A stretch of DNA of 64,000 bases, from contig NZ_CP137852.1 in NCBI RefSeq assembly GCF_033547095.1, positions 4,737,001 through 4,801,000 of the forward strand. The letters are read 5' to 3'. This DNA comes from Sediminicoccus rosea (lineage in GTDB: Bacteria; Pseudomonadota; Alphaproteobacteria; Acetobacterales; Acetobacteraceae). The notes under the pieces are model-generated. The model saw nothing but the letters and a program-made list of their open reading frames with translations, did no database searches and had not been told where the DNA came from. This document shows positions 1-64,000 of the stretch, in pieces. A program made the translations under genes and the position numbers. Position 1 is the first letter of the stretch; the number at the start of each line of letters is the position of its first letter.

Positions 1-207
1 GGAGGGCTGCAGGAAGGCCGAGGGCGTGAGCAGCGAGGAGGTGGCGATGCCCGTCGTCTCGGAGGGCGCCACGATGGCGGTGGCGACGAAGCTGCGCGGC
101 CAGTTCCAGAGCAACGTCGCGGCCAGGGCATAGACCACGGCGCAGCAGAGCAGGATGCCCATGCGCTGGCGCCACACCTCCCTGAGCAAAGCGTCCAGCG
201 CCATCAT
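1..207 (-). CDS. Wzz/GumC-type polysaccharide chain-length protein, N-terminal fragment
   Basis: Only the first 69 codons are in the window; the gene continues off the left edge. The start is ATG at 207 (a second ATG follows at once). The visible part has a short cytoplasmic N-terminus, one hydrophobic segment at about residues 17-34 (ILLCCAVVYALAATLLW), then a periplasmic stretch with SFVATAIVAPSE. This order is typical of Wzz or capsule-export inner-membrane proteins that set polysaccharide chain length. It follows the heparinase-like gene on the same strand with a gap of about 58 bases, so both may be co-transcribed. The family call rests on topology, a short motif and the exopolysaccharide context, because the C-terminal half is missing. 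Confidence 0.55.
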   Translation of the reverse strand, partial: MMALDALLREVWRQRMGILLCCAVVYALAATLLWNWPRSFVATAIVAPSETTGIATSSLLTPSAFLQPS

Positions 208-265
208 GGCCTCACGTCGTGCAGGCAGGATGGGGGCGGAGATGCAGGAAATGCAACCTATGGGA

Positions 266-1846
266 TCATAAATTATGGATATGTGTCGTGATGCGGGAGG
301 TCGTTTCGGAAATGCACGCCTCGAGCACCGGCAAGGGCGACACCTCCCCATAGGCGCGACTTTCCATCCCCCGCACCAGCCGAAGCGCCATGGGGCCATC
401 GGCCGAAAGGCTGAGCCGCATCCCCGCCCCCGCCACCCCCTCGGCCCCGAGCGTCCAGTCCCCCGGCGCCAGCCGCCAGCGGAGCAGCGCCTCGCGGAAG
501 GGACCTGACACCGCATCCTCCACGGCCAGCCCGCCGGGCGCGGCGCGCAGCACCCGGGCATGGCGACGGCCGCGATGGTCCCGCCACCAGCCACCGCCGG
601 GCAGCGCGCCGGTCTCGGGCCAGTGGTGAAAGAGGAAGGGCCCAAGGCGCGGCATCTGGTCCTCGCCATCGAAGGCGATGCCGTTATGCGCCGCCGCCCC
701 CTGGAAATAGTCCAACCAGGCGGGGTCGGCCGGGTTGTAGGCGCCGGTGCCGCCATCGCGCAGCAGGTTCTCCCCCTCGCGCCAGAGATCGAGATGCAGG
801 AGGTCGGCATGGCCCGGGCGGAAGCGCAGCGGGCCGACGCGCAGGATAGCGCGGAAGCGGCCGAAGCGCCGCCCGAGCAACCCGCCCGCCTCCCAATCCG
901 CTTCCGCCGCCAGCACCGCGGCCGGCAGGGTGAGGCCGAGGGCGGCACAGCCCGCATCCGCCGGCCAGCCGGCCGAAGCGCCGCAGAAGATCCGCGCCGC
1001 GCGCTCCAGGCTGGCGCTTGCGTCATCCGGCCCCGCCGCGGACAGGTCGGCCACATGCGAGCCATCCTGGTGCCCGATGCGGGGCAGCCGCCCGGTGACG
1101 GGGCAGGCGAGGCGATGCAGCCAGCGCGTCGCCGCCGCCATGCGCGCGAGGGTGAGGGGCGCGGCCTCGGGCCCACCGGCCCGGCGGCGCAGCCATTCGG
1201 TCACCGCCACCACGTCCAGCAGCATCCGGTGATAGGCCGGGCTCAGTTGCGCGAAGCCGCCATCCGCCGCCACCAGCCGGGCCACCGCCGCATCCAGCCG
1301 CCGCGCGCCGCGCCGGGCCAGCCCGCCCTCGCCCAGCGCCAGGCCGCAGATCAGCAGGCCGCAGGCCTCGCTGACCGGATGGTTGTTGTCCTGCGCCCAG
1401 GCATAGGCGGGGTTGGCGCCGATCCGCCGCGCCAGGGCGCGCATCGCCGCCTCGGGCGCGGGCGTGCCGGCCAGGGCCGCGGCAAGCGCGAGGTGGAGGA
1501 CCCGCAAGGCCGCCTCCTGCCCGCAGGCCCAGTTCACACCCCGGTAGGGCGGGTTGGCGGCAAACCAAGCCGCGACCCGGTCGGGAATCGCCCGCCCCTG
1601 CCCAGCCAGCGCCAGGCGCGGCAGTTCAGCCCAGCGATTCGCTTCCCAGAGCGGCCGCACATCCGGCCCCGCCATGAGGTCCGCGCCATCCGGCGGGAGG
1701 CCCCCGCGCAGCCGCCAGCGGAGCCAGCCACGCGCCCAGGGGCCGCGGCCCAGCAGCGACCAAGCCACAGGCCGCGCCCCCAAACGGCGAGCAGCATCCA
1801 ATTTTGCAATCCAGAGGCTTGACGAGGAGGGGAGGCTTCGCCGCAT
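266..1846 (-). CDS. Heparinase II/III family protein
   Basis: A 526-residue protein with the layout of heparinase II/III-type polysaccharide lyases: an alpha-helical toroid in the N-terminal half and a beta-sandwich C-terminal half. The helical part holds the NNH motif (DNNHPVSEACGLLICG, about residues 155-170). The C-terminal part holds LLRDGGTGAYN and the AAHNGIAFDGEDQ segment typical of the family. No signal peptide is obvious. Members in exopolysaccharide loci are thought to cleave or trim acidic polymers. Here it lies divergent to the export gene, with an AT-rich promoter region between them. Substrate is unknown. ATG at 1846 is the most upstream sensible start. Confidence 0.8.
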   Translation of the reverse strand: MRRSLPSSSSLWIAKLDAARRLGARPVAWSLLGRGPWARGWLRWRLRGGLPPDGADLMAGPDVRPLWEANRWAELPRLALAGQGRAIPDRVAAWFAANPPYRGVNWACGQEAALRVLHLALAAALAGTPAPEAAMRALARRIGANPAYAWAQDNNHPVSEACGLLICGLALGEGGLARRGARRLDAAVARLVAADGGFAQLSPAYHRMLLDVVAVTEWLRRRAGGPEAAPLTLARMAAATRWLHRLACPVTGRLPRIGHQDGSHVADLSAAGPDDASASLERAARIFCGASAGWPADAGCAALGLTLPAAVLAAEADWEAGGLLGRRFGRFRAILRVGPLRFRPGHADLLHLDLWREGENLLRDGGTGAYNPADPAWLDYFQGAAAHNGIAFDGEDQMPRLGPFLFHHWPETGALPGGGWWRDHRGRRHARVLRAAPGGLAVEDAVSGPFREALLRWRLAPGDWTLGAEGVAGAGMRLSLSADGPMALRLVRGMESRAYGEVSPLPVLEACISETTSRITTHIHNL

Positions 1847-1925
1847 GGTTGCAAATAATGCATCTTATTTTTTCATAACTAAATTTTCGATTTCTGTTCT
1901 TGCGCCAAAATGGGGAGCCCGTTCG
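1846..1925. promoter_or_regulatory. AT-rich divergent promoter region
   Basis: An unusually AT-rich pocket lies between the divergent heparinase-like and SLBB export genes. On the plus strand TTGCAA (1849-1854) is followed after 17 bases by TTCATA (1872-1877), a plausible but weak sigma-70 pair. GGGGAG at about 1912-1917 precedes the TTG start chosen for the export gene by 8 bases. The exact promoter is inferred. Confidence 0.4.
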
Positions 1926-4796
1926 TTGAAGCATGCCCGCGTCCTGGCCCTCTGGACCTTGGTGCTGGCCTTGCCCGCGGCCGCGCAGAACGCCCCCTCC
2001 CTGATCGGCCCGCCCGCCCTGCCCTCCACCCTGCCCGGCGGCGCGCCGCTGCAGGCCCTGCCGCCCAGCGCCCAGCAGGACATCCTCCAGCGGCTGCTCG
2101 ATGCCGGCGCCGGCCGCACGCTGGGCAGCCAGAGCCCCACCGCACCGCAGCCGGCACCCTTCTCCAGCCTCGGCCTGCCGGCGCCGACGCCGGCCGCGAC
2201 CGATGAGCCGCTCTCGCCCATCGAGCAGTTCTTCGAGAATCGCCGCCCGCAGCCCGCCTCCCTCGCCGCCGCCACCCCGGCCGCGCGCATGCCCATGACG
2301 CCGCAGCCGCTCCGGCAATTCGGCTATGACAGCTTCCGCACCAACCCGCCCGGCGCGCTGGCCGGCCAGGCCTTCGGCCAGCAGCTGAACCAGGCCTCCG
2401 GCGCCATCCCGGAGGACTACATCATCGGCCGCGATGACGAGCTGGTGATCAGCTTCCGCGGCCGCACCAGCCAGGACCTGACCCTGCGCGTGTCACGAGA
2501 GGGCATGCTGCTGCTGCCCAACCTGCCGCCCCTCGCCGCGGCCGACCGCACGCTGCGCGAACTGCGCGAGGAACTGGGCCGCCGCGCCCAGCGCGAGCTG
2601 GCGGGCGCCGACGTCTTCATCTCCGTCCGGCAGATGCGCCAGGTGACGATCTTCGTGGGCGGCGAGGTGCAGCGCCCGGGCGTCGTCGCCCTCTCGCCGC
2701 TCGCCAATGTGTTCGACGCGCTGGTGGCGGCGCAGGGTGTGCGGAAATCCGGCACGCTGCGCGCCATCCGCGTCGAGGGCCCGCGCGGCCGCCGCGTGCT
2801 GGACCTCTACCCCGTGCTGGCCGGCGAGGGCGAGCCGCCGGATCTCACGCTGCGCGAGGGTGAGCGCATCCTGGTGCCCCCCATCGGCGGCGTGGTGGCG
2901 CTGGGCGGCGAGGTTTCGCGCCCCGCCATCTATGAGCTGCCGCCGGGCAGCGGCTCATCCCCGCTCGGCACCATGCTGCGCCTCGCGGGCGATGCGCTGC
3001 GCCCCTCCGGCAACCGCTTCCTGCTGGAGACCACCGATGGCGAGGGCCGCCGCGCCTTCCGCGAGATCGGCCTGCAATCGCCACTCCGCCGGGGCGACCT
3101 GCTGCTGGTGGAGCCCGGCACGGATGTGCAGGCGCACAATATCCGCCTCACCGGCCATGTGGCGCAGCCGCTGACGCGCGCCCTGGGCGGGCGCGGCGCC
3201 AGCCTGCGCGGGCTGCTCGGCGATGGCCGCATCGTCCGGCCCGACCCCTATGCCCGCATGGCCGTCATCCTGCGCACCGATGCGCGCACCCGCGGCCGCC
3301 GCTTCCAGCCCTTCGACCTCTCGGCCGTGCTGGCCGGCCGCGCCGATGTGCATCTGGCCGAGGGCGACGAGGTCATCATCCTCTCGCTCGCCGATGTGCT
3401 CTGGCTCTCCAGCCCCACGGTCCAATGGGCCCTGCTCGACGAGACCGAGCGCGGGCGGCTGAACGCGGCCCAGGCGCGCATCGCCCCGCCCGCCACGCCC
3501 CCGCCCCAGCCGGCGAGCCTGCTGGCCGGGCTGCCCAGCGTGATTCCCGCGCCGGCGCCGGGCATGCCCACGCCCCCCGGTGCCGGCCCCGATCCGTCGC
3601 GCGGCCTTGATTGCGCCGCGCTGACGCAGCTTGAGATCGCGGCGCGGTCCTCGCCGCAGCGCTTCGCCCATGCCCGGATCGGCGGCTTCCGCCGGCTGGG
3701 CGAGGCACCCTGCCCGCAGGTCTTCCTCGATTATCCCGCGCTGCTCACCTACCTGCTCGACAATGCCATGACATTGACGGGCGAGGGCCGGCTGCCCGGC
3801 CTCTATCCCATCACCAACGGCACCGGGCTGGATCAGGTGCTGGCCGTGGCGGGCGGCCTGACCGACACGGCCGACCTCTCCAGCGTCGAACTGACGCGCG
3901 AGCCCTCGGACCAGACCAGCGCCATCCCGCTCACGCGCACCCTCCTCGACCTGCGAAGCCGCAACTTCGCCGCCGTCCGCCTCTCCCCGCGCGACGGCGT
4001 CCGCATCCCGCGCGGCTTCGGCGACCGCGACAACGGCCCCGTCACGCTGATGGGCGAGTTCCTGCGCCCCGGCGTCTACGACATCCGTCGCGGCGAGCGC
4101 CTTTCGGAGGTCATCGCCCGCGCGGGCGGGCTGACGCCGCAGGCCTATCCCTATGGCGCCGTCTTCACGCGCGAGGCGGCGCGCGCGCGCCAGCAGGAAG
4201 GCTTCAACCGCACCGCCCGCGAGCTGGAAATGGGCCTGATGCAGGTGGCCGCCGGCACCGCCGTGGTCGGCAGCAGCGGCCGCGGCACCGATGTCTCGGG
4301 CGCGGTGGCCGCGGGGCAGCAGCTGGCCGCCAGCCTGCGGAACATCCCCGCCGCCGGTCGCATGGTGGTGGAGGCCAATCCCGTCGTGCTCGCCGGGCGG
4401 CCGGAACTGGACGTGCTGCTGGAGCCGGGCGACCTGATCGTCATGCCCAAGCGGCCGAACGACGTGACGGTGGTGGGCGCGGTGCAGAATCCTGGCAGCC
4501 TGCAATTCACCAGCGGCTGGCGGGCCAGCCAGTACGTGCGGGCCGCGGGCGGCACGCAGCGCTTCGCCGACCCCTCGCGCGCCTTCCTCGTGCTGCCCAA
4601 CGGTACCTCGGTGCCGGCCGGCCTCGGCGCCTGGCAGCAGGGCGGGCCGCCGGTGCCGCCGGGCAGCCTGGTGATCGTGCCCAATGATCCCTCGCCCTTC
4701 GAATCCTGGGGCTTCCTGCGCGACATGACGCAGATCGCGGGGCAACTCGCGATCTCGGCGGCCGCGCTGGCCGTGATCTACCGGGGAGGGAATTGA
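1926..4796 (+). CDS. Polysaccharide export protein with multiple SLBB domains (Wza-like)
   Basis: A predicted periplasmic/outer-membrane export component of 956 residues. The open frame extends upstream, but TTG at 1926 is preferred because it gives an ideal signal peptide (KHARVLALWTLVLALPAAAQ) and has GGGGAG 8 bases upstream; ATG at 1845 is an alternative. A Poly_export domain begins near residue 163 (DYIIGRDDELVISFRGR). Several SLBB (beta-grasp) repeats follow, recognisable by motifs such as VFVGGEVQRPGVV, VVALGGEVSRPAIYEL, TLMGEFLRPGVYDI and VVGAVQNPGSL. Wza/GumB relatives form the outer-membrane exit channel. This one is far longer than Wza (about 380 residues), through extra SLBB modules. 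It heads a plus-strand run with the YjbH, HlyD and GT2 genes. Confidence 0.85.
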   Translation: MKHARVLALWTLVLALPAAAQNAPSLIGPPALPSTLPGGAPLQALPPSAQQDILQRLLDAGAGRTLGSQSPTAPQPAPFSSLGLPAPTPAATDEPLSPIEQFFENRRPQPASLAAATPAARMPMTPQPLRQFGYDSFRTNPPGALAGQAFGQQLNQASGAIPEDYIIGRDDELVISFRGRTSQDLTLRVSREGMLLLPNLPPLAAADRTLRELREELGRRAQRELAGADVFISVRQMRQVTIFVGGEVQRPGVVALSPLANVFDALVAAQGVRKSGTLRAIRVEGPRGRRVLDLYPVLAGEGEPPDLTLREGERILVPPIGGVVALGGEVSRPAIYELPPGSGSSPLGTMLRLAGDALRPSGNRFLLETTDGEGRRAFREIGLQSPLRRGDLLLVEPGTDVQAHNIRLTGHVAQPLTRALGGRGASLRGLLGDGRIVRPDPYARMAVILRTDARTRGRRFQPFDLSAVLAGRADVHLAEGDEVIILSLADVLWLSSPTVQWALLDETERGRLNAAQARIAPPATPPPQPASLLAGLPSVIPAPAPGMPTPPGAGPDPSRGLDCAALTQLEIAARSSPQRFAHARIGGFRRLGEAPCPQVFLDYPALLTYLLDNAMTLTGEGRLPGLYPITNGTGLDQVLAVAGGLTDTADLSSVELTREPSDQTSAIPLTRTLLDLRSRNFAAVRLSPRDGVRIPRGFGDRDNGPVTLMGEFLRPGVYDIRRGERLSEVIARAGGLTPQAYPYGAVFTREAARARQQEGFNRTARELEMGLMQVAAGTAVVGSSGRGTDVSGAVAAGQQLAASLRNIPAAGRMVVEANPVVLAGRPELDVLLEPGDLIVMPKRPNDVTVVGAVQNPGSLQFTSGWRASQYVRAAGGTQRFADPSRAFLVLPNGTSVPAGLGAWQQGGPPVPPGSLVIVPNDPSPFESWGFLRDMTQIAGQLAISAAALAVIYRGGN

Positions 4797-4937
4797 TCTC
4801 TGCCCCCCAAACGCCGGGCGCGCCGGCCTCCGTGCGGCCGGGTGGGAAGGCCATGGCACCGCGTGCGGGGCGCCGGCTTGGCGTCGCGCCACCGCTGGCA
4901 CGCTGACGTGACGCGCGGTCTGGGCGCGCCGGCCGCC

Positions 4938-7175
4938 ATGCGGCCGGGTTGTGGTGGGGCGGCAGCCATCCTGGCCGGGCTGCTGGTGCTCGCCGCCCCC
5001 GCCCGTGCCCTCGACGAAGTCCCCGCCACCGGTTCCAATTTCGGCCGCGTCGGCCTGCTCGAGATGCCCAATGCGCGCTTCCGCCCCGATGGCGTCATCG
5101 AGGGCGGCATGTCCTGGCGGCGGCAGCGGGACTTCTTCTTCATCAATTTCCAGGCGCTGCCCTTCCTCGAGACCACCTTCCGGCTGAGCGACCGGCTGAA
5201 CGGCACAACCGGCCGCGGCACCACGACCGACCGCGCCTTCGACATCAAGCTGCGCGTCTGGGAGGAGGGCGCCTGGCGACCGGCCCTGGCCATCGGCCTG
5301 CAGGACGTGATCGGCACCGGCATCTACCAGGGCGAATACATCGTCGCCTCCAAGCGCTTCTGGTCGCTCGACGCGACGCTCGGCATGGGCTGGGGCCGGC
5401 TGTCTTCCGGGCAGGATGTGACGAACCCGCTGACCTATGGCCCGGCCGGCTTCGGCACGCGGCCACGCAGCGTGGGCCAGGGCGGCACGGTCGCCTGGAA
5501 CAGCCTGTTCCGCGGGCCCTATTCCGGCATCTTCGCCGGCCTCGAATACTCCGTGCCGCCGATCCCCACCCCCTGGGGGCCGATCGAGGGGCTGCGCGCC
5601 AAGATCGAATACTCGGCCGATGCGCTGCGCGACGAGCGCGGCGGCTATCCCACCCGCACCACCAACCTGCGCGGCGAGGCGGCGAGCCGCGTGAACATCG
5701 GCCTGAACTGGCAGCCCAACCCCTATCTCGATATCGGCGCCTCCTTTCTCTACGGCACGGATTTCCTGGTGCGCGCCTCGCTGCGGCTCGATCCCAACGC
5801 GCCGCCGGACCTGCCGCGCGAACCGCCGCCCCCCATGCGCCCCCGCCCCGTCGAAGGCGCGCCGCCGCCACCGCCCGAGCCGCTGCGTGGGTGGCGCGAA
5901 CGCCTGCTCGCCGCCTCGGCCGGCTTCGAGGGGCAGATCCGCATGGGGCGCGACGATGCCGAGGGCGAGGCGACGGAAAACGCCGTGCTGGCGCGCCGCC
6001 TCTTTCCCGCGCTGCGCGCCCAGAGCTTCCTGCCCATCTCGCTCGACCTGCGCGGGGACGAGGCGCATATCGCCGTCTCCGGCGGGCAATATCGCACCCT
6101 GGCGCAAGTCACCTCCCGCGTGGTGCGCGCGGCCCAGCCTATCCTGCCCGCGCAGATCGAGCGCATCCGCGTGATCTGGGAGCGCGACGGCGTGGTCATC
6201 GCCCGCCTGGTCACGCTGCGCGGCGCCTTCGAGGCGCAGGGCCGCGCCATGGGCAGCGCGGAGGAGATCCTGCATGCCTCGCAACTCCTGCCCGCCTGGG
6301 ACGAGACGAGCCCGACCGCCGCCTATGCCGCGCCGCCGCGCCTGACCTGGGGCATCGCGCCCGCGCTGAACATCATGGTGGGCGACCCCGACACGGCGGT
6401 GCGCTGGCAATTGGGCGCAACCGCCGGCGCGCGGCTCGACATCGGCTGGAACACCGCCATCGCCGGCGCGGTGCAGCAGGCCTTCGCCGGCAATTTCGCC
6501 GATGGCCTGCCGAGCGACAGCGTGCTGCCGCATGTCCGCAGCGATTTCGCGCGCTACGCCCGCGCCAACACCACCACCATGCCCGCCCTCTATGCCGAGC
6601 GCATCTGGACGCCCGCGCGCGACGTCTTCGCCCGCGTCACGGCGGGCATGCTGGAGCCGATGTTCGGCGGCATTTCCGGCGAGGTGCTCTGGCGCCCGCG
6701 CGACCGCCCCTTCGCCATCGGCCTCGACCTGAACTGGGTGGCGCAGCGGCAATACACGCAGAACATCGGCACGCTCGGCTATTCCGTCGTGACCGGCCAG
6801 GCCTCGCTCTACCTCGATCTGCCGGTGTGGAACCTTTACACGACCCTGCGCGGCGGCCGGTATCTCGCGGGCGACTGGGGCGGCACGATCGAGATGGGGC
6901 GCCGCTTCGACAGCGGCATCGAGGTGGGCGGCTTCGCCACCTTCACCAATGTCAGCTACGCGCGCTTCGGCGAGGGCAGCTTCGACAAGGGCATCTATGT
7001 CCGCGTGCCCTTCGACTTCTTCGGCCTCACCACGCGCAACCGCGCCGCGCTGAACCTGCGCCCCGTGCAGCGTGACGGCGGGCAGCGCCTGGCGGTGGAC
7101 AGCCCGCTCTGGGAGGTGACGCGCGAAGGCCGGGCCGATGCGCTGCGGCGGGGCTATGCGGGCTTCACCTGGTGA
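4938..7175 (+). CDS. YjbH-domain outer-membrane exopolysaccharide protein
   Basis: YjbH proteins are predicted outer-membrane beta-barrel lipoproteins or porins linked to exopolysaccharide production. The sequence has a hydrophobic export signal (AAAILAGLLVLAAPARA), then the family opening with GSNFGRVGLLEMPNARF. Long amphipathic strands rich in aromatic residues follow (for example LRAKIEYSADALRDE and VNIGLNWQPNPYLDIGASFLYG). A proline-rich spacer lies near residues 295-325. The start is uncertain: ATG 4938 sits directly before the signal, but the frame is open to GTG 4842 and GTG 4908. No clear ribosome site decides it. The gene lies 141 bases after the SLBB export gene and 80 before the HlyD gene, so it probably serves the same secreted polymer. 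Confidence 0.8.
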   Translation: MRPGCGGAAAILAGLLVLAAPARALDEVPATGSNFGRVGLLEMPNARFRPDGVIEGGMSWRRQRDFFFINFQALPFLETTFRLSDRLNGTTGRGTTTDRAFDIKLRVWEEGAWRPALAIGLQDVIGTGIYQGEYIVASKRFWSLDATLGMGWGRLSSGQDVTNPLTYGPAGFGTRPRSVGQGGTVAWNSLFRGPYSGIFAGLEYSVPPIPTPWGPIEGLRAKIEYSADALRDERGGYPTRTTNLRGEAASRVNIGLNWQPNPYLDIGASFLYGTDFLVRASLRLDPNAPPDLPREPPPPMRPRPVEGAPPPPPEPLRGWRERLLAASAGFEGQIRMGRDDAEGEATENAVLARRLFPALRAQSFLPISLDLRGDEAHIAVSGGQYRTLAQVTSRVVRAAQPILPAQIERIRVIWERDGVVIARLVTLRGAFEAQGRAMGSAEEILHASQLLPAWDETSPTAAYAAPPRLTWGIAPALNIMVGDPDTAVRWQLGATAGARLDIGWNTAIAGAVQQAFAGNFADGLPSDSVLPHVRSDFARYARANTTTMPALYAERIWTPARDVFARVTAGMLEPMFGGISGEVLWRPRDRPFAIGLDLNWVAQRQYTQNIGTLGYSVVTGQASLYLDLPVWNLYTTLRGGRYLAGDWGGTIEMGRRFDSGIEVGGFATFTNVSYARFGEGSFDKGIYVRVPFDFFGLTTRNRAALNLRPVQRDGGQRLAVDSPLWEVTREGRADALRRGYAGFTW

Positions 7176-7255
7176 CCGCCGGGTCGGCGCTCGGTCACGA
7201 TTGATTTACCGAGGTCGCGGCAAAAGAGGCGCCGCCCGCCGCCGGACTTCACCCA

Positions 7256-8551
7256 ATGCCCGATATCTCACCGCCCGGAACCTCGCGTGCCGAGGCCTTC
7301 GAAGCGATGAGCCGCGCCACCACGGGGCTCAGCCTGCCCCCGGCGGCGCCGCTGCCCGCGCGCCGGGGCTTCCTGGCGCGGCGCGGCCGCCTGCTGCTGG
7401 CACTCGTCCTGGTGGGCGCGGCGGTCGCCGGCATGCTGCACCAGCAACTGACGCTCTCCACCGCCCATGCGGTGATCTCGGCCCATACCTTGCCCGTCCG
7501 GTCGCCCATCGGCGGCGAGGTCACGGACCTCGTGGGGGAGCCGGGCGCCGAGCTGCCGCACGGGCTGGCCTTCGCGCGCATCGAGAACATGCAGGCCGAT
7601 CGCGGCCGCGTGCTGGATGCGCAGCAGGACGGGGAGCGGGCGCGGATGGAGGTGGATGCCCTGATCGGCCAGATCCGCGCGCTGGAGGCCATGGCCGGCG
7701 AATTGCGCGCCCGCGCCGCCCTGCACCGGGACGTGCTGGCCGAGGAGAACCAGGCCTGGCTGGCCGAGGCGGAAGCCTTGCGCAGCGCGGCGCTGGCCCG
7801 CGCCGAACGGGCCGCGCGGGATGCGGCCCGCGCCGGCGAACTCGCGCGTGGCGGCCATGCCAGCCTCGCCGCGCGCGAACGCGCCGAAGCCGAGCTGGAG
7901 ATCGCGCGGCGCGAGGCGGAGGCGCAAGGCATGCGGATGCTGGCGCTGCAGCGCCAGGCCGCGGCGGCGCGCCTCGGCGCCTTCACCCAGCCAGGCCAGA
8001 CCGGCGCCGCCTATGCCGACCAGCGGCTCGATGAGCTCACGCTGCGCCGCGACGAGCTGATGCGCCAGCTGAGCCTGCAGCAGGCGGCGCTGGACCGTGC
8101 GGAGCGCCGCCTGGCCGAGGAGCGGCAGCTGCATGAGGCGCGGCGCAGCGCCGTCATCTCGCCGCCGCGGAGCCTGATCCTGTGGCGGCTGCACACCCAG
8201 GCGGGCCAGCGCGTCCTGCCCGAGGAGATCCTGGCCGAGCTGGTGGATTGCCGCAGCGCCTTCCTGCTCGCCTCGGTACCGCAAAGCGCGCTGCCGCATG
8301 TGCCGCCGGGCAGCACCGCGCGACTCCGCCTGGCGGGCGAGGCGGTGGAGCGGCGCGGCATGGTCGTCGGGCGCCAGGGCGAGGCGGAGGCGCGCGAGGG
8401 TGGGAACCTTGCCGCGCTGCCGACGCGCACGCCCGGCCAGACCGCGCTGCTGAGGATCGCCCTGCCGCCCTTCGAGCCGGAAAAGGCCTGCCCGGTGGGG
8501 CGCACCGGGCGCGTGATCTTCGACGGGCGCGGCCTGCCGCGACCCTGGTAG
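7256..8551 (+). CDS. HlyD-family periplasmic adaptor protein of the exopolysaccharide locus
   Basis: A 431-residue membrane-fusion-type protein. It has a cytoplasmic N-terminus, one transmembrane helix at about residues 45-62 (GRLLLALVLVGAAVAGML), a biotinyl-lipoyl-like half (VRSPIGGEVTDLVGEPG), a long alanine/arginine/glutamate-rich coiled coil (about 110-310), then the second half-motif and a beta-barrel region. Adaptors of this type (Alg44, BgsB) pair with an inner-membrane glycosyltransferase and guide the polymer through the periplasm. Unlike Alg44 it carries no PilZ domain; in this locus PilZ is on the glycosyltransferase, which begins 6 bases downstream. Co-transcription with that gene is very likely. 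Confidence 0.8.
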   Translation: MPDISPPGTSRAEAFEAMSRATTGLSLPPAAPLPARRGFLARRGRLLLALVLVGAAVAGMLHQQLTLSTAHAVISAHTLPVRSPIGGEVTDLVGEPGAELPHGLAFARIENMQADRGRVLDAQQDGERARMEVDALIGQIRALEAMAGELRARAALHRDVLAEENQAWLAEAEALRSAALARAERAARDAARAGELARGGHASLAARERAEAELEIARREAEAQGMRMLALQRQAAAARLGAFTQPGQTGAAYADQRLDELTLRRDELMRQLSLQQAALDRAERRLAEERQLHEARRSAVISPPRSLILWRLHTQAGQRVLPEEILAELVDCRSAFLLASVPQSALPHVPPGSTARLRLAGEAVERRGMVVGRQGEAEAREGGNLAALPTRTPGQTALLRIALPPFEPEKACPVGRTGRVIFDGRGLPRPW

Positions 8552-8557
8552 GCGGCG

Positions 8558-10495
8558 ATGCCGGATGCCACCTGGGTGCCGGCGCTGCTGGCGCTGGGCC
8601 TGCCATTGCTGGTCGTCACGCTCTGCGGGCCACGGGCGGCGCTGTCCCGTGCCGTCTGCCTTGGCCTCGCCCTGTTCTTCACGGCGCGCTACCTCGCCTG
8701 GCGCTGGGGCGCGCCGCTGCCCGAGGGCGGCGCCTTCCAGGCCGCCTGGGCCTGGGCTTTCCTGGTGATGGAGACGCTGGCCGCCCTCTCCTCGGCACTC
8801 GTCATGGTGTTCCTGCTCCGCCACCGCGACCGCACGGCCGATGCCGCGCACCCCGCGCCGCCGGCCCTGCGCGACGCGCCGGTGGACGTGCTGCTCTGCA
8901 CCTACAATGAAGGCCCGGAGATCCTGGAGCGCAGCATCCTCTGCGCCACGCGCATCGCCCATGCCGACCTGCGCGTCTGGGTGCTGGATGACGGCGCGCG
9001 GGACTGGGTGCGCGACCTCGCGGCGGAGCTTGGCGCGCTCTACGTGCGGCGGGTGAAGGGGCGGCACGCCAAGGCGGGCAATGTGAACAACGGGCTCGCG
9101 CACGCCATCAGCACCGGCCGCCGGCCCGAATTCGTGCTGCTGCTGGACGCCGATTTCTCGGCCCACCGGGACATCCTGCGCCGCACGCTGCCGCTGTTCC
9201 GCGCGGCGGATGTCGGCATCGTCCAGACGCCGCAGCATTTCTTCAACCCCGACCCGCTGCAGGCCGGCCTGCTCTGCGCCAAGGCGCTGCCGGATGAGCA
9301 GCGCTTCTTCTTCAACCACATCCTGCCCGCCAAGGATGCCTGGGGTGCGGCCTTCTGCTGCGGCACCTCGGCCGTGCTGCGCGTGGAGGCGCTGCTCCAG
9401 GCCGGCGGCATGGCGGTGGAGACGGTGACGGAGGACATGCTGACCAGCTTCAAGCTGGCCGAGCATGGCTGGCGCACCATCTTCCTGGACGAAGCGCTTT
9501 CGGCCGGCCTGGCGCCCGAGGGGCTCGGCGAATATGTCGGCCAGCGGGCGCGCTGGTGCCTGGGCGCCATGCAGCAGATCCACACGCGCTGGTCCTTCGC
9601 CGGGGCGGGGCGCATGCCGCTGGCGCAGCGGATCTCCTGCCTCGACACCGTGCTCTACTGGGGCACGAGCTTCCTCGCGCGGCTGATGATGCTGGTGGCG
9701 CCCATTCTGTTCTGGTGGTTCGGCATCAGCTCCTTCGCGGCCAGCCCGGGCGAGCTGGCCTTCTGGATGGCGCCGCACCTCCTGGCGGGCATGCTGGGGC
9801 TCGCGCTGCTCTCGCGCGGGCGGCTGCTGCCGGTGCTCTCGGAGGTGAGCCAGCTGGTGATCACCTTCCCCGTGCTCGCGACCGTGGCGCGCACGCTGGT
9901 GCGCCCCTTCGGCCAGCCCTTCCGCGTGACGCCCAAGGGCCTCTCCTCCACGCGCATCACCATCCACTGGGGATTGCTCGCGCCATTCGCGCTGATGGCG
10001 CTGCTGACGGCGGGCGGCATGCTCACGGCCCTCGACCCCTGGAGCCCCGCGCGGGTGCAGGAGGGGTATGCGCTGAACATGCTCTGGAGCCTGCTGAACC
10101 TGTTGCTGCTCTGCACCGTCATCGCCACCTGCGTGGAATTGCCGCGCCCGCGCCAGGAGGAGCGCTTTGCGACCGATGAGCCGGCGCAGATCCTGCTGGC
10201 CGACGGCACGCGCCTGCCCACCCGCCTGCGCGACCTCTCGACGCGCGGCGCCCTGGTGGACACCGCGGGGCGCGTCGCCCGGCAGGGCGAATTGCTGCTG
10301 GACCGGGGCGCGCTGCGCATCCCCTTCCGCCTGGTGCGGGTGACGGAGGGCGGGCTGGCGCTGCGCTTCGTCATCGGCACCGCGCTCCGGCGCGTGCTGA
10401 TCCTTCGGCTCTACACCGGCGCCTATCGCAACGAGGTGGCGGAGCCGAAGCTCGGCCTGGTGATGCGGGGCATGCTGCGCCGGCTGATCGGCTGA
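8558..10495 (+). CDS. Family 2 beta-glycan synthase with C-terminal PilZ (c-di-GMP) domain
   Basis: A processive GT2 inner-membrane synthase of 645 residues related to BcsA and Alg8. N-terminal membrane helices (about 5-85) precede the catalytic domain. Catalytic landmarks are CTYNE (about 114-118), DDG, LLLDADFS (about 196), TED (about 290) and QRARW (about 328). Further helices follow, then a PilZ domain with R532-x3-R536 and the D559-L-S-T-R-G564 box, so both c-di-GMP-binding motifs are intact. The polymer cannot be named from sequence; a beta-linked glucan or similar is likely. It is not the cellulose synthase of this window, which is the separate BcsAB fusion. It ends the exopolysaccharide gene run. 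Confidence 0.85.
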   Translation: MPDATWVPALLALGLPLLVVTLCGPRAALSRAVCLGLALFFTARYLAWRWGAPLPEGGAFQAAWAWAFLVMETLAALSSALVMVFLLRHRDRTADAAHPAPPALRDAPVDVLLCTYNEGPEILERSILCATRIAHADLRVWVLDDGARDWVRDLAAELGALYVRRVKGRHAKAGNVNNGLAHAISTGRRPEFVLLLDADFSAHRDILRRTLPLFRAADVGIVQTPQHFFNPDPLQAGLLCAKALPDEQRFFFNHILPAKDAWGAAFCCGTSAVLRVEALLQAGGMAVETVTEDMLTSFKLAEHGWRTIFLDEALSAGLAPEGLGEYVGQRARWCLGAMQQIHTRWSFAGAGRMPLAQRISCLDTVLYWGTSFLARLMMLVAPILFWWFGISSFAASPGELAFWMAPHLLAGMLGLALLSRGRLLPVLSEVSQLVITFPVLATVARTLVRPFGQPFRVTPKGLSSTRITIHWGLLAPFALMALLTAGGMLTALDPWSPARVQEGYALNMLWSLLNLLLLCTVIATCVELPRPRQEERFATDEPAQILLADGTRLPTRLRDLSTRGALVDTAGRVARQGELLLDRGALRIPFRLVRVTEGGLALRFVIGTALRRVLILRLYTGAYRNEVAEPKLGLVMRGMLRRLIG

Positions 10496-10501
10496 GGCGG
10501 G

Positions 10502-11290
10502 CTAGTCTTCCAGGATCGCCACCGCCCGCGTCCAGCCCGCGCTGCCGCGATGCACCTTCACCGGGAAGCAGGCCACCATGAAGCCATGCGGCGGCAGCTT
10601 GTCGAGATTGGCGAGCTTCTCCAGGTGGCTGTAGCCGATCTCGCGCCCCGCGCGATGCCCCTCCCAGATCAGCGCGGCATCGCCGGTCTCGGCCACCTTG
10701 CGGCGGGTGTGGCTGAAGGGCGCGTCCCAGGACCAGGCATCGGTGCCCACCACGCGCACCCCCTGCTCCAGCATCCACAGCGTCGCCGCCTTGCCCATGC
10801 CGCAGCCCGTGTCGATGTAGTCGGCCTCGCCATAGCGCGCCGCGGCGGCGGTGTTCACCAGGACAATGTCGAGCGGCTTGAGCGTATAGGCGATGCGATC
10901 CAGCTCGCGCTTCACATCGTCGGGCGTGCAGACATGACCATCCGGCTTGCTGCGGAAATCGAGCTTCACGCCGCGCGAGAAGCACCATTCCAGCGGCACC
11001 TCGTCAATCCGCCAGGCGGGCTCGCCGCCCGGCACGCTGCGCTCGTTCATGCGCGAGAAATAGTGGTAGGGCGCATCCAGATGCGTGCCGTTATGCGTGC
11101 TGATCCGCACGCGCTCCATCGCCGCGTATTCGCCCTCGGGCAGGGCGGAGACGGGCACGCCCATGTAGTCGGCCATGGCGGGCGCGGTCATGTGGTGATC
11201 GAGATACTCGATCTCGGGCAGCATGTGCGGCGGGTCGCTCGCGATGCCGGCCTTGAGCGCGACGGAGAGGTCAATGAAGCGACGGGCCAT
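10502..11290 (-). CDS. Cyclase / kynurenine formamidase-like metal hydrolase
   Basis: A 262-residue member of the cyclase family (PF04199), which includes bacterial arylformamidase KynB and other metal-dependent amidohydrolase-like enzymes. The signature HNGTHLDAPYHYF lies near residue 62 and supplies metal ligands. A later DTGCGMGKAATLWML segment and the histidine in SHTRRKVAETGD are also typical. The start is ATG at 11290, where homologues begin (MARRFIDLS). The frame is open further upstream, but there it crosses the divergent promoter of the VOC genes. The substrate is unknown. The gene converges on the GT2-PilZ gene with only 6 bases between stops. Confidence 0.8.
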   Translation of the reverse strand: MARRFIDLSVALKAGIASDPPHMLPEIEYLDHHMTAPAMADYMGVPVSALPEGEYAAMERVRISTHNGTHLDAPYHYFSRMNERSVPGGEPAWRIDEVPLEWCFSRGVKLDFRSKPDGHVCTPDDVKRELDRIAYTLKPLDIVLVNTAAAARYGEADYIDTGCGMGKAATLWMLEQGVRVVGTDAWSWDAPFSHTRRKVAETGDAALIWEGHRAGREIGYSHLEKLANLDKLPPHGFMVACFPVKVHRGSAGWTRAVAILED

Positions 11291-11339
11291 GGGTGTTCCT
11301 CCTGTGTTGGGGCGGGAGGCTAGGCGTGGGCCCTGGCGG

Positions 11340-11368
11340 CTGACAACCGGGCGCGCGCTGCCTAAGCT
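11340..11368 (+). promoter_or_regulatory. Putative sigma-70 promoter of the VOC gene pair
   Basis: CTGACA (11340-11345) and TAAGCT (11363-11368) are separated by exactly 17 bases, 24 bases upstream of the VOC start codon, in the divergent gap to the cyclase gene. It is a good match for a GC-rich genome but is not experimentally supported. Confidence 0.45.
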
Positions 11369-11392
11369 CCCGCGGGCAGGGAGACCGATCGC

Positions 11393-11782
11393 ATGAAACT
11401 CGCCTGGGTGATCCGCTACGTGCCCGACGCCGTGGCGACGGCCGGCTTCTATGGCCGCGCCTTCGGCCTGGCGCCCCGCTTCGCCGCGGGCGAGGATTTC
11501 ATCGCGATGGAGACCGGCGCCACCGTGCTCGCCTTCTGCCGCGAGGGCTTCGTGACCAGCGGCATGGGGCTGGCCTTCACGCCGACGCGGCCCGACGCGA
11601 AGCCGCCGGGCGAGGAAATCGCCTTCGAGGTGGAGGATGTGCCGGCCGCCCATGCGCGGGCGCTGGCCGCGGGCGCCGTCGAGGTGCTGGCGCCGGTGGA
11701 GAAGCCCTGGGGGCAGGTCGTCTCCTATCTCAGAGACCCGAATGGCGCGCTGGTGGAACTCTGCACGGCGATCCCGGCATGA
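11393..11782 (+). CDS. VOC-family (glyoxalase-fold) protein
   Basis: A 129-residue vicinal-oxygen-chelate fold protein. It shows the two beta-alpha-beta-beta-beta halves, with FYGRAFGL in the first and PWGQVVSYLRDPNGALVELC in the second. The family includes glyoxalase I, extradiol dioxygenases and antibiotic-resistance proteins, so no substrate is assigned. It is a tandem paralogue of the next gene: the PWGQ-x-x-SYLRDP-x-G segment and spacing match. The two genes overlap by 4 bases (ATGA) and are surely co-transcribed. Confidence 0.8.
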   Translation: MKLAWVIRYVPDAVATAGFYGRAFGLAPRFAAGEDFIAMETGATVLAFCREGFVTSGMGLAFTPTRPDAKPPGEEIAFEVEDVPAAHARALAAGAVEVLAPVEKPWGQVVSYLRDPNGALVELCTAIPA

Positions 11783-12612
11783 CCCGCCTCGCCCGCGTCA
11801 TCCGCCATGTGCCCGATGCCCGCGCCAGCGCGGCATTCTATGCGCGCGCCTTCGGCCTGACCGAGAAGCTGGCGCTGGGCGAGGACTACATCGCCATGGA
11901 GACCGGTGAGACGGTGCTGGGCTTCGCGCGGCAAGGCTTCTTCGAACGCGAAACCGGCCTGCACCTGGGCGCCCCGCATGGCGACAGCAGCCAGGAGATC
12001 GCCTTCGAGGTGCCGGACGTGGCGGCCGCGCATGCCCGCGCCCAGGCGGAGGGCGCGACCGAGGTGCTGGCCCCGGTGGACAAGCCCTGGGGGCAGACCA
12101 TCTCCTACCTGCGCGACCCGGATGGGGGGCTGGTGCAGCTCTGCTCGCCGCTCGGCGCGGTGGCCGCGCCGCTCTACCTTGAGGATCTCTCGCCGGGGCA
12201 GGTGTTCCGCGCCGGGCCGGTGACGGTGACCGCGCAGGAGATCATGGACTACGCCGCGCGCTTCGACCCGCAGCCCTTCCACACCGACCCGGTGGCGGCG
12301 GCCGAGCACCCGCTCTTCCGCGGCCTGGCCGCGAGCGGCTGGCATACGGCGGGGCTGACCATGCGCCTCGTCGTCCGCGCCATCGGGCATCTGGCCGGTG
12401 GCATCGTCGGCGCGGGGGGCGAGTTGCAATGGCCGCGCCCGACCCGCCCCGGGGATACGCTGAGCGTGGAGATCGAGGTGCTGGAGGTGACGCCCTCCCG
12501 CTCGCGGCCCGATCGTGGCTCGGCCGTGGTGCGGATCACCACGCTGAACCAGGCGGGCGAGGCCGTGCAGGTCTTCACGCCGCGCATGGTGGTGCCGCGC
12601 CGCCCTTCCTGA
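11779..12612 (+). CDS. VOC - MaoC dehydratase fusion protein
   Basis: A 277-residue two-domain protein. Residues 1 to about 120 are a VOC domain closely like the preceding gene (FYARAFGL, then PWGQTISYLRDPDGGLVQLC). Residues from about 133 are a MaoC-like hot-dog hydratase domain with the signature run FDPQPFHTDP and GLAASGWHT. MaoC domains hydrate or dehydrate acyl-CoA-type thioesters. The fusion and the tandem duplication suggest that the two VOC units act on one pathway, possibly modification of an acyl-CoA or aromatic substrate. That function is inferred; the domain calls are direct. Confidence 0.8.
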   Translation: MTRLARVIRHVPDARASAAFYARAFGLTEKLALGEDYIAMETGETVLGFARQGFFERETGLHLGAPHGDSSQEIAFEVPDVAAAHARAQAEGATEVLAPVDKPWGQTISYLRDPDGGLVQLCSPLGAVAAPLYLEDLSPGQVFRAGPVTVTAQEIMDYAARFDPQPFHTDPVAAAEHPLFRGLAASGWHTAGLTMRLVVRAIGHLAGGIVGAGGELQWPRPTRPGDTLSVEIEVLEVTPSRSRPDRGSAVVRITTLNQAGEAVQVFTPRMVVPRRPS

Positions 12613-12658
12613 GCGGGGGCGGAGCGCCTATGTGAGGCGCAGCTTGAAAGGGTGCTCC

Positions 12659-14041
12659 ATGGCGTATGACTTCGATCTCTTCGTGATCGGCGGTGGCTCG
12701 GGCGGGGTGCGCATGGCCCGCATCTCGGCAGGGCATGGCGCGCGCGTGGGCGTCGCGGAGGAGCGCTTCTGGGGCGGCACCTGCGTCAATGTCGGCTGCG
12801 TGCCGAAGAAGATCATGGTCAATGCCGCCGAATACGGCATGTGGGCCGAGGATGCGGCCGCCTTCGGCTGGCACATCAAGAATCACGGGCATGACTGGGC
12901 GAAGCTCGCCGCCGCGCGCGATGCCGAGGTGGCGCGGCTCTCGGGCATCTATGGCCGCATGCTGGGCGGCGCGGGTGTCGCCACCTTCGACGCGCGGGCG
13001 ACGTTCCTCGACGCGCATACGCTGGATGTGGGCGGCAAGCGCATCACGGCCGAGCGCATCGTCATCGCGACCGGCGGGCGGATCACGAAGCTCGACATTC
13101 CCGGCGCCGAGCTGGGCCTCGTCTCCGATGATCTCTTCACGCTGAAGGCGCTGCCCAAGCGGGTCGCCGTCATCGGCGGCGGCTATATCGGCCTGGAATT
13201 CGCGGGGCTGCTGCGCGGCCTGGGCGCCGAGGTGGACGTGTTCTACCGCGCCGAACTCCCGCTGCGCGGCTTCGACGGGGACCTGCGGACCGCCGTGGTG
13301 GAGGCCATGGTGGCGCAGGGCATCGGCATGAATTCCGGCGTGATGCCGACGCGCATCACGAAGATGGAAGACCACCTGATGGTCTCGCTCAGCAACAACT
13401 TCATGCGCGAGGTGGATGCGGTGTTCTTCTGCACCGGCCGCGCGCCGAACACGCCGGGCCTCGGCCTGGAGCGCGCCGGCGTGGTCACCGGCAAGGGCGG
13501 CGTGATCCCGGTGGATGCCGACCACGCGACCAACATCCCGCACATCTACGCCATCGGCGACGTGACGGACCGGCTGAACCTGACGCCCATGGCGACCGCC
13601 GTGGGCCATGCCCTGGCCGATACGCTGTTCGGCAAGAATCCGCGCCGGGCGAGCTATGAGAACGTGCCGACGGCGGTCTTCACCTCGCCGCCCATCGGCA
13701 CGGTCGGCCTGTCGGAGGAGGAGGCGGCGCTGCACGGCCCGGTGGACATCTACCTCACGCGCTTCACCCCCATGCGCCACACGCTGAGCAAGCGGGAGGG
13801 CCGCAAGACCCTGATGAAGCTGGTGGTGGACCAGAAGACGCAACGCGTCCTGGGCGCCCATATGCTGGGCGAGGACGCGGCGGAGATCATGCAGGGCATC
13901 GGCATCGCCGTGGTCATGGGCGCCACCAAGCAGGATTTCGACCGCACCATCGGCATCCATCCGACGGCGGCGGAAGAGTTCGTCACGCTGCGCACCCGCA
14001 CCCGGGTGGCGGGCGTGCCGGAGGCGGCCACGGCCGATTAG
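12659..14041 (+). CDS. gor: Glutathione-disulfide reductase
   Basis: A 460-residue FAD- and NADPH-dependent reductase that regenerates glutathione in the cytoplasm. Visible are the N-terminal FAD site (VIGGGSGG), the redox-active disulfide motif [13 protein letters not shown], the NAD(P)-binding [13 protein letters not shown] motif near residue 170, the second FAD-contact region ([16 protein letters not shown]) and the C-terminal catalytic HPTAAEEF of the partner subunit. These fit glutathione reductase better than dihydrolipoamide dehydrogenase or mercuric reductase. ATG 12659 is chosen over GTG 12632 because the FAD domain starts there and GAAAGGG precedes it. Confidence 0.9.
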
Positions 14042-14112
14042 CCGGGGCTGGTAGCCTTTCTGCGCCGGCTGATTTAGGGTCTTGGGAACACGGTTTTTGG
14101 GAGTTCGCAGCC

Positions 14113-15495
14113 ATGGCGCGTGACTGGCGCCCCTCTTCCTGGCGGCAGATGCCGATCCGGCAGGTGCCGGAATACCTCGATCCCGCGGCGCTGGCCGCGA
14201 TGGAATCCAAGGTCGCGAGCTTTCCCCCGCTGGTTTTTGCAGGCGAGTGCGAGCGACTGAAGGCCGCGCTCGCCGAAGCTGCCGAAGGCCGGGCCTTTGT
14301 CCTCCAGGGGGGTGACTGCGCCGAGAGCTTCGCGGATTTCAACGCGAACACCATCCGCGACACCTTCAAGGTGCTGCTGCAGATGGCGGTGGTGCTGACC
14401 TTCGGCGCCGGGATGCCGGTGGTGAAGCTGGGCCGCATGGCCGGCCAGTTCGCCAAGCCGCGCAGCAGCGACGTGGAGAAGCTGGGCGACGTGACGCTCC
14501 CCTCCTATCGCGGGGACATCATCAACGGCGCGGAATTCACCTCCGAGGCGCGGGTGCCCGACCCGAAGCGGATGGAATTCGCCTACCTGCAATCGGCCGC
14601 CACGCTGAACCTGCTGCGCGCCTTCGCCACCGGTGGCTTCGCCGACCTGCATCAGGTGCATCGCTGGAACCTCGATTTCGTGGCGCGCAGCCCGCTCGCC
14701 GCGCAGTATGAGGGCCTCGCCGCTCGCATTGATGAGACGCTGCGCTTCATGGCCGCCTGCGGCATGAACAGCGACAATGCGCCGCAGATCCGCGAGACGG
14801 CCTTCTACACGAGCCATGAATCGCTGCTGCTGCCCTATGAGGAGGCGCTGACGCGCGAGAGCAGCACGCATCTCAAGACCTATGCCTGCTCGGCCCATTT
14901 CCTCTGGATCGGCGACCGCACGCGCCAGCCGGATGGCGCGCATGTCGAGTTCCTGCGCGGCGTCGCCAACCCGATCGGCATGAAGGTCGGCCCCAGCATG
15001 GAAGCCAGCGAGCTTCTCCGCCTGACCGAGATCCTGAACCCGGCGAACGAGCCGGGGCGCCTGACACTGATCGCCCGCATGGGGGCCGACAAGGTGGAGG
15101 CGAAGCTCGCGCCGCTGGTGCGCGCCGTGACCGAGGCGGGCCGCAAGGTGGTCTGGCTGAGTGACCCGATGCACGGCAACACGACCACCCAGGGCGGCTA
15201 CAAGACCCGCAACTTCGACGCCATCCTGAACGAGGTGAAGGGCTTCTTCGACGTGATGTCGGCCGAAGGGGCGCTCGCCGGAGGCGTGCATGTCGAGATG
15301 ACCGGCCGCGACGTGACGGAGTGCACCGGCGGGGCGCGCAAGCTGACGGCAGCCGACCTGGCCGAGAACTACGCCACCTTCTGCGACCCGCGGCTGAACG
15401 CGGAGCAGTCGCTGGAGCTGGCCTTCCTCATCGCGGAGGAGCTGAAGGCGCACCGGGCGCGGCCGGAACGCGAGCTGGTCCGCGCCGCGCAATGA
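14113..15495 (+). CDS. 3-deoxy-7-phosphoheptulonate (DAHP) synthase, class II
   Basis: Catalyses the first shikimate-pathway step: phosphoenolpyruvate plus erythrose 4-phosphate to DAHP. At 460 residues it has the length of the plant-type class II enzymes, not the 350-residue class I enzymes. Motifs include QGGDCAESF (about residue 65), [22 protein letters not shown] and a metal-binding histidine in that last segment. It stands alone from other aromatic genes. Its stop overlaps the pncB start (ATGA), so the two are translationally coupled. No leader-peptide attenuator was seen upstream. Confidence 0.9.
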
Positions 15496-16646
15496 GCGAC
15501 AGATCCCCGCTGGACCGTGAGATCACGGCCCGGACGGACAGCTACTTCAACCGCACGCGCCGCATCGTCGAGACCTTCGGCGATGTGCGCGTCACCTACG
15601 CGGTCTTCCTCCGCCGCCCTGTCATCTCCGCCCCGCGCCTCGCCGTGCAATGGCTGGAGCGCGTGGCGCGGGAGCGCGGCACCCCTTTCGAGATCGAGGT
15701 GAAATACCCTGAGGGCGCCTGGGTCGGCGCGGGTGACCCGCTGCTCTATCTCAGCGGCTCCTTCGCAGCACTTGCCGATCTCGAGACGCTGTACCTGCAG
15801 CGCCTGGGGCCCGCCTGCGTCGCCGCGCACAACGCCTACCAGATGAGCCTGGAGATGCCCAAGGCGGCCTTCCTGGCCATGGAGGCGCGGCACTGCGCCG
15901 GCTTCGAGATGCAGGAGATGATGGCCTATGCGGCCTCGGTCGGCAGCGCGGCCGCACGCCAGGAGGGCGCCACGGGCTTCGTCGGCACCGCGACCGACGC
16001 CACGGCGCATTGGTTCGGCGAGGCGGCGGGCCGCGGCACCATGCCGCATGCGCTGATCGGCTATGCGGGCTCCACGCTGCGCGCCGCCGAGATGTTCCAC
16101 GAGACCTATCCGAATGACGGGCTGACCGTGCTGGTGGATTATTTCGGCCAGGAGGTGACGGATGCGCTGACCGTCTGCCACCGCTTCGCCGATCTCGCCG
16201 CCGCCGGACGCATGGCCGTGCGCCTCGATACGCATGGCGGCCGCTTCCTCGAGGGGCTGGACCCGGCCGAGAGCTACGCCGTGCTGGAGCGCCACGCGCC
16301 CAACGCCATCCGCCGCTATCGCAGCGATTCCGAGCTGCGCCACCTGGTCGGCACCGGCGTCTCGGCCGCCGCCATCTGGCGCGTGCGCGAGGCGCTGGAC
16401 GCGGCGGGCTTCCAGAAGGTGCGGATCGTCGCCTCCTCCGGCTTCAGCGTCGGCAAGTGCCGCGTGATGGCGGAGGCGCAGGCGCCGGTGGATGTGGTGG
16501 GCACCGGCAGCTTCATCCCCGACATCTGGAGCGAGACCTACGCCACGGCCGACATCGTCGAATATGACGGCACGCCGCGGGTGAAGCTCGGGCGCGAATT
16601 CCTGCTGCGGCAGGAGGGGCGGCGGCGGAACGGGCACCAGGGTTGA
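15492..16646 (+). CDS. pncB: Nicotinate phosphoribosyltransferase
   Basis: A 384-residue enzyme that makes nicotinate mononucleotide from nicotinate and PRPP, with ATP, in NAD salvage. Landmarks are TDSYFNRT near the N-terminus, [25 protein letters not shown], the LDTHGG phosphoribosyl-binding region, VASSGFS and the C-terminal [12 protein letters not shown]. The start is the ATG that overlaps the DAHP synthase stop. The next gene overlaps its stop by a TTGA junction. nadE follows 900 bases later, so both NAD routes meet here. Confidence 0.88.
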
Positions 16647-17515
16647 GCGAGCGCCGCATCGGGCTGCTCTGCGCCTTCGGCGTCCTTTTCATCTGGACCG
16701 GCTTCCAGCTCATGTCGCGCTTCCTCGCGACGCAATCCGTCACCGCCTGGGACATCGCGGCGCTGCGCTATGGCGGCGCCTTCCTCGCCGCCCTGCCCTT
16801 CCTGCTCTGGCGCGGGCCGCCGCGCATCCCGCTGCCCCGCGCGATGGCCCTGACGGCGACGGCGGGCTTCGGCTTCGCGCTCGGCGCCTATGGCGGCTTC
16901 CAGTTCGCGCCCGCCGCGCATGGCGGGGTGATCATGGCGGGGCTGCTGCCCTTCCTCATCGCAGCCGCCTGGTGGGTGGCCTTCGGCGAGGCCTGGGGGG
17001 TGCGGCGCATCATCTCGCTGCTGCTGGTGGGGCTCGGCATCGCGCTGCTGGCACGCGACACCTTCGGCAGCCATCCCGGCGCCTGGCGCGGGGACCTGCT
17101 CTTCGTCTTCGCGGTGCTCTGCTGGGCGGCCTACACGTGGCTGGTCCGGAAATGGCGGATCGGCGCGCTGGACGCGACGATGGCGGTCGCGCTCTATGCC
17201 GCGCCGCTCTTCCTGCCGGTCTGGTGGCTGTGGCTGCCCTCGCGCCTGGAGGACCTGTCCCTTGGCATGGAAATCTTCCAGATGGCCTGGCATGGCGCGC
17301 TCTCGGTGATGCTGGCCGGCTTCCTCTTCACCCGGGCGGTGGTGCTGCTGGGCGGGCCGCAGACCTCGGCCATCACGGCGGCGGTGCCGGCCCTGGTGGC
17401 GATGGGCGGCTGGCTCTTCCTGGGCGAGACGTTGGGCGCGGCGGGCTGGGCCGGGGTGCTGCTGGTGACGGGCGGGATGGTGGCGAGCGTCCTGCCCGGG
17501 TTGACCACTCGTTGA
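16643..17515 (+). CDS. EamA/DMT-family transporter
   Basis: A 290-residue integral membrane protein with ten hydrophobic segments and two EamA repeats (first half ends near residue 145). Typical DMT features are TAWDIAALRYGGAFL in helix 2, an APAAHGGVIMAGLLPFLIA segment, and QTSAITAAVPALVAMGGWLFLGE in the second repeat. The start is TTG at 16643, overlapping the pncB stop as TTGA. DMT proteins export or import small metabolites, and the substrate cannot be read from sequence. Its position between pncB and nadE makes a pyridine or related metabolite a candidate, by context only. Confidence 0.8.
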   Translation: MSERRIGLLCAFGVLFIWTGFQLMSRFLATQSVTAWDIAALRYGGAFLAALPFLLWRGPPRIPLPRAMALTATAGFGFALGAYGGFQFAPAAHGGVIMAGLLPFLIAAAWWVAFGEAWGVRRIISLLLVGLGIALLARDTFGSHPGAWRGDLLFVFAVLCWAAYTWLVRKWRIGALDATMAVALYAAPLFLPVWWLWLPSRLEDLSLGMEIFQMAWHGALSVMLAGFLFTRAVVLLGGPQTSAITAAVPALVAMGGWLFLGETLGAAGWAGVLLVTGGMVASVLPGLTTR

Positions 17516-17546
17516 CCCTGGGGGCCCGCACGCCTACTTCCACGGA
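17512..17546 (+). promoter_or_regulatory. Putative nadE promoter with start at the ATG
   Basis: TTGACC (17512-17517) and TACTTC (17535-17540) are 17 bases apart. A transcript starting 7 bases after the -10 element would begin at the A of the nadE ATG (17547), so a leaderless mRNA is possible. The -35 box straddles the stop codon of the EamA gene. No ribosome-binding site is visible. Confidence 0.4.
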
Positions 17547-19211
17547 ATGACGAAACGCCTCCGCATCGCCCTCGCGCAGATGAACCCGCATGAGGGGGAG
17601 TTGCGCGCCAATGCCGCGAAGATCCGCGCCCTGCGCGCCGAGGCCGCGGCCGCCGGCGCCGACCTGCTGGTGACGCCGGAATTCAGCATTGCCGGCTATC
17701 CGCCCGAGGACCTGGTGCTGAAGCCCGCCTTCCAGGCCATGTGCGACGCGGAAATCGCGGCGCTGGCAGCCGAGACGGCGGATGGCGGGCCAGGACTCAT
17801 CGTCGGCGGCCCCTGGCTGGATGGCGGGAAGCTCTACAACGCCGCCTTCCTGCTGGATGGCGGGAAGATCGTGGCGCGCCGCGCCAAGCATGAGCTGCCG
17901 AATTACGGCGTCTTTGACGACAAGCGCGTCTTCGACGCCGGGCCCGCGCCGGGCCCCGTGGTCTTCCGCGGCATCCGCCTGGGCCTCATGATCTGCGAGG
18001 ATTGGTGGTTCCCCGCCGTCTCCGAGACGCTGAGCGAGAGCGGCGCCGAGATCCTGCTTTCCATCAATGGCTCCCCCTTCGAGGTGGAGAAGGCCGAGGC
18101 GCGCATTGACCTCGCGGTCGCGCGCGTGGTCGAGACCGGGCTGCCCTTCGTCTTCCTCAACCAGAATTGCGGGCAGGATGAGCTGGTGTTCGACGGTGCC
18201 AGCTTCGTGCTCAACGCCGACCGCAAGCTGGCCGTGCGCGCGCCCTCCTTCGCCGAGACGCTGATCCTGACCGATTGGGAGCAGCCGGGCGATGTCTGGG
18301 TCTGCGCGGCGCAGGAACTCGCCAAGCCGCTGAGCCGGCCGGCGCAGATCTACCACGCGATGATGCTGGGCCTGCGCGACTACGTGGAGAAGAACCGCTT
18401 CCCGGGGATCGTGCTCGGCCTTTCGGGCGGCATCGATTCCGCGATTTCCGCCGCCGTCGCCGCCGATGCGCTGGGGCCGGAGCGGGTGCGGGCCGTCATG
18501 ATGCCCTCGCCCTATACCAGCCAGGAGAGCCTGGAGGACGCCGCCGAATGCGCGCGGCTGCTCGGCATCCACTACGACACCATCCCGATCGGCCCCGCCA
18601 TGGCGGCCTATGAAGCGATGCTGGCGCCGGCCTTCGGCAACCGCGCGCCGGACATCACGGAGGAGAACCTCCAGTCGCGCATCCGTGGCGTCACGCTCAT
18701 GGCGCTGTCGAACAAGTTCGGCAACATGCTGCTGACCACCGGCAACAAGAGCGAGATGAGCACCGGCTACGCCACCATCTATGGCGACATGTGCGGCGGC
18801 TATTCCGTTCTGAAGGACGTCTACAAGACCGACGTCTTCGAGGTCTGCCGCTGGCGCAACGCCAATACGCCGGCGGGCGCGCTGGGCCCCGATGGCGCCG
18901 TGATGCCCGAGCGGGTGATCACCAAGCCGCCCAGCGCCGAACTCAAGCCCGACCAGAAGGACCAGGACACGCTGCCGCCCTATGAGGTGCTGGACGCGAT
19001 CCTGAACGGGCTGGTGGAGCGCGAGCTGAGCGTGGACGATCTGGTGGCGCAGGGCTTCGAGCGCGCGCTGATCCTCCGCGTCTGGCGCATGCTGGACCGC
19101 GCGGAATACAAGCGCCGCCAGGCGCCGCCGGGCGTGAAGATCGGCCAGCGCGCCTTCGGGCGGGACCGCCGCTACCCGATCACCAATGGCTTCACCGGGC
19201 TGATCTCGTGA
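17547..19211 (+). CDS. nadE: NAD+ synthase, glutamine-hydrolysing
   Basis: A 554-residue two-domain enzyme converting deamido-NAD to NAD with glutamine as ammonia source. The N-terminal nitrilase-like glutaminase domain shows the Glu-Lys-Cys triad: E in TPEFSIAGYPPEDL, K in the RRAKHELPNYG region and C in GLMICEDWW. The C-terminal NAD synthetase domain has the ATP-pyrophosphatase loop LGLSGGIDSA (about residue 290) and TGNKSEMSTGYATIYGDM. It starts 31 bases after the transporter gene and overlaps the next gene by 4 bases. Together with pncB it makes a small NAD-biosynthesis neighbourhood. Confidence 0.92.
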   Translation: MTKRLRIALAQMNPHEGELRANAAKIRALRAEAAAAGADLLVTPEFSIAGYPPEDLVLKPAFQAMCDAEIAALAAETADGGPGLIVGGPWLDGGKLYNAAFLLDGGKIVARRAKHELPNYGVFDDKRVFDAGPAPGPVVFRGIRLGLMICEDWWFPAVSETLSESGAEILLSINGSPFEVEKAEARIDLAVARVVETGLPFVFLNQNCGQDELVFDGASFVLNADRKLAVRAPSFAETLILTDWEQPGDVWVCAAQELAKPLSRPAQIYHAMMLGLRDYVEKNRFPGIVLGLSGGIDSAISAAVAADALGPERVRAVMMPSPYTSQESLEDAAECARLLGIHYDTIPIGPAMAAYEAMLAPAFGNRAPDITEENLQSRIRGVTLMALSNKFGNMLLTTGNKSEMSTGYATIYGDMCGGYSVLKDVYKTDVFEVCRWRNANTPAGALGPDGAVMPERVITKPPSAELKPDQKDQDTLPPYEVLDAILNGLVERELSVDDLVAQGFERALILRVWRMLDRAEYKRRQAPPGVKIGQRAFGRDRRYPITNGFTGLIS

Positions 19212-19606
19212 CGGAACACCCGCTCACGCCGCCCGAGGGGCTGGAAGTGCGTATCCGTGACCTCTCGGACCCCGATGCGGCCGAGGCGACGGAAGTGGTG
19301 CGCGGCTTCCTCTCGCTGGCGCACGCCAATGAATTCGCCAAGCGCTATGTGCGGGACAGCGTGGAGCGCTGCCGCGTGCCGCGCGCGACCGCGGCGGAGG
19401 TGACGGCGGCCTGGTTCGCCTTCGGCGAGGATGCGGTGGTGGCGGGCCTCAGCGAGGACCATCAGGGCGAGGTCTGGCAAAGCGCCAACGACCTGCCGAG
19501 CTTCGCCGCCGCCCCCCCGCGCGACCGCGAGGCGCTGAACTGGCGCATGCTCGACCCGCGGCGGATGGGAGAGGATGAGGATGATGATGAGGGGGAGGAG
19601 GAGTGA
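19208..19606 (+). CDS. Small unknown protein with acidic tail, coupled to nadE
   Basis: A 132-residue protein I do not recognise. It starts with GTG overlapping the nadE stop (GTGA), so it is probably translationally coupled to nadE. The body looks globular and helical, with LEVRIRDLSDPDAAEATEVVRGFL and AWFAFGEDAVVAGLSED. It ends in a run of Asp and Glu (GEDEDDDEGEEE). No signal peptide, membrane segment, cysteine cluster or nucleotide-binding motif is visible. Codon use matches the neighbours, so it looks like a resident gene. Function is unknown; any link to NAD metabolism rests on the overlap alone. Confidence 0.7.
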   Translation: MTEHPLTPPEGLEVRIRDLSDPDAAEATEVVRGFLSLAHANEFAKRYVRDSVERCRVPRATAAEVTAAWFAFGEDAVVAGLSEDHQGEVWQSANDLPSFAAAPPRDREALNWRMLDPRRMGEDEDDDEGEEE

Positions 19607-19772
19607 GCCGCGCCGCCGCTCGGGATCACGCATCCGCCGATCTTCTCCACGCCCGACGAATCCGGCCGCAGCACAGCGGCCGGCGCGCCCAGACTGACCT
19701 TTTCACCCGCGCGCCCGCAGTGGCGCGAAGCCCAGCGCGCGGAGCGCGCGCCCGGCGTCTGAGGGCCTGAAC

Positions 19773-21101
19773 ATGACCATCAAGCTTCGCTTTGCCCCCT
19801 CGCCGACGGGGCATCTTCATGTCGGCAATGCGCGCATCGCGCTGGCCAATTGGCTCTTCGCCCGCAAGACGGGGGGTGAGCTGGTGCTGCGCCTCGATGA
19901 CACGGACACGGGCCGCAGCAAGGCCGAGTTCGTGACGGCGATCGAGGAGGATCTGCGCTGGCTCGGCCTGGAATGGGACAGCATGTTCCGCCAGACCGAT
20001 CGGCTGGATGCCTATGCGGCGGCGGCCGAGCGGTTGAAGAAAAGCGGCCATCTCTACCCCTGCTTCGAAAGCGAGGAGGAGCTGGCCTACAAGCGCGAGC
20101 TTCGCCTCAAGCAGGGCCGCCCGCCGCTCTATGACCGCGGCGCGCTGAAGATGACCGAGGAGCAGTACGCCCGCGCGCTGGAGAACGGGAAGAAGCCCTA
20201 TTGGCGCTTCAAGCTCTCGGGCACGAATATCAGCTGGAATGACGGCGTGCTCGGCCCGCGCTCGGTGAAGCTCTCCGCCATCAGCGACCCCGTGCTGGTG
20301 CGGGCCGATGGCTCGCCGCTCTACACCTTCACCTCCGTGGTGGATGACCTGGAGACGGGTGTCACCCATGTGGTGCGGGGCGAGGACCATGTGACCAATA
20401 CCGGCGTGCAGCTCGACATCTGGCTGGCGCTGGGCGGGCGGATGGACGCGCTGCATTTCGCCCACCTGCCGCTGCTGACCGATGCCGATGGCGGGCCGCT
20501 GTCGAAACGCATCGGCTCGCTCTCGCTGCGGCAGTTGCGGCGGGACGGGATCGAGGCCGCCTCCATCACCGGCTATCTCGCCGCACTCGGCACCTCGCAG
20601 GACCCCTTCCCGGGCACGCCGGCGCAGCTTCTGCCGGGCTTCGACCTGAACAACGTCTCCCATTCGTCGCCGCGCTTCGACCCGCGGCAGATGCTGGCGC
20701 TGAACCGCAAGCTGCTGCACGGCATGTCCTTCGAGGAGGCGCGCCCCAAGCTGCCCGAGGGCGCCGACGCCGCCTTCTGGGAAGCCGTGCGCGAGAACCT
20801 GGACCGCCTGCCCGAGGTGAAGCATTGGTGGGACGTGATCCACGGCCACATCGCGCCCGTCGAGCAGCCGGCCGAGGCGGAGTTCCTGGCCACGGCACTC
20901 AGCCTCCTGCCGGCCGAGCCTTATGACGCCGCCACCTGGCCCAGCTGGACCGAGGCGATCAAGGCGGCCACGGGCCGCAAGGGCAAGGCGCTCTTCATGC
21001 CGCTGCGCCTTGCCCTCACGGGCGAGGATCACGGGCCGGATCTCAAGGCGCTGCTGCCGCTGATCGGGCGCGAGCGGGCGGTTCAGCGCCTGCGCGCCTG
21101 A
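19773..21101 (+). CDS. gltX: Glutamate-tRNA ligase
   Basis: A 442-residue class I aminoacyl-tRNA synthetase. The HIGH-type signature is RFAPSPTGHLHVGNAR, and the KMSKS-equivalent is GGPLSKRIGSLSL (about residues 243-255), where lysine-serine-lysine-arginine replaces the classic form. The anticodon-binding C-terminal domain carries GRKGKALFMPLRLALTG. Alphaproteobacteria often have two GltX paralogues, and the SKRIGSLSL form and short length fit one of these, so this may not be the only GluRS. An upstream gap of 166 bases shows no clear promoter or RNA gene. Confidence 0.92.
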   Translation: MTIKLRFAPSPTGHLHVGNARIALANWLFARKTGGELVLRLDDTDTGRSKAEFVTAIEEDLRWLGLEWDSMFRQTDRLDAYAAAAERLKKSGHLYPCFESEEELAYKRELRLKQGRPPLYDRGALKMTEEQYARALENGKKPYWRFKLSGTNISWNDGVLGPRSVKLSAISDPVLVRADGSPLYTFTSVVDDLETGVTHVVRGEDHVTNTGVQLDIWLALGGRMDALHFAHLPLLTDADGGPLSKRIGSLSLRQLRRDGIEAASITGYLAALGTSQDPFPGTPAQLLPGFDLNNVSHSSPRFDPRQMLALNRKLLHGMSFEEARPKLPEGADAAFWEAVRENLDRLPEVKHWWDVIHGHIAPVEQPAEAEFLATALSLLPAEPYDAATWPSWTEAIKAATGRKGKALFMPLRLALTGEDHGPDLKALLPLIGRERAVQRLRA

Positions 21102-21170
21102 CAGGCGGCATCTGACCGGGCGGGGCGCCACCCCCTTGATGGCGCGCATGGCAGGAATATGCTCGGGGCA

Positions 21171-21176
21171 TATAAT
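21171..21176 (+). promoter_or_regulatory. Consensus -10 box upstream of the duplicated-domain exported protein
   Basis: A perfect TATAAT, rare in this GC-rich DNA, lies 20 bases before the ATG at 21197. The hexamer 17 bases upstream (ATGGCA) is a poor -35. Transcription would start near 21183. Confidence 0.45.
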
Positions 21177-21196
21177 GGCCCGCGCGGAGAAGCCTG

Positions 21197-21664
21197 ATGT
21201 CGTTTGCCCGAGGCGCGGGGTGCGCCGCCCTGCTGTCGTTGCTTCTCGCCTTTGATGTCCAGGCGCAGACAGCCGTTGGGGGCTTCTATCGGCAAGCCAA
21301 CCAGAACGCCGTCATGTTCCAATACACCAGGGACCGCTACTGCCACGTGCAGAGCGAAAGCCAGATGGCGGCCTATGGGGGCTTCTCGAAGGTGACGGTG
21401 GTTCCTCGGCTTGCCATGATGGGGCAGCAGACGGGCACCTGCGCCTGGCCCAACGGGTTCTACCGGCGCAGGAACGAGACCGCCGTCTATCGGCTCTACG
21501 GCGTGGGCGTGGTGGCCGGCGTGGGCACCGACATCTGCCATGTGGTGAATGAGCAGCAGATGGGGTCCTTCGGCGGGTTTCAGCAGGTCCGGGTCGTGCA
21601 GCCCACCGCCGATTTCGGGCGGGGCCGCGGCCCGGTCTCTCCCTGCAACACCAGGGCCGGCTGA
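21197..21664 (+). CDS. Small exported protein with an internal duplication
   Basis: A 155-residue protein of unknown function. Residues 1-23 form a signal peptide (CAALLSLLLAFDVQAQ). The mature part holds two related units of about 55-60 residues. Unit 1 runs from GGFYRQANQNAVMFQY to CHVQSESQMAAYGGFSKVTVV. Unit 2 runs from NGFYRRRNETAVYRLY to CHVVNEQQMGSFGGFQQVRVV. Shared landmarks are GFY-R, CHV, a Q-M pair and (Y/F)GGF-x2-V. The cysteines could form disulfides in the periplasm. I know no family name for it. It lies alone between gltX and cysS with its own -10 box. Confidence 0.72.
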   Translation: MSFARGAGCAALLSLLLAFDVQAQTAVGGFYRQANQNAVMFQYTRDRYCHVQSESQMAAYGGFSKVTVVPRLAMMGQQTGTCAWPNGFYRRRNETAVYRLYGVGVVAGVGTDICHVVNEQQMGSFGGFQQVRVVQPTADFGRGRGPVSPCNTRAG

Positions 21665-21684
21665 GCCACCCGTCCGCTTTGGGC

Positions 21685-21713
21685 TTGATGCTTCGCCCCG
21701 GCTGGCGCATAGC
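21685..21713 (+). promoter_or_regulatory. Putative promoter of the cysS leader
   Basis: TTGATG (21685-21690) and CATAGC (21708-21713) are spaced by 17 bases. A start 7 bases after the -10 box would fall at 21720, the A of the ten-codon cysteine-rich frame. The transcript would then begin directly with that AUG. This is inferred from spacing; no transcript data are available. Confidence 0.5.
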
Positions 21714-21719
21714 TGCGCC

Positions 21720-21752
21720 ATGGTCCTGACCTGCCCCTGCTGCTACGGCTGA
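21720..21752 (+). CDS. Cysteine-rich leader peptide ahead of cysS (putative attenuator)
   Basis: A ten-codon frame, ATG to TGA, encoding M-V-L-T-C-P-C-C-Y-G, ends 46 bases before the first cysS start codon. Three of its ten residues are cysteine, clustered at positions 5, 7 and 8. No Shine-Dalgarno sequence precedes it, but the predicted transcription start coincides with its AUG, so a leaderless mRNA is plausible. A GC-rich hairpin follows its stop by four bases. Short frames with clustered cysteine codons that sense charged tRNA-Cys are known ahead of cysteine genes in mycobacteria. Here the downstream gene is cysteinyl-tRNA synthetase. Translation and regulation are inferred. Confidence 0.5.
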   Translation: MVLTCPCCYG

Positions 21753-21756
21753 CGCC

Positions 21757-21771
21757 CCGCGCGCCGCGCGG
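21757..21771 (+). promoter_or_regulatory. GC-rich hairpin in the cysS leader
   Basis: CCGCGC (21757-21762) and GCGCGG (21766-21771) can pair as a six-base stem with a GCC loop, four bases after the stop codon of the cysteine-rich leader frame. No U-tract follows, so it is not a classic terminator. It could control access to the cysS start region or act as one arm of an attenuator. Confidence 0.4.
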
Positions 21772-21798
21772 TGATCGTGCCCGCTGCCGTTTTGCCCT

Positions 21799-23235
21799 AT
21801 GGACCCCCATCTCATGACAGAGCTCCGCTTCCATAACAGCCTCACGCGCCGCGAGGAGGCGTTCCGCCCGCTCGATCCCGCGCATGTGAAGCTCTATGTC
21901 TGCGGCCCCACGGTCTATGACCTGGCGCATCTGGGCAATGCGCGGCCGGTGGTGGTGTTCGACGTGCTGGCCCGGCTGCTGCGGCGTGTGTTTCCGCGCG
22001 TGACCTATGCGCGGAACATCACGGACGTGGATGACAAGATCAACGCGCGCGCGCGGGAGTCCGGCGAGCCGATCAGCGCCATCACCGCCCGCACCACCGC
22101 CGATTTCCACCGCGACATGACGGCGCTGGGCGCCCTGCCGCCCGATGTGGAGCCGACGGCGACCGGCCACATCGCCGAGATGATCGCGCTGACGGAAAAG
22201 CTGATCGCCAATGGCCATGCCTATGCGGCGGAGGGCCATGTGCTGTTCAGCGTCGGCAGCTTCGCCGACTACGGCAGGCTCTCCGGCCGCAACCAGGAGG
22301 AGCTTCTGGCGGGCGCGCGCATCGATGTCGCGCCCTACAAGCGCGATGCGGGCGACTTCGTGCTCTGGAAGCCGAGCGACGACGAGACGCCGGGCTGGAA
22401 TTCGCCCTGGGGCCGTGGCCGTCCGGGCTGGCATATCGAGTGCTCGGCCATGTCGTGGCGGCATCTTGGCGAGCAGTTCGACATCCATGGCGGCGGCGCC
22501 GACCTGCTGTTCCCGCATCACGAGAACGAGGTCGCGCAAAGCCGCGCCGCCTTCGGCACGCCCTTCATGGCCCATACCTGGCTGCACAACGGCATGCTGC
22601 TGGTGGATGGCGAGAAGATGTCGAAGAGCCTCGGCAATTTCCTCACCGTGCAGGACATCCTGGCGCAGGGCCCCTGGGCGGGCGAGGCCTTCCGCCTGCT
22701 GCTGCTGCGCACGCATTACCGCTCCGCACTGGACTACACCCAGGCCGGCCTGCAGGAGGCGAAGGCGGAGCTGGATGACAGCTACGCGATGCTGGGCCGC
22801 GCGCCGGCGGTCAGCGAATCCCCGCTCATCACCGAGATGGCGGAATGGGCGCTGGAGCCGCTGGCCGATGACCTGAACACGCCGCTCGCGATCGCCCGCC
22901 TGCGCGACCTTCGCACGCTGGAGAACAGCGCCACGGTGGGCGGTTCCGCCGCCGCCGTGCTCTCGCGCATCGGCAAGTCCTGGCAGCCCGTGCCCGGCCA
23001 GGCGGCGGCGGCCTTCCGCGAGGCGGCGGCGGTGCTGGGCCTGGCACAGGGCGATCCCCGCGCATGGCTGCAGGGCGGCGATGACGCGAGCGCGATCGAG
23101 GCGGCCATCGCGGCCCGCCTCGCCGCGCGCGCGGCGAAGAACTGGGCCGAGGCGGACCGCATTCGCGCGGAGCTTCTGGCCCAGGGTGTGGTGCTGGAGG
23201 ACAGCGCGGGCGGCACGACATGGAAACGCGCTTGA
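21799..23235 (+). CDS. cysS: Cysteine-tRNA ligase
   Basis: A 478-residue class I synthetase charging tRNA-Cys. The first zinc cysteine lies in [10 protein letters not shown], followed by the HIGH-like HLGNARP. The other zinc ligands lie in IECSAMS and HHENE, and the KMSKS loop is [10 protein letters not shown]. The full DALR and C-terminal region is present. Two in-frame ATGs compete: 21799 (MDPHL) and 21814 ([13 protein letters not shown]). The second fits family N-termini better, and neither has a strong ribosome site. The cysteine-rich leader frame and hairpin lie just upstream and suggest control by cysteine supply. Confidence 0.92.
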
Positions 23236-23287
23236 CCCTGACCTTGTGGCAAGCCGGACGCTGCCTCCCCTCAGAAGGAGACACGCC

Positions 23288-23662
23288 ATGAACCGCCGCA
23301 CCGCCCTGATCGCCGCCACCGCCGCGCTCCCGGGCACCGCCCTCGCGCAGTCGCCGCATGCCGGGCATGGCGCGGGCCATACCCCATCGGCCGCGCGCAA
23401 CGAGCCCGCCAGCACGCGCGAATTCCGCGCCGCCAACAACGCCATGCACCGCGCGATGGAGATCCGCTACAGCGGCAATGCCGATCGCGACTTCGTGGCC
23501 GGCATGATCCCGCACCATGAGGGCGCGATCGAGATGGCGCGCATCGTCCTGCGCCACGGCACCGACCCCGAGGTGAAGCGCCTGGCGGAGGAGATCATCC
23601 GCGCGCAGCAGGCCGAGATCGCGCAGATGCGCGCCATCCTCGCGCGGCTTCCCGCCAGATGA
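23288..23662 (+). CDS. DUF305-domain exported protein
   Basis: A 124-residue protein with a signal peptide ([19 protein letters not shown]) and a DUF305 domain, a ferritin-like helical bundle seen in many periplasmic proteins, often near metal-handling genes. The family core is visible: [20 protein letters not shown], then [16 protein letters not shown] and a final [13 protein letters not shown]. The HH and H/M-rich segment ([10 protein letters not shown]) suggests metal binding. An AAGGAG site lies 8 bases before ATG 23288. It overlaps trmJ by 4 bases (ATGA), an odd pairing of an exported protein with an RNA methylase. Confidence 0.85.
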
Positions 23663-24489
23663 GGGAGCTGGGCGCCGCACCACTGGTCGCGCCCGAGGGC
23701 GAGACGCCCATCGTGGTGCTCGTGCGCCCGCAGCTCGCCGAGAATATCGGCACGACAGCCAGGGCGATGGCCAATGGCGGGCTGTTCCACCTGCGCCTGG
23801 TTGCCCCGCGCGATACTTGGCCGCACCCGCGCGCCTGGGCCGCGGCCTCGGGCGCGGATCGCATCCTGGATGCGGCGCAGGTCTTCGACACGGTGGATGC
23901 CGCCATCGCCGATTGCCACCGCGTGCTGGCCACCTGCCCGCGGCCGCGCCATGTGGTGATCCCGGTGATGACCGCGCGGGCCGGGGCGGCCGAGCTGCGC
24001 GACATCAACGCGCGCGGGATGCGCGTCGCGGTGCTGTTCGGGCCCGAGCGCGCAGGACTGGAGGCCGAGGACCTGGCGCGGGCGGATACACTGATCCGCT
24101 ATCCGCTCAATCCGGAATTCAGCTCCCTCAACCTCGCCCAGGCGGTGATGGTGCTGGCCTATGAATGGTGGGTGGCGGCGGATGCGACGCCGCCGCGCCA
24201 GCTGCAGACGCACAAGACCGCGGTCGCGACCAAGGGCAGCCTCGACAATTTCATGGGCCACCTGATCAGCGAGCTGGACGCCTGCGGCTTCCTGCGGAAC
24301 GCGCCCAAGCGCGAGGGCATGGTCCGCAACCTGCGCCATTGGTTCGAGCGCGGCGAGATTACCGAGCAGGAGGTCCGCACCCTGCACGGCGTGGTGGCCG
24401 AGCTGTCGCGCGGGCGCATGCGGCATGGACGGCCCGAGGCGAAGGCCGATCGGGAGAGCACGGCGAAGGCCGATCCGCCCGGGGCCTGA
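23659..24489 (+). CDS. trmJ: tRNA (cytidine/uridine-2'-O)-methyltransferase TrmJ-like
   Basis: A 276-residue SPOUT-class RNA methyltransferase. The knotted SAM-binding fold is shown by [20 protein letters not shown] (N-terminal motif 1), [20 protein letters not shown] (motif 2) and [21 protein letters not shown] (motif 3). TrmJ methylates the ribose of residue 32 in several tRNAs. A C-terminal extension ([28 protein letters not shown]) is typical for TrmJ rather than TrmL. The start overlaps the DUF305 stop. The gene ends 3 bases before the convergent Bug gene with no terminator visible. Confidence 0.85.
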
Positions 24490-24492
24490 CCC

Positions 24493-25458
24493 TCAATCCG
24501 CCTTCACGCCGATCCGCCGGATCAGTTCGCCCAGCCGCGCATGCTGCGCCACGTTGCGCGCCTGGTACTCCTCCGGCGTACCCGGAAGCGCCGCGGCGCC
24601 GAGTTCGGAGAGGCGCGCCACGGTCTCGGGCTTCACCAGCCCCGCGCGCAGCGCCGCATTGGCGCGGACGATCACCTCGGGCGGCGTGCCGCGCGGCGCG
24701 ACCAGGCCGAACCAGGCCGTCACCTCATAGCCCGGCAGCGTCTCGGCGATGGCCTGGATGTCGGGCGATGTCGGCCAGCGCCGGGCGGAGGTGACACCGA
24801 TGCCCACCAGCGCGCCGGAGCGCACGTGGTTGATGATGGTGGGCATGTTGTCCACGCCGTAGTCGATGCGGCCGGGCAGCAGGTCCACCATCATCGGCGC
24901 GCTGCCGCGATAGGGCACATGCGTCGCCTCGATGCCCGCCATCAGGCGGAACATCTCGGCCGAGAGATGCGTCGAGCCGCCGATGCTGGTCTCGCCATAG
25001 GAAAGCCGCCGCTGCTTGGCGAGCGCGATCAGCCCCGGCACGTCCCGCACACCGAGCGAAGGATGCGCCGCCAGCAGGTTCGGCACCTCCGCGATCTGGC
25101 TGATCGGCAGGAAGTCGGTCAGCGGATCGTAGCCGGCATTGCTGTAGAGATGCGCGTTGATGGCGTTCGTGCCGGGCGAGCCCAATAGCAGCGTGTAGCC
25201 ATCGGCCGGGCTGCGCAGCACGGCCTGGGCCGCGATGTTGGAACCGGCGCCGGGGCGGTTCTCGATGACCACCGGCTGGCCCAGCTCTTCGGTGAGGATC
25301 TGGCCGGCGAGGCGGCCCAGAAGATCGGTCGTGCCACCGGCAGGGAAGCCCACCAGGATGCGGATCGGTCGGTTCGGCCACGGCGACTGCGCGAGCGCAG
25401 GCGTCGCCAGCAGCGGCGCGGCCAACAGTGCGCGTCGGGTCGTTTTCACAGCGTCCAT
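24493..25458 (-). CDS. Bug-family tripartite tricarboxylate transporter binding protein
   Basis: A 321-residue periplasmic solute-binding protein of the TctC/Bug family. It has a signal peptide (TTRRALLAAPLLATPALAQ), the opening WPNRPIRILVGFPAGGTTDLLGR and the family ligand-binding landmark VIENRPGAGSNIAAQAVL. YTLLLGSPGTNAIN and the PYRGSAPMMVDLLPGRIDYGVDN region are also typical. Bug proteins bind carboxylates such as citrate, aspartate or phthalate; the ligand is unknown. Its start overlaps the end of the SDR gene by 13 bases, so the SDR and Bug genes form an operon. The matching TctA/TctB genes are not adjacent. Confidence 0.88.
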   Translation of the reverse strand: MDAVKTTRRALLAAPLLATPALAQSPWPNRPIRILVGFPAGGTTDLLGRLAGQILTEELGQPVVIENRPGAGSNIAAQAVLRSPADGYTLLLGSPGTNAINAHLYSNAGYDPLTDFLPISQIAEVPNLLAAHPSLGVRDVPGLIALAKQRRLSYGETSIGGSTHLSAEMFRLMAGIEATHVPYRGSAPMMVDLLPGRIDYGVDNMPTIINHVRSGALVGIGVTSARRWPTSPDIQAIAETLPGYEVTAWFGLVAPRGTPPEVIVRANAALRAGLVKPETVARLSELGAAALPGTPEEYQARNVAQHARLGELIRRIGVKAD

Positions 25459-26195
25459 CCTCCATCGATCACCATGGCCTGGCCGGTGACGAAGGCGCTT
25501 TCGTCACTCGCCAGATAGACCACCAGCGCCGCCATCTCCTCGGCCGTGGCCAGCCGCCCCATGGCCTGGCGGGCGATGAAGGCGGCGCGCGAGGCCTCGA
25601 AGCTTCCGGCCGCCGCGGCATTGGCGGCGATGCGGTCCTGCAGGCTCGGCGTGTCCACCGTGCCGGGGGCGAGGCAGTTCACGCGCACGCCCTGCGTCAC
25701 GCAATCGGCGGCCACGGCGCGCGTCATGCCGATCACGGCCGCCTTGCTGGTGCCGTAGAGGAAGCGGTTGGGCGCGCCTTTGATGTTCGACGCGGCCGAG
25801 GCCATGTTGATGATGCTGCCGCGCTTCGCCTCCAGCATCGCCGGCAGCGCCGCCTTGATGGTGCGCCACATGCTGCGGACGTTGAGCGCGAAGGCGAAGT
25901 CCCATTCGTCATCGGTGCAGGTCAGCGCCGTGTTCTGGTGCACGAAGCCCGCGCAGTTGAAGAGGATGTCGAGCCGCCCGGCGGCGGCGATGGCGGAAGC
26001 GACGGCCGCGTCATCCAGCACGTCCAGCGCGTGGCTGGTGATGCCATGGGCGTCGAGCCCCGCGAGCTTCGCGGCGTCGCGGTCGGTGGCGATGACCGAG
26101 GCGCCTTCCCGGGCCATGGCGATGGCGGTGGCGCGGCCGATGCCCTGCCCCGCCGCCGTCACGAATGCGCGTTTCCCTGCGAGCCTTCCGGCCAT
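25446..26195 (-). CDS. SDR-family oxidoreductase
   Basis: A 249-residue classical short-chain dehydrogenase. The cofactor motif TAAGQGIGR lies near residue 13, NCAG near 85 and the catalytic serine (IINMASAAS) precedes YGTSK. The C-terminal ends with GQAMVIDGGWTL. It resembles DHRS6/BDH2-type enzymes and bacterial 2-keto-3-deoxy-L-fuconate 4-dehydrogenase (shared features: GAPNRFLYGTSKAAVIG and PGTVDTPSLQ), so a sugar-acid or hydroxy-acid dehydrogenase is likely. The start is ATG 26195; the longer open frame upstream overlaps the divergent hydrolase gene. It is probably co-transcribed with the following Bug protein, which may import its substrate. Confidence 0.83.
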   Translation of the reverse strand: MAGRLAGKRAFVTAAGQGIGRATAIAMAREGASVIATDRDAAKLAGLDAHGITSHALDVLDDAAVASAIAAAGRLDILFNCAGFVHQNTALTCTDDEWDFAFALNVRSMWRTIKAALPAMLEAKRGSIINMASAASNIKGAPNRFLYGTSKAAVIGMTRAVAADCVTQGVRVNCLAPGTVDTPSLQDRIAANAAAAGSFEASRAAFIARQAMGRLATAEEMAALVVYLASDESAFVTGQAMVIDGGWTL

Positions 26196-26294
26196 GGCCG
26201 CTTTCCTCCTGTCGTTGGGCGTATTCGGGCCGCTCGGCGGGGCGGCGTCAATCCCGCAGTTTCGCCGGCGCGGACGCTGCGGCAGGATGCGCGG

Positions 26295-27209
26295 ATGAAG
26301 CCACTGTGCATCGCCGAGATGGGGCATTTCTTCGTGGGCGGCCGCCGCGCGCGCGTCGCGGGGCGGCCGGTGGCGGAGATCCAGCTCGTCCCCGGCAGCC
26401 CGCCCTATCGCGCGGACATGAACGGCGAATACCTGGTGGCGAGCCTCTATGTGGAACATGCGCGGCCCGAGCCCGTCACGCGCCCCTGCCCGCTGCTCTT
26501 CTGGCATGGTGGCGGGCTGACCGGCGCCTGCTGGGACACGACGCCGGATGGGCGGGAGGGCTGGAAGCTCTGGTTCCTGCGGCGCGGCTGGCACGTGCAT
26601 GTGAGCGATGCGGTGGAACGCGGCCGCAGCGGCTATGCCCCCTTCCCCGAGATCTTCCCTGGGGCGCCACTGCATCGCCGCGTGAACGACCCTTGGGAGC
26701 AGTTCCGCATCGGCCCCAGCCATGCCGAAGGCCGCGCGCATCCCGGCCACCAGTTTCCGCTCGATCACTACGAGGACTTCCTGCGGCAATGCGTGCCGCG
26801 CTTCGTCGGCACCGATGCCGACATGCTGGCGGCCTATCTCGCGCTGGTGGAACGCGTGGGGCCCTGCGTCATCATCGCGCATAGCCAGGGCGGGCATTTC
26901 GCCTGCGCCGCCGCCCAGGCCGCGCCGGACCTGGTGCGCGCGCTGGTGCTGCTGGAGCCCTCCGGTTTCGGCGCGGGCGCGATGCCGGACATCCCCGTGC
27001 TGCTGCTCTATGGCGACCACATCGCGCGTGATCCGCGCTGGGTCACGCTGCGCGCAGCGGGCGGCGCCTTCGCGGCACGGACGCCGCGCGCCGCGTTGCA
27101 CGACCTGCCGGCGGAAGGCCTGGCCGGCAATGGCCACATGCTGATGCTGGAGCGCAACAGCGATGCCATCGCGGCCCGGGTGCAGGGCTGGCTCGAATCC
27201 AATCTTTGA
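26295..27209 (+). CDS. Alpha/beta-fold hydrolase (esterase type)
   Basis: A 304-residue hydrolase. The nucleophile elbow is AHSQGG (about residue 196), the oxyanion region FWHGGGLTGACWD (about 68-80) and the catalytic histidine most likely the one in GNGHMLML near the C-terminus. The DAVERGRSGYAPFPEIF segment is typical of a family of predicted esterases annotated only as alpha/beta hydrolase. There is no signal peptide. It runs divergently from the SDR gene with about 100 bases between, and is followed by the LCAT-like gene. The substrate is unknown. Confidence 0.8.
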   Translation: MKPLCIAEMGHFFVGGRRARVAGRPVAEIQLVPGSPPYRADMNGEYLVASLYVEHARPEPVTRPCPLLFWHGGGLTGACWDTTPDGREGWKLWFLRRGWHVHVSDAVERGRSGYAPFPEIFPGAPLHRRVNDPWEQFRIGPSHAEGRAHPGHQFPLDHYEDFLRQCVPRFVGTDADMLAAYLALVERVGPCVIIAHSQGGHFACAAAQAAPDLVRALVLLEPSGFGAGAMPDIPVLLLYGDHIARDPRWVTLRAAGGAFAARTPRAALHDLPAEGLAGNGHMLMLERNSDAIAARVQGWLESNL

Positions 27210-27211
27210 CA
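27206..27211 (+). promoter_or_regulatory. Consensus -35 box before the LCAT-like gene
   Basis: A perfect TTGACA overlaps the stop codon of the upstream hydrolase gene. The region 17-18 bases on (CCAGTC or CAGTCT) is a weak -10. Separate initiation of the LCAT-like gene is possible but unproven. Confidence 0.3.
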
Positions 27212-27259
27212 GCGGGGCCGCGCGCCGCCCAGTCTCCGCGGCGTGATCAGGGTTTCGAC

Positions 27260-28702
27260 ATGAGCCGGGGCTGGCGCTGGACGCGCCGCGCCCTCGCGCT
27301 GGGGGGCGTGGCGGGGGTAGCCGCCTATGCCGCCCTCCGGACACGGCCGGCCGAGACCGAGGCCGACCTCAACCTGCTCTATACGCCGGCCGCCATGCAT
27401 CACGGCGTGGACCGCAACCCGATCATCGTCATTCCCGGCCTGCTCGGCAGCCGCCTGCGCGACCCGGCCTCGGGCCGCATCGTCTGGGGCGCCTTCGATG
27501 GCGTGGCGGCCGATCCCGGCACGCCGGACGGCGCGCGGCTGGTGGCGCTGCCCTTCACGGAGGCGATGCAGAGCCCCGGCGCGCGCGTCGCGCCCGATGG
27601 CGTGCTGGACCGCGTGCAACTGCGCGTGGCGGGCATTCCGCTGGCGCTGCGCGCCTATGCGGAGATCCTCAGCACGCTCGGCCTCGGCGGGTATCGCGAC
27701 GAGGCGCTGGGCCTCGCCGGCCGGGTGGATTACGGCAGCGACCACTTCACCTGCTTCCAGTTCGCCTATGACTGGCGGCAGGACAATGTGTGGAACGCGC
27801 GGCGCCTGATGGCCTTCATGGCCGAGAAGCGCGCCTTCGTGCAGGCGGAATATGCGCGCCGCTTCGGCATGCGGAACCATCCCGTGAAGTTCGACGTGGT
27901 GGCGCATTCCATGGGCGGGCTCGTCGCGCGCTACGCCATGCTGTTCGGCGATGCCGACCTGCCGGCGGATGGCGCGCTGCCCCAGCCGAGCTACGCGGGC
28001 GCCGAATACATCGCGCGGCTGATCCAGATCGGCACGCCCAATGGCGGCTCGCTCGATGCCCTGCGCGTGCTGGTGGAGGGGCGGGATTTCGGCCAGCCCA
28101 TCGTGCCGCGCTACAGCCCGGCGATCCTCGGCACCTTCGCCTCGGTCTATCAGTTGCTGCCCCGTGCCCGCAGCCGCCCCGTGATCCTGGGCGATGCGAC
28201 GCCCGACCTGCATGACCCCGCGCTGTGGCAGGGCATGGGCTGGGGCCTCGCCGCGCGCGGGCTGGAGGGGGACCTCGCCACGCTGATGCCGGATGTGACC
28301 GATGCCGCGGAACGCCGCCGCCTCGCCCTCGCCCTGCAGGCGCGGCTGCTGCGCCGGGCCCGCGCCTTCGCCGCCGCCATGGACCAGCCCGCGCGCCCGC
28401 CGGCGGGCACGGAACTCATGCTGGTGGCGGGCGATTCCATGCCGACGGCGCTGCGCCTCGCGGCCTCGGCCGATGGCCGGCTGACGACGCGCGAGACCGG
28501 GCCGGGCGATGGTGTGGTGCTGCGCGATTCCGTCCTGCTCGATCACCGCCAGGGCCAGTCGCCGCGGCCACCGCGCGTGGAAAGCCCGATGGGCTTCGAG
28601 CGCGCGCTCTTCCTCCCGCGCGAACACCTGGAGATCACGCGCGACGCGACCTTCCGCGACAACATCCTGTTCTGGCTGCTGGAGGAGCAGCGCAGGGGTT
28701 AG
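27260..28702 (+). CDS. Lecithin:cholesterol acyltransferase-like esterase
   Basis: A 480-residue protein of the LCAT/PF02450 family. An N-terminal membrane anchor or signal (RRALALGGVAGVAAYAAL, about residues 9-26) is followed by PIIVIPGLLGSRL, the family oxyanion region. CFQFAYDWRQDN and the nucleophile elbow VAHSMGGLVARY (about residue 215) then follow, with a catalytic aspartate and histidine expected later (VLLDHRQG). Bacterial members act as phospholipid or ester hydrolases at the envelope. ATG 27260 is preferred because it sits directly before the signal. Its stop overlaps the convergent universal stress gene stop in the tetranucleotide TTAG. Confidence 0.8.
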   Translation: MSRGWRWTRRALALGGVAGVAAYAALRTRPAETEADLNLLYTPAAMHHGVDRNPIIVIPGLLGSRLRDPASGRIVWGAFDGVAADPGTPDGARLVALPFTEAMQSPGARVAPDGVLDRVQLRVAGIPLALRAYAEILSTLGLGGYRDEALGLAGRVDYGSDHFTCFQFAYDWRQDNVWNARRLMAFMAEKRAFVQAEYARRFGMRNHPVKFDVVAHSMGGLVARYAMLFGDADLPADGALPQPSYAGAEYIARLIQIGTPNGGSLDALRVLVEGRDFGQPIVPRYSPAILGTFASVYQLLPRARSRPVILGDATPDLHDPALWQGMGWGLAARGLEGDLATLMPDVTDAAERRRLALALQARLLRRARAFAAAMDQPARPPAGTELMLVAGDSMPTALRLAASADGRLTTRETGPGDGVVLRDSVLLDHRQGQSPRPPRVESPMGFERALFLPREHLEITRDATFRDNILFWLLEEQRRG

Positions 28703-29544
28703 CCGTGGATGAACACCGCGCAGGGCGAGGCCCGCAGCAGCCGCGCGGTGGCGCTGCCGAAGATCAGCCGGGTGATGCCGCTCTCCTGGTCCGCGCCGAG
28801 CACGAGGAGCGAGGCGGGCAGGCTCTTCGCCTCCGCCAGCAGGATGTCATGCGGATCGCCGCTCACCGCATAGGCCTCTGCCCGCATCTCGTGCTGCGTC
28901 AGGTAGCGCTGCAGGGCCTCGGGGCTCGTCTCCGTCGCGAAGTCGAGCAGCTTCACCACCTGGTTCCGGCCGAGGCCGAGCAGCGCGAAGACATGCAGCG
29001 TCCGCATCGCGGCGAGGGAGCCGTCATGCGCGATCAGGACAGGCCGCTTCAGCGCCTCGCCCGCGGCCAGGCCGGGCGCTGCCGCCTCCACGCCCGGGGG
29101 CACGACCAGGAGCGGGCGCGCGCCGTCACGCAGCAGCGCCTCGATGGTGGGGGAGAGGCCGTCGTCGCAGGCCTCGCGGCCGAGCGTGCTGTCGCGGCCG
29201 ATCACGATGAGGTCATGCGCGCAGCCCTCGGCCAGCAGCGCGGCCTCGGGCGCCTCGTCGCGGCGGACCACGGCGAATTCGAAACCCTCGGCGGCGATGC
29301 GGGCATCGGCCAGCACGCGCTCGGCCTCGGCCTCCACCGCCTCGGCCAGCTTCTCGTTGCGGCGGGCGGCGAAGGCGCCGGCGCCCAGCGGCACCGGCTC
29401 GTGCGCGCCGCTGGTGTGCGGGCGGTCCAGCACGATCAGCGCCGTCACCGCGGCGCCGGTGCGGCGGGCGAGCGCGAAGGCGATGTCCCGCGCCGCGCAG
29501 GCGCCGGGCGTGTCGTCGAGGGCAAGCAGGATGGAGCGGATCAT
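28699..29544 (-). CDS. Tandem-domain universal stress protein
   Basis: A 281-residue cytoplasmic protein with two UspA folds. Domain 1 (1 to about 140) starts MIRSILLALDDTPGA and ends with LIVIGRDSTLGREACDDGLSPTIEALL. Domain 2 (about 155-281) starts RPVLIAHDGSLAAMRTL and ends with LVLGADQESGITRLIFGS and RASPCAVFIHG. The glycine-rich ATP-binding run is partly kept in domain 2. Such proteins help cells persist under starvation or low oxygen. An inverted repeat lies just upstream of its start. The gene converges on the LCAT-like gene with overlapping stops. Confidence 0.85.
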   Translation of the reverse strand: MIRSILLALDDTPGACAARDIAFALARRTGAAVTALIVLDRPHTSGAHEPVPLGAGAFAARRNEKLAEAVEAEAERVLADARIAAEGFEFAVVRRDEAPEAALLAEGCAHDLIVIGRDSTLGREACDDGLSPTIEALLRDGARPLLVVPPGVEAAAPGLAAGEALKRPVLIAHDGSLAAMRTLHVFALLGLGRNQVVKLLDFATETSPEALQRYLTQHEMRAEAYAVSGDPHDILLAEAKSLPASLLVLGADQESGITRLIFGSATARLLRASPCAVFIHG

Positions 29545-29558
29545 GGCGGCAAACTGGC

Positions 29559-29580
29559 CTTGCCATGCGTTGCTGGCAAG
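29559..29580. promoter_or_regulatory. Perfect inverted repeat upstream of the universal stress gene
   Basis: CTTGCCA (29559-29565) and TGGCAAG (29574-29580) are perfect inverted 7-base arms around an 8-base spacer, starting 15 bases from the universal stress start codon. It could be an operator or a 5' UTR hairpin. No known regulator motif was matched. Confidence 0.4.
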
Positions 29581-29703
29581 CCAGGGTTGGTTTGACTTCG
29601 CCCATCCGCACCCCCATCCTCCGGGCATGTCCAGGCTCACCTCCCTTTCGCGAAGCGGGCTCGCCGCATGGCGTGCCTGGGTGGTCCTGCTGGACCCCGA
29701 TCC

Positions 29704-30957
29704 ATGCGGCCCGAAACGCGGCTGACGCCGCCTTCGCCTGACCCGCAAACCGTGATCGAGGGGGCGCCCGAGAGCGCCCGCAATACCATGTCCGTGACCC
29801 AGATCGCCGCGCCGCTTCCGGCGCCGGCCCAGTTTCCTGTCTTTGTCGCCGCCGCCACCTGCGGCTTCGCCGGCGTCTGGATGTCGGTGCCGCTGGCCGC
29901 CGTCATCCTGACCGAGGCCGGCGTCTCGCCCGCCCTGGTCGGGCTTTACGCCGCTTCCGTCTGGGTGGCCGCGCTGCTGACCGCGCCCGCCTCGCCCTGG
30001 CTGGCGAGCTGGGTGGGGGGCGCGTTGCGACTGCACCAGCTGGCGGGGCTGACCTCGGCCGTGGCGCTGCTCGGCCTCGCCACCAACCCGCCGCTGGCGC
30101 TGTGGTTCGTCTTTGGCGGGCTGCTCGGCATCGCCTCCTGCCTCACCTGGACGACGGCGGACGCCATCGCGGGCGCCATGGCGCCACCGGGGCGCGAGGG
30201 GCGGTTCCTCGGCATCTACCAGACCTTCATCTCGGCCGCGATCGGCGGTGGGCCGGCCGTGCTCTGGCTTTCCGGCGTGCAGTCGGGGGCGTTTGCCGCC
30301 TCGGCCGGGCTGATGATGCTGGGCGTGGCGCTGACGCTGCTGCTGCGCGAGGTGCCGGGCGCGGTGCCGCGTCGCATGCGGCTCTCCTTCGTGCGGCTGC
30401 GGCCGGTGGCGCTGATGATGGCGGCACCCGCGGGCGCGGCCATGCTGTGCGGCGCGCTGGAGGGCACGGCGGGGGCGGTGTTCCCCGTGCAGGGGCTGGC
30501 GCTCGGCCTTGCGGCGGGGGCGGCGGCCACCATCGTCGTGGCGACCGGCTTCGGCAACATGCTGGCGCAATACCCGGTGGGGATGCTGGCGGACCGCTTC
30601 GGGACGCATCGCGCGCTGCTGGGCTGCGCCGTGGTGGTGGCGCTGGGCTCGCTGCTCTGGCCCTGGCTGGCGCCGGGCTGGGGGATCTGGCCGGTGCTGG
30701 CCGTCTGGGGTGGCGCGGCGGGCGCGATCTACACGCTCGGCATGGTGCGGGCGGTGCAGCGCTTCGCGGGGCCGGCCCGGGCGCTCGGCATGGCGGGGTT
30801 GAACACCGCCTATCTGCTGGGCGGCGCGCTGGGGGCGCCGCTGGGCGGCCTGCTGCTGGAAGCCGTGCCGGGCTGGGGCCTGCCGGTCGCCGTCGCCACC
30901 GTGGCCCTGGGCGGCGGCCTCGCGCTGAGCGTCGCCGCCTTGCGGCGCGGGGCGTAG
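29704..30957 (+). CDS. Major facilitator superfamily transporter
   Basis: A membrane protein of 417 residues (or 389 if ATG 29788 is used) with about twelve hydrophobic segments. MFS features include a conserved pattern after helix 2-3 (PASPWLASWVGGALRL), LGIASCLTWTTADAIAGAM, REGRFLGIYQTFISAAIGGG and the second-half loop MLADRFGTHRALLG (a motif A form). It resembles YcaD-like sugar or drug transporters, but no substrate can be named. Its last codons (AALRRGA then TAG) belong to the first copy of a 25-base tandem repeat that continues beyond the gene. Confidence 0.8.
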   Translation: MRPETRLTPPSPDPQTVIEGAPESARNTMSVTQIAAPLPAPAQFPVFVAAATCGFAGVWMSVPLAAVILTEAGVSPALVGLYAASVWVAALLTAPASPWLASWVGGALRLHQLAGLTSAVALLGLATNPPLALWFVFGGLLGIASCLTWTTADAIAGAMAPPGREGRFLGIYQTFISAAIGGGPAVLWLSGVQSGAFAASAGLMMLGVALTLLLREVPGAVPRRMRLSFVRLRPVALMMAAPAGAAMLCGALEGTAGAVFPVQGLALGLAAGAAATIVVATGFGNMLAQYPVGMLADRFGTHRALLGCAVVVALGSLLWPWLAPGWGIWPVLAVWGGAAGAIYTLGMVRAVQRFAGPARALGMAGLNTAYLLGGALGAPLGGLLLEAVPGWGLPVAVATVALGGGLALSVAALRRGA

Positions 30958-31033
30958 TGCCGCCTTGCGGCGCGGGGCGTAGTGCCGCCTTGCGGCGCGG
31001 GGCGTAGTGCCGCCTTGCGGCGCGGGGCAAAAT
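30934..31033 (+). repeat. Tandem repeat of the MFS gene's 3' end, 25-base unit, about 3.8 copies
   Basis: Copies begin at 30934, 30959, 30984 and 31009, and the last diverges after its first 20 bases. The unit begins GCCGCCTTGCGGCGCGGGGC and ends with GTAGT. The first copy encodes the last residues and stop of the MFS protein, and later copies repeat that coding end with its TAG. Each unit holds GCCGC-CTT-GCGGC, a perfect five-base hairpin, so the array is a series of stem-loops after the stop codon. There are no unique spacers. Confidence 0.9.
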
Positions 31034-31085
31034 GGGGCGTTACCACAGGGTGGCTGATCCGGCCTGATGCCATGGAGGTTGTGTG

Positions 31086-31745
31086 ATGCGTTGGATGTTC
31101 CTGATCCTGGCTCTCTCAGGCCCCGCCCTTTTGGGCACCGCCGCGGCCCAGGCGCCAGCGCCCGAGCCTGCCCATCCGCGCCCGGCGCCCCCGGCGGCCG
31201 ACGTCATCGCCGAGGTGGGCCGCCCCGGCTGGACGGTGGATGAGCGCAATGGCTGCTGGGTCTGGAACCCCAACCCCCAGCAGCAGGAGATCGTCATCTG
31301 GACCGGCCCCTGCGAGGGCGGCCCGGCGCAGGGCGAGGGCATGCTGGAATGGCGCTATGTCGAGGGCGGCGAGCCGCGCGGCGAGCGTTACGTCGGCAGC
31401 CTGGCGCGCGGGAAGATGCACGGGATCGGCACCTTCCTGGATTCCAACGGCATCGTGTACCAGGGCGAGTGGCAGGAGGGGCGCGAGCAGGGCCGCGGCC
31501 TGCGCGTCTGGGCCACCGCCCGCTACGAGGGCGAGTGGCGCGAGGGACGGCGCCATGGCCGTGGCATCATGGTCTGGATCAACGGCAACCTGTATCGCGG
31601 CGAATTCCGCGATGACCGCCCCGAGGGTCTCGGCGAGTATTTCAGCGTGGAGGGCGGCTGGTTCCGTGGCGCCTGGCTCGCCGGCTGCTTCCGTGAGGGC
31701 GACCGCCAGGCCGCCATCGGCCGCCCCCTGGAAGAATGCCCCTGA
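31086..31745 (+). CDS. Exported MORN-repeat protein
   Basis: A 219-residue protein with a signal peptide (MFLILALSGPALLGTAAAQ), a proline/alanine-rich spacer and several MORN motifs, the 23-residue beta-hairpin units built on Y-x-G-x-W/F-x-x-G-x-x-x-G-x-G. Clear copies are GEWQEGREQGRGLRVW, YEGEWREGRRHGRGIMVW and YRGEFRDDRPEGLGEYF. A cysteine-containing segment (NGCWVWNPNPQQQE) precedes them. MORN domains often bind lipids or serve as scaffolds at membranes. ATG 31086 is used; GTG 31083 is one codon upstream. Tandem repeats of neighbouring gene ends lie on both sides. Confidence 0.8.
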   Translation: MRWMFLILALSGPALLGTAAAQAPAPEPAHPRPAPPAADVIAEVGRPGWTVDERNGCWVWNPNPQQQEIVIWTGPCEGGPAQGEGMLEWRYVEGGEPRGERYVGSLARGKMHGIGTFLDSNGIVYQGEWQEGREQGRGLRVWATARYEGEWREGRRHGRGIMVWINGNLYRGEFRDDRPEGLGEYFSVEGGWFRGAWLAGCFREGDRQAAIGRPLEECP

Positions 31746-31771
31746 GACATGGGGTCTGGGGCCTGAGGCCC

Positions 31772-31792
31772 GAGCCGCCGGAGGCTCTTTTT
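31772..31792 (+). terminator. Rho-independent terminator after the MORN gene
   Basis: GAGCC (31772-31776) and GGCTC (31783-31787) pair around GCCGGA and are followed directly by TTTTT. It lies 27 bases after the MORN stop codon. Flanking CCGAG and CTCGG could extend the structure. Confidence 0.6.
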
Positions 31793-31827
31793 CCCCTCGG
31801 CCCCGTCGGAAATTTCCCGTGTCGCCA

Positions 31828-31934
31828 GCGCGCGGCTAAGCCTCCAGCAGCCGCAACCTTTCCCTGGCGCGCGGCTAAGCCTTCGGCAGCCGCAACCTTT
31901 CCCTGGCGCGCGGCTAAGCCTTCGGCAGCCGCAC
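31828..31934 (-). repeat. Tandem repeat of the kinase gene's 3' end, 39-base unit, about 2.7 copies
   Basis: Copies start at 31828, 31867 and 31906 with an exact 39-base period; the core GCGCGCGGCTAAGCCT is shared and copy 1 differs at three bases (CCAG for TCGG). The third copy contains the end of the histidine kinase gene (R-L-P-K-A and TAG on the minus strand), so the other two are duplicates of that coding end lying beyond the stop. Read on the minus strand, each unit contains GCGGCT...AGCCGC, a six-base stem enclosing the stop codon. Confidence 0.88.
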
Positions 31935-33581
31935 GACGAACCGCGCCCCCAGCACCTTCCCCGCCGCATCACGCCGGTTCTCGGCGCTGATGCGGCCGCG
32001 CAGCCCCTCGATGATCTGCTTGGAGATGGAGAGGCCGAGCCCCGAATGCTGGCCGAAGCGTTCGCCGCGCGGGCGCTCGGAGTAGAAACGGTCGAAGATG
32101 CCTTCGAGCTTGGCGTCCGGGATGCCCGGCCCCTCATCCTCGACGGTGATCTCCACCTCCGTCCCCGCCTCGCGCGCGCGCAGCCAGACATGGCCGTGAT
32201 CCGGGCTGAAGGAGACGGCATTGCCCAGCAGGTTGCGGAACACCTGCACCAGGCGGTCCTCCACGCCCATGGCCACCAGCTTGTCGGGCGCCTCCAGGGC
32301 CATCTCCGGGTCGCGCGGCGTGCGCGTCGTGTTGTGCAGCTCGACCAGCACGGCGAGGATCGGGCCGATGTCCACCGGCTCCGCCACGGTGCGGGAGAGC
32401 TCCGCATCCACGCGGGACGAATCCGCGATGTCGCCGATCAGCCGGTCCATCCGCACCGCGTCATTGGCGATGATGCCGAGCAGCCGCTTCTGCTGCGCCG
32501 GGTCCTCCACGCGGCGCAGCGTCTCGATCGCGCTGCGCACGCTGGTCAGCGGGTTCTTGAGTTCATGCGCCACATCGGCGGCAAAGCGCTCATTGGCGTC
32601 GATCCGGGCCCAGAGCGCGCGGGCGGCGGCCTGGAGATCGCGCGAGAGGATGCCAATCTCATCCTGCCGCTCGAGCAGGCGCTCGGGCACGCTGCCGGTG
32701 CGGCCCTTGCCCTGGCGCATCTCGGCCGCCGCACCGGCGAGCTGCAGGATCGGGCTGGCCAGCGTGCGCGCCAGGTAGAGCGAGACGGCGACGGTGAGGA
32801 TGAGCGCCAGCACGAAGAGGCCAAGCACGCTGGCGCGGATCTCGAACAGCCGCGCATCCACCTCCCGTGCCTCGCGCGTCAGCAGCACGATGCCGACGGC
32901 CTGGGCGCCGCGCCGCGCGGGCTCGGCCACGCTGACCAGCAGGCGGCCATCCGGCGTGCGGCGGATATAGGGCGTGACGCCGCCCTCCAGCGCCAGGCGC
33001 AGCTCCGCCTGCCGCTCGGGGCCGAGATCGGGCTGCCAGTCGAAGCTCTGCGCATCGGGCGTGGTGTCAAGCACCACGGGGTTCAGCGCCTGGCGCGGCA
33101 GCAGGCCCAGCACGCGCTCATAGAGGCCGGAGACGGTGTCGGAGATGGCACCGCGCGGGGCGGGCGCGGGCAAGGGCTCGGTCACCACGGCGCCGCCCGC
33201 GGCCTCGCGCACGCGGCTGTCGGCGACGACGAGGCCGGCCGTGTCGAACAGCCGCGCCTGGGTGTTGGGCGAGGGCTCGACCAGCCGGCGCAGCAGCGGG
33301 CGCGCGACCTCGGGCACCAGCACGGCGCGGTCATCCTGGATGCGGACCGCGGCTTCGGCGATGCCGCCCGCATAGATGCGCGCCTGGGTCCGCATGGCCT
33401 CGACCTCGGCGGCGAGCAGGCCGTTCTGGTACTGGTCAAGGTAGAGGAGCGCGGCAGCCAGCAGCGCGGGCGGCAGCGCGTTCACCAGCAGGATGCGGCG
33501 CAGCAGCGGCGAGACCCAGCGGCGCCGGCGGTCGGGCTCGGCCGCGCCGTCCTCGGGCTTGAGCAGGGGGGCTTCAGGCAT
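31914..33581 (-). CDS. Sensor histidine kinase (ChvG/ExoS-like architecture)
   Basis: A 555-residue membrane kinase. Helix 1 is at about 28-46, then a large periplasmic sensing domain, helix 2 at about 247-267 (LGLFVLALILTVAVSLYLA), a HAMP linker, the H box DVAHELKNPLTS (about residue 340) and N, G1 and G2 boxes (FRNLLGNA, VEDEGPGIPDA, GLGLSISKQI). The architecture resembles ChvG/ExoS, which controls exopolysaccharide and acid response in alphaproteobacteria. The usual partner response regulator (ChvI) and hprK are not beside it; the gene starts 2 bases after the ccdB stop instead. So it may be an orphan kinase, and the ChvG assignment is tentative. Confidence 0.8.
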   Translation of the reverse strand: MPEAPLLKPEDGAAEPDRRRRWVSPLLRRILLVNALPPALLAAALLYLDQYQNGLLAAEVEAMRTQARIYAGGIAEAAVRIQDDRAVLVPEVARPLLRRLVEPSPNTQARLFDTAGLVVADSRVREAAGGAVVTEPLPAPAPRGAISDTVSGLYERVLGLLPRQALNPVVLDTTPDAQSFDWQPDLGPERQAELRLALEGGVTPYIRRTPDGRLLVSVAEPARRGAQAVGIVLLTREAREVDARLFEIRASVLGLFVLALILTVAVSLYLARTLASPILQLAGAAAEMRQGKGRTGSVPERLLERQDEIGILSRDLQAAARALWARIDANERFAADVAHELKNPLTSVRSAIETLRRVEDPAQQKRLLGIIANDAVRMDRLIGDIADSSRVDAELSRTVAEPVDIGPILAVLVELHNTTRTPRDPEMALEAPDKLVAMGVEDRLVQVFRNLLGNAVSFSPDHGHVWLRAREAGTEVEITVEDEGPGIPDAKLEGIFDRFYSERPRGERFGQHSGLGLSISKQIIEGLRGRISAENRRDAAGKVLGARFVVRLPKA

Positions 33582-33583
33582 GC

Positions 33584-33886
33584 TCAGAACCCCGTGACCA
33601 GCACGTCGAGCGCGCGGGTGATCTCATCCTGGTGGGCGGCGAGGGAGCCGACCGGCGGGCCAAGCTCACGCCGGGGAATGGCACCGAGGAGCTGCGTGGC
33701 CATGAGGAAGGGCCGGCCCTCGATGTCGAAGCGCGGGTGCAGGTCCCGGATGGGGCCGGGCACGGCGTCGGGCGGCAGGAGGGGCGCCACGACGCGGGTC
33801 TCCAGCCGGTCCAGGAAGTCGCTCTGGACCTGCACGAGGTAGCCCGGGGCGCCGCGCGGGCGGCGGAAGACGTCGAAGCGCGCCAC
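33584..33886 (-). CDS. ccdB: CcdB-family toxin (gyrase inhibitor)
   Basis: A 100-residue protein of the expected CcdB length (101 in F plasmid). CcdB poisons DNA gyrase. Family landmarks are FDVFRRPRGAPGYLVQVQSDFLD at the start, RVVAPLLPP and a central P-x-F-x-I-x-G region (HPRFDIEGRPFLMATQLLGAIP). The C-terminal Trp-Gly-Ile tail that contacts gyrase in the F-plasmid toxin is replaced by V-T-G-F, so activity is uncertain. It starts with GTG 3 bases after the antitoxin stop and ends 2 bases before the kinase start. Confidence 0.8.
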   Translation of the reverse strand: MARFDVFRRPRGAPGYLVQVQSDFLDRLETRVVAPLLPPDAVPGPIRDLHPRFDIEGRPFLMATQLLGAIPRRELGPPVGSLAAHQDEITRALDVLVTGF

Positions 33887-33889
33887 CGG

Positions 33890-34324
33890 TCAGAACATGC
33901 GGTATTCGGCGAGGGGCAGCTCGTTGCTCTCGGTCCAACGGTTCCAGGCTTCGATCGCGTCCTGGTTTTCTTCCAGCCAGCGGCGGGCCTTCTCGGCGCG
34001 GATCGCCTCCTGCACGGCACGGGCGGCGATGGCGGCGGCGTCGAGGCCGAGCGCCTGGGCCTCGGCGGCGAAGGGGGCCTGGGCTTCGGCGAGGCCGGGG
34101 GGCGCGTCACGGCGCCGACTGCCTTTTGCGCTAGGTCCCACCCCGGCAAAGTCGTTGGCCGTCACCGCTCCTCCTGTCGCCTCTGCAAGGGCCTGCAGCT
34201 GGGATGGACGCGGGAAGATGGTCCCTGCCTTCCACTTATAGACTGTGACGAGATGGACGCCGCACCGACGCGCAAGCTCCGCCGCTGACGTGTTCGACTT
34301 GATCATCCAATCGGCAAGATTCAT
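33890..34324 (-). CDS. ccdA: HTH-CcdA fusion antitoxin
   Basis: A 144-residue protein with two parts. Residues 1 to about 60 form a Cro/XRE-like helix-turn-helix (ADWMIKSNTSAAELARR, then HLVTVYKWKAG). Residues about 100-144 match the C-terminal CcdA antitoxin region that wraps CcdB (ARRWLEENQDAIEAWNRWTE). F-plasmid CcdA binds DNA with a ribbon-helix-helix instead, so the DNA-binding domain here has been swapped. A charged linker joins the parts. The gene precedes ccdB by 3 bases. It likely represses its own promoter in the 43-base gap to tctA. Confidence 0.8.
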   Translation of the reverse strand: MNLADWMIKSNTSAAELARRCGVHLVTVYKWKAGTIFPRPSQLQALAEATGGAVTANDFAGVGPSAKGSRRRDAPPGLAEAQAPFAAEAQALGLDAAAIAARAVQEAIRAEKARRWLEENQDAIEAWNRWTESNELPLAEYRMF

Positions 34325-34367
34325 GCTACGACCTTAGCGATTTAGGCTAGTTCAGCAAGCAAATTGT
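34325..34367 (-). promoter_or_regulatory. Promoter/operator region of the ccdAB module
   Basis: This 43-base, AT-richer gap separates the tctA stop from the ccdA start. It contains TAGC (34335-34338) and GCTA (34346-34349) as an inverted repeat with a 7-base spacer, and a direct repeat of TTAG. On the minus strand TTGCTT lies upstream of TAAATC but the spacing is not canonical. An autoregulatory operator for the HTH antitoxin is plausible. Confidence 0.35.
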
Positions 34368-35864
34368 TCAGGCCCGCCGCCGCGCCCAGGCTCTGTAGAT
34401 CCGTGGCCCCAGCAGCGCCGCCACCGCCACCAGCAGGATCGCGAGGCTGCCCGGCCGGGTCACGAAGACCATCCAGTTGCCTTCGCTGATGGTCAGCGCC
34501 TGGCGCAGCGCCTGCTCAGCCATCGGCCCCAGGATCATGCCGATCACGACGGGCGCCACCGGGAAGTCGAAGCGCCGCATGAACATGCCGATGATCCCGA
34601 TGGCGTAGAGCAGGACCAGGTCCACGATGGAGTTGGAGATGCCGTAGGTGCCGATCGTGGCGAACACCAGGATGCCGGCATAGAGCTGCGGCGTCGGGAT
34701 CTTCAGGATCTTCACCCAGAGCCCCACCAGCGGCAGGTTCAGCACCACCAGCATCACATTCGCCACGAAGAGCGAGGCGATCAGCGTCCAGACGAGGTCG
34801 GGCTGCGTCTCGAAGAGCAGCGGCCCGGGCTGGATGCCGTAGCTCTGGAAGGCGCTCAGCATGATGGCCGCCGTGGCGGAGGTGGGCAGGCCGAGCGTGA
34901 GCATGGGCACCAGGATGCCGGCCGCGGCGGCATTGTTCGCGGCCTCGGGCCCGGCCACACCTTCGATGGCGCCGGTCGTGCCGAATTCATGCGCGTGTTC
35001 GGGCGCCACCAGCTTCCGCTCGGCATAATAGCTGAGCATGGTCGGCATCTCGGTGCCGCCGGCGGGCAGCACGCCGAAGGGAAAGCCGAGGCCCGCGCCG
35101 CGCATCCAGGGCCAGAAGCTGCGCCTGAGGTCGGAGCGCGAGAGCATGAGGTGGCCGACCGGCAGCACCTGCGCCGCGCCGCCGTGATGGCGCCAGGCCA
35201 TGTGCAGTGCCTCGGCCACCGCGAAGAGCGCGACGGCGACGAGCACCACGTTCACGCCATCATACAGCTCGGGCAGGCCGAAGGTCATGCGCGGCTGGCC
35301 GGTCTGCAGATCAATGCCGACCAGGCCCAGCGTCAACCCGAAGAAGAGGCTCACCAGCCCCCGCAGCGCCGAGCCGCCGAGCACGGCGGAGACGGTCACG
35401 AAGCACAGCACCATCAGGCAGAAATACTCGGCCGGCCCCAGCAGCAGCGCGACATCCACGATGACGGGGCCGAGGAAGGCGATGCCCAGCGTCCCCACCA
35501 GGCCGGCCACGAAGCTGCCGATGGCGGCCGTCGCCAGCGCCGGGCCCGCACGGCCGCTGCGCGCCATCTTCGCCCCTTCGAGGGCGGTGATGATGGAGCC
35601 GCTCTCGCCCGGCGCGTTCAGCAGGATGGAGGTGGTGCTGCCGCCATACATGGCGCCGTAGAAGACGCCGCAGAACAGGATGAAGGCGCCGGTGGCGCTC
35701 ACCTGGAAGGTGATGGGCAGCAGGAGCGCGATGGTGAGCGCGGGGCCGATGCCGGGCAGCACGCCGACCGCGGTGCCGAGGAAGCAGCCCAGCAGCGCCC
35801 AGGCCAGGTTGGTCAGCGTCAGCGCATGCGAGAAGCCGAGGGAGAGGCCGTTGATCGCTTCCAT
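34368..35864 (-). CDS. tctA: Tripartite tricarboxylate transporter large permease TctA
   Basis: A 498-residue inner-membrane protein with about twelve hydrophobic segments. It has the TctA start ([20 protein letters not shown]), the substrate-site region [18 protein letters not shown], and the second repeat [23 protein letters not shown]. Such systems import citrate and other carboxylates using a proton or sodium gradient, with a periplasmic Bug protein delivering the solute. It overlaps tctB by one base. Possible Bug partners lie at 38268-39227 and 24493-25458, neither adjacent. Confidence 0.92.
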
Positions 35865-36373
35865 CAGGCCACCTCCTGCCCGAGAAGGCGCAGCACCAGC
35901 CCCTCCAGCAGACCCGCGCCGATGTTCACGCCAAGCCCCTGCACGAAGAGGAACCAGACGAGCAGCGTCAGCGGCAGCGCGATCAGCAGGTCCCGCGCCA
36001 TGGAGCGGCTGCCGAAGGCGGCGGCGACGAGGACGAACTGCGCCGAGGCCGCGATGGAAAACCCGGCCGGGCCGATCAGCACGAGGTTGGCGAGCAGGCC
36101 CGCGCCCAGCAGGCCGAGCGCGCGCAGATTGGGTGGCCCGGCCTCCGCCACCTCGGCCACCTGCGCCGACCAGCCGCCCCGCAGCGCGGAGAGGACCAGC
36201 AGCGCGCCCAGCAGCGTCATGCCGCTTGCCACCACATAGGGCACCGCCTTGGGGCCCACCTGGGCGTAGAGCGGCGAGACGGGAATGGCGCCGGCCTGCC
36301 AGAAGCCGACCAGCCCGAAGGCCAGGACGAAAAGGCCGGCCAGCAGGTCAGGCCAGGGAATCCGGTTCGTCAT
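35864..36373 (-). CDS. tctB: Tripartite tricarboxylate transporter small permease TctB
   Basis: A 169-residue membrane protein with four hydrophobic segments, the expected TctB length. The first segment is [55 protein letters not shown] follows, which is the characteristic TctB region. It sits first in the minus-strand pair with tctA and starts at ATG 36373, divergent from the methyltransferase gene. TctB subunits are poorly conserved, so the call leans on the neighbour. Confidence 0.88.
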
Positions 36374-36500
36374 GGGGCCTCGCGCTTCCTTGCGCGGGCA
36401 GTCTTGGCCGTTTCATGCCTTCCGTCACCTGTCCGCGGCGTGGCAAGCTTGTCATTCGGGGAAGCTTTCGCGCCAGGCGCCGCGCCGCCATGCTGCCGGC

Positions 36501-37121
36501 ATGAGCGCGGATCACATCATCGGACTCTATGAGCGCCACGCCCGCGCCTTCGACGCGCAGCGCGGGCGGGGCCCGATGGAGCGCGCCTGGCTCGATCGCT
36601 TCACGGCGCTGGTCCCGCCCGGTGGCGCGGTGCTCGACCTGGGCTGCGGCATGGGGGAGCCGATCGCGGCGCATCTCATCGGCGCGGGGTTCCGGGTGAC
36701 GGGGGTGGATAGCGCGCCCACCCTGATCGGCCTCTGCCACGCACGCTTTCCCGGCCAGGATTGGCGCCTGGCCGACATGCGCGGCCTCGATCTCGGGCGG
36801 CGCTTCGACGGCATTCTCGCCTGGGACAGCTTCTTCCACCTGGACCAGGCGGATCAACGCGCGATGTTCGCCGTCTTCGCCCGCCACGCGGCACACGGCG
36901 CCGCGCTGATGTTCACCAGCGGCCCATCGGAGGGCGTGGCGCTGGGCTGCTTCGAGGGCGAGGTGCTGCATCACGCGAGCCTCTCACCGGAGGAATACCG
37001 CACCCTCCTGGCCAGCCACGACTTTGCGGTGGTGGACCACCGCGCGGAAGATCCGGAATGCGGCGGGCACACCGTCTGGCTCGCCCGCCGCAGTGGCGCT
37101 CAGGCGGCCAGCGCCGGATAG
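36501..37121 (+). CDS. Class I SAM-dependent methyltransferase
   Basis: A 206-residue methyltransferase with the motif I loop VLDLGCGMGEPIA (about residues 43-55), motif II acidic residue in VTGVDSAPTLI and motif III/IV DGILAWDSFFHLDQ. It resembles small-molecule methyltransferases; the substrate is unknown. ATG 36501 gives the usual N-terminus (HIIGLYERHARAFDAQR). Its last 22 bases overlap the end of the convergent OYE gene, so the two coding regions share sequence on opposite strands. Confidence 0.8.
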   Translation: MSADHIIGLYERHARAFDAQRGRGPMERAWLDRFTALVPPGGAVLDLGCGMGEPIAAHLIGAGFRVTGVDSAPTLIGLCHARFPGQDWRLADMRGLDLGRRFDGILAWDSFFHLDQADQRAMFAVFARHAAHGAALMFTSGPSEGVALGCFEGEVLHHASLSPEEYRTLLASHDFAVVDHRAEDPECGGHTVWLARRSGAQAASAG

Positions 37122-38149
37122 TCCGTGTAGCCCTTCGCACCGCCGCCATAGAAGCTCGCCTGGTCCGGCGTGTTCAGCGCGGCGCCCTGGGCGAGGCGCT
37201 CCGGCAGGTCCGGATTCGCCAGGAAGGGCACGCCGAAGGCGATGAGGTCGGCGAGGCCCGAGGCGATGTCCGCTTCGGCCCGCGCACGGTCATAGCCGCC
37301 GTTCAGGATCAGCGTGCCCTTGTAGTGGGCACGGATCAGCGCGGCCACGTCGAAGCCGGGCTTGGTGTCGAAGATGTGCAGATAGGCGAGGTTCCGCTTC
37401 GCCAGCTCGCCCGCCACATAGGCGTAGGTGGCCGGCGCGTCGGGATCATGGATGTCGTTGAACACCCCGCCCGGCGAGAGCCGCACGCCCACGCGGTCGG
37501 CGCCGATCGCCGCCACGGCGGCATCCACCGCGCCGAGCAGGAAACGCGCGCGGTTTTCGACCGAGCCGCCCCATTCATCCGTGCGCTGGTTCACATTGGG
37601 CGCCAGGAACTGGCCGGGCAGGTAGCCATTCGCGCCATGCACCTCCACGCCATCCAGCCCGGCCTCGCGCGCCAGGGTCGCCGCGCGGCCATAGGTCGCG
37701 ATCAGGGCCGGGATCTCGGCCGCCTCCAGCGCGCGGGGCGTGCCATGCGGCTTCATGCCCTCATGCGTGTAGATCTCGCCGGGGGCGGCGATGGCCGAGG
37801 GCGCCACGGGCGCCGCGCCGTCCAGGAAATCGGGGTGGGAGATGCGGCCGGTGTGCATCAGCTGCACAAAGATGTGCCCGCCCTTGGCGTGCACCGCGCC
37901 GGCCACCTGGCGCCAGCCCTCGACCTGCGCCGCGTTGTAGAGGCCGGGAATATCAATGTAGCCGCGGCCCGAGGCATCGGGCGTCGTGCCCTCGGTCACG
38001 ATCAGGCCGGCGCTGGCGCGCTGGGCGTAGTATTCGGCGTTCAGCGCGTTGGGCACCTGGCCGGGCGTGCGGTTGCGCGTCATCGGCGCCATCACGACAC
38101 GGCTCTTGAGGGTCAGCGCGCCGACGCGCACGGGGGAGAACAGGGACAT
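37100..38149 (-). CDS. Old Yellow Enzyme-family alkene reductase
   Basis: A 349-residue FMN-dependent flavoprotein. The opening SLFSPVRVGALTLKSRVVMAPMTR is the FMN-binding start of OYE enzymes. The HGANGYLPGQFLAPNVNQRTDEWGG region provides the substrate-binding HxxN type pair and the catalytic area, and FIQ/VQLMHTGR follows the family pattern. OYEs reduce activated C=C bonds, nitroesters or glutathione adducts with NAD(P)H. N-ethylmaleimide reductase (NemA) is the closest general type. ATG 38149 matches homologue starts. The 3' end overlaps the convergent methyltransferase by 22 bases. Confidence 0.87.
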   Translation of the reverse strand: MSLFSPVRVGALTLKSRVVMAPMTRNRTPGQVPNALNAEYYAQRASAGLIVTEGTTPDASGRGYIDIPGLYNAAQVEGWRQVAGAVHAKGGHIFVQLMHTGRISHPDFLDGAAPVAPSAIAAPGEIYTHEGMKPHGTPRALEAAEIPALIATYGRAATLAREAGLDGVEVHGANGYLPGQFLAPNVNQRTDEWGGSVENRARFLLGAVDAAVAAIGADRVGVRLSPGGVFNDIHDPDAPATYAYVAGELAKRNLAYLHIFDTKPGFDVAALIRAHYKGTLILNGGYDRARAEADIASGLADLIAFGVPFLANPDLPERLAQGAALNTPDQASFYGGGAKGYTDYPALAA

Positions 38150-38267
38150 CTTCGGGCAACTCCATGGCTCGGGGCGGAACACGCCGCCCCCTTGCCAAGA
38201 GAGATGGGGCGCAAAGGTTGCGCCGCGAAATCACGCCCGGTGATGATGCCCATTCACGCCGGAGGAT

Positions 38268-39227
38268 TTACCCGGCGAGGCCAAGCTCCTTCAGCACCGC
38301 CTCGGTCGCGGCGATGTCGGCGGCGAGGAAGCGGTCGAACTCGGCCCCGGCGAGGAAGGCGTTGTCCCAGCCGCGCGTGGCCAGCAGCTCGCGCCAGGCA
38401 GGCAGCGCGTTGAGCTCCGTCATCAGGTTGACCAGGGCGGCGCGCTGGTTCGGGTTGATGCCGGGTGCCCCGAAGACGCCGCGCCAATTCGCCGTCACCA
38501 CATCCACGCCGGATTCGCGGAGCGTCGGGATGGCGGGGTCGCTGCGCGTCTCGCCGGTGGTGGCCAGGGCCCGCATCCGGCCGGCGCGGATCTGCTCGGA
38601 GAATTCGGAGAAGCCGGAAATGCCGGCCTTCACCTGGGCGCCCAGGATCGCCGCCTGGGCCGGCCCGCCGCCGGCGAAGGCGACATAGCTGCCCTCGCGC
38701 GCGTTGCGGCCCAGCGCCTTCAGGATCAGGCCCAGCGTGATGTGGTCCGTCCCGCCCGCGCTGCCGCCGCCCACCGAGGTGCCGCCCGGATTGGCCCGGA
38801 AGGCCGCCAGAAGCCCCGCGATGTCCCGGATGTCGGAGGAGGCGGGGACGACCACCACGCCCACCTCCTGCGTCATTCGCGCGATGGGCGTGACATTGGC
38901 GAGGCCGAGCGGCGAGCGGTTGGTCAGCACCGCGCCCACCATGACCGAGCCCGCGACCATCAGCGCATCCGGCCGGCCGCGCCGCTGCGAGACGAAGCGC
39001 GGCAGGCCCACGATGCCGCCGGCGCCGCCCACATTCTCGAACTGGAAATTGCCGACGAGGCCGGCGGGCCGGGCCACCTGCTCGATGGCGCGGCCAAGCC
39101 CGTCCCAGCCGCCGCCGGGGCCGGCCGGGATGAACATGCTCATATTGGCGAAGCGCGCCTGGGCGCGGGCGCCGGGGGCGAGGGCCGGCAGCAGCGCCGC
39201 CGCGGCCAGGAGGGTTCTGCGCCGCAT
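38268..39227 (-). CDS. Bug-family (TctC-like) substrate-binding protein
   Basis: A 319-residue periplasmic binding protein with a signal peptide (RRRTLLAAAALLPALAPGARA). The domain opening MFIPAGPGGGWDGLGRAIEQ differs from the commoner PFPAGG form and is typical of the TctC group that works with TctAB (TctC is the citrate-type binder). GAGGIVGLPRFV and SVGGGSAGGTDH are also seen. It is the nearest candidate partner for the tctAB pair about 2 kb away, though methyltransferase and OYE genes lie between. It starts 4 bases after the SapC gene stop on the same strand. Confidence 0.85.
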   Translation of the reverse strand: MRRRTLLAAAALLPALAPGARAQARFANMSMFIPAGPGGGWDGLGRAIEQVARPAGLVGNFQFENVGGAGGIVGLPRFVSQRRGRPDALMVAGSVMVGAVLTNRSPLGLANVTPIARMTQEVGVVVVPASSDIRDIAGLLAAFRANPGGTSVGGGSAGGTDHITLGLILKALGRNAREGSYVAFAGGGPAQAAILGAQVKAGISGFSEFSEQIRAGRMRALATTGETRSDPAIPTLRESGVDVVTANWRGVFGAPGINPNQRAALVNLMTELNALPAWRELLATRGWDNAFLAGAEFDRFLAADIAATEAVLKELGLAG

Positions 39228-39231
39228 CGCC

Positions 39232-39948
39232 TCAGCCCTGCATCTGCTTGAGTTCGGGAATGCCGCCCAACGAGAGCATGTGGGCGTAGATGGCATCGAG
39301 CCAGCCCTTGTCCCGCAGCGTCACCAGCTGCTCGCCGGTCAGCTTCGCCAAGCGCTCCCGGTCCACGGCGTGGAAGCCGTCCACGCGGAAGGGCTTGCCT
39401 TCCCATTCGAACTGCGTGGCCGCCGGCTGCAGCAGGCCCATCAGCGAGAGGCCCTCCGCGAATTCCTGCGTCTTGCGGAAGGCGGCCTCGACCGAGCGGG
39501 TGAAGTCCAACGCCTTGGTGGCGAGCGGCGCGGGCTTGCGGTCGGCGTCGAAGATGGGCTCCCCGGCCGAGGCGGCGAATTGCGGCGCCTGGGGGTCGAT
39601 GCAGAGCACGAGCTGGTCGGAATCCGCCGCCGCGCGCACCAGCAGGAAGGGATAGCGGCGCAGATAGGCCGGCACGTAGGTCCCGCGGCGCCAGGCGCCC
39701 TTCTCATCCACGAAGAGGTTGCGGTCAGGGGCGAGGCCGGTCAGCGCCACGGGCATGTGCGGCGCCTGCGCGGCGAAGACCACCGGCATGTGGCGCCCGG
39801 CCAGCGCGAATTCCTCGACGGCGAGCGGGATGGAGGAGAGATGCGCGGCGAAGCCGTGCCCCACGTCGCGCAGGTGCAGCCCCGCATGGCGATCGCTGTC
39901 GAGCGGCTCCAGCGCCGAATACAGGACGGGCAAGGTCGGGGCGTTCAT
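39232..39948 (-). CDS. SapC-family protein
   Basis: A 238-residue member of the SapC family (PF07277), named from an S-layer-associated locus but of unknown mechanism. Recognisable are LALAGRHMPVVFA-like region (FALAGRHMPVVFAAQ), ALTGLAPDRNLFVDEKGAWRRGTYVPAYLRRYPF and the C-terminal GWLDAIYAHMLSLG. There is no signal peptide, so it is predicted to be cytoplasmic or to use another route. ATG 39948 gives the usual start (NAPTLPVLYSALEPL). It is followed 4 bases later by the Bug gene and is divergent from the repeat-protein genes. Confidence 0.83.
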   Translation of the reverse strand: MNAPTLPVLYSALEPLDSDRHAGLHLRDVGHGFAAHLSSIPLAVEEFALAGRHMPVVFAAQAPHMPVALTGLAPDRNLFVDEKGAWRRGTYVPAYLRRYPFLLVRAAADSDQLVLCIDPQAPQFAASAGEPIFDADRKPAPLATKALDFTRSVEAAFRKTQEFAEGLSLMGLLQPAATQFEWEGKPFRVDGFHAVDRERLAKLTGEQLVTLRDKGWLDAIYAHMLSLGGIPELKQMQG

Positions 39949-40120
39949 GACATGTCTCCGGCAGGCGGTGGCCCGAAGGGTGAGACGTTGCATTAATTGT
40001 TGGACAGCAACGACATTTTGGCCTTTCGGGCCTTGTTCTTCGAAAACAGCATAGACCAACATCCCATGCCCGAGGAAGGTCCGGGCCAAAAGCCAAACCG
40101 ACCACGTCCCGAGGAAGCCC

Positions 40121-40465
40121 ATGTCCCATCCCGATCCACGGCTGAGCCGCCGCCTCATCGTCGCGCGTGCCGCCACCGGCGCCGGGCTGGTGGCCGCCGC
40201 CACGATCCCGGGCGAGGCCGCCGCCCAGCGCAGCGTGACCGATGCCGACCCGCGCGATGCGGCGGGGCGCGGCCGGGGCTCGGGCGGGGGCCAATACCGC
40301 ACCAACGCCACCGATTCCGACCCGCGTGACGCGGCCGGCCGGGGCCGTGGCACCGGGTCCTCCACCGGCTACACCGACCGTGACCCGACCGATGGCCCAG
40401 GCCGTGGCCGCTCCGGCCGCACCGACAGCGACCCCTCCGACGGGGCCGGGCGCGGCCGGCGCTGA
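40121..40465 (+). CDS. Small exported D-x-D-P repeat protein 1
   Basis: A 114-residue protein with a twin-arginine-like or Sec signal (SRRLIVARAATGAGLVAAAT, cleavage near AAAQ) and four repeats of the form T-D-x-D-P-x-D-x-x-G-x-G-R. Units begin near residues 40, 64, 84 and 99. The Asp-rich loop DxDPxDGxG resembles calcium-binding loops of the DxDxDG class, but no canonical EF-hand partner is present. A GAGGA site precedes ATG 40121. It is a paralogue of the next gene, and a JmjC oxygenase follows. I know of no assigned function. Confidence 0.65.
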   Translation: MSHPDPRLSRRLIVARAATGAGLVAAATIPGEAAAQRSVTDADPRDAAGRGRGSGGGQYRTNATDSDPRDAAGRGRGTGSSTGYTDRDPTDGPGRGRSGRTDSDPSDGAGRGRR

Positions 40466-40576
40466 CGCACCCGCCCGGGCGGCGCGCCACATCTCCGCGA
40501 TTGTGTTGAGCGCCCCGGCTGTGCACTCTTCCGCTTGCGGATCATCCGCCAACGAGACAGGACAAGAGGAAACCTG

Positions 40577-41062
40577 ATGGAAAGCCGTCTCTCCCGCCGC
40601 CTCCTGGTCCTGCGGGTCGCCGCCTTGGGCGGCACAGGCACCGCGCTGGCCGCTTGCGTGCCGACCGGCCCAACCCCGGTGGTGTCGCGCGGCACCGGCA
40701 TCACCGACCGCGATCCGAGCGATGGCCCGGGCCAGGGACGCGGCGGCTATCGCACCACCGGCATCACCGATCGTGACCCGAGCGATGGGCCGGGCAATGG
40801 CCGTGGCGGCGCGCGCGGCACCGGCGTCACCGACCGCGACCCGAGCGACGGCGCGGGCCGCGGGCGCGGCGGCTACCGCACCACCGGCATCACCGACCGT
40901 GACCCGAGCGACGGCCCCGGCAATGGCCGCGGCGGCTCACGCGGCACCGGCATCACCGATCGCGACCCGAGCGACGGCGCGGGCCGCGGGCGGGGCGGGT
41001 ATCGCGGCACCGGCCGCACCGATTCCGACCCGCGCGACGCGCCCGGCCAGGGCCGCTGGTAG
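40577..41062 (+). CDS. Lipoprotein with six 21-residue D-x-D-P repeats (repeat protein 2)
   Basis: A 161-residue predicted lipoprotein: the signal ends in the lipobox LAAC (cysteine near residue 26). The rest is almost wholly six 21-residue repeats with consensus R-x-T-G-I-T-D-R-D-P-S-D-G-x-G-x-G-R-G-G-x, starting at about residue 38. The last is degenerate (TDSDPRDAPGQGRW). The DNA repeats are 63 bases and alternate in pairs. Gly/Arg/Asp content is extreme, giving a flexible, probably metal- or glycan-binding tail at the envelope. AGAGGA precedes ATG 40577. Function is unknown. Confidence 0.7.
   Translation: MESRLSRRLLVLRVAALGGTGTALAACVPTGPTPVVSRGTGITDRDPSDGPGQGRGGYRTTGITDRDPSDGPGNGRGGARGTGVTDRDPSDGAGRGRGGYRTTGITDRDPSDGPGNGRGGSRGTGITDRDPSDGAGRGRGGYRGTGRTDSDPRDAPGQGRW
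40688..41059 (+). repeat. 63-base tandem coding repeats
   Basis: Six in-frame 63-base units start at 40688, 40751, 40814, 40877, 40940 and 41003, with the last cut short by the stop codon. Units 2 and 4 (Y-R-T-T-G start, G-N-G-R) are more alike than their neighbours, as are units 3 and 5, so a 126-base double unit was probably duplicated. Confidence 0.85.
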
Positions 41063-41094
41063 CCGGCGACACACCACCAGGGCCGACAGGAACG

Positions 41095-42234
41095 ATGCAG
41101 CAAGGATTGACCGAGGCGGCCTTCGCCCTCGCCTTCGAGGGCATGAGCGTGGACGAGGCGCTGGCCCTGCGCGAGGGGCTGGCCTGGAAGCATTTCAGGG
41201 GCGCGCGCCCGGACCGCTTCGCGCCCCTGCTCAGCGTGGCCGATCTCGACGCGCATCTGCGGACCGATGGCGCGCGCACGCCGCGCATCGCCATGGCGGA
41301 CGAGGCGCGCAACGGCAGCGCCGGCGTGCCGGAGGAGGAATTCGCGCTGCCCGATGGACGGGTGGACCTGCCCCGGCTGCTGGCGCGCTTCGATGCCGGC
41401 GCCTCGCTCGTCGTCTCGCAATTCCATGAGACGCATCCACCGCTCGCGAATTTCTGCCGGGGGCTGGAGCGGCTCTTCCTGCACCCGGTGCAGTCCAACA
41501 TCTACCTGACGCCGCCTGCGGCGCAGGGCTTCCGCACGCATTTCGACACGCATGACGTGCTGGTGCTGCAGGTGGAGGGCCGCAAGCGCTGGCGCATCTG
41601 GGATGGCGAGCGTGTGGAGCGGCCGACGCGCCGCACCCCCTGGCCCGGCAACATGGCCCCGCTGGGCGAGCCGCATGTGCTCGTCCTGGAACCGGGCGAC
41701 GCGCTCTATATCCCGCGCGGCATCATGCATGACGCGGCGACCGAGGCGGGCGAACGCTCGCTCCACGCCACGATCGGCTTCATGGAGTCGTCCTGGGCGC
41801 AGGCGATGCGCGCCCTGCTGGACGAGGCGGAACTGGCCGACCCCAAGCTGCGCGAAAGCGTGCCAAGCTGGCGCATCGGCGAGGCCGACCTGCTGCCTGG
41901 CCTGGCCGAGCGCCTCGCCCGGCTCGCCACCCCCGCCCATGCCGAGCGGCTCGCCAACCTGCTGCTGGAGCAGCTGGCGCGGGACCGCCAGCCCCTGCCC
42001 GCCCGCGGCCTCTTCGCGCCCATGCCCGAGGGCGCGCTGCGGCTGAGCGAGGGCATGCATTCCCACCTGGTGCAGGCGCAGGACGGCTCGGCGACGCTGT
42101 TCTGGACCGGCGGCGCCCTGCCGCTCACGCCGCATGAGGTGAATGAGCTGGCCGCGCTGGCGGAGGGCACCGTGCCGGGCGATGCCGATTTCGCCCGCAG
42201 GCTCTGGGGCATGGGGCTGCTGGAACCGGCCTGA
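41095..42234 (+). CDS. JmjC/cupin 2-oxoglutarate-type oxygenase
   Basis: A 379-residue member of the JmjC-like cupin family (PF08007), which includes the ribosomal oxygenase RoxA/YcfD that hydroxylates arginine. The iron facial triad is visible: H-x-D in RTHFDTHDVLVLQ (about residues 148-150) and the distal histidine in YIPRGIMHDA (about 212). GRKRWRIWDG is the classic strand after the first histidine. A C-terminal winged-helix-type region may follow, as in RoxA. AGGA lies before ATG 41095, 32 bases after the repeat lipoprotein, so co-expression is likely. Substrate could be a ribosomal protein or, as speculation, the adjacent repeat proteins. Confidence 0.82.
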   Translation: MQQGLTEAAFALAFEGMSVDEALALREGLAWKHFRGARPDRFAPLLSVADLDAHLRTDGARTPRIAMADEARNGSAGVPEEEFALPDGRVDLPRLLARFDAGASLVVSQFHETHPPLANFCRGLERLFLHPVQSNIYLTPPAAQGFRTHFDTHDVLVLQVEGRKRWRIWDGERVERPTRRTPWPGNMAPLGEPHVLVLEPGDALYIPRGIMHDAATEAGERSLHATIGFMESSWAQAMRALLDEAELADPKLRESVPSWRIGEADLLPGLAERLARLATPAHAERLANLLLEQLARDRQPLPARGLFAPMPEGALRLSEGMHSHLVQAQDGSATLFWTGGALPLTPHEVNELAALAEGTVPGDADFARRLWGMGLLEPA

Positions 42235-42245
42235 CGCCGGGTCTC

Positions 42246-42998
42246 CTATCGCTGAAGCGCCAGCCTGAGGTGCCCCTCGATGGCGGTGGAGAGGATGGCG
42301 TAGCCCGTCAGGGTGAGGTGCAGCCAGTCGAAGGCCACCCAGTCATGCAGCACGCCCTGCCCGTCCACCATGAGCTGCCCGGGCTCGCTGTAGATGATCC
42401 GCTGGTTGTCGCCGCAGGCGGCGATCAGCTGGTTCAGCCGGGCGATGGGCGCGCGCATCGGGTCATTCGCGTAGATGCCGCGCGGCAGCACCCCGAGCAG
42501 CAGGATCCGCGCCTGGGGCGCCAGCCGCTGCAGCTTCTCGATCACCGCCGCCACGCCCTGCGCCACATCCTCCGGCCGGTTGCCGTGGCCGATATTGTTG
42601 GTGCCGATCAGCAGGACGATCGCCTGGGGCTGCAGGGCGGCCGGCCAATGCCCGTTGTCCAGGCGCCAGAGCAGGCTTTGCGTCGTATCCCCGCCGATGC
42701 CGAGGTTCAGCCCGCCGCGATGCCCGTAGAACATCCGGAACAGGTTGGGCTGCCAGCCCTCGGTGATGGAATCGCCCACGAAGACGATGCGCGCCTGCGC
42801 GAGGTCCGTGCCGCGCAGCCGCGCGGTCAGCGCGTTCACCGCGGTGCGCCACTCGGCCCAGGGCCCGGCCGCCGGCACCACCGTGGTCGGGCGCGGGCCG
42901 GCCGGCGGCGCCGGGCAGGCGGCAAGCGCGGGCAGGCTCGCCGGGAGCAGGAGCCCGACCGCCAGGGCGATGCGGCGCAGGCTGGCGGCGACCCTCAC
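42246..42998 (-). CDS. SGNH/GDSL hydrolase of the cellulose operon (BcsX-like)
   Basis: A 250-residue exported esterase-fold protein. After a signal peptide (SLRRIALAVGLLLPASLPALA) come the SGNH blocks: GDSITEGW (catalytic serine), NLGIGGDTTQSLL, VLLIGTNNIG (oxyanion Asn) and DWLHLTLTGY (catalytic Asp and His). It starts with GTG one base after the bcsC stop, so it is the last gene of the cellulose operon. BcsX in Komagataeibacter bcs operon II is also an SGNH-like protein, thought to act on acyl groups of cellulose. Deacetylase or acyl-transfer activity is inferred. Confidence 0.78.
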   Translation of the reverse strand: MRVAASLRRIALAVGLLLPASLPALAACPAPPAGPRPTTVVPAAGPWAEWRTAVNALTARLRGTDLAQARIVFVGDSITEGWQPNLFRMFYGHRGGLNLGIGGDTTQSLLWRLDNGHWPAALQPQAIVLLIGTNNIGHGNRPEDVAQGVAAVIEKLQRLAPQARILLLGVLPRGIYANDPMRAPIARLNQLIAACGDNQRIIYSEPGQLMVDGQGVLHDWVAFDWLHLTLTGYAILSTAIEGHLRLALQR

Positions 42999-42999
42999 G

Positions 43000-45900
43000 T
43001 CACCAGGTCGGGCGTGCGGCGCCGGAAGGCAGGCCCACCCATTCCGGCCGCCCCGCGCCGAAGCTCGACTGCATGGGGTCGTTCACATTGGGCGTGGGGG
43101 CGGCGGCGCCGGCATGCAGCGGCAGCAGGTCCTCGCGCGGGCGGTCCAGGCGCCAGCGCAGGTAGAAGAGGCCCACCGTGTCCTGGTAGTCGCCCACCTT
43201 CTCGAAGCGGCCGGCCAGGCCCAGGCGCACATTCGGCGTCACCGCATATTCGACATTGCCGAAGATGGAGCCGGCGATGCCGCTGCTGCGCGTGGCGGTG
43301 CTGGTGACCGGCGTGGTGTTGTCGAAGAAGGAGGCGTTGACCGCCTGCGCCTGCAAGGCGGAGTTGGTCGGGAAGGTCGGCGTCGCCGCCGTGCGGAAGT
43401 TCTGGTAGCCGACCGAGCCGATGGTCCGCAGCGACCAATCGCCCCAGCGGGCGACGTACTCGGCCTGGAGCGAGGCGATGATCTGCTGCTGCGGGCTGAA
43501 ATAGCCGCCCTGGCCGAAGGTGAAGCCGCCCAGGTTCTTGTCGAACCCGAAATACCGCAGGTCCAGGCCCATGGTGAGCTGCTGGTTCTGCTCGCGCAGC
43601 AAGGCGTAGTAGGCGCCGATGCCGGCATCCACGCGGGCGTTGTTCTGGACGTTGTCGCCCCGGTAGATGCTGTAGCCGGCGCCCGCATAGGTGCCGAAGC
43701 GCTGGGAGGGCGCCCATTCGAACTGCAGGCGCGCGCCGGTGCGGATCACGCCGCCCCAGGGGGCGCCCACCACCGAATTGGGCATGCCGGCATAGGAGAG
43801 CATGCTGTCCGTCACCGCCCGGCGGTCGAAGGAGAGGCGCATGCGCAGCTGTTCGTTGATGCGCGGCACCACCTCCGCGCCGCCCACGATGTTGGTGCGG
43901 GCGAAGCCCAGCGGCGTGGAACCGATATCGGCCCGGAAGTTGCGGCCGAGATAGGCGGCACGCAGCGCCGCACCCTCCTGCGTCTCGGGCCCCGCGCGAT
44001 AGGAGCCGGCCGGGAGCACCGTGTTTTCGCCGAAGAGGCGCGCATTGCCGGAGGCGGTGTTGAGGTTCCCGGCGTTCAGCGCCACCGCATCCACGCCCAT
44101 CACGATGCGGCCGGGCATGTTGCCCGGCATCGGCGTGCTGACCTCGACCGGCACCGTCAGGGTGGTGAGGCGGGAGGTGCCGGCCGTGCCTTCGCGGTAG
44201 CCGAGCATGGCGCCGGCCTGCAGCCAGGTCGCCGCCTCGTCGCGGGCGCGGATCAGCTCCTGCGCGATCTGCGCGGTCAGCGGGTCATGCAGCTGGGTCG
44301 GGCCGGGGCCGCCGCGCTGCGGGTTCAGCGCCATCTGCGTCAGCCGCGCCTCGGCCAGCTGGCCGCTGCTCCGCAGGTGCTCGAGCCGCCGGGTGCCGGC
44401 GCTTTCCATCAGGCGGAGGCTGCGGCCCAGCTCGCCCCGCGCGCGGGCGACGCGGGCCTCGGCCATCGTCACCTGGAGGTCGCCCGGATGGAGGAAGGCG
44501 GTCTCGGTGATCAGCGCATCGGCCTCGCGCAGCCGCCCCTCGGCGATGGCGAGGTCCACCTTGGCGAGGCGCGCGGTGAGGTTGCGCGGGTCGCGCTCGA
44601 GCACGGCGTCCACCAGAATGCGCGCCTCGGCCGTGCGGTTCTGCGCCACGTAGAGGCGGACCAGGGCCATGTTCAGCGGCACGCTGCCGGGTGCTGCGGC
44701 CAGCGCCGGCGCCAGCGCCTGATAGGCCCGGCCGGGCTCGTTCCGCAGGCCCAGCGCATCGGCCTGCTGCACCGCGCCCGCTTCCATGACGGCGGCCAGC
44801 TCGCGCCGGGTTTCCGCCGGGAGGTTGCGGTCGGCCAGCAGGGGGGCGGCCAGCGCGCTGGCATCCTCCAGCCGGTTCGCCTCGATCAGGGCGGAGGCGA
44901 GGGCGATGCGGTCGGCCGCGCTCGTGTTCGGGTTGGCGGCGAGCGCCGCGCGGGCGGCGAGGCCGGCGCGGATCGGGTCGTTCAGCCGGGCGAAGGCGCG
45001 CACCGTGGCGGGGCCGACCGTGAAGGCCGGGTCGCGCCGGCCTGCACCGGCCAGCAGCTGCTCGATCGCACCCGCGCGGCCTTCGCGCACCTGCAATTCA
45101 AGCTGGCGGATCTCGAACTCGCGCCGGCTCGCCGTCAGCAGGCGGTTCATGTCGGCGTTGCGGACCCGCACCGGGATGCGCTCCAGCAGGGCGACGACGG
45201 TGCCGAAGCGCTCCTCGTCCAGCGCGGCCAGGGCGGCGGCGGTCGAGGCATCGGCGGTCGTGTCGCGCTCGAGGCGCGCGGTGAGTTCGGCGGCTTCCGC
45301 AGTCTGGCCGAGGGCGCGAAGCTTGCGGATCGCGTCGAGCATGATCCAGGGATTGTTCGGCGCCATGGCCAGCGCCTGGCGCAGCAGCGCCAGGGACTGC
45401 TCGGGATTGTCGGTCAGCGCCGCGCGGTCGCGCAGGCTGAAGGCGCGGGCGACCATCACATCCTGGTTCGGCGGCAGGCCCATCTCGCGCTGGAAGGCCT
45501 CGGCCTCGGCGATGCGGTCCTGGCCGACCAAGGCGAGGTAGAGGCCGTTCATCGCGTCGCGTTGGCGCGGCCGCAGGGTGAGCGCGTTGCGGAAGCGCAT
45601 CTCGGCCGCCACGAAGTCCCGCCGCAGGATCGCGACCTGGCCGAGGACGAGCTCGCTGTCGAGGCGCTGCTGGCCGCGCGCGTTCAGGCCGCGCCGGGCA
45701 AGCGAATCCGCGCGGTCGAGGTCGCCGCGCTCCAGCGCGCGCCAGGCGAGGCCGCCCGGGCCCAGGCCGCCGCCGCCACCACCGCCGCCGGCGGTGTTCC
45801 AGGGTGTCAGGCTGCCCACCGCGCGGGTGAATTCCTCCGCCCGGTCGGGCGAGAGGGCGATGGCGCGGTCCAGCAGGTTCCGCGCCTCGGTCATCCGGTT

Positions 45901-47067
45901 CTGGATCTTCCGCAGCACGGCGAGGCCGAGGATGGCCTCCGTATCGTTCGGATCGATGGCGAGCGCCGCGTTGAACTGCTGCTCGGCCTCGGCATTGCGG
46001 CCGGCATCCACCGCGCCCCAGCCGAAGATGCGCGCCGAGGCGCCCGGGGCGATCACCACCTCGGAGGCGCGGAGCTTCTGCTCCAGCTCCCGGTCGCCGG
46101 GGTTCTGCGCGAGATAGGTGCGGATGCGCGCGGCCGATTCGGGCTCGTCGCCCAGCCAGAGCAGCGATTGCCGCCACGCCACGCGCGCCGCCTCGCGCAC
46201 GCCGCGCTGGTTGTAGAGCTGCGCCAGCCGGTCCACGCCGTCGGAGCGGGTTTCCTCGCGATAGGTCAGCAACTGGGCGTAGGTCAGCGCGAGCTGAAGG
46301 TCGTTCGGCGCGGCCGCGGCCATCTGGCCGAGTTCCTGCACCGCCTGCCGATAGCCCGACTCGGAGGAACCGCCGAGCACCTGGAAATACTCGGAGGCCA
46401 GGGCCGGCGGGATGCGGCCGTTGCGGAACATCTGCCGGTAGCGCGCCACGGCTTCCTCCGCGCGGCCGCCGCGCGCCAGCTGACGGGCCGCGGCCAGCGC
46501 CTCGGCATCCTCACCGGTGACGCGCAGCAATTCCTCGCCGCGCATCAGGCGCGGGTCATTGGGCGCGAGGCGGCGCAGCCGCGTCAGGTAGCGCCGGGCC
46601 GCCTCGGGCTGGTTGCTCAGCGAGGCCAGCTCGATGGCGCCGGCCAACGCCTCGATGTTGTTCGGCTCGACGGCGAGCAGGCGGTCGAGCGTCTGGAGCG
46701 CGCGCTCGGTCTGGCCCTGCTGCTGCCAGAAGGCGGCCTGCTCCAGCAGGTTGGTGGAGGCGGCGCCACCGGAGATGCGCGCCTCGCTGCCCGCCGGTGC
46801 CGCGGCCGGCGTGGCGGCGGCCGGCGGCGACAGCGCGGGCGGGGAGAGCGCGGGCGGCGAAAGCGGGGGCGGGGCCGAGAGCGCCGGCGCCTGCGACAGC
46901 GGCGGGGGCGACAGGACAGGCGGGGCCGAGAGGACCGGCGGCGGGGGTGAGAGGACGGGCGGCTGCTGCGCGGCCGCGGGCAGCCCGGCCAGCATGAGGC
47001 CGGCAGCCATCCCGGCCGCCTCGCGCCGCAGGGCGCGGCGCGTCTTCCGATCCGTGCGGTTCAGCAT
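43000..47067 (-). CDS. bcsC: Cellulose synthase outer-membrane subunit BcsC
   Basis: A 1355-residue periplasmic/outer-membrane protein that guides the glucan chain out. A signal peptide (about 1-34, ending LAGLPAAAQ) is followed by a proline-rich segment of repeated LSPPP/LSAPP units (about 34-90). Many TPR repeats then make an alpha-helical scaffold (about 95-980). The C-terminal region (about 1000-1355) is the BCSC_C beta-barrel, with aromatic-rich strands such as GAYYALLREQNQQLTMGL and FGFDKNLGGFTFGQGGYFSP. Length fits acetic-acid-bacterial BcsC (about 1300). It lies between the AlgF-like gene and the SGNH gene with 13- and 1-base gaps. Confidence 0.92.
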   Translation of the reverse strand: MLNRTDRKTRRALRREAAGMAAGLMLAGLPAAAQQPPVLSPPPPVLSAPPVLSPPPLSQAPALSAPPPLSPPALSPPALSPPAAATPAAAPAGSEARISGGAASTNLLEQAAFWQQQGQTERALQTLDRLLAVEPNNIEALAGAIELASLSNQPEAARRYLTRLRRLAPNDPRLMRGEELLRVTGEDAEALAAARQLARGGRAEEAVARYRQMFRNGRIPPALASEYFQVLGGSSESGYRQAVQELGQMAAAAPNDLQLALTYAQLLTYREETRSDGVDRLAQLYNQRGVREAARVAWRQSLLWLGDEPESAARIRTYLAQNPGDRELEQKLRASEVVIAPGASARIFGWGAVDAGRNAEAEQQFNAALAIDPNDTEAILGLAVLRKIQNRMTEARNLLDRAIALSPDRAEEFTRAVGSLTPWNTAGGGGGGGGLGPGGLAWRALERGDLDRADSLARRGLNARGQQRLDSELVLGQVAILRRDFVAAEMRFRNALTLRPRQRDAMNGLYLALVGQDRIAEAEAFQREMGLPPNQDVMVARAFSLRDRAALTDNPEQSLALLRQALAMAPNNPWIMLDAIRKLRALGQTAEAAELTARLERDTTADASTAAALAALDEERFGTVVALLERIPVRVRNADMNRLLTASRREFEIRQLELQVREGRAGAIEQLLAGAGRRDPAFTVGPATVRAFARLNDPIRAGLAARAALAANPNTSAADRIALASALIEANRLEDASALAAPLLADRNLPAETRRELAAVMEAGAVQQADALGLRNEPGRAYQALAPALAAAPGSVPLNMALVRLYVAQNRTAEARILVDAVLERDPRNLTARLAKVDLAIAEGRLREADALITETAFLHPGDLQVTMAEARVARARGELGRSLRLMESAGTRRLEHLRSSGQLAEARLTQMALNPQRGGPGPTQLHDPLTAQIAQELIRARDEAATWLQAGAMLGYREGTAGTSRLTTLTVPVEVSTPMPGNMPGRIVMGVDAVALNAGNLNTASGNARLFGENTVLPAGSYRAGPETQEGAALRAAYLGRNFRADIGSTPLGFARTNIVGGAEVVPRINEQLRMRLSFDRRAVTDSMLSYAGMPNSVVGAPWGGVIRTGARLQFEWAPSQRFGTYAGAGYSIYRGDNVQNNARVDAGIGAYYALLREQNQQLTMGLDLRYFGFDKNLGGFTFGQGGYFSPQQQIIASLQAEYVARWGDWSLRTIGSVGYQNFRTAATPTFPTNSALQAQAVNASFFDNTTPVTSTATRSSGIAGSIFGNVEYAVTPNVRLGLAGRFEKVGDYQDTVGLFYLRWRLDRPREDLLPLHAGAAAPTPNVNDPMQSSFGAGRPEWVGLPSGAARPTW

Positions 47068-47080
47068 CCCCGGCGTCCCG

Positions 47081-47767
47081 TCACGGCCGCCAGACCGCCG
47101 TGGTGTCGCGCGTCATGAAGGCCTGCGGCTGCGCGCCGCTGATCATCCAGATGCTGTACATGCCGCCGGCCTCCAGGCCGTCCAGCGCGAAGGGAGCGCT
47201 GGCGCGGTCCCCGCAGGTGGCGCGGATCTGCGCCGCCACCGGGTTCACGCTGCGGGCGCGGGTGGCGAGGCTCGGCACCGCCTCGAAGACGGCGGGGCCG
47301 GAGGGCTGGATCGCGAGGCCGCCCGCCGGGCAGTCCGGCATGGCGTTGTAGAAGGCGAGGCGGGCGCGGGCGCGGTTGAAATCGGCGGCATCCACCACCG
47401 GCGTCGCGGCCAGACCACCATTGGGCGCGGCGTGCAGCAGCACGGTGACGAAGCTGCCCGGCTCGACGCGCAGCGTGGCCTGGCCACGGCGCTGCCCCTC
47501 CTGGAACTCCAGGCGGAGCTGCCGGTTGGCCACGTTCTCGACCGTCGTGAAGGCCATGACGCGCTGCGCGGGCGCGGTGCCCAGGCGCTGCTGCGGCAGG
47601 AAGTCGGGCCGCGCCATCACCTCGCCGGGAAGCACGTTGACGAGGCGCACATAGGCAGAGCCGCGCGGCGGAACCGGATCATAGACCTGCCCCTGCGCCA
47701 GGGCCGCGCCCATGCCGCCGAGACTGGTCGCGAACGCGGCCGCGAGGGCGAGAAGCGCGCGCCTCAT
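47081..47767 (-). CDS. AlgF-like polysaccharide O-acetylation protein
   Basis: A 228-residue exported protein with a signal peptide (LLALAAAFATSLGGMGAALA). It resembles AlgF, a periplasmic adaptor of alginate O-acetylation, and WssG of the acetylated-cellulose operon of Pseudomonas. Supporting features are the opening YDPVPPRGSAYVRLVN and a beta-rich fold with FVTVLLHA. It overlaps the AlgJ-like gene by 4 bases (ATGA) and precedes bcsC, placing acetylation inside the cellulose operon. The AlgF call is moderate because the family is weakly conserved and no catalytic residue is known for it. Confidence 0.68.
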   Translation of the reverse strand: MRRALLALAAAFATSLGGMGAALAQGQVYDPVPPRGSAYVRLVNVLPGEVMARPDFLPQQRLGTAPAQRVMAFTTVENVANRQLRLEFQEGQRRGQATLRVEPGSFVTVLLHAAPNGGLAATPVVDAADFNRARARLAFYNAMPDCPAGGLAIQPSGPAVFEAVPSLATRARSVNPVAAQIRATCGDRASAPFALDGLEAGGMYSIWMISGAQPQAFMTRDTTAVWRP

Positions 47768-48813
47768 GCCACGGCCCGCCGGACCTGGTTGAGGAACTCG
47801 GCCGGCGCGATGGCCGCCTGGCCCCAGGAGGAATTGTTCGTGGTGTTCACCATGTCCTGCTCCAGGTGGTTCCAGACAAGGGCGCGCGGGCGCTGCTGCC
47901 GGAAGGCATCGCTGCGCAGGTAGTCGAGCAGCGTGGCATAGGTGCCGACATTGTTCGGCTTCCAGGAGAGACCGACCGGACGCACCAGCTGGTTGGAGAG
48001 CACGGGCTGGAAACCGAAGCGCGGCTGCACATTGCTGGTGCCGACCACCATCGTGTCGTAGCTGTCATCCTCGATCAGCGCGGCGGCGCCCTCGGGGGGC
48101 AGGATCTGGCGGATCAGCGAGGTCTCGGGGCCATAGGCCGAGCGCTGGGCGGGCGGCACATGCTGCGTGAGGTCGCCGGCGGCGAGCTGCATGGGCCGCA
48201 GGTCGCCCAGGCGGGTGCCGGGGCGTGGGCTGGCCGGCAGCTGCATGCGCTCGCGCATCTGGCGCGCGATCTCGACGGCGGCGAGCTCGGCGCCCATCGG
48301 CGTCCAATGCGTGTCGGTCTTGAAGAAGAGGGGATGCGACGGATCGCGCTGCATCTGCGCGCGGAACAGGGCATCGAGGTCCGGCACCAGGGCGCCGGCG
48401 CGGGTCAGTTCCGTCACACTCAGGCTGTAGCGCTGCGCCGCCTCGGGCGAGACCTGGGAGCCGGCGGGCAGGAATTGCCGCATGAGGCGCTTGCGCGAAG
48501 GGATCAGGCAGATCGCCACCTGGATCCGCGCGGCGCGCAGGATGCCGATGGTCTCGCCCACCGTCTGCAGCGCATTGCGCAGCGCCGTCATGTCCACCCG
48601 CGCCAGGCGGTCCCACACCGGGAAGAGCCAGCCATTGGTGCCGATCTCGACGAGGCTGGCCTGCTGCGCCTGGGCCTCGCGCAGCGCCCAGGGGGCGGCC
48701 AAGGGGGCAGCCAAAGCGCCGGCCAGCCCGGCGCGGCGCGTCATCGTCCAGGTGTTCGCATCAGGCATCGCTGTCGCCTCCATGGCTGTCGGCCTTGTGC
48801 TTTTCGACATCAT
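47764..48813 (-). CDS. AlgJ/AlgX-like SGNH O-acetyltransferase
   Basis: A 349-residue protein with a twin-arginine-like signal (MTRRAGLAGALAAPLAAPWA) and the AlgX/AlgJ SGNH fold. The opening IGTNGWLFPVWD is family-typical, the Asp-His pair is in FKTDTHWTPMGAELAA, and the serine is in VVGTSNVQPRFGF. In alginate and in the Wss cellulose operon, AlgJ/WssI passes acetyl groups from the membrane protein AlgI to the polymer or AlgX. No AlgI/MBOAT gene is in this window. GGGAGG just before ATG 48813 supports that start over the in-frame ATGs at 48810, 48783 and 48768. Confidence 0.8.
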   Translation of the reverse strand: MMSKSTRPTAMEATAMPDANTWTMTRRAGLAGALAAPLAAPWALREAQAQQASLVEIGTNGWLFPVWDRLARVDMTALRNALQTVGETIGILRAARIQVAICLIPSRKRLMRQFLPAGSQVSPEAAQRYSLSVTELTRAGALVPDLDALFRAQMQRDPSHPLFFKTDTHWTPMGAELAAVEIARQMRERMQLPASPRPGTRLGDLRPMQLAAGDLTQHVPPAQRSAYGPETSLIRQILPPEGAAALIEDDSYDTMVVGTSNVQPRFGFQPVLSNQLVRPVGLSWKPNNVGTYATLLDYLRSDAFRQQRPRALVWNHLEQDMVNTTNNSSWGQAAIAPAEFLNQVRRAVA

Positions 48814-48823
48814 CCGGCCTCCC

Positions 48824-51800
48824 TCAGACCGAGCGTTCGCGCAGGCGCTGCGCCGCGCGGCGCCGCAGGATCCAGTAGATCGGGCCCGGGATCAGCAGGA
48901 GGACCAGCAGGAAGACGCCGAGCAGGACATAGGGGTTGTCCTTCATGAAGTATTCCGGCCAGAGCCAGGGCGGCAGGCTGCCATGCGTGTAGGTGGAGCC
49001 AACGCGGAAGGCCTGGATGCGACCGCCGCTCAGGATCGCCGTGTCGCCCTGGACGCGCGGCACCTGCTCGGGGTCGCGCAGCGCGGTGACCATCGCCTCC
49101 AGCCCGGCGGGGCTGGAGCCGGTCAGCGCCACCACCGAGCGGCCCGAGGTCAGCGGGCTCTCGAAGCCGATCAGCGCGCCCAGTGCCTCACCCGGATTGG
49201 CCAGCAGCGCCGAGACGCGCTCCAGCTCGCCGCGGCGCTCGCCGCCGAAGAGGTTGCGGAAATCGCCGAACACGTCGTTCAGGCGGACCGTGAGACGGTT
49301 GCCCTCGAGCTGCAGCGGCCCGTCGCGCAGCAGCGTCTGCAGGGCGGGCTGCCGGCCCAGCGTGCCGATCACCAGCAGGTCCTTGCCCGCCACGGATTGC
49401 AGCGCATCCGGCCGCACCACCTGCAGGTTCACCGGCGGATAGCTGACCAGCGCCGCGATGCGGCCCAGCATGGTGAGGAAGGATTCCAGCTCCGCCTGCG
49501 AGGGACGGTCGGGCAGCACCACGGCGGTCTGCGAGAGATCCGCGTATTTCGTGAAGGGGAAGCCCGAGGAGGTGAAGAAGGCGAGGTTGGGCAGCGTCGT
49601 GAAGCGATGCGCGCCGCTCAGGTCGATCGTGCTGTCCGGGTCCACCGAGGCGCGGATGTCGCCCGGCACCGCGATGCAGTCGCCGCGGTGCAGCGGGCGC
49701 ATGTCGAAGCGCAGCTGCAGCTCGTTCTGGCCGAAGAGCATGTAGCTCGGCAGGCCGATCTGCACCTCGTCCGTCTCGCTCTGGGTGACCTGGCGCTGGA
49801 TCCAGTTGAAGGGCCAGGAGGCCTCGGCCTGGCGCAGCGGCGCGGAGCGCAGATAGATATCGTTCAGCGCCACATCGAGGCGCGAGACGGCGACATCCAT
49901 GATCGGCCCGGGCGGCGCGCGGAAGCGGATCTGGGCGGAGAGCGCCCGGTCGCGTGCCGTGTAGAGGTCGGGCGCGGTGCGGAAGGGCACGGCGATGGGG
50001 CCGGGCACATAGCCGAAGGCTTGCAGCTCCGACGGGTCCATGATCTCGCCGAAGCGCAGCGGGCGGTCCACCCGCACCCAGCGCGGCGCGTCATAGGGCT
50101 GGCGCGGCGGGATATCCTGCGCCTGGATCGTGACCAGCTCGCCGCTCAAGGCCTCGCGGCCGACGCCGAGCGCGGTCGCCGCGGCCACCGCCTCCTGGCC
50201 GTTGCGGCCGGCGATGACGAGCAGCAGGCCCAGCGGGTCGTTCGGATTGGGCAGGATGGCCAGCGTCGGGCCCTCCAGCCGGGGCATCATCACCCCGGGG
50301 ATGGAGTCGAGGCTGGCCGAGATCACCACCGCATTGCCGCGCTGCGGGATCACATTGCCGACGGGGAAGGTCGAGCCGCGGTAATCCGCCTGCACCGCGA
50401 ACCAGGAGGAGACGATGGCCGCCGCGCGCAGCGCGTCGTTGCTCGCCACGTCGGGCAGGATGAAGGGCAGCACGAGGGGCTCGCGCAGCTGGCGCGGGTC
50501 GAAGAAGGGCTCAGGCAGGCGGGCCAGGTCGCGCGTGATCGGCAGGCGCTCGAGTCGCAGCGAGATGGTGGAGTTGTCGGAGATCGTGCTCCAGAGCAGG
50601 CCGGAGAGCGGATCGTTGCACTCGATGGCGTAGCGGCCGGTGAAGCGGAAGTTCAGCCGGTTCACATCGGCGAAGAAGAAGGGGTTGATCGGGAATTCCA
50701 GCGGGCCGAAGGCCGGGCGGGCGCGGTCGGGCTGGATGGTGCCGATGAACTGCTCATTCAGCGTGAAGGCGATCTGGCTCAGCTCGGGGATCAGGGCGGG
50801 CGAGGTCGCGCCCTGCAGGGTGAGCCGGGCGGAGGTGACCACCTCGTCGCCACGCACGCCGAAGAGCAGGCCCTGCAGATCCGAGACGCCGCGCATCTGC
50901 ATCGGGCCGCGCAGGCCGAGCTGCCGCAGGGTGCGGGTTTCGGTGCGGGTGCCGGGCGCGTCCTGGCCGGGGGTGGCCATCAGCGGGTTCTCGGACAGCG
51001 CGCCCTGCGCCGGGGCGGCGAGGGCCGGTGCGCCGCCGGGCGGTGCGCCCAGGATGGGCGGCAGGAGTGGCGCCGGGGCGAGGCCGGGCGGCGGCGAAAG
51101 CGCGGGCGGGGCCGAGAGCGGCGGCGGGGAGAGGGCCGGCGGCGGGGAAAGCGTGGGCGGCTGCGGCCCGCGCGTCTGCGCCGAGGCCATGCCGGAGGCG
51201 ACCATGAGCGAGAGCGCCACCGCGGCCGGAATCGAGGGACGCACCAACCCGCCGCGCTTCATCGCGGCCGGCGCCTGCACCTCCCCGGCCTTCGCCTGGG
51301 CGAGGTCCGGCATGGTGTCGGGCACCTGGATCGAACGGCCCGCAGGGGTGCGCTTGCGGAAGCTGAACTGCGACCCACCGGCGAAGAGACCACCAATCGA
51401 CACAAGCACTTCCTTCAGCGAACGCAGAGGGCGATCCTCGCGGATGTTGTCCCAGTCCACCCAGGCATCGGCGCGACACAGGGTCGCGATCACAATACTG
51501 CCTTCGTCCTGCATGTCCTGCGGCAGGAAGCGCAAATTGAGACGATCGTCCTGCCAGCGCAAGACCTCCGCCGGCACGGTCACGCGCTGCGAGCCGGCAT
51601 CCAGCTCGACCATCACCAGATTGTCGTCGCCCCGGTTCTCGGGCGCGGGCATGCGCAGGGCCGCCCCGCCGAGCGAGAGATCCTCCGACATGCCCTCGAT
51701 CCGGCGGCCATCGGCCAGCAGCACCGCGGCCTCGACCTCGGCCGAGACGCGGGCGCGGGAGCGCACCTGGCGCCGCTCGCGGCCCACGGCGAGGCCCGCC

Positions 51801-53467
51801 AGCACCGCGACGAGGCAGAAGGTCGCCCAGATGACGTTGAGCGCGAAGGCCTGGAACTCCAGCGTCTGCGGCGCATTCGCCGCGAGGCCGTAGATGCCGA
51901 GCAGCAAGCCGATCAGCAGCGCCGCCGCCAGGAACATGTTGGGGCCCACGGCGCGCAGGTCGAAATAGCCCTCCTCCAGCGTGCCGCCCTTGTCGGTCAC
52001 GTTGAAGCGGCCGCGCTTGGGGTCGAGCAGCGTCGAGAGCGTCACCGGCAGCAGGTAGACGGTCAGCACCGTCTCATAGATCTCGGACCAGAAGGAGTGG
52101 CGGACGGTCTTCTGGATGCGCGACGCCGTGGTGACCGAGAGCACGATGTGCGGTCCGGCATAGGCCACGATGGCGAGCGGCGAGGCCGCGATGATGCTCT
52201 CGCCAAAGATCAGGAAGGCCAGCGGCGCGGTCAGGAACACGAAGCGCGGCAGCGGGAACAGGAAGTGGAACATCGCGTTGAAGTAGCAAAGCCGCTGCGC
52301 GAGGTTCAGGCCGCGTGAAAAAAGTGGATTCTCCACGCGCAGAATCTGGATCATGCCGCGGCCCCAGCGCATGCGCTGGCCGATATGCAGCATGAGGCGC
52401 TCGGTCGCGAGGCCGGCGGCCAGCGGCACGCGCAGATAGGCGGTGCGCCAGCCCTTCTTCTGCATCCGGAGCGAGCAGTGGCAGTCCTCGGTCACCGTCT
52501 CGGTCGGCACGCCGCCCACGGATTCCAGCGCGGTCCGCCGGATGACGGCGCAGGAGCCGCAGAAGAAGGTGGCGCCCCAGAAGTCATTGCCCTGCTGGAT
52601 CAGGCCATAGAAGAGCAGGCCCTCATTCGGCACGCGCTGGCCGGCGGCCAGGTTCCGCTCGAAGGGATCGGGCGAGTAGAAGTAGTGCGGCGTCTGCACC
52701 ATCGCGAGGCCCTGGTCGCGCAGCATCCAGCCCAGGCTGAGCTGGAGGAAGCCGCGCGTCGCCACGTGGTCGCAGTCGAAGATGACGACGTATTCCGAGC
52801 TGGTCTGCGCCAGCGCGTGGTTGATGTTGCCCGCCTTGGCGCCCTTGTTGTCGGGCCGGATGATGTAGTGGCAGCCCACCTCCTCGGCGAAGCGGCGGAA
52901 ATCCTCGCGCCGCCCGTCATCCAGCAGGTAGACGTTCAGCTTGTCCGACGGCCAGTCGAGCGCGAGCGCGGCGAAGACGGTGGGGCGCACCACGTCCAGC
53001 GGCTCGTTGTAGGTCGGGATGAAGACATCCACCGAGGGCCAGTCATCCGGGTTGGCCGGCAGCGGCGCCGGCTTGCGGTCAAGCGGCCAGAGCGTCTGGA
53101 AATAGGCGAGGACGAGCGCGACGATCGCGTAGACCTCGGCCATCAGCAGGCCGACGCCGAGGAAGCTCTGCAGGAAGGTGCTGAAATCCAGCGTCTCGGT
53201 CAGCCGCCAGAAGATGTAGCGCAGCGAGACCAGCAGCGAGAGCACGATCAGCATCAGCGTGATCGTGCGGCCCTGGATGCGGTTGAAGACGAGGAACAGG
53301 AAGAGGCAGCCGAGCGCGAAGATGACCTGCTGCTCGGCCGACATCGGCACGGTGATGATGGTGAGCGAGAGGATCGCGCCCAGAGTGACGATCAGCCAGC
53401 CGAACCACTTGTTCCGCATCAGCGGAAGCCGGGCCAGCCACTCCTTCCGGGCAGCGACTTCGCTCAT
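48824..53467 (-). CDS. bcsAB: Fused cellulose synthase catalytic/periplasmic subunit BcsA-BcsB
   Basis: A 1547-residue fusion of both core subunits, as in Komagataeibacter AcsAB. The BcsA part has N-terminal helices, GT2 motifs FIPTYNE (about 149-155), LLDDGRRE, FDCDH, VTEDCH and GQRMRW, then more helices. A PilZ domain (about 570-680) carries the RRQVRSR arginines and EDLSLGG. A proline-rich linker (about 765-805, LSPPPALSPPPLS) joins the BcsB part, which has carbohydrate-binding and flavodoxin-like repeats and a C-terminal anchor (YVLLGVFLLVLLLIPGPIYWIL). ATG 53467 overlaps the bcsQ stop (ATGA), which sets the start against an in-frame GTG at 53479. It makes beta-1,4-glucan when c-di-GMP binds PilZ. 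Confidence 0.95.
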   Translation of the reverse strand: MSEVAARKEWLARLPLMRNKWFGWLIVTLGAILSLTIITVPMSAEQQVIFALGCLFLFLVFNRIQGRTITLMLIVLSLLVSLRYIFWRLTETLDFSTFLQSFLGVGLLMAEVYAIVALVLAYFQTLWPLDRKPAPLPANPDDWPSVDVFIPTYNEPLDVVRPTVFAALALDWPSDKLNVYLLDDGRREDFRRFAEEVGCHYIIRPDNKGAKAGNINHALAQTSSEYVVIFDCDHVATRGFLQLSLGWMLRDQGLAMVQTPHYFYSPDPFERNLAAGQRVPNEGLLFYGLIQQGNDFWGATFFCGSCAVIRRTALESVGGVPTETVTEDCHCSLRMQKKGWRTAYLRVPLAAGLATERLMLHIGQRMRWGRGMIQILRVENPLFSRGLNLAQRLCYFNAMFHFLFPLPRFVFLTAPLAFLIFGESIIAASPLAIVAYAGPHIVLSVTTASRIQKTVRHSFWSEIYETVLTVYLLPVTLSTLLDPKRGRFNVTDKGGTLEEGYFDLRAVGPNMFLAAALLIGLLLGIYGLAANAPQTLEFQAFALNVIWATFCLVAVLAGLAVGRERRQVRSRARVSAEVEAAVLLADGRRIEGMSEDLSLGGAALRMPAPENRGDDNLVMVELDAGSQRVTVPAEVLRWQDDRLNLRFLPQDMQDEGSIVIATLCRADAWVDWDNIREDRPLRSLKEVLVSIGGLFAGGSQFSFRKRTPAGRSIQVPDTMPDLAQAKAGEVQAPAAMKRGGLVRPSIPAAVALSLMVASGMASAQTRGPQPPTLSPPPALSPPPLSAPPALSPPPGLAPAPLLPPILGAPPGGAPALAAPAQGALSENPLMATPGQDAPGTRTETRTLRQLGLRGPMQMRGVSDLQGLLFGVRGDEVVTSARLTLQGATSPALIPELSQIAFTLNEQFIGTIQPDRARPAFGPLEFPINPFFFADVNRLNFRFTGRYAIECNDPLSGLLWSTISDNSTISLRLERLPITRDLARLPEPFFDPRQLREPLVLPFILPDVASNDALRAAAIVSSWFAVQADYRGSTFPVGNVIPQRGNAVVISASLDSIPGVMMPRLEGPTLAILPNPNDPLGLLLVIAGRNGQEAVAAATALGVGREALSGELVTIQAQDIPPRQPYDAPRWVRVDRPLRFGEIMDPSELQAFGYVPGPIAVPFRTAPDLYTARDRALSAQIRFRAPPGPIMDVAVSRLDVALNDIYLRSAPLRQAEASWPFNWIQRQVTQSETDEVQIGLPSYMLFGQNELQLRFDMRPLHRGDCIAVPGDIRASVDPDSTIDLSGAHRFTTLPNLAFFTSSGFPFTKYADLSQTAVVLPDRPSQAELESFLTMLGRIAALVSYPPVNLQVVRPDALQSVAGKDLLVIGTLGRQPALQTLLRDGPLQLEGNRLTVRLNDVFGDFRNLFGGERRGELERVSALLANPGEALGALIGFESPLTSGRSVVALTGSSPAGLEAMVTALRDPEQVPRVQGDTAILSGGRIQAFRVGSTYTHGSLPPWLWPEYFMKDNPYVLLGVFLLVLLLIPGPIYWILRRRAAQRLRERSV

Positions 53468-54264
53468 CGCGCGCCCCACCCCGGCGAGAAGGGTTCCGGC
53501 ACGGGGGGCAGGGCCGCCTCGATGCCACGCGCGATCTCGCGCAGATCCTCCGCCGCCTGGCTGTTGGGCGCGAGGTCGAGCACCAGGCGCTGGGCGGCGA
53601 GCGCCTCGGCCACGATCTCCTCGCGGCAGATGGCGCCGAGCAGGCGGGGCCCGAGGTGGCGCGCCACCGTCTCGGCCGCGGCGCGGGAGAGGCGGGTGTT
53701 GGGATCCACCCCGTTCAGCACGACGCGCAGGCGGCCGGCGAAGAGCGCGGCCATGGTGCCGGCGCCGAGGAAGCGCCCGCTGTCGATGTCGGGCACCAGC
53801 GCGGCGCTGGTCGCATCCGCCAGCAGCACGGCGCAGACCATGGAGGCCATGGGCGCCAGGATGCTGAGCGCATGCGAGGCGCCGGGCGGCGTATCGGCGA
53901 TCACCAGCAGGCTGGGGTCGGTCAGGATGGCGCGCAGCGGCGCGGCCAGCAGCTCGGGGTCGCGCTCGAGCGCGTGGGCCAGACCGAGGGCGCCGCGGAT
54001 GTCGATCGAACCGTGCGGCAGCAGCATCACGCCGGAGGCGGTCTGGCGCACCATCTCACGCCAGTCGGGGCGCTTCGGCAGTTCGGTCATGAAGCCGGCG
54101 ATGTCGCTCAGGGGGACACCGAAATGCAGGCGCAGCGTGTTCTGCGGGTCGAAATCCATCACCAGCACGCGGCGGCCCTGGCGCCGCATGGCATCCGCCA
54201 CATTGGCGGCCAATGTGGTCTTTCCGACACCACCCTTGGGGGACGCGAAGCAAATGAGGGGCAT
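53464..54264 (-). CDS. bcsQ: Cellulose biosynthesis MinD/ParA-like ATPase BcsQ
   Basis: A 266-residue ParA-type ATPase. The deviant Walker A motif is FASPKGGVGKTTLAAN at the N-terminus, with a switch-like VMDFDPQNTLRLHFG and LLVIADTPPGAS. BcsQ (YhjQ) is needed for cellulose production and places the synthase at the cell pole in some bacteria. A GGAGG site lies 5 bases before ATG 54264. It overlaps the bcsAB start by 4 bases and follows the proline-rich protein by 15 bases. Confidence 0.9.
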   Translation of the reverse strand: MPLICFASPKGGVGKTTLAANVADAMRRQGRRVLVMDFDPQNTLRLHFGVPLSDIAGFMTELPKRPDWREMVRQTASGVMLLPHGSIDIRGALGLAHALERDPELLAAPLRAILTDPSLLVIADTPPGASHALSILAPMASMVCAVLLADATSAALVPDIDSGRFLGAGTMAALFAGRLRVVLNGVDPNTRLSRAAAETVARHLGPRLLGAICREEIVAEALAAQRLVLDLAPNSQAAEDLREIARGIEAALPPVPEPFSPGWGAR

Positions 54265-54279
54265 GGAGCCTCCGGCAGC

Positions 54280-56265
54280 CTAGAAGCTTGACGGCGCCCG
54301 CAGGGCGGCGCGGAACGTGTCAAAGGGGGATGCAGCAGGCGGGCCGCCCGACGCGACAAGACGCATAACCTCCCCCAGGGGAACTGTCACGGCTGCGGCC
54401 GGGAGGGCGTTCCCGCCGGGGCGGAGTGGCGGATCATGAGGGGCGCGGCCGGCCAGGGGCTCGGGCAGGCCCGCGCTGCCGGGATGGGCGACGACCTGCT
54501 TCAGCCGGCTGAGCGTGCTGCCGGCCGGCGCGGGGGGCGCCGGCGGCGCAGCGTCACGCGGCGCGGAGAGCCCGCTGAAGATCGCGAAGTCCGCCAGCGG
54601 GGCGGCGGGCGCGGGGGCGGGCCGCGGCGTCATCGGAGCGGGCGGGGGTGGGGCCGGAGCCAGCACCAAAGGCGCGGGCGGCGGGCTGGGGGCGCGGGCG
54701 GGCTCGGGCGCGGGCGGGGCGTAGGAAGCCGGCTGCGCCGGCGGGGCGTAGGAAGCCGGCGGCGCGGGCGGAGCATACGAGGCCGGCTGCGCCGGCGGGG
54801 CATACGAGGCCGGCGGCACCGGCGGGGCATACGAGGCCGGCTGCGCCGGCGGGGCATAAGAAGCCGGCTCGACCGGAGCGGCATAGGACACCGGCGGCGC
54901 GGGCGGGGTGTAGGAAACCGGCTCCGCTGGCGGAGCGGGCGGGACCGGCTCAACCGGCGGGGCGAACAGGACCAGTTCCACGGGCGGGGCGGGCGCGGCC
55001 GGCTCCGCCGTCGGGGGGAACAGCGCCGATTCCAGGGCGGCAGCCGGAGCGGCGGCCAGGGTGGGCGCGGGCGGGGTGCGCGCAGCCGGGGGCGGACCCA
55101 CGGGCGGCGCGACAGGCGGCGCGGTGGCAGGCTCGGGGGCACGGGGGGCGGCGGCCGGCGGCGGGGCGGGCCGGCGCGCCGCCGGACGGGGCGCGGGGCG
55201 CGTCAGGACGGACCAGTCGATGCCGGCCAGCAGCGCGGCCGCAGCCTCATCCTGATCGGCATCGGTCGGCGGGGCGGGCGGTGCGACGGGCTTCGGCGCA
55301 GCGGCCTGCGGGGCGGCGGGCGGGGCAGCGGCGGGGGCCAGCGGCACCGCGGGCGGCGGGGCGACGGCCTGCGGCCTGGGTGCGGCCGGCGCCATGATGG
55401 GGGCGGGCGGCGGGGCGACCACCATGACAGGGGCGCTCTTCACCGCGGGCGCGGGCGGCGGCGCGGCCGGCGGCGGAGCGATCGCCACCACCGGCGCGGC
55501 CATCACCGCCGGGCGCGCGGGCGGGCGCGGGGCGGGCGGCGGCGGCACGACGGAGGGCGCGCTCATCACCGCGGGCGGCGGCGCTGGTGGCACCGGTGGC
55601 ACCGGCGCGACGACGGGGACGGGCACGGGCGCCGAGACCGGCCGTGGCGGCGGAGCGGCCGCCATCGCGGGCGCGGGCGCGCTCACCGCAATCGGCGGCA
55701 GCGGCGGGGGCGGTGCGACCGGCACCGCCGGAAGGGGCGGCGGGATGGGCGCGCTCGCCAAGGGGGCCCTTGCCTCGGGCGCGGCTGCGGGCATCGCGCC
55801 CAGCCGGGGGGCCGGCGGCGGCGCTGCCCCGGTAAGAGGGGCAGCCGGCAGGGATGGGGTGGCGCTGGGCGGCGTGGCGCTGGGTGGGGTGGGCACCACC
55901 GGCTCGCGCAGGCGCGGCGGCGGCGCGAAGGCCGTGGCGGGTGCCGCTGCGGCCAGGGGCGCGGCGGCCGGGGCTGGCGGCCGGAGGCGGGGTGCGGGCG
56001 GGAGCGGCGCGGGTTTGTCGTCGATGGGGGGCACCGCCATGATGGCGGCCATGGCGGTCGGCGGCTCAGGCGGCGGCGCGGATTCCTCGGAGCGCAGCGC
56101 GGCGGAGACGGAGCGCAATTCACGCAGGACTTCTTGCGGACCGATAGGCGCGCCGTCACCCCTGGCCGACTCCGTGCGAACCGGCAGGTTTCCGAAGCTG
56201 CGGTACTTCAAGCCTGGCGTGTTCATGGCGGCGGCCACCCGCGCCACGTCTGGCTCCTGGCCCAT
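54280..56265 (-). CDS. Proline/alanine-rich cellulose biosynthesis protein (BcsP/BcsR-like)
   Basis: A 661-residue low-complexity protein. The first 55 residues are the only ordered-looking part (EPDVARVAAAMNTPGLKYRSFG, then GPQEVLRELRSVSAAL). They resemble the short BcsR/BcsP modules that partner BcsQ. The bulk is Pro-Ala-rich, including about eight nonapeptide repeats of the type P-A-S-Y-A-P-P-A-Q around residues 443-516. A final segment (LADFAIFSGL, SRLKQVVAH, VPLGEVMRLVASG) is conserved-looking. It precedes bcsQ by 15 bases, so a regulatory or scaffold role at the synthase is likely. The gene name is tentative. Confidence 0.65.
   Translation of the reverse strand: MGQEPDVARVAAAMNTPGLKYRSFGNLPVRTESARGDGAPIGPQEVLRELRSVSAALRSEESAPPPEPPTAMAAIMAVPPIDDKPAPLPPAPRLRPPAPAAAPLAAAAPATAFAPPPRLREPVVPTPPSATPPSATPSLPAAPLTGAAPPPAPRLGAMPAAAPEARAPLASAPIPPPLPAVPVAPPPPLPPIAVSAPAPAMAAAPPPRPVSAPVPVPVVAPVPPVPPAPPPAVMSAPSVVPPPPAPRPPARPAVMAAPVVAIAPPPAAPPPAPAVKSAPVMVVAPPPAPIMAPAAPRPQAVAPPPAVPLAPAAAPPAAPQAAAPKPVAPPAPPTDADQDEAAAALLAGIDWSVLTRPAPRPAARRPAPPPAAAPRAPEPATAPPVAPPVGPPPAARTPPAPTLAAAPAAALESALFPPTAEPAAPAPPVELVLFAPPVEPVPPAPPAEPVSYTPPAPPVSYAAPVEPASYAPPAQPASYAPPVPPASYAPPAQPASYAPPAPPASYAPPAQPASYAPPAPEPARAPSPPPAPLVLAPAPPPPAPMTPRPAPAPAAPLADFAIFSGLSAPRDAAPPAPPAPAGSTLSRLKQVVAHPGSAGLPEPLAGRAPHDPPLRPGGNALPAAAVTVPLGEVMRLVASGGPPAASPFDTFRAALRAPSSF
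54716..54935 (-). repeat. 27-base coding repeats in the BcsP-like gene
   Basis: About eight near-identical 27-base units encode the nonapeptide P-A-S-Y-A-P-P-A-(Q/P). On the plus strand they read as alternating GCCGGC-rich and GGGGCATA/GTA blocks. They are in frame and inside the gene, so this is a protein repeat, not a CRISPR array. Confidence 0.8.
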
Positions 56266-56370
56266 CGAGAACGCAAATCCCTGTTGCTGGTAAGGCCCTA
56301 GGATGCCTTCAAACCCGCGTCAACGAAACCCTCGACTTTGAAATTTAGATTGATTGCATCGCAGTATGCA
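56266..56370 (-). promoter_or_regulatory. AT-rich gap between bcsZ and the bcsP-like gene
   Basis: The 105 bases before the bcsP-like start are AT-rich for this genome. On the minus strand TTGACG is followed after 17 bases by TAGGGC (around 56276-56320), and a further TTGATG lies near the bcsZ stop. An internal promoter for the bcsP-Q-AB-C part of the operon is likely. The exact elements are uncertain. Confidence 0.4.
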
Positions 56371-57480
56371 TCAAATCATATCAGAGTCGCGCGCCGCGAG
56401 TGTTGAAAGCAGGCTCAACGCGCCAGAGTAGTAATCCGGCATCGGCGGAACCGCGGTTCCGGGCATCGCGAGGCGCGCATGGCGCGGGGTCGGCGCATGG
56501 CCCCGCCGCGCCGTGGCGAGCGCGGCGACGCCGCCGATCCCGGGCGAAGCCGCGTAGGGCGAGATGATGTTCGTGGTCAGGTCCACCCAGGCCGGCAGGT
56601 GCCGGTGGCGCGGATCATTCCAGAAATCGGCGGAGCCGGTCAGGCTCGGCTCCTGCGCCAGGCCGACCCAGGCCATGTAGAGCGGCACGCGCAGCGCGTC
56701 ATAGGAGAAGCGCGGCGCCCAGTCGCCCGGCAGGGAGAGCAGGCCATCCACCCGGCGCACCGCCAGCCAATCGGGCGGCAGGCCCCAGCGGCCGAAGCGG
56801 CCGTTGCGCATCAGCGCCACGCCATCGGCGGCGACGCGCAGCCAGGCGGGATCCGGCACGGCCTGGGCCAGGGCGCGGATCGCCGGGAAGGCATAATAGG
56901 AGGGGTTCACGATGGTGTGGTCGGCCCGCTCGAAGCCGCGGGCGCCGGGCAGCAGCACCCAGTAGCTGCCGGCGCGGCGGACCAGCAGGCGCAGGATGTC
57001 CCGCGCCATGGCCGTTCCCTGCGCCGTGTGGTCGCGGTTGCCCCAGCGCTGGCCGGCCTCGAGCAGCGCCCAGGCGATGAAGAGGTCCCCATCCGTCGCG
57101 TTGTTCGGGTCATCCACCGGGTTGCTGGCATTGGGGCGGAAGCGCCAGGAAAACAGCTCATCCTGCGGGCGGCGCAGGGTGGTGACGGTCCAGGCGAGGA
57201 TGCGGTCGAAGGCCTCGCGGTCATCGGCGCGGACGGCCGACATCAGGGCCCAGCCCTGCCCTTCCGAATGTGAGATGTTCTGGTTGCCCGTGTCCACGAT
57301 GCGGCCCTCGGGCGCCAGGAAGCGGTCCCGGAAGGCGGCCCATTCGGCGCGCTGGATGTCGCTGGGCGGCCGGGCCTGGGTGGCGGCGGCAGGAGCGGCG
57401 GCGAAGGCGGGGAGCGCGGCGGCGGAGAGCCCGAGCAGGGCGTGGCGCCGCGACAGTCCAGGGGGGGCAACCAGGGTCAA
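56371..57480 (-). CDS. bcsZ: Glycoside hydrolase family 8 endoglucanase BcsZ
   Basis: A 369-residue exported endo-beta-1,4-glucanase of the GH8 type that accompanies cellulose synthases and trims or edits nascent chains. The Tat-like signal is SRRHALLGLSAAALPAF. The catalytic acid lies in NISHSEGQGWALM, and the conserved Asp in NNATDGDLFIAWAL. SYYAFPAIRALA and YDALRVPLYMAW are family features. It starts with TTG at 57480 with GAGGA 12 bases upstream. It is the first gene of the cellulose run, 105 bases before the bcsP-like gene, which matches the position of the GH8 gene cmcAx in Komagataeibacter. Confidence 0.9.
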   Translation of the reverse strand: MTLVAPPGLSRRHALLGLSAAALPAFAAAPAAATQARPPSDIQRAEWAAFRDRFLAPEGRIVDTGNQNISHSEGQGWALMSAVRADDREAFDRILAWTVTTLRRPQDELFSWRFRPNASNPVDDPNNATDGDLFIAWALLEAGQRWGNRDHTAQGTAMARDILRLLVRRAGSYWVLLPGARGFERADHTIVNPSYYAFPAIRALAQAVPDPAWLRVAADGVALMRNGRFGRWGLPPDWLAVRRVDGLLSLPGDWAPRFSYDALRVPLYMAWVGLAQEPSLTGSADFWNDPRHRHLPAWVDLTTNIISPYAASPGIGGVAALATARRGHAPTPRHARLAMPGTAVPPMPDYYSGALSLLSTLAARDSDMI

Positions 57481-57598
57481 GCGTCAGTCCTCGGCCAGGG
57501 GGTTCGCCAGGAATGGTCCAGCCAGCGGACCACCGGCACGGGGATGCCAGGGGCGGCGCAGGCCTTGTTGGACGCAACTTAGGAGGATGATCGCGACG

Positions 57599-57649
57599 GT
57601 TGCAACCACAATGTTGCAGAAAGACGAGTTGTCTCGCAATTTGAGACAA
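57599..57649. promoter_or_regulatory. Two inverted repeats in the bcsZ/FAH divergent region
   Basis: The 238-base divergent gap (57481-57718) holds TGCAAC (57601-57606) paired with GTTGCA (57613-57618), inside a GTTGCAAC palindrome. It also holds TTGTCTC (57629-57635) paired with GAGACAA (57643-57649) around a 7-base spacer. Both are perfect and lie in AT-richer DNA, as expected for operators. Which gene they control is unknown: bcsZ lies 119 bases to the left, the FAH gene 70 bases to the right. Confidence 0.5.
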
Positions 57650-57718
57650 ATTGCCAGGGGCTTGTCAAACCATTCCGACCGGCTTCCCCTGTCGCCCTGT
57701 CCCAGAAAGAGACCAGCC

Positions 57719-58609
57719 ATGGCCCTTCGCCTCGTCACCTTCGCCCATGCCAACACCATCCGTCCCGGCGCCATGCTGGGCGATTCCGAGGTGCTGGACC
57801 TCACCGCCGCCGGCCTGCCGCACGCCGACATGGCCGCGATCATCGCGGCGGGCGCCCCGGCGCTGGCCGCCATCCGCGCCCTGGTGGCCAACCCGCCCGC
57901 CGCCGCCCGCCACCCACTCGCCTCCGTGAAGCTGCTGGCCCCCCTGCCCCGCCCCGCCCGCAACATCTTCTGCGTCGGCCGCAACTACATGGACCACGTG
58001 GCCGAGGGCGACCGCACCCGCGGCATCACCAATTCGGAACTGCCCAAGTTCCCGCAATTCTTCACCAAGGCGCCCGAGACGGTGATCGCGAATGGAGACA
58101 CCATTCCGGATCATGGCGCGACGGGCGTGACCCAGTGGCTCGACTACGAGGCCGAACTGACCCTCATCATCGGCAAGCCCGGCGCCAATATCGCGAAGGA
58201 GGATGCGCTCAGCCACGTCTTCGGCTGGACCATCGCCAATGACGTGACAGGGCGCGACCTGCAGCGCCGCTACGGCCAGTGGTTCAAGGGCAAGTCGCTC
58301 GATGGTTCCTGCCCGCTCGGCCCCTGGATCGTTCCGGCGGACGAACTGGATGCGAGCGACCTCGCCATCCAGCTCTGGATCAATGGCGAGCAGCGCCAGT
58401 CCAGCCGCACCAGCAAGATGATCTTCGACGTGAAGGAGATCCTGCATCACCTCTCCAAGGGCTTCACCCTGCTCCCCGGCGACGTGGTGATGACCGGCAC
58501 GCCCGAGGGCGTGGGCTATGCCATGGTGCCGCCGCAGGTGCTCAAGACCGGCGATGTGGTGAAGATCCGCGTCGAGGGCATCGGCGAGCTGACCAACCCG
58601 GTCGGCTGA
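57719..58609 (+). CDS. Fumarylacetoacetate hydrolase-family protein
   Basis: A 296-residue FAH-fold enzyme. Its landmarks are NIFCVGRNYMDHVAE, the metal ligands in YEAELTLIIGK (E-x-E) and GWTIANDVTGRDLQ (D), the active-site segment KSLDGSCPLGPWIV, and the C-terminal LLPGDVVMTGTPEGVG. This family includes FAH, acylpyruvase and 2-hydroxyhepta-2,4-diene-1,7-dioate isomerase, and the substrate cannot be fixed. ATG 57719 follows a purine-rich run (AGAAAGAG). Its stop overlaps the next gene as TGATG, so the two enzymes are coupled and likely work in one catabolic route. Confidence 0.87.
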   Translation: MALRLVTFAHANTIRPGAMLGDSEVLDLTAAGLPHADMAAIIAAGAPALAAIRALVANPPAAARHPLASVKLLAPLPRPARNIFCVGRNYMDHVAEGDRTRGITNSELPKFPQFFTKAPETVIANGDTIPDHGATGVTQWLDYEAELTLIIGKPGANIAKEDALSHVFGWTIANDVTGRDLQRRYGQWFKGKSLDGSCPLGPWIVPADELDASDLAIQLWINGEQRQSSRTSKMIFDVKEILHHLSKGFTLLPGDVVMTGTPEGVGYAMVPPQVLKTGDVVKIRVEGIGELTNPVG

Positions 58610-59646
58610 TGCGCCCCTTGCCCCTGCTGCCCACCACCGTGGTGGGCAGCTACCCCCAGCCCGCCTGGCTGCTGGACCAGGAGGCGCTGCGCTCGCGCCT
58701 TGTGCCGCGCGTGCGCGCGCCCGAGATGTGGCGCGTGGCGCCGGAATTCCTGGCCCAGGCGCAGGATGACGCGACGGTGCTGGCCATGCGCGACATGGAG
58801 CGCGCGGGCATCGACATCATCACCGATGGCGAGATCCGCCGCGAGAGCTATTCCAACCATTTCGCCTCGGCGCTGGAGGGCATTGATCCTTCCGGCCCCG
58901 GCGAGGTGGTGGGCCGCACCGGCGCCAAGACGCTGGTGCCGCGCGTCATCGGCCGCATCCGCCGCAAGCACGCCGTCGAGGTGCGCGACGTCGCCTTCGC
59001 GCGCGCCAACACCGACCGCGCGGTGAAGATCACCCTGCCCGGGCCCTTCACCATGAGCCGGCAGTGCCAGAACCTGTTCTACAAGGACGAGGCCGAGCTC
59101 GCGATGGACTACGCCATCGCCCTCAACGCCGAGATCCGTGAGCTGAAGGCCGCCGGCGCCGACGTCATCCAGCTGGACGAGCCCTGGATGCAGGCCTTCC
59201 CCGAGATGGCGCGCGCCTTCGCCGTGCCCGCCATCAACCGCGCGCTGGAAGGGATCGAGGGCACCACCGTCGTGCATCTCTGCTTCGGCTATGCGGCGAT
59301 GGTGAACCAGAAGCCCTCCGGCTACTCCTTCCTGCCGGAGCTCTCGGATTGCGCGGCCGGGCAGATCTCCATCGAGGCGGCGCAGCCGAAGCTCGACCTC
59401 GCCATCCTGAAGGAACTGCCGGGCAAGACCATCATGCTCGGCGTGCTCGACCTGGGTTCCAAGGAAGTGGAGACGGCGGAGGTGGTGGCCGATCGCATCC
59501 GCGCGGGCCTCAAGGTACTGCCCGCGGAGAAGATCGTGCCGGCACCTGATTGCGGGATGAAATACCTGCCGCGCGAACGCGCCTTCGGCAAGCTGAAGGC
59601 GCTGGCGGAAGGGGCCGCGATCGTGCGGCGGGAGCTCGGCGCCTGA
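58609..59646 (+). CDS. MetE-like (cobalamin-independent methionine synthase) family protein
   Basis: A 345-residue protein equal to the C-terminal catalytic half of MetE (full MetE is about 750). It keeps LPTTVVGSYPQP at the start, ERAGIDIITDGEI, the QLDEPW motif and the zinc-site region VVHLCFGY (His and Cys), with a later Cys in PAPDCGMKYLPRE. Stand-alone halves like this are common and many are not methionine synthases; some act on xenobiotic or aromatic methyl groups. Here translational coupling (TGATG) to the FAH-family gene points to a demethylation or catabolic role. Methionine synthesis is not excluded. Confidence 0.8.
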   Translation: MRPLPLLPTTVVGSYPQPAWLLDQEALRSRLVPRVRAPEMWRVAPEFLAQAQDDATVLAMRDMERAGIDIITDGEIRRESYSNHFASALEGIDPSGPGEVVGRTGAKTLVPRVIGRIRRKHAVEVRDVAFARANTDRAVKITLPGPFTMSRQCQNLFYKDEAELAMDYAIALNAEIRELKAAGADVIQLDEPWMQAFPEMARAFAVPAINRALEGIEGTTVVHLCFGYAAMVNQKPSGYSFLPELSDCAAGQISIEAAQPKLDLAILKELPGKTIMLGVLDLGSKEVETAEVVADRIRAGLKVLPAEKIVPAPDCGMKYLPRERAFGKLKALAEGAAIVRRELGA

Positions 59647-59654
59647 CAGCGTCG

Positions 59655-59707
59655 GCGAGAGGGCTTTGCCCTCTCGCGCTCACCCACCAAGAAACTCGGT
59701 TTCTTGG
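59655..59707. terminator. Two back-to-back hairpins in the convergent gap
   Basis: GCGAGAGGGC (59655-59664) pairs perfectly with GCCCTCTCGC (59668-59677) across TTT. CCAAGAAAC (59687-59695) pairs perfectly with GTTTCTTGG (59699-59707) across TCG. They sit between the convergent MetE-like and MBL genes, 10 bases from either stop or less, and look like a bidirectional terminator, although no long T-tract follows either stem. Confidence 0.6.
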
Positions 59708-59717
59708 ATCTTCCAAC

Positions 59718-60500
59718 CTAAGCGGGCGCCACATCCAGCCGGATCACATCCGGTGCAATGGCGGGATACAAGGCCATGACCTTCGGATCATGGCCGGGGA
59801 TCACATGCTGCTTGCTCTCACCCAGGCTCGGCAGCATGGCCTGGGCGGCCAGGTAGTCCTCGACATTCACCACCACCGGGAAGGGCACGCCCGTCTCGGC
59901 ATTGGCGAAGAAATGCATGGCGTCCGAGGCCAGCACCACCCAGCCGCGCTTCGTGTGCACGCGCACCACCTGCAGGCCCGGCGCATGGCCGCCCACATGG
60001 CGGACGGTGATGCCGGGGGCGACCTCGCTCTCGCCCTCATGGAAGGTCACGCGCTCGCCATGCACCAGGCGGACGAAGCTCACCACCTGCTCCACGTCAT
60101 AGGCGCGGCGCAGGAAGGGGCGGCACATGCAGGGGCCGACGGCGTGCTGGATCTCGCAGGCCTGGGCGTGGAAGCGGGCGCGGGGGAACTTCTCGAAATT
60201 GCCGGCATGGTCCCAGTGCAGATGCGTGCTGATGATGCCCGTCACGTTCTCCGGCTTCACGCCAAGCGCGGCGAGGCCCTCCGTCGGGCAGCGCAGGAAG
60301 TCATGGCCGCGCTTCGTGCAGGTCTCGCGGTCGGCGCCGCTGTCGATCAGGATGGCCTGGCCGTCGCGCACCGCGGCCCAGACGAAGAAATCCATGGGCA
60401 TCGGGCCGTCATGGATGTCGCCCGGCGCCACCATGAAATTGTCCCGCACCTGGCGGCGCGGATTGGTGGCGTAGCGGATGGCGTAGAGCTCGTAGGTCAT
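59718..60500 (-). CDS. MBL-fold metallo-hydrolase (lactonase-like)
   Basis: A 260-residue metallo-beta-lactamase-fold hydrolase. The zinc motif is STHLHWDHAGN (H-x-H-x-D-H) and further ligands are in the VGGHAPG, LASDAMHFF and VIPGHDP segments. The layout (short N-terminal extension, the phrase LIDSGADRETC) resembles N-acyl-homoserine lactonases and other small-molecule lactonases. ATG 60500 matches homologue starts (TYELYAIRYATN). It is divergent from the alcohol dehydrogenase with 79 bases between, which hold an inverted repeat, and may belong to the same catabolic set. Confidence 0.82.
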   Translation of the reverse strand: MTYELYAIRYATNPRRQVRDNFMVAPGDIHDGPMPMDFFVWAAVRDGQAILIDSGADRETCTKRGHDFLRCPTEGLAALGVKPENVTGIISTHLHWDHAGNFEKFPRARFHAQACEIQHAVGPCMCRPFLRRAYDVEQVVSFVRLVHGERVTFHEGESEVAPGITVRHVGGHAPGLQVVRVHTKRGWVVLASDAMHFFANAETGVPFPVVVNVEDYLAAQAMLPSLGESKQHVIPGHDPKVMALYPAIAPDVIRLDVAPA

Positions 60501-60523
60501 GGCGGTTCCCTCGTTTCGGGCAT

Positions 60524-60552
60524 GCTGGACAGGCGCGCGGGTGGCGTCCAGC
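60524..60552. promoter_or_regulatory. Inverted repeat between MBL and alcohol dehydrogenase genes
   Basis: GCTGGAC (60524-60530) and GTCCAGC (60546-60552) are perfect 7-base arms with a 15-base spacer in the divergent gap. They could be an operator for a shared regulator. AGGAGG at 60567-60572 is the ribosome site of the dehydrogenase. Confidence 0.35.
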
Positions 60553-60579
60553 CTGCGGCAGGAATCAGGAGGAAGCGCC

Positions 60580-61713
60580 ATGCGCATGAAAGCCGCCGTG
60601 CTGCAGGCCCAGGGCCTGCCGCGCCCCTATGCCGAGACGCGGCCCATGAGCATCGAGGAGGTGGAACTGGCCCCACCCGGCCCGGGCGAGGTGCTGATCG
60701 AGATCGCCGCCGCGGGCCTCTGCCATTCCGATCTCTCCACCATCGAGAACCAGCGCCCGCGCCCCTTGCCCATCATCATCGGCCATGAGGGGGCGGGGAT
60801 CGTCCGCGCGCTGGGCGCGGGCGTCACGGGGCTGAAGGAGGGCGACCATGTGGTGGCGCTCTTCGTCACGAGCTGCGGCGAGTGCCGCTATTGCGTGCGC
60901 GGCCGGCCCAATATCTGCGCCGCCTCCTTCGACACGCGGGCCAAGGGCACGCTGATGTCGGGCGCGCGGCGGCTGAAGCGGCTGAACGGCGAGGTGGTGA
61001 ACCACAATTCCGGCCTCTCGCTCTTCGCGCAATTCGCCGTCGTGATGCGTGACAGCCTGGTGAAGATCGACAAGGACATTCCGCTGGAGGATGCGGCGCT
61101 CTTCGGCTGCGCGGTGATGACGGGCGCGGGGGCGGTGATCAACACGGCGCGGCTGCGCCCCGGCGAGGAGGTGGCGGTGGTGGGCCTCGGCGGTGTCGGG
61201 ATGAACGCGCTGCTGGCGGCCGTGGCGGCGGGGGCGTCGCGCATCATCGCGGTGGATACGAGCCAGGCGAAGCTCGACCTGGCGCGGGAATGGGGGGCGA
61301 CGGACTGCTTCCTCGCCGGCAACGCGGATTGCGCGGCGGCGGTGCGCGAGGCGACGGCGGGCGGCCTCGACACCGTGATCGAGACGGCCGGCACCATCCC
61401 GGCCTTCGAGCTGGCGCATGCCATCACCGCGCGCGGCGGCAGCACGATCAGCGCGGGGCTGCCGAATGTGGCAGCGAAATTCTCCTACCTGCATGCGGCG
61501 CTGGTGAGCGAGGAGCGCAGCATCCGCGGCAGCTACATGGGAAGCTGCGTGCCCAACCGGGACATTCCGCTGCTGCTGGGGCTCTACCGGCGCGGCAAGC
61601 TGCCGGTCCAGAAGCTGAAGAGCGGCTTCGTCAGCCTGGATGAGATCAACGAGGGCTTCGACCGGCTGGCGGAGGGCACGGTGCTGCGGCAGATCCTCAG
61701 GCCGAATGGGTGA
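60580..61713 (+). CDS. Zinc-dependent alcohol dehydrogenase (MDR family)
   Basis: A 377-residue medium-chain dehydrogenase. The catalytic-zinc site is AGLCHSDLS plus GHEGAG, and the structural-zinc cluster is CGECRYCVRGRPNIC. The Rossmann loop is VVGLGGVGMNAL (about residue 205), with an acidic residue after the second strand (VDTSQAKLD) favouring NAD. It resembles class III / S-hydroxymethylglutathione-type or aryl alcohol enzymes; the substrate is unknown. A strong AGGAGG site lies 7 bases before ATG 60580. Confidence 0.87.
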   Translation: MRMKAAVLQAQGLPRPYAETRPMSIEEVELAPPGPGEVLIEIAAAGLCHSDLSTIENQRPRPLPIIIGHEGAGIVRALGAGVTGLKEGDHVVALFVTSCGECRYCVRGRPNICAASFDTRAKGTLMSGARRLKRLNGEVVNHNSGLSLFAQFAVVMRDSLVKIDKDIPLEDAALFGCAVMTGAGAVINTARLRPGEEVAVVGLGGVGMNALLAAVAAGASRIIAVDTSQAKLDLAREWGATDCFLAGNADCAAAVREATAGGLDTVIETAGTIPAFELAHAITARGGSTISAGLPNVAAKFSYLHAALVSEERSIRGSYMGSCVPNRDIPLLLGLYRRGKLPVQKLKSGFVSLDEINEGFDRLAEGTVLRQILRPNG

Positions 61714-61778
61714 CCACGGCGCCGCATGATGTAGCCCGCGCTTCCCCAGCCTGTGTCCGATAGTGTTAGCCTAGCGCT

Positions 61779-62612
61779 ATGCCGAACGAATGGACGGACG
61801 AAGAAAACGACCTGATCGTCGCTGCTTACTTTGCGATGTTAGCGGCCGATGCCTCGCGGACCCCATACAACAAGGCCAGCTATCGCAGGGCACTCTTGCC
61901 ACGCTTGAACACGCGCTCGGAGGGATCCATCGAGTTCAAGCATCAAAACATCAGCGCGGTACTGAAGGGCTTGGGAGAGGCGTGGATTCCTGGGTACAAG
62001 CCCGCCTTCAACTTCCAGGCGTCGCTGGTTGATGCTGTTGCGCGCTGGTTGTCATCGCATCCGGAGTGGCTCTCACGGCTTCAACGCGTGGAAGCGCAGC
62101 CCGGCTTCAAAGAAAGCGCAGCTCTCTGGATCGGACCTGCGCCCACCCTGTCGAACCAAGCGCCGCCTAACGAGCTGGAGCAAATGGCTCAGATTGCGAG
62201 GAAGTTTGATGTCGCGGGCCGTGACGAGCGCAACCGTGCCCTCGGTCGCGCCGGGGAAGAGCGTGTGCTGGCTCATGAGCGTGCGTCATTGCGAACGGAA
62301 GGCCGCGACGATCTCGCAAGGAAGGTACGCTGGGTCTCGGATGAGGAAGGTGACGGAGCCGGCTACGATATCGCAAGCTTTACGCCGGGCGGTCAGCGTC
62401 GACTCATCGAGGTCAAGACAACAAACGGTTGGGAACGAACCCCCTTCTACATCAGCCGCAACGAATTGGCTGCCGCAGACACGCATCGTGCGGAGTGGTG
62501 CCTCTTTCGTCTCTGGGACTTCGCGCGAGAGCCAAAGGCATTTGAGCTATATCCGCCGCTCGACGCCCATGTTTCCCTGACCGCCACGACCTTCATCGCG
62601 GCATTCCAATAG
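61779..62612 (+). CDS. DUF3883-domain protein with nuclease-like motif
   Basis: A 277-residue protein with an N-terminal helical domain (WTDEENDLIVAAYFAML, then KHQNISAVLKGLGEAWIPGYKP) and a C-terminal DUF3883 domain. The latter has D in GYDIASF, E-x-K in RLIEVKTTNGW and PFYISRNEL, the layout of PD-(D/E)xK nuclease folds. Such domains occur in restriction, defence and repair proteins, but no partner is adjacent. Base use is clearly less GC-rich than the surrounding genes, which suggests recent transfer. The upstream gap has no clear promoter. Function is unknown. Confidence 0.75.
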   Translation: MPNEWTDEENDLIVAAYFAMLAADASRTPYNKASYRRALLPRLNTRSEGSIEFKHQNISAVLKGLGEAWIPGYKPAFNFQASLVDAVARWLSSHPEWLSRLQRVEAQPGFKESAALWIGPAPTLSNQAPPNELEQMAQIARKFDVAGRDERNRALGRAGEERVLAHERASLRTEGRDDLARKVRWVSDEEGDGAGYDIASFTPGGQRRLIEVKTTNGWERTPFYISRNELAAADTHRAEWCLFRLWDFAREPKAFELYPPLDAHVSLTATTFIAAFQ

Positions 62613-62626
62613 GCCAAGGTGGTGCG

Positions 62627-63814
62627 TTACCGCAGCGCCCGCGCCATATCGTCCAGGCCTTCCAGCGTCATCGGGAACATCCGCCCCTCCATCGCGTCCT
62701 GGATGAGGCCGATGGAGGTGGTGTAGCCCCAGTGCTTCACCGGCGTGGGGTTCAGCCAGGCGACGCGGCGGAAATGCGCGGTGATGCGCTTGAGCCAGAT
62801 TTTCCCCGCCTCCTCGTTCCAATGCTCCACGCTGCCGCCGGGCTCGACGATCTCGTAGGGCGACATGGAGGCGTCACCCACGAAGACCACACGCCAGTCG
62901 GGGCCATAGGTGCGCAGGATCTCCCAGGTGGGGGTCTGCTGCTCCGCGCGGCGGCGGTTGGACTTCCAGAAGCGCTCATAGGGGCAGTTGTGGAAGTAGA
63001 GATGGACGAGGTGCTTGAACTCGCTCTTCGCGGCGGAGAACAGCTCCTCCGAGGCACGGATGTGGTCATCCATGCTGCCACCGATGTCGAGCAGCAGCAG
63101 CACCTTCACCGCGTTGCGCCGCTCGGGCCGCATCTTGAGGTCGAGCGTGCCGGCATTGCGCGCGGTGGCGCCGATGGTGCCGTCAATGTCCAGCTCATCG
63201 GCCGCCCCCTGGCGCGCGAAGCGGCGCAGGCGGCGGAGTGCCAGCTTCATGGCGCGCGAGCTGAGGGCCGCGTCATCGGCGAGGTCGCGGAATTCGCGCT
63301 TGTCCCAGACCTTCACGGCACGGCGGTGGCGTGAGCCTTCCTGGCCGATGCGCACGCCCTCGGGGTTGAACCCCTCGGCGCCGAAGGGCGAGGTGCCGTT
63401 GGTGCCGATCATGCGGTTGCCGCCCTGGTGGCGCTTCTTCTGCTCGGCGAGCCGCTCCTTCAGCGTCTCCATCAGCTTCTCGAAGCCGCCCATGGCCTCG
63501 ATCTTCTTCATCTCCTCGGGCGAGAAGAGGCGCTCGGCCAGCTTCTTCAGCCATTCCTCCGGCAGCTCGCGCGGGATGATCTCGCCGGTGATGGTCGTCG
63601 CCGGTTCCAGCCCCTTGAAGACCTGGCCGAAGACGACGTCGAAGCGGTCGAGGTGGCGCTCATCCTTCACCAGCGTGGCGCGGGCCAGGTGGTAGAAATC
63701 CTCGAGGTCGTAATCCGCCACGCCGGCCTTCATCGCGCCCATCAGCATGAGCCATTCGGTGAGCGAGGCGGGCAGCCCGGCCTTTCGCAGCTCGAGGATG
63801 AAGGGGGCGAACAT
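62627..63814 (-). CDS. CoxE-like VWA-domain protein
   Basis: A 395-residue protein with a helical N-terminal part, a charged linker (LMETLKERLAEQKKRHQGG) and a von Willebrand A domain. The metal-ion-dependent adhesion site begins with LLLDIGGSMDDH, a close form of D-x-G-x-S. VVFVGDASMSPYEIV provides the later aspartate. CoxE-type proteins work with a MoxR AAA+ ATPase to mature or insert cofactors into enzymes. The C-terminus of such an ATPase is encoded immediately upstream on the same strand, 4 bases away, so this is a MoxR-VWA pair. The client enzyme is not in the window. Confidence 0.85.
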   Translation of the reverse strand: MFAPFILELRKAGLPASLTEWLMLMGAMKAGVADYDLEDFYHLARATLVKDERHLDRFDVVFGQVFKGLEPATTITGEIIPRELPEEWLKKLAERLFSPEEMKKIEAMGGFEKLMETLKERLAEQKKRHQGGNRMIGTNGTSPFGAEGFNPEGVRIGQEGSRHRRAVKVWDKREFRDLADDAALSSRAMKLALRRLRRFARQGAADELDIDGTIGATARNAGTLDLKMRPERRNAVKVLLLLDIGGSMDDHIRASEELFSAAKSEFKHLVHLYFHNCPYERFWKSNRRRAEQQTPTWEILRTYGPDWRVVFVGDASMSPYEIVEPGGSVEHWNEEAGKIWLKRITAHFRRVAWLNPTPVKHWGYTTSIGLIQDAMEGRMFPMTLEGLDDMARALR

Positions 63815-63818
63815 GGGC

Positions 63819-64000
63819 CTAGCGCCTCGCGCGGCTCAGGAAGGCCAGGCGCTCGAACAGGTGCACATCCTGCTCGTTCTTCAAGAGCGCGCCATAGAGC
63901 GGCGGGATCGCCACCTTGGCGTCGCTGCTGCGCAGCGCCTCGGCCGGCATGTCCTCGATCATCAGAAGCTTCAGCCAGTCCAGCAGTTCGCTCGTCGCGG
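63819..64000 (-). CDS. MoxR-type AAA+ ATPase, C-terminal fragment
   Basis: Only the last 59 complete codons are present; the gene runs off the right edge. The visible residues (TSELLDWLKLLMIEDMPAEA, then IPPLYGALLKNEQDVHLFER) match the lid/C-terminal end of MoxR-family ATPases. The stop is at 63819-63821, 4 bases before the VWA gene, which fits the usual MoxR-VWA operon. The ATP-binding part lies outside. Confidence 0.75.
   Translation of the reverse strand, partial: ATSELLDWLKLLMIEDMPAEALRSSDAKVAIPPLYGALLKNEQDVHLFERLAFLSRARR

Follow-up and report, generated by a model that had tools for sequence, protein, structure and literature searches.

The region ahead of the cysteinyl-tRNA synthetase gene (cysS) in the 64-kb window (i.e., the whole stretch of DNA that was analysed) is probably a real, conserved and leaderless cysteine attenuator of this gene, as judged from the comparison of related genomes. 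It is very likely that a short frame with clustered Cys codons acts as the cysteine sensor. We favour, with moderate confidence, a ribosome-mediated and cysteine-responsive attenuator in which a helix hiding the ribosome-binding site (RBS) of cysS would be the switch, and we lean slightly towards an output that is translational rather than transcriptional. The elements of the window are the following:

21685-21713, + strand: promoter predicted from the sequence, with a -35 box TTGATG (21685-21690), a 17-nt spacer and a -10 box CATAGC (21708-21713)
21720-21752, + strand: short ORF MVLTCPCCYG (stop TGA at 21750-21752) with Cys codons 5, 7 and 8, the putative sensor, from the sequence and its counterparts in relatives
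21722-21726, + strand: GGUCC, 5' arm of the proposed helix hiding the cysS RBS, from MFE and RNAalifold
21745-21793, + strand: alternative longer stem ACGGC (21745-21749) / GCCGT (21786-21790), read from the sequence, with its 3' arm running into UUUU (21790-21793), a possible weak terminator
21757-21771, + strand: hairpin CCGCGC-GCC-GCGCGG, 3' of the short ORF stop (arms 21757-21762 and 21766-21771), from the sequence
21801-21805, + strand: GGACC, likely Shine-Dalgarno region of cysS (core GGA, conserved) and 3' arm of the proposed helix, from the sequence
21814-23235, + strand: cysS, cysteinyl-tRNA synthetase, the proposed regulated gene, from Pfam

The sequence elements on which the original prediction was built, i.e., the frame directly before cysS, the TTGATG/CATAGC pair with 17-base spacing and the six-base GC stem four bases past the short-frame stop, are all found at these positions, and Pfam confirmed the product of cysS (tRNA-synt_1e, PF01406, E 2.9e-116; also PF23493). 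The start of cysS is most likely 21814, where the relatives align, an alternative ATG being located at 21799, and a GGA lies at most 22 nt from the cysS ATG in all 42 leaders tested. The best named matches of the genome are Paracraurococcus and Roseicella, which NCBI assigns to Acetobacterales, Roseomonadaceae. Note that a 155-aa frame (21197-21664, + strand) without Pfam match lies between a glutamyl-tRNA synthetase-like gene and the attenuator, with a similar tail in the sister genome G009, and that a DUF305 gene and a SpoU-type methylase gene (23288-24489, + strand) follow close behind cysS and might share its control.

Since the -10 box is located 6 nt before the ATG at 21720, the transcript of the window should be leaderless and should start at the A of the short-frame AUG. 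This distance was 6 or 7 nt in 43 of 44 leaders when the best -10 box of each leader was considered. A generic sigma-70 scan with a stricter threshold reported no promoter at the window leader, so that the promoter rests mainly on its conservation in relatives. The pattern TTGA-N19-21-ATA-N7-9-ATG had six matches in the 5.1-Mb genome versus four for a reversed control; at two of these, the ATG leads into a frame of at most 20 codons, and only the one before cysS contains Cys. On both strands of the 64-kb window, five short promoter-led ATG frames were identified, among which clustered Cys codons occur only in the cysS-leader frame, one other (MTACSARAR) having a single Cys.

A comparison of relatives for a conserved Cys frame, proposed along with the original prediction, gave a positive result. 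A cysS match was found in 383 of 397 sampled family genomes, and the survey covered 119 genomes, including 20 of the genus of the window (15 with the frame) and 99 others. A Cys frame of 4-13 codons occurs at the same place before cysS in 44 of the 119 (seven numbered genera and Paracraurococcus), a proportion that is not a prevalence because the genomes were those ranked highest by similarity, some of them chosen in genera where the frame had been seen before. A short frame with cognate codons just upstream of the gene is a feature of ribosome-mediated leader-peptide attenuators, and the Cys codons of the distinct frames among these 44 putative leaders are frame-specific (see below). Moreover, all 38 promoter-led short frames (37 loci, one counted twice) contained Cys, versus 21 of 42 other short ATG frames (Fisher p 6e-8), in a comparison of 118 loci after duplicate removal (G006 still being present twice) in which related genomes are non-independent, the thresholds were fixed after a first look at the sequences, and the 42 other frames include longer in-frame versions of the same sORFs and sORFs with weaker promoters. 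Promoter-led frames had been selected by a -35/-10-like pair, 5-8 nt to the ATG and a frame of 3-15 codons, Cys not being a criterion. Altogether, the sequences of the window and its relatives establish a leaderless-type promoter spacing together with a conserved Cys frame.

The frame was absent in 75 of the 119 genomes. Four members of the genus of the window (G008, G007, G014 and G002) have cysS so close behind the gene before it that a leader has hardly any space or none. By eye, two degenerate leaders (L023 of G018 and L180 of G293) kept promoter-like boxes and lost the ATG of the sORF. No control shifted upstream of the gene preceding cysS was seen on either strand in L114, L116, L134 and L243, within DNA reaching little past that gene. 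Rfam, T-box included, gave no match in window positions 21400-22000 at E up to 1, and none at gathering scores in 12 loci. At other cysteine genes of the genome (one PF01507 and 12 PF00291 loci, both strands), no promoter-led short frame was found. A search of 200 genomes for Cys at codons 5 and 7, a pattern too narrow for most of the known cases, matched in three only: the window, the beginning of a long and presumably MarR-like frame (L258), and a 27-codon frame (L259), the latter two being unrelated.

The encoded peptides differ among relatives (MVCR, MVKSCRCC, MPILRCCC, MFQACRCRC, up to MSASRLRAPALCR) but share Cys codons close to their end and a TGA stop. Indeed, all 34 distinct frames stop at TGA, the last Cys being located 0-3 codons ahead of it. 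Cys codons account for 67 of 333 in-frame codons (stops counted) versus 7 of 299 and 2 of 299 in the two other reading frames, counts that reflect frame specificity and not enrichment as such because the frames were chosen for Cys. Their spacing varies; two or three Cys codons are present in 21 of the 34 frames, the window showing the CPCC cluster, and a single one in 13. TGT represents 31 of the 67 Cys codons of the frames versus 0 of 49 in part of the first 150 cysS codons (41 loci), a preference that may reflect slower decoding or base pairing.

We propose the following sequence of events, for which we infer the actual transcription start, the translation of the frame, the stalling and the sense of control (activation by stalling). 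Transcription would start at the A of the short-frame AUG, and the ribosome would thus load directly on the 5' end. With ample Cys-tRNA(Cys), it would cross the 4-13 codons fast and leave, and the 5' part of the leader would then pair around the Shine-Dalgarno sequence of cysS (GGUCC at 21722-21726 with GGACC at 21801-21805 in the window), leaving cysS poorly translated. If charged tRNA(Cys) runs low, the ribosome would wait on the Cys codons and cover most of the frame, the helix would be blocked and cysS would be translated. The pairing of the 5' part of the frame with the RBS is a better-supported switch than the six-base stem, which is probably not the decisive element because its sequence and position differ between genera. 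The original prediction is supported as to a leaderless-type Cys-codon attenuator before cysS, with its conservation in the 44 genomes. The stem was also ruled out as a terminator, as no T run follows it.

The folding data point to such a helix to a degree that varies among the leaders. In the window, opening the RBS is predicted to cost 6.5 kcal/mol versus a mean of 4.1 in codon-permuted leaders (0 of 30 as high), and 10% of 40 other ATG-led stretches of the locus cost as much; taken by itself, the 5-bp helix GGUCC/GGACC does not surpass shuffled sequences, 43% of which are as good. Over 42 of the 44 leaders, which served for the opening-cost, duplex, helix and T-run analyses (G415 and G342, found later, being left out), the opening cost had average ranks of 0.27 and 0.32 against two controls. 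The duplex energy between sORF and RBS was -14.2 versus -12.5 to -12.7 in controls, a modest gain, and the individual 5'-end helices reached 0.05 or less against shuffles in 3 of the 42, one of these being away from the RBS.

The effect of a stalled ribosome was modelled as the cost of opening the cysS RBS without a ribosome versus with a ribosome having a Cys codon in its A site. In this model, 30 of 44 leaders show a drop in cost exceeding 1 kcal/mol, and six show a rise. For 33 representatives of the 44, the mean modelled exposure was 1.95 versus 0.29 kcal/mol in controls (20 per leader, obtained by permuting the non-Cys codons and shuffling the spacer), and 14 of the 33 stand out, no more than 10% of the 20 controls of each reaching the same value. 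These belong to g28 (4/4), g49 (5/7), g1 (3/12, namely the window, G009 and G006), g48 (1/2) and Paracraurococcus (1/1); none was observed in g84 (0/3), g114 (0/3) or g41 (0/1), and 9 of the 12 in g1, the genus of the window, do not stand out. The model therefore predicts exposure on stalling above control in a part of the genera. Note that the first Cys is codon 12 in g114 and g41, so that a ribosome stalled there would not cover the very 5' end.

The predicted helices change from genus to genus, with AUCCUG facing CAGGAU at the cysS Shine-Dalgarno sequence in g28, UGGUCC facing GGACCA in g84 and GGUCC facing GGACC in the window. Helices formed between the frame and the RBS of one genus outscore pairings across genera (360 of 40,320 permutations of the genera did as well), in a test devised after the sequences had been seen and with a signal that comes from g28, g41, g48 and g84, g49 and g1 being near control level and Paracraurococcus at 0. 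RNAalifold paired the 5' part of the frame with the RBS region in five of seven sets (g1a, g1b, g28, g49 and g84), whereas g114 gave another pairing. The idea of one conserved structure throughout the genus of the window was rejected, as RNAalifold gave none on 13 mixed g1 leaders.

The leaderless form of the Cys frame appears widespread in alphaproteobacteria, as suggested by 77 more distant cysS loci (gammaproteobacteria included), in which Cys was present in 15 of 16 promoter-led short frames versus 50 of the 155 remaining short frames; one of the loci, L059, lacks sequence ahead of cysS, and the Cys frames of the Rhodobacterales loci L061, L082, L090, L096 and L101 fall below the promoter threshold. 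As examples, MKTVICIICRKIIR occurs in Rhizobium leguminosarum and Ensifer, MTRTAISICCIIR in Marivita and MTTATRNRISILIICS in Stappia, each followed by a stop. In the 19 distant leaders tested, the first nucleotides of the frame mostly pair with an element 19-26 nt past the stop, at most 5% of shuffles being as good in 9 of the 19, and the pairings change in sequence but match (GAACGG/CCGTTC, GAACGCG/CGCGTTC and GAAAACGTC/GACGTTTTC).

Other distant loci also drew attention. Leaderless-looking short frames rich in Cys and Ile were seen before cysS in L047, L052, L072, L074, L080, L091, L092, L093 and L106, from Rhizobium-, Ensifer-, Mesorhizobium-, Bradyrhizobium- and Stappia-like genomes, several with complementarity of the 5' end to an element past the stop. 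In L102 (Hyphomonas beringensis), a frame ending in ACCCCR and a stop lies before cysS. In L046 (the alphaproteobacterial MAG D4_MAG_00008), a 27-codon frame with nine Cys (MTHQSCSCKKCDCHGNCGKNCACGCCK) occupies positions -136 to -55 before cysS with an SD-like AAAAGGAG ahead of it, and is possibly a leadered cysteine-rich leader of cysS.

Three other readings of these data have to be weighed, and the most serious keeps the same leaderless Cys sensor with transcription attenuation as output: the tail of the frame and the downstream sequence would fold into a weak terminator (or a Rho-dependent stop), and stalling would prevent this and let transcription continue into cysS. Such a mechanism has been proposed for uORFC-8-2 of Rhodobacterales (PMC8632094), and it would agree with the window stem ACGGC/GCCGT running into UUUU, with the 12 of 42 leaders having at least five T in the 8 nt after some hairpin (likewise 5 of 18 leaders of other orders) and with the partner element of the other orders, which is far from cysS. 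However, no terminator-like site was called in window positions 21600-21900, fewer than five T follow the hairpin in 8 of 8 g114 and 6 of 7 g49 leaders, and the modelled RBS exposure goes beyond controls in the 14 leaders mentioned above, so we consider this output less likely than the translational one for the leaders studied here. The best T count in the 8 nt after a hairpin is four in the window and five in the sister locus L009.

Much less probable is the reading of the short frame as a Cys-containing metal or thiol sensor instead of a gauge of charged tRNA(Cys). Copper-responsive Cys uORFs are known, and the 21 distinct frames with two or three Cys would suit such a role; the 13 with a single Cys (one being just MVCR) and the varying Cys spacing argue against it, and the downstream cysS fits tRNA charging, although the survey covered upstream regions of cysS only. 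As for chance, i.e., an arbitrary short frame in GC-rich DNA, Cys-containing short frames do occur without a promoter (the 21 of 42 above, some being the same sORFs). Nevertheless, the frame is conserved while its sequence changes, and we rejected this explanation as extremely improbable on the promoter-led Cys counts in both relatives and distant loci and on the frame specificity of the Cys codons.

The translational attenuator that we favour has to be compared with known systems. The original prediction held that no such frame had been described before cysS in alphaproteobacteria, which is incorrect, since uORFC-8-2 is one: PMC8632094 lists 145 examples, exclusively before cysS in Rhodobacterales, with tandem Cys codons (usually at positions 14 and 15), ribosome stalling as the proposed sensor, two prominent stems and a terminator-like 3' U run, and the word 'leaderless' is absent from its main text. 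A Cys-codon uORF directly upstream of cysS is likewise found in the window and its relatives, with stalling as the putative sensor. In contrast, the window belongs to Acetobacterales, the frames have 4-13 codons with a proposed RBS pairing, and the window has four T at best in place of the U run. The Rhodobacterales loci of our set have tandem Cys at other codons (e.g., 9-10 in L099), although the start codon meant may differ. Relative to uORFC-8-2, the other order, the predicted leaderless architecture, the very short frames and the lack of a called terminator in the window are new, as are the leaderless-looking Cys frames ahead of cysS in further alphaproteobacteria. Besides PMC8632094, our literature search found no paper on uORFC-8-2 or on a cysS Cys-codon uORF, and no cysS leader was described for Acetobacterales or Hyphomicrobiales in the titles and abstract starts searched, most subscription journals being outside this search.

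Clustered Cys codons, as in the window, recall the polycysteine attenuators of mycobacteria, and four codons, as in MVCR, would be very short for a regulatory leader peptide; frames of such length are missed by usual gene finding. In the mycobacterial systems, a stalled ribosome exposes the RBS, several cysteine loci are controlled together and the target genes are other than cysS. Leaderless polycysteine sORF attenuators were reportedly described in mycobacteria by Canestrari et al. in 2020. A review states that a mycobacterial leaderless short frame with Cys codons controls the next gene via cysteine-dependent elongation (PMC9031893), and the 2020 study appears as a reference entry in PMC13236596. 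The likeness, drawn by description only, lies in a leaderless-type Cys-codon frame before the controlled gene, in another phylum. Within alphaproteobacteria, the trpL of Sinorhizobium meliloti is a leaderless leader-peptide attenuator whose RNA begins at the sORF AUG (PMC7298713 and PMC10117765). The cysS leader resembles it in its leaderless type, with an RNA start predicted here from promoter spacing, whereas trpL has Trp codons, trpE(G) as target and a terminator that releases an sRNA. Note that cysS is absent from the main text of PMC10117765 and of the Caulobacter study PMC4117421.

As a tentative extension, which we regard as possible and somewhat doubtful, one leaderless Cys-codon module may control cysS in many alphaproteobacteria (Acetobacterales, Hyphomicrobiales and Rhodobacterales), in which the ribosome entry site at the 5' end would also be a helix arm and a single ribosome on as few as four codons would be the switch. 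The lineages would have swapped the output, with a partner shortly past the frame (terminator-type) in Hyphomicrobiales and Rhodobacterales and a partner at the cysS RBS in Acetobacterales. More generally, the attenuator proposed here would extend the leaderless Cys-codon type of mycobacteria to alphaproteobacteria, where it would act on the tRNA(Cys)-charging gene, and would indicate that one sensor is able to govern either translation or termination.
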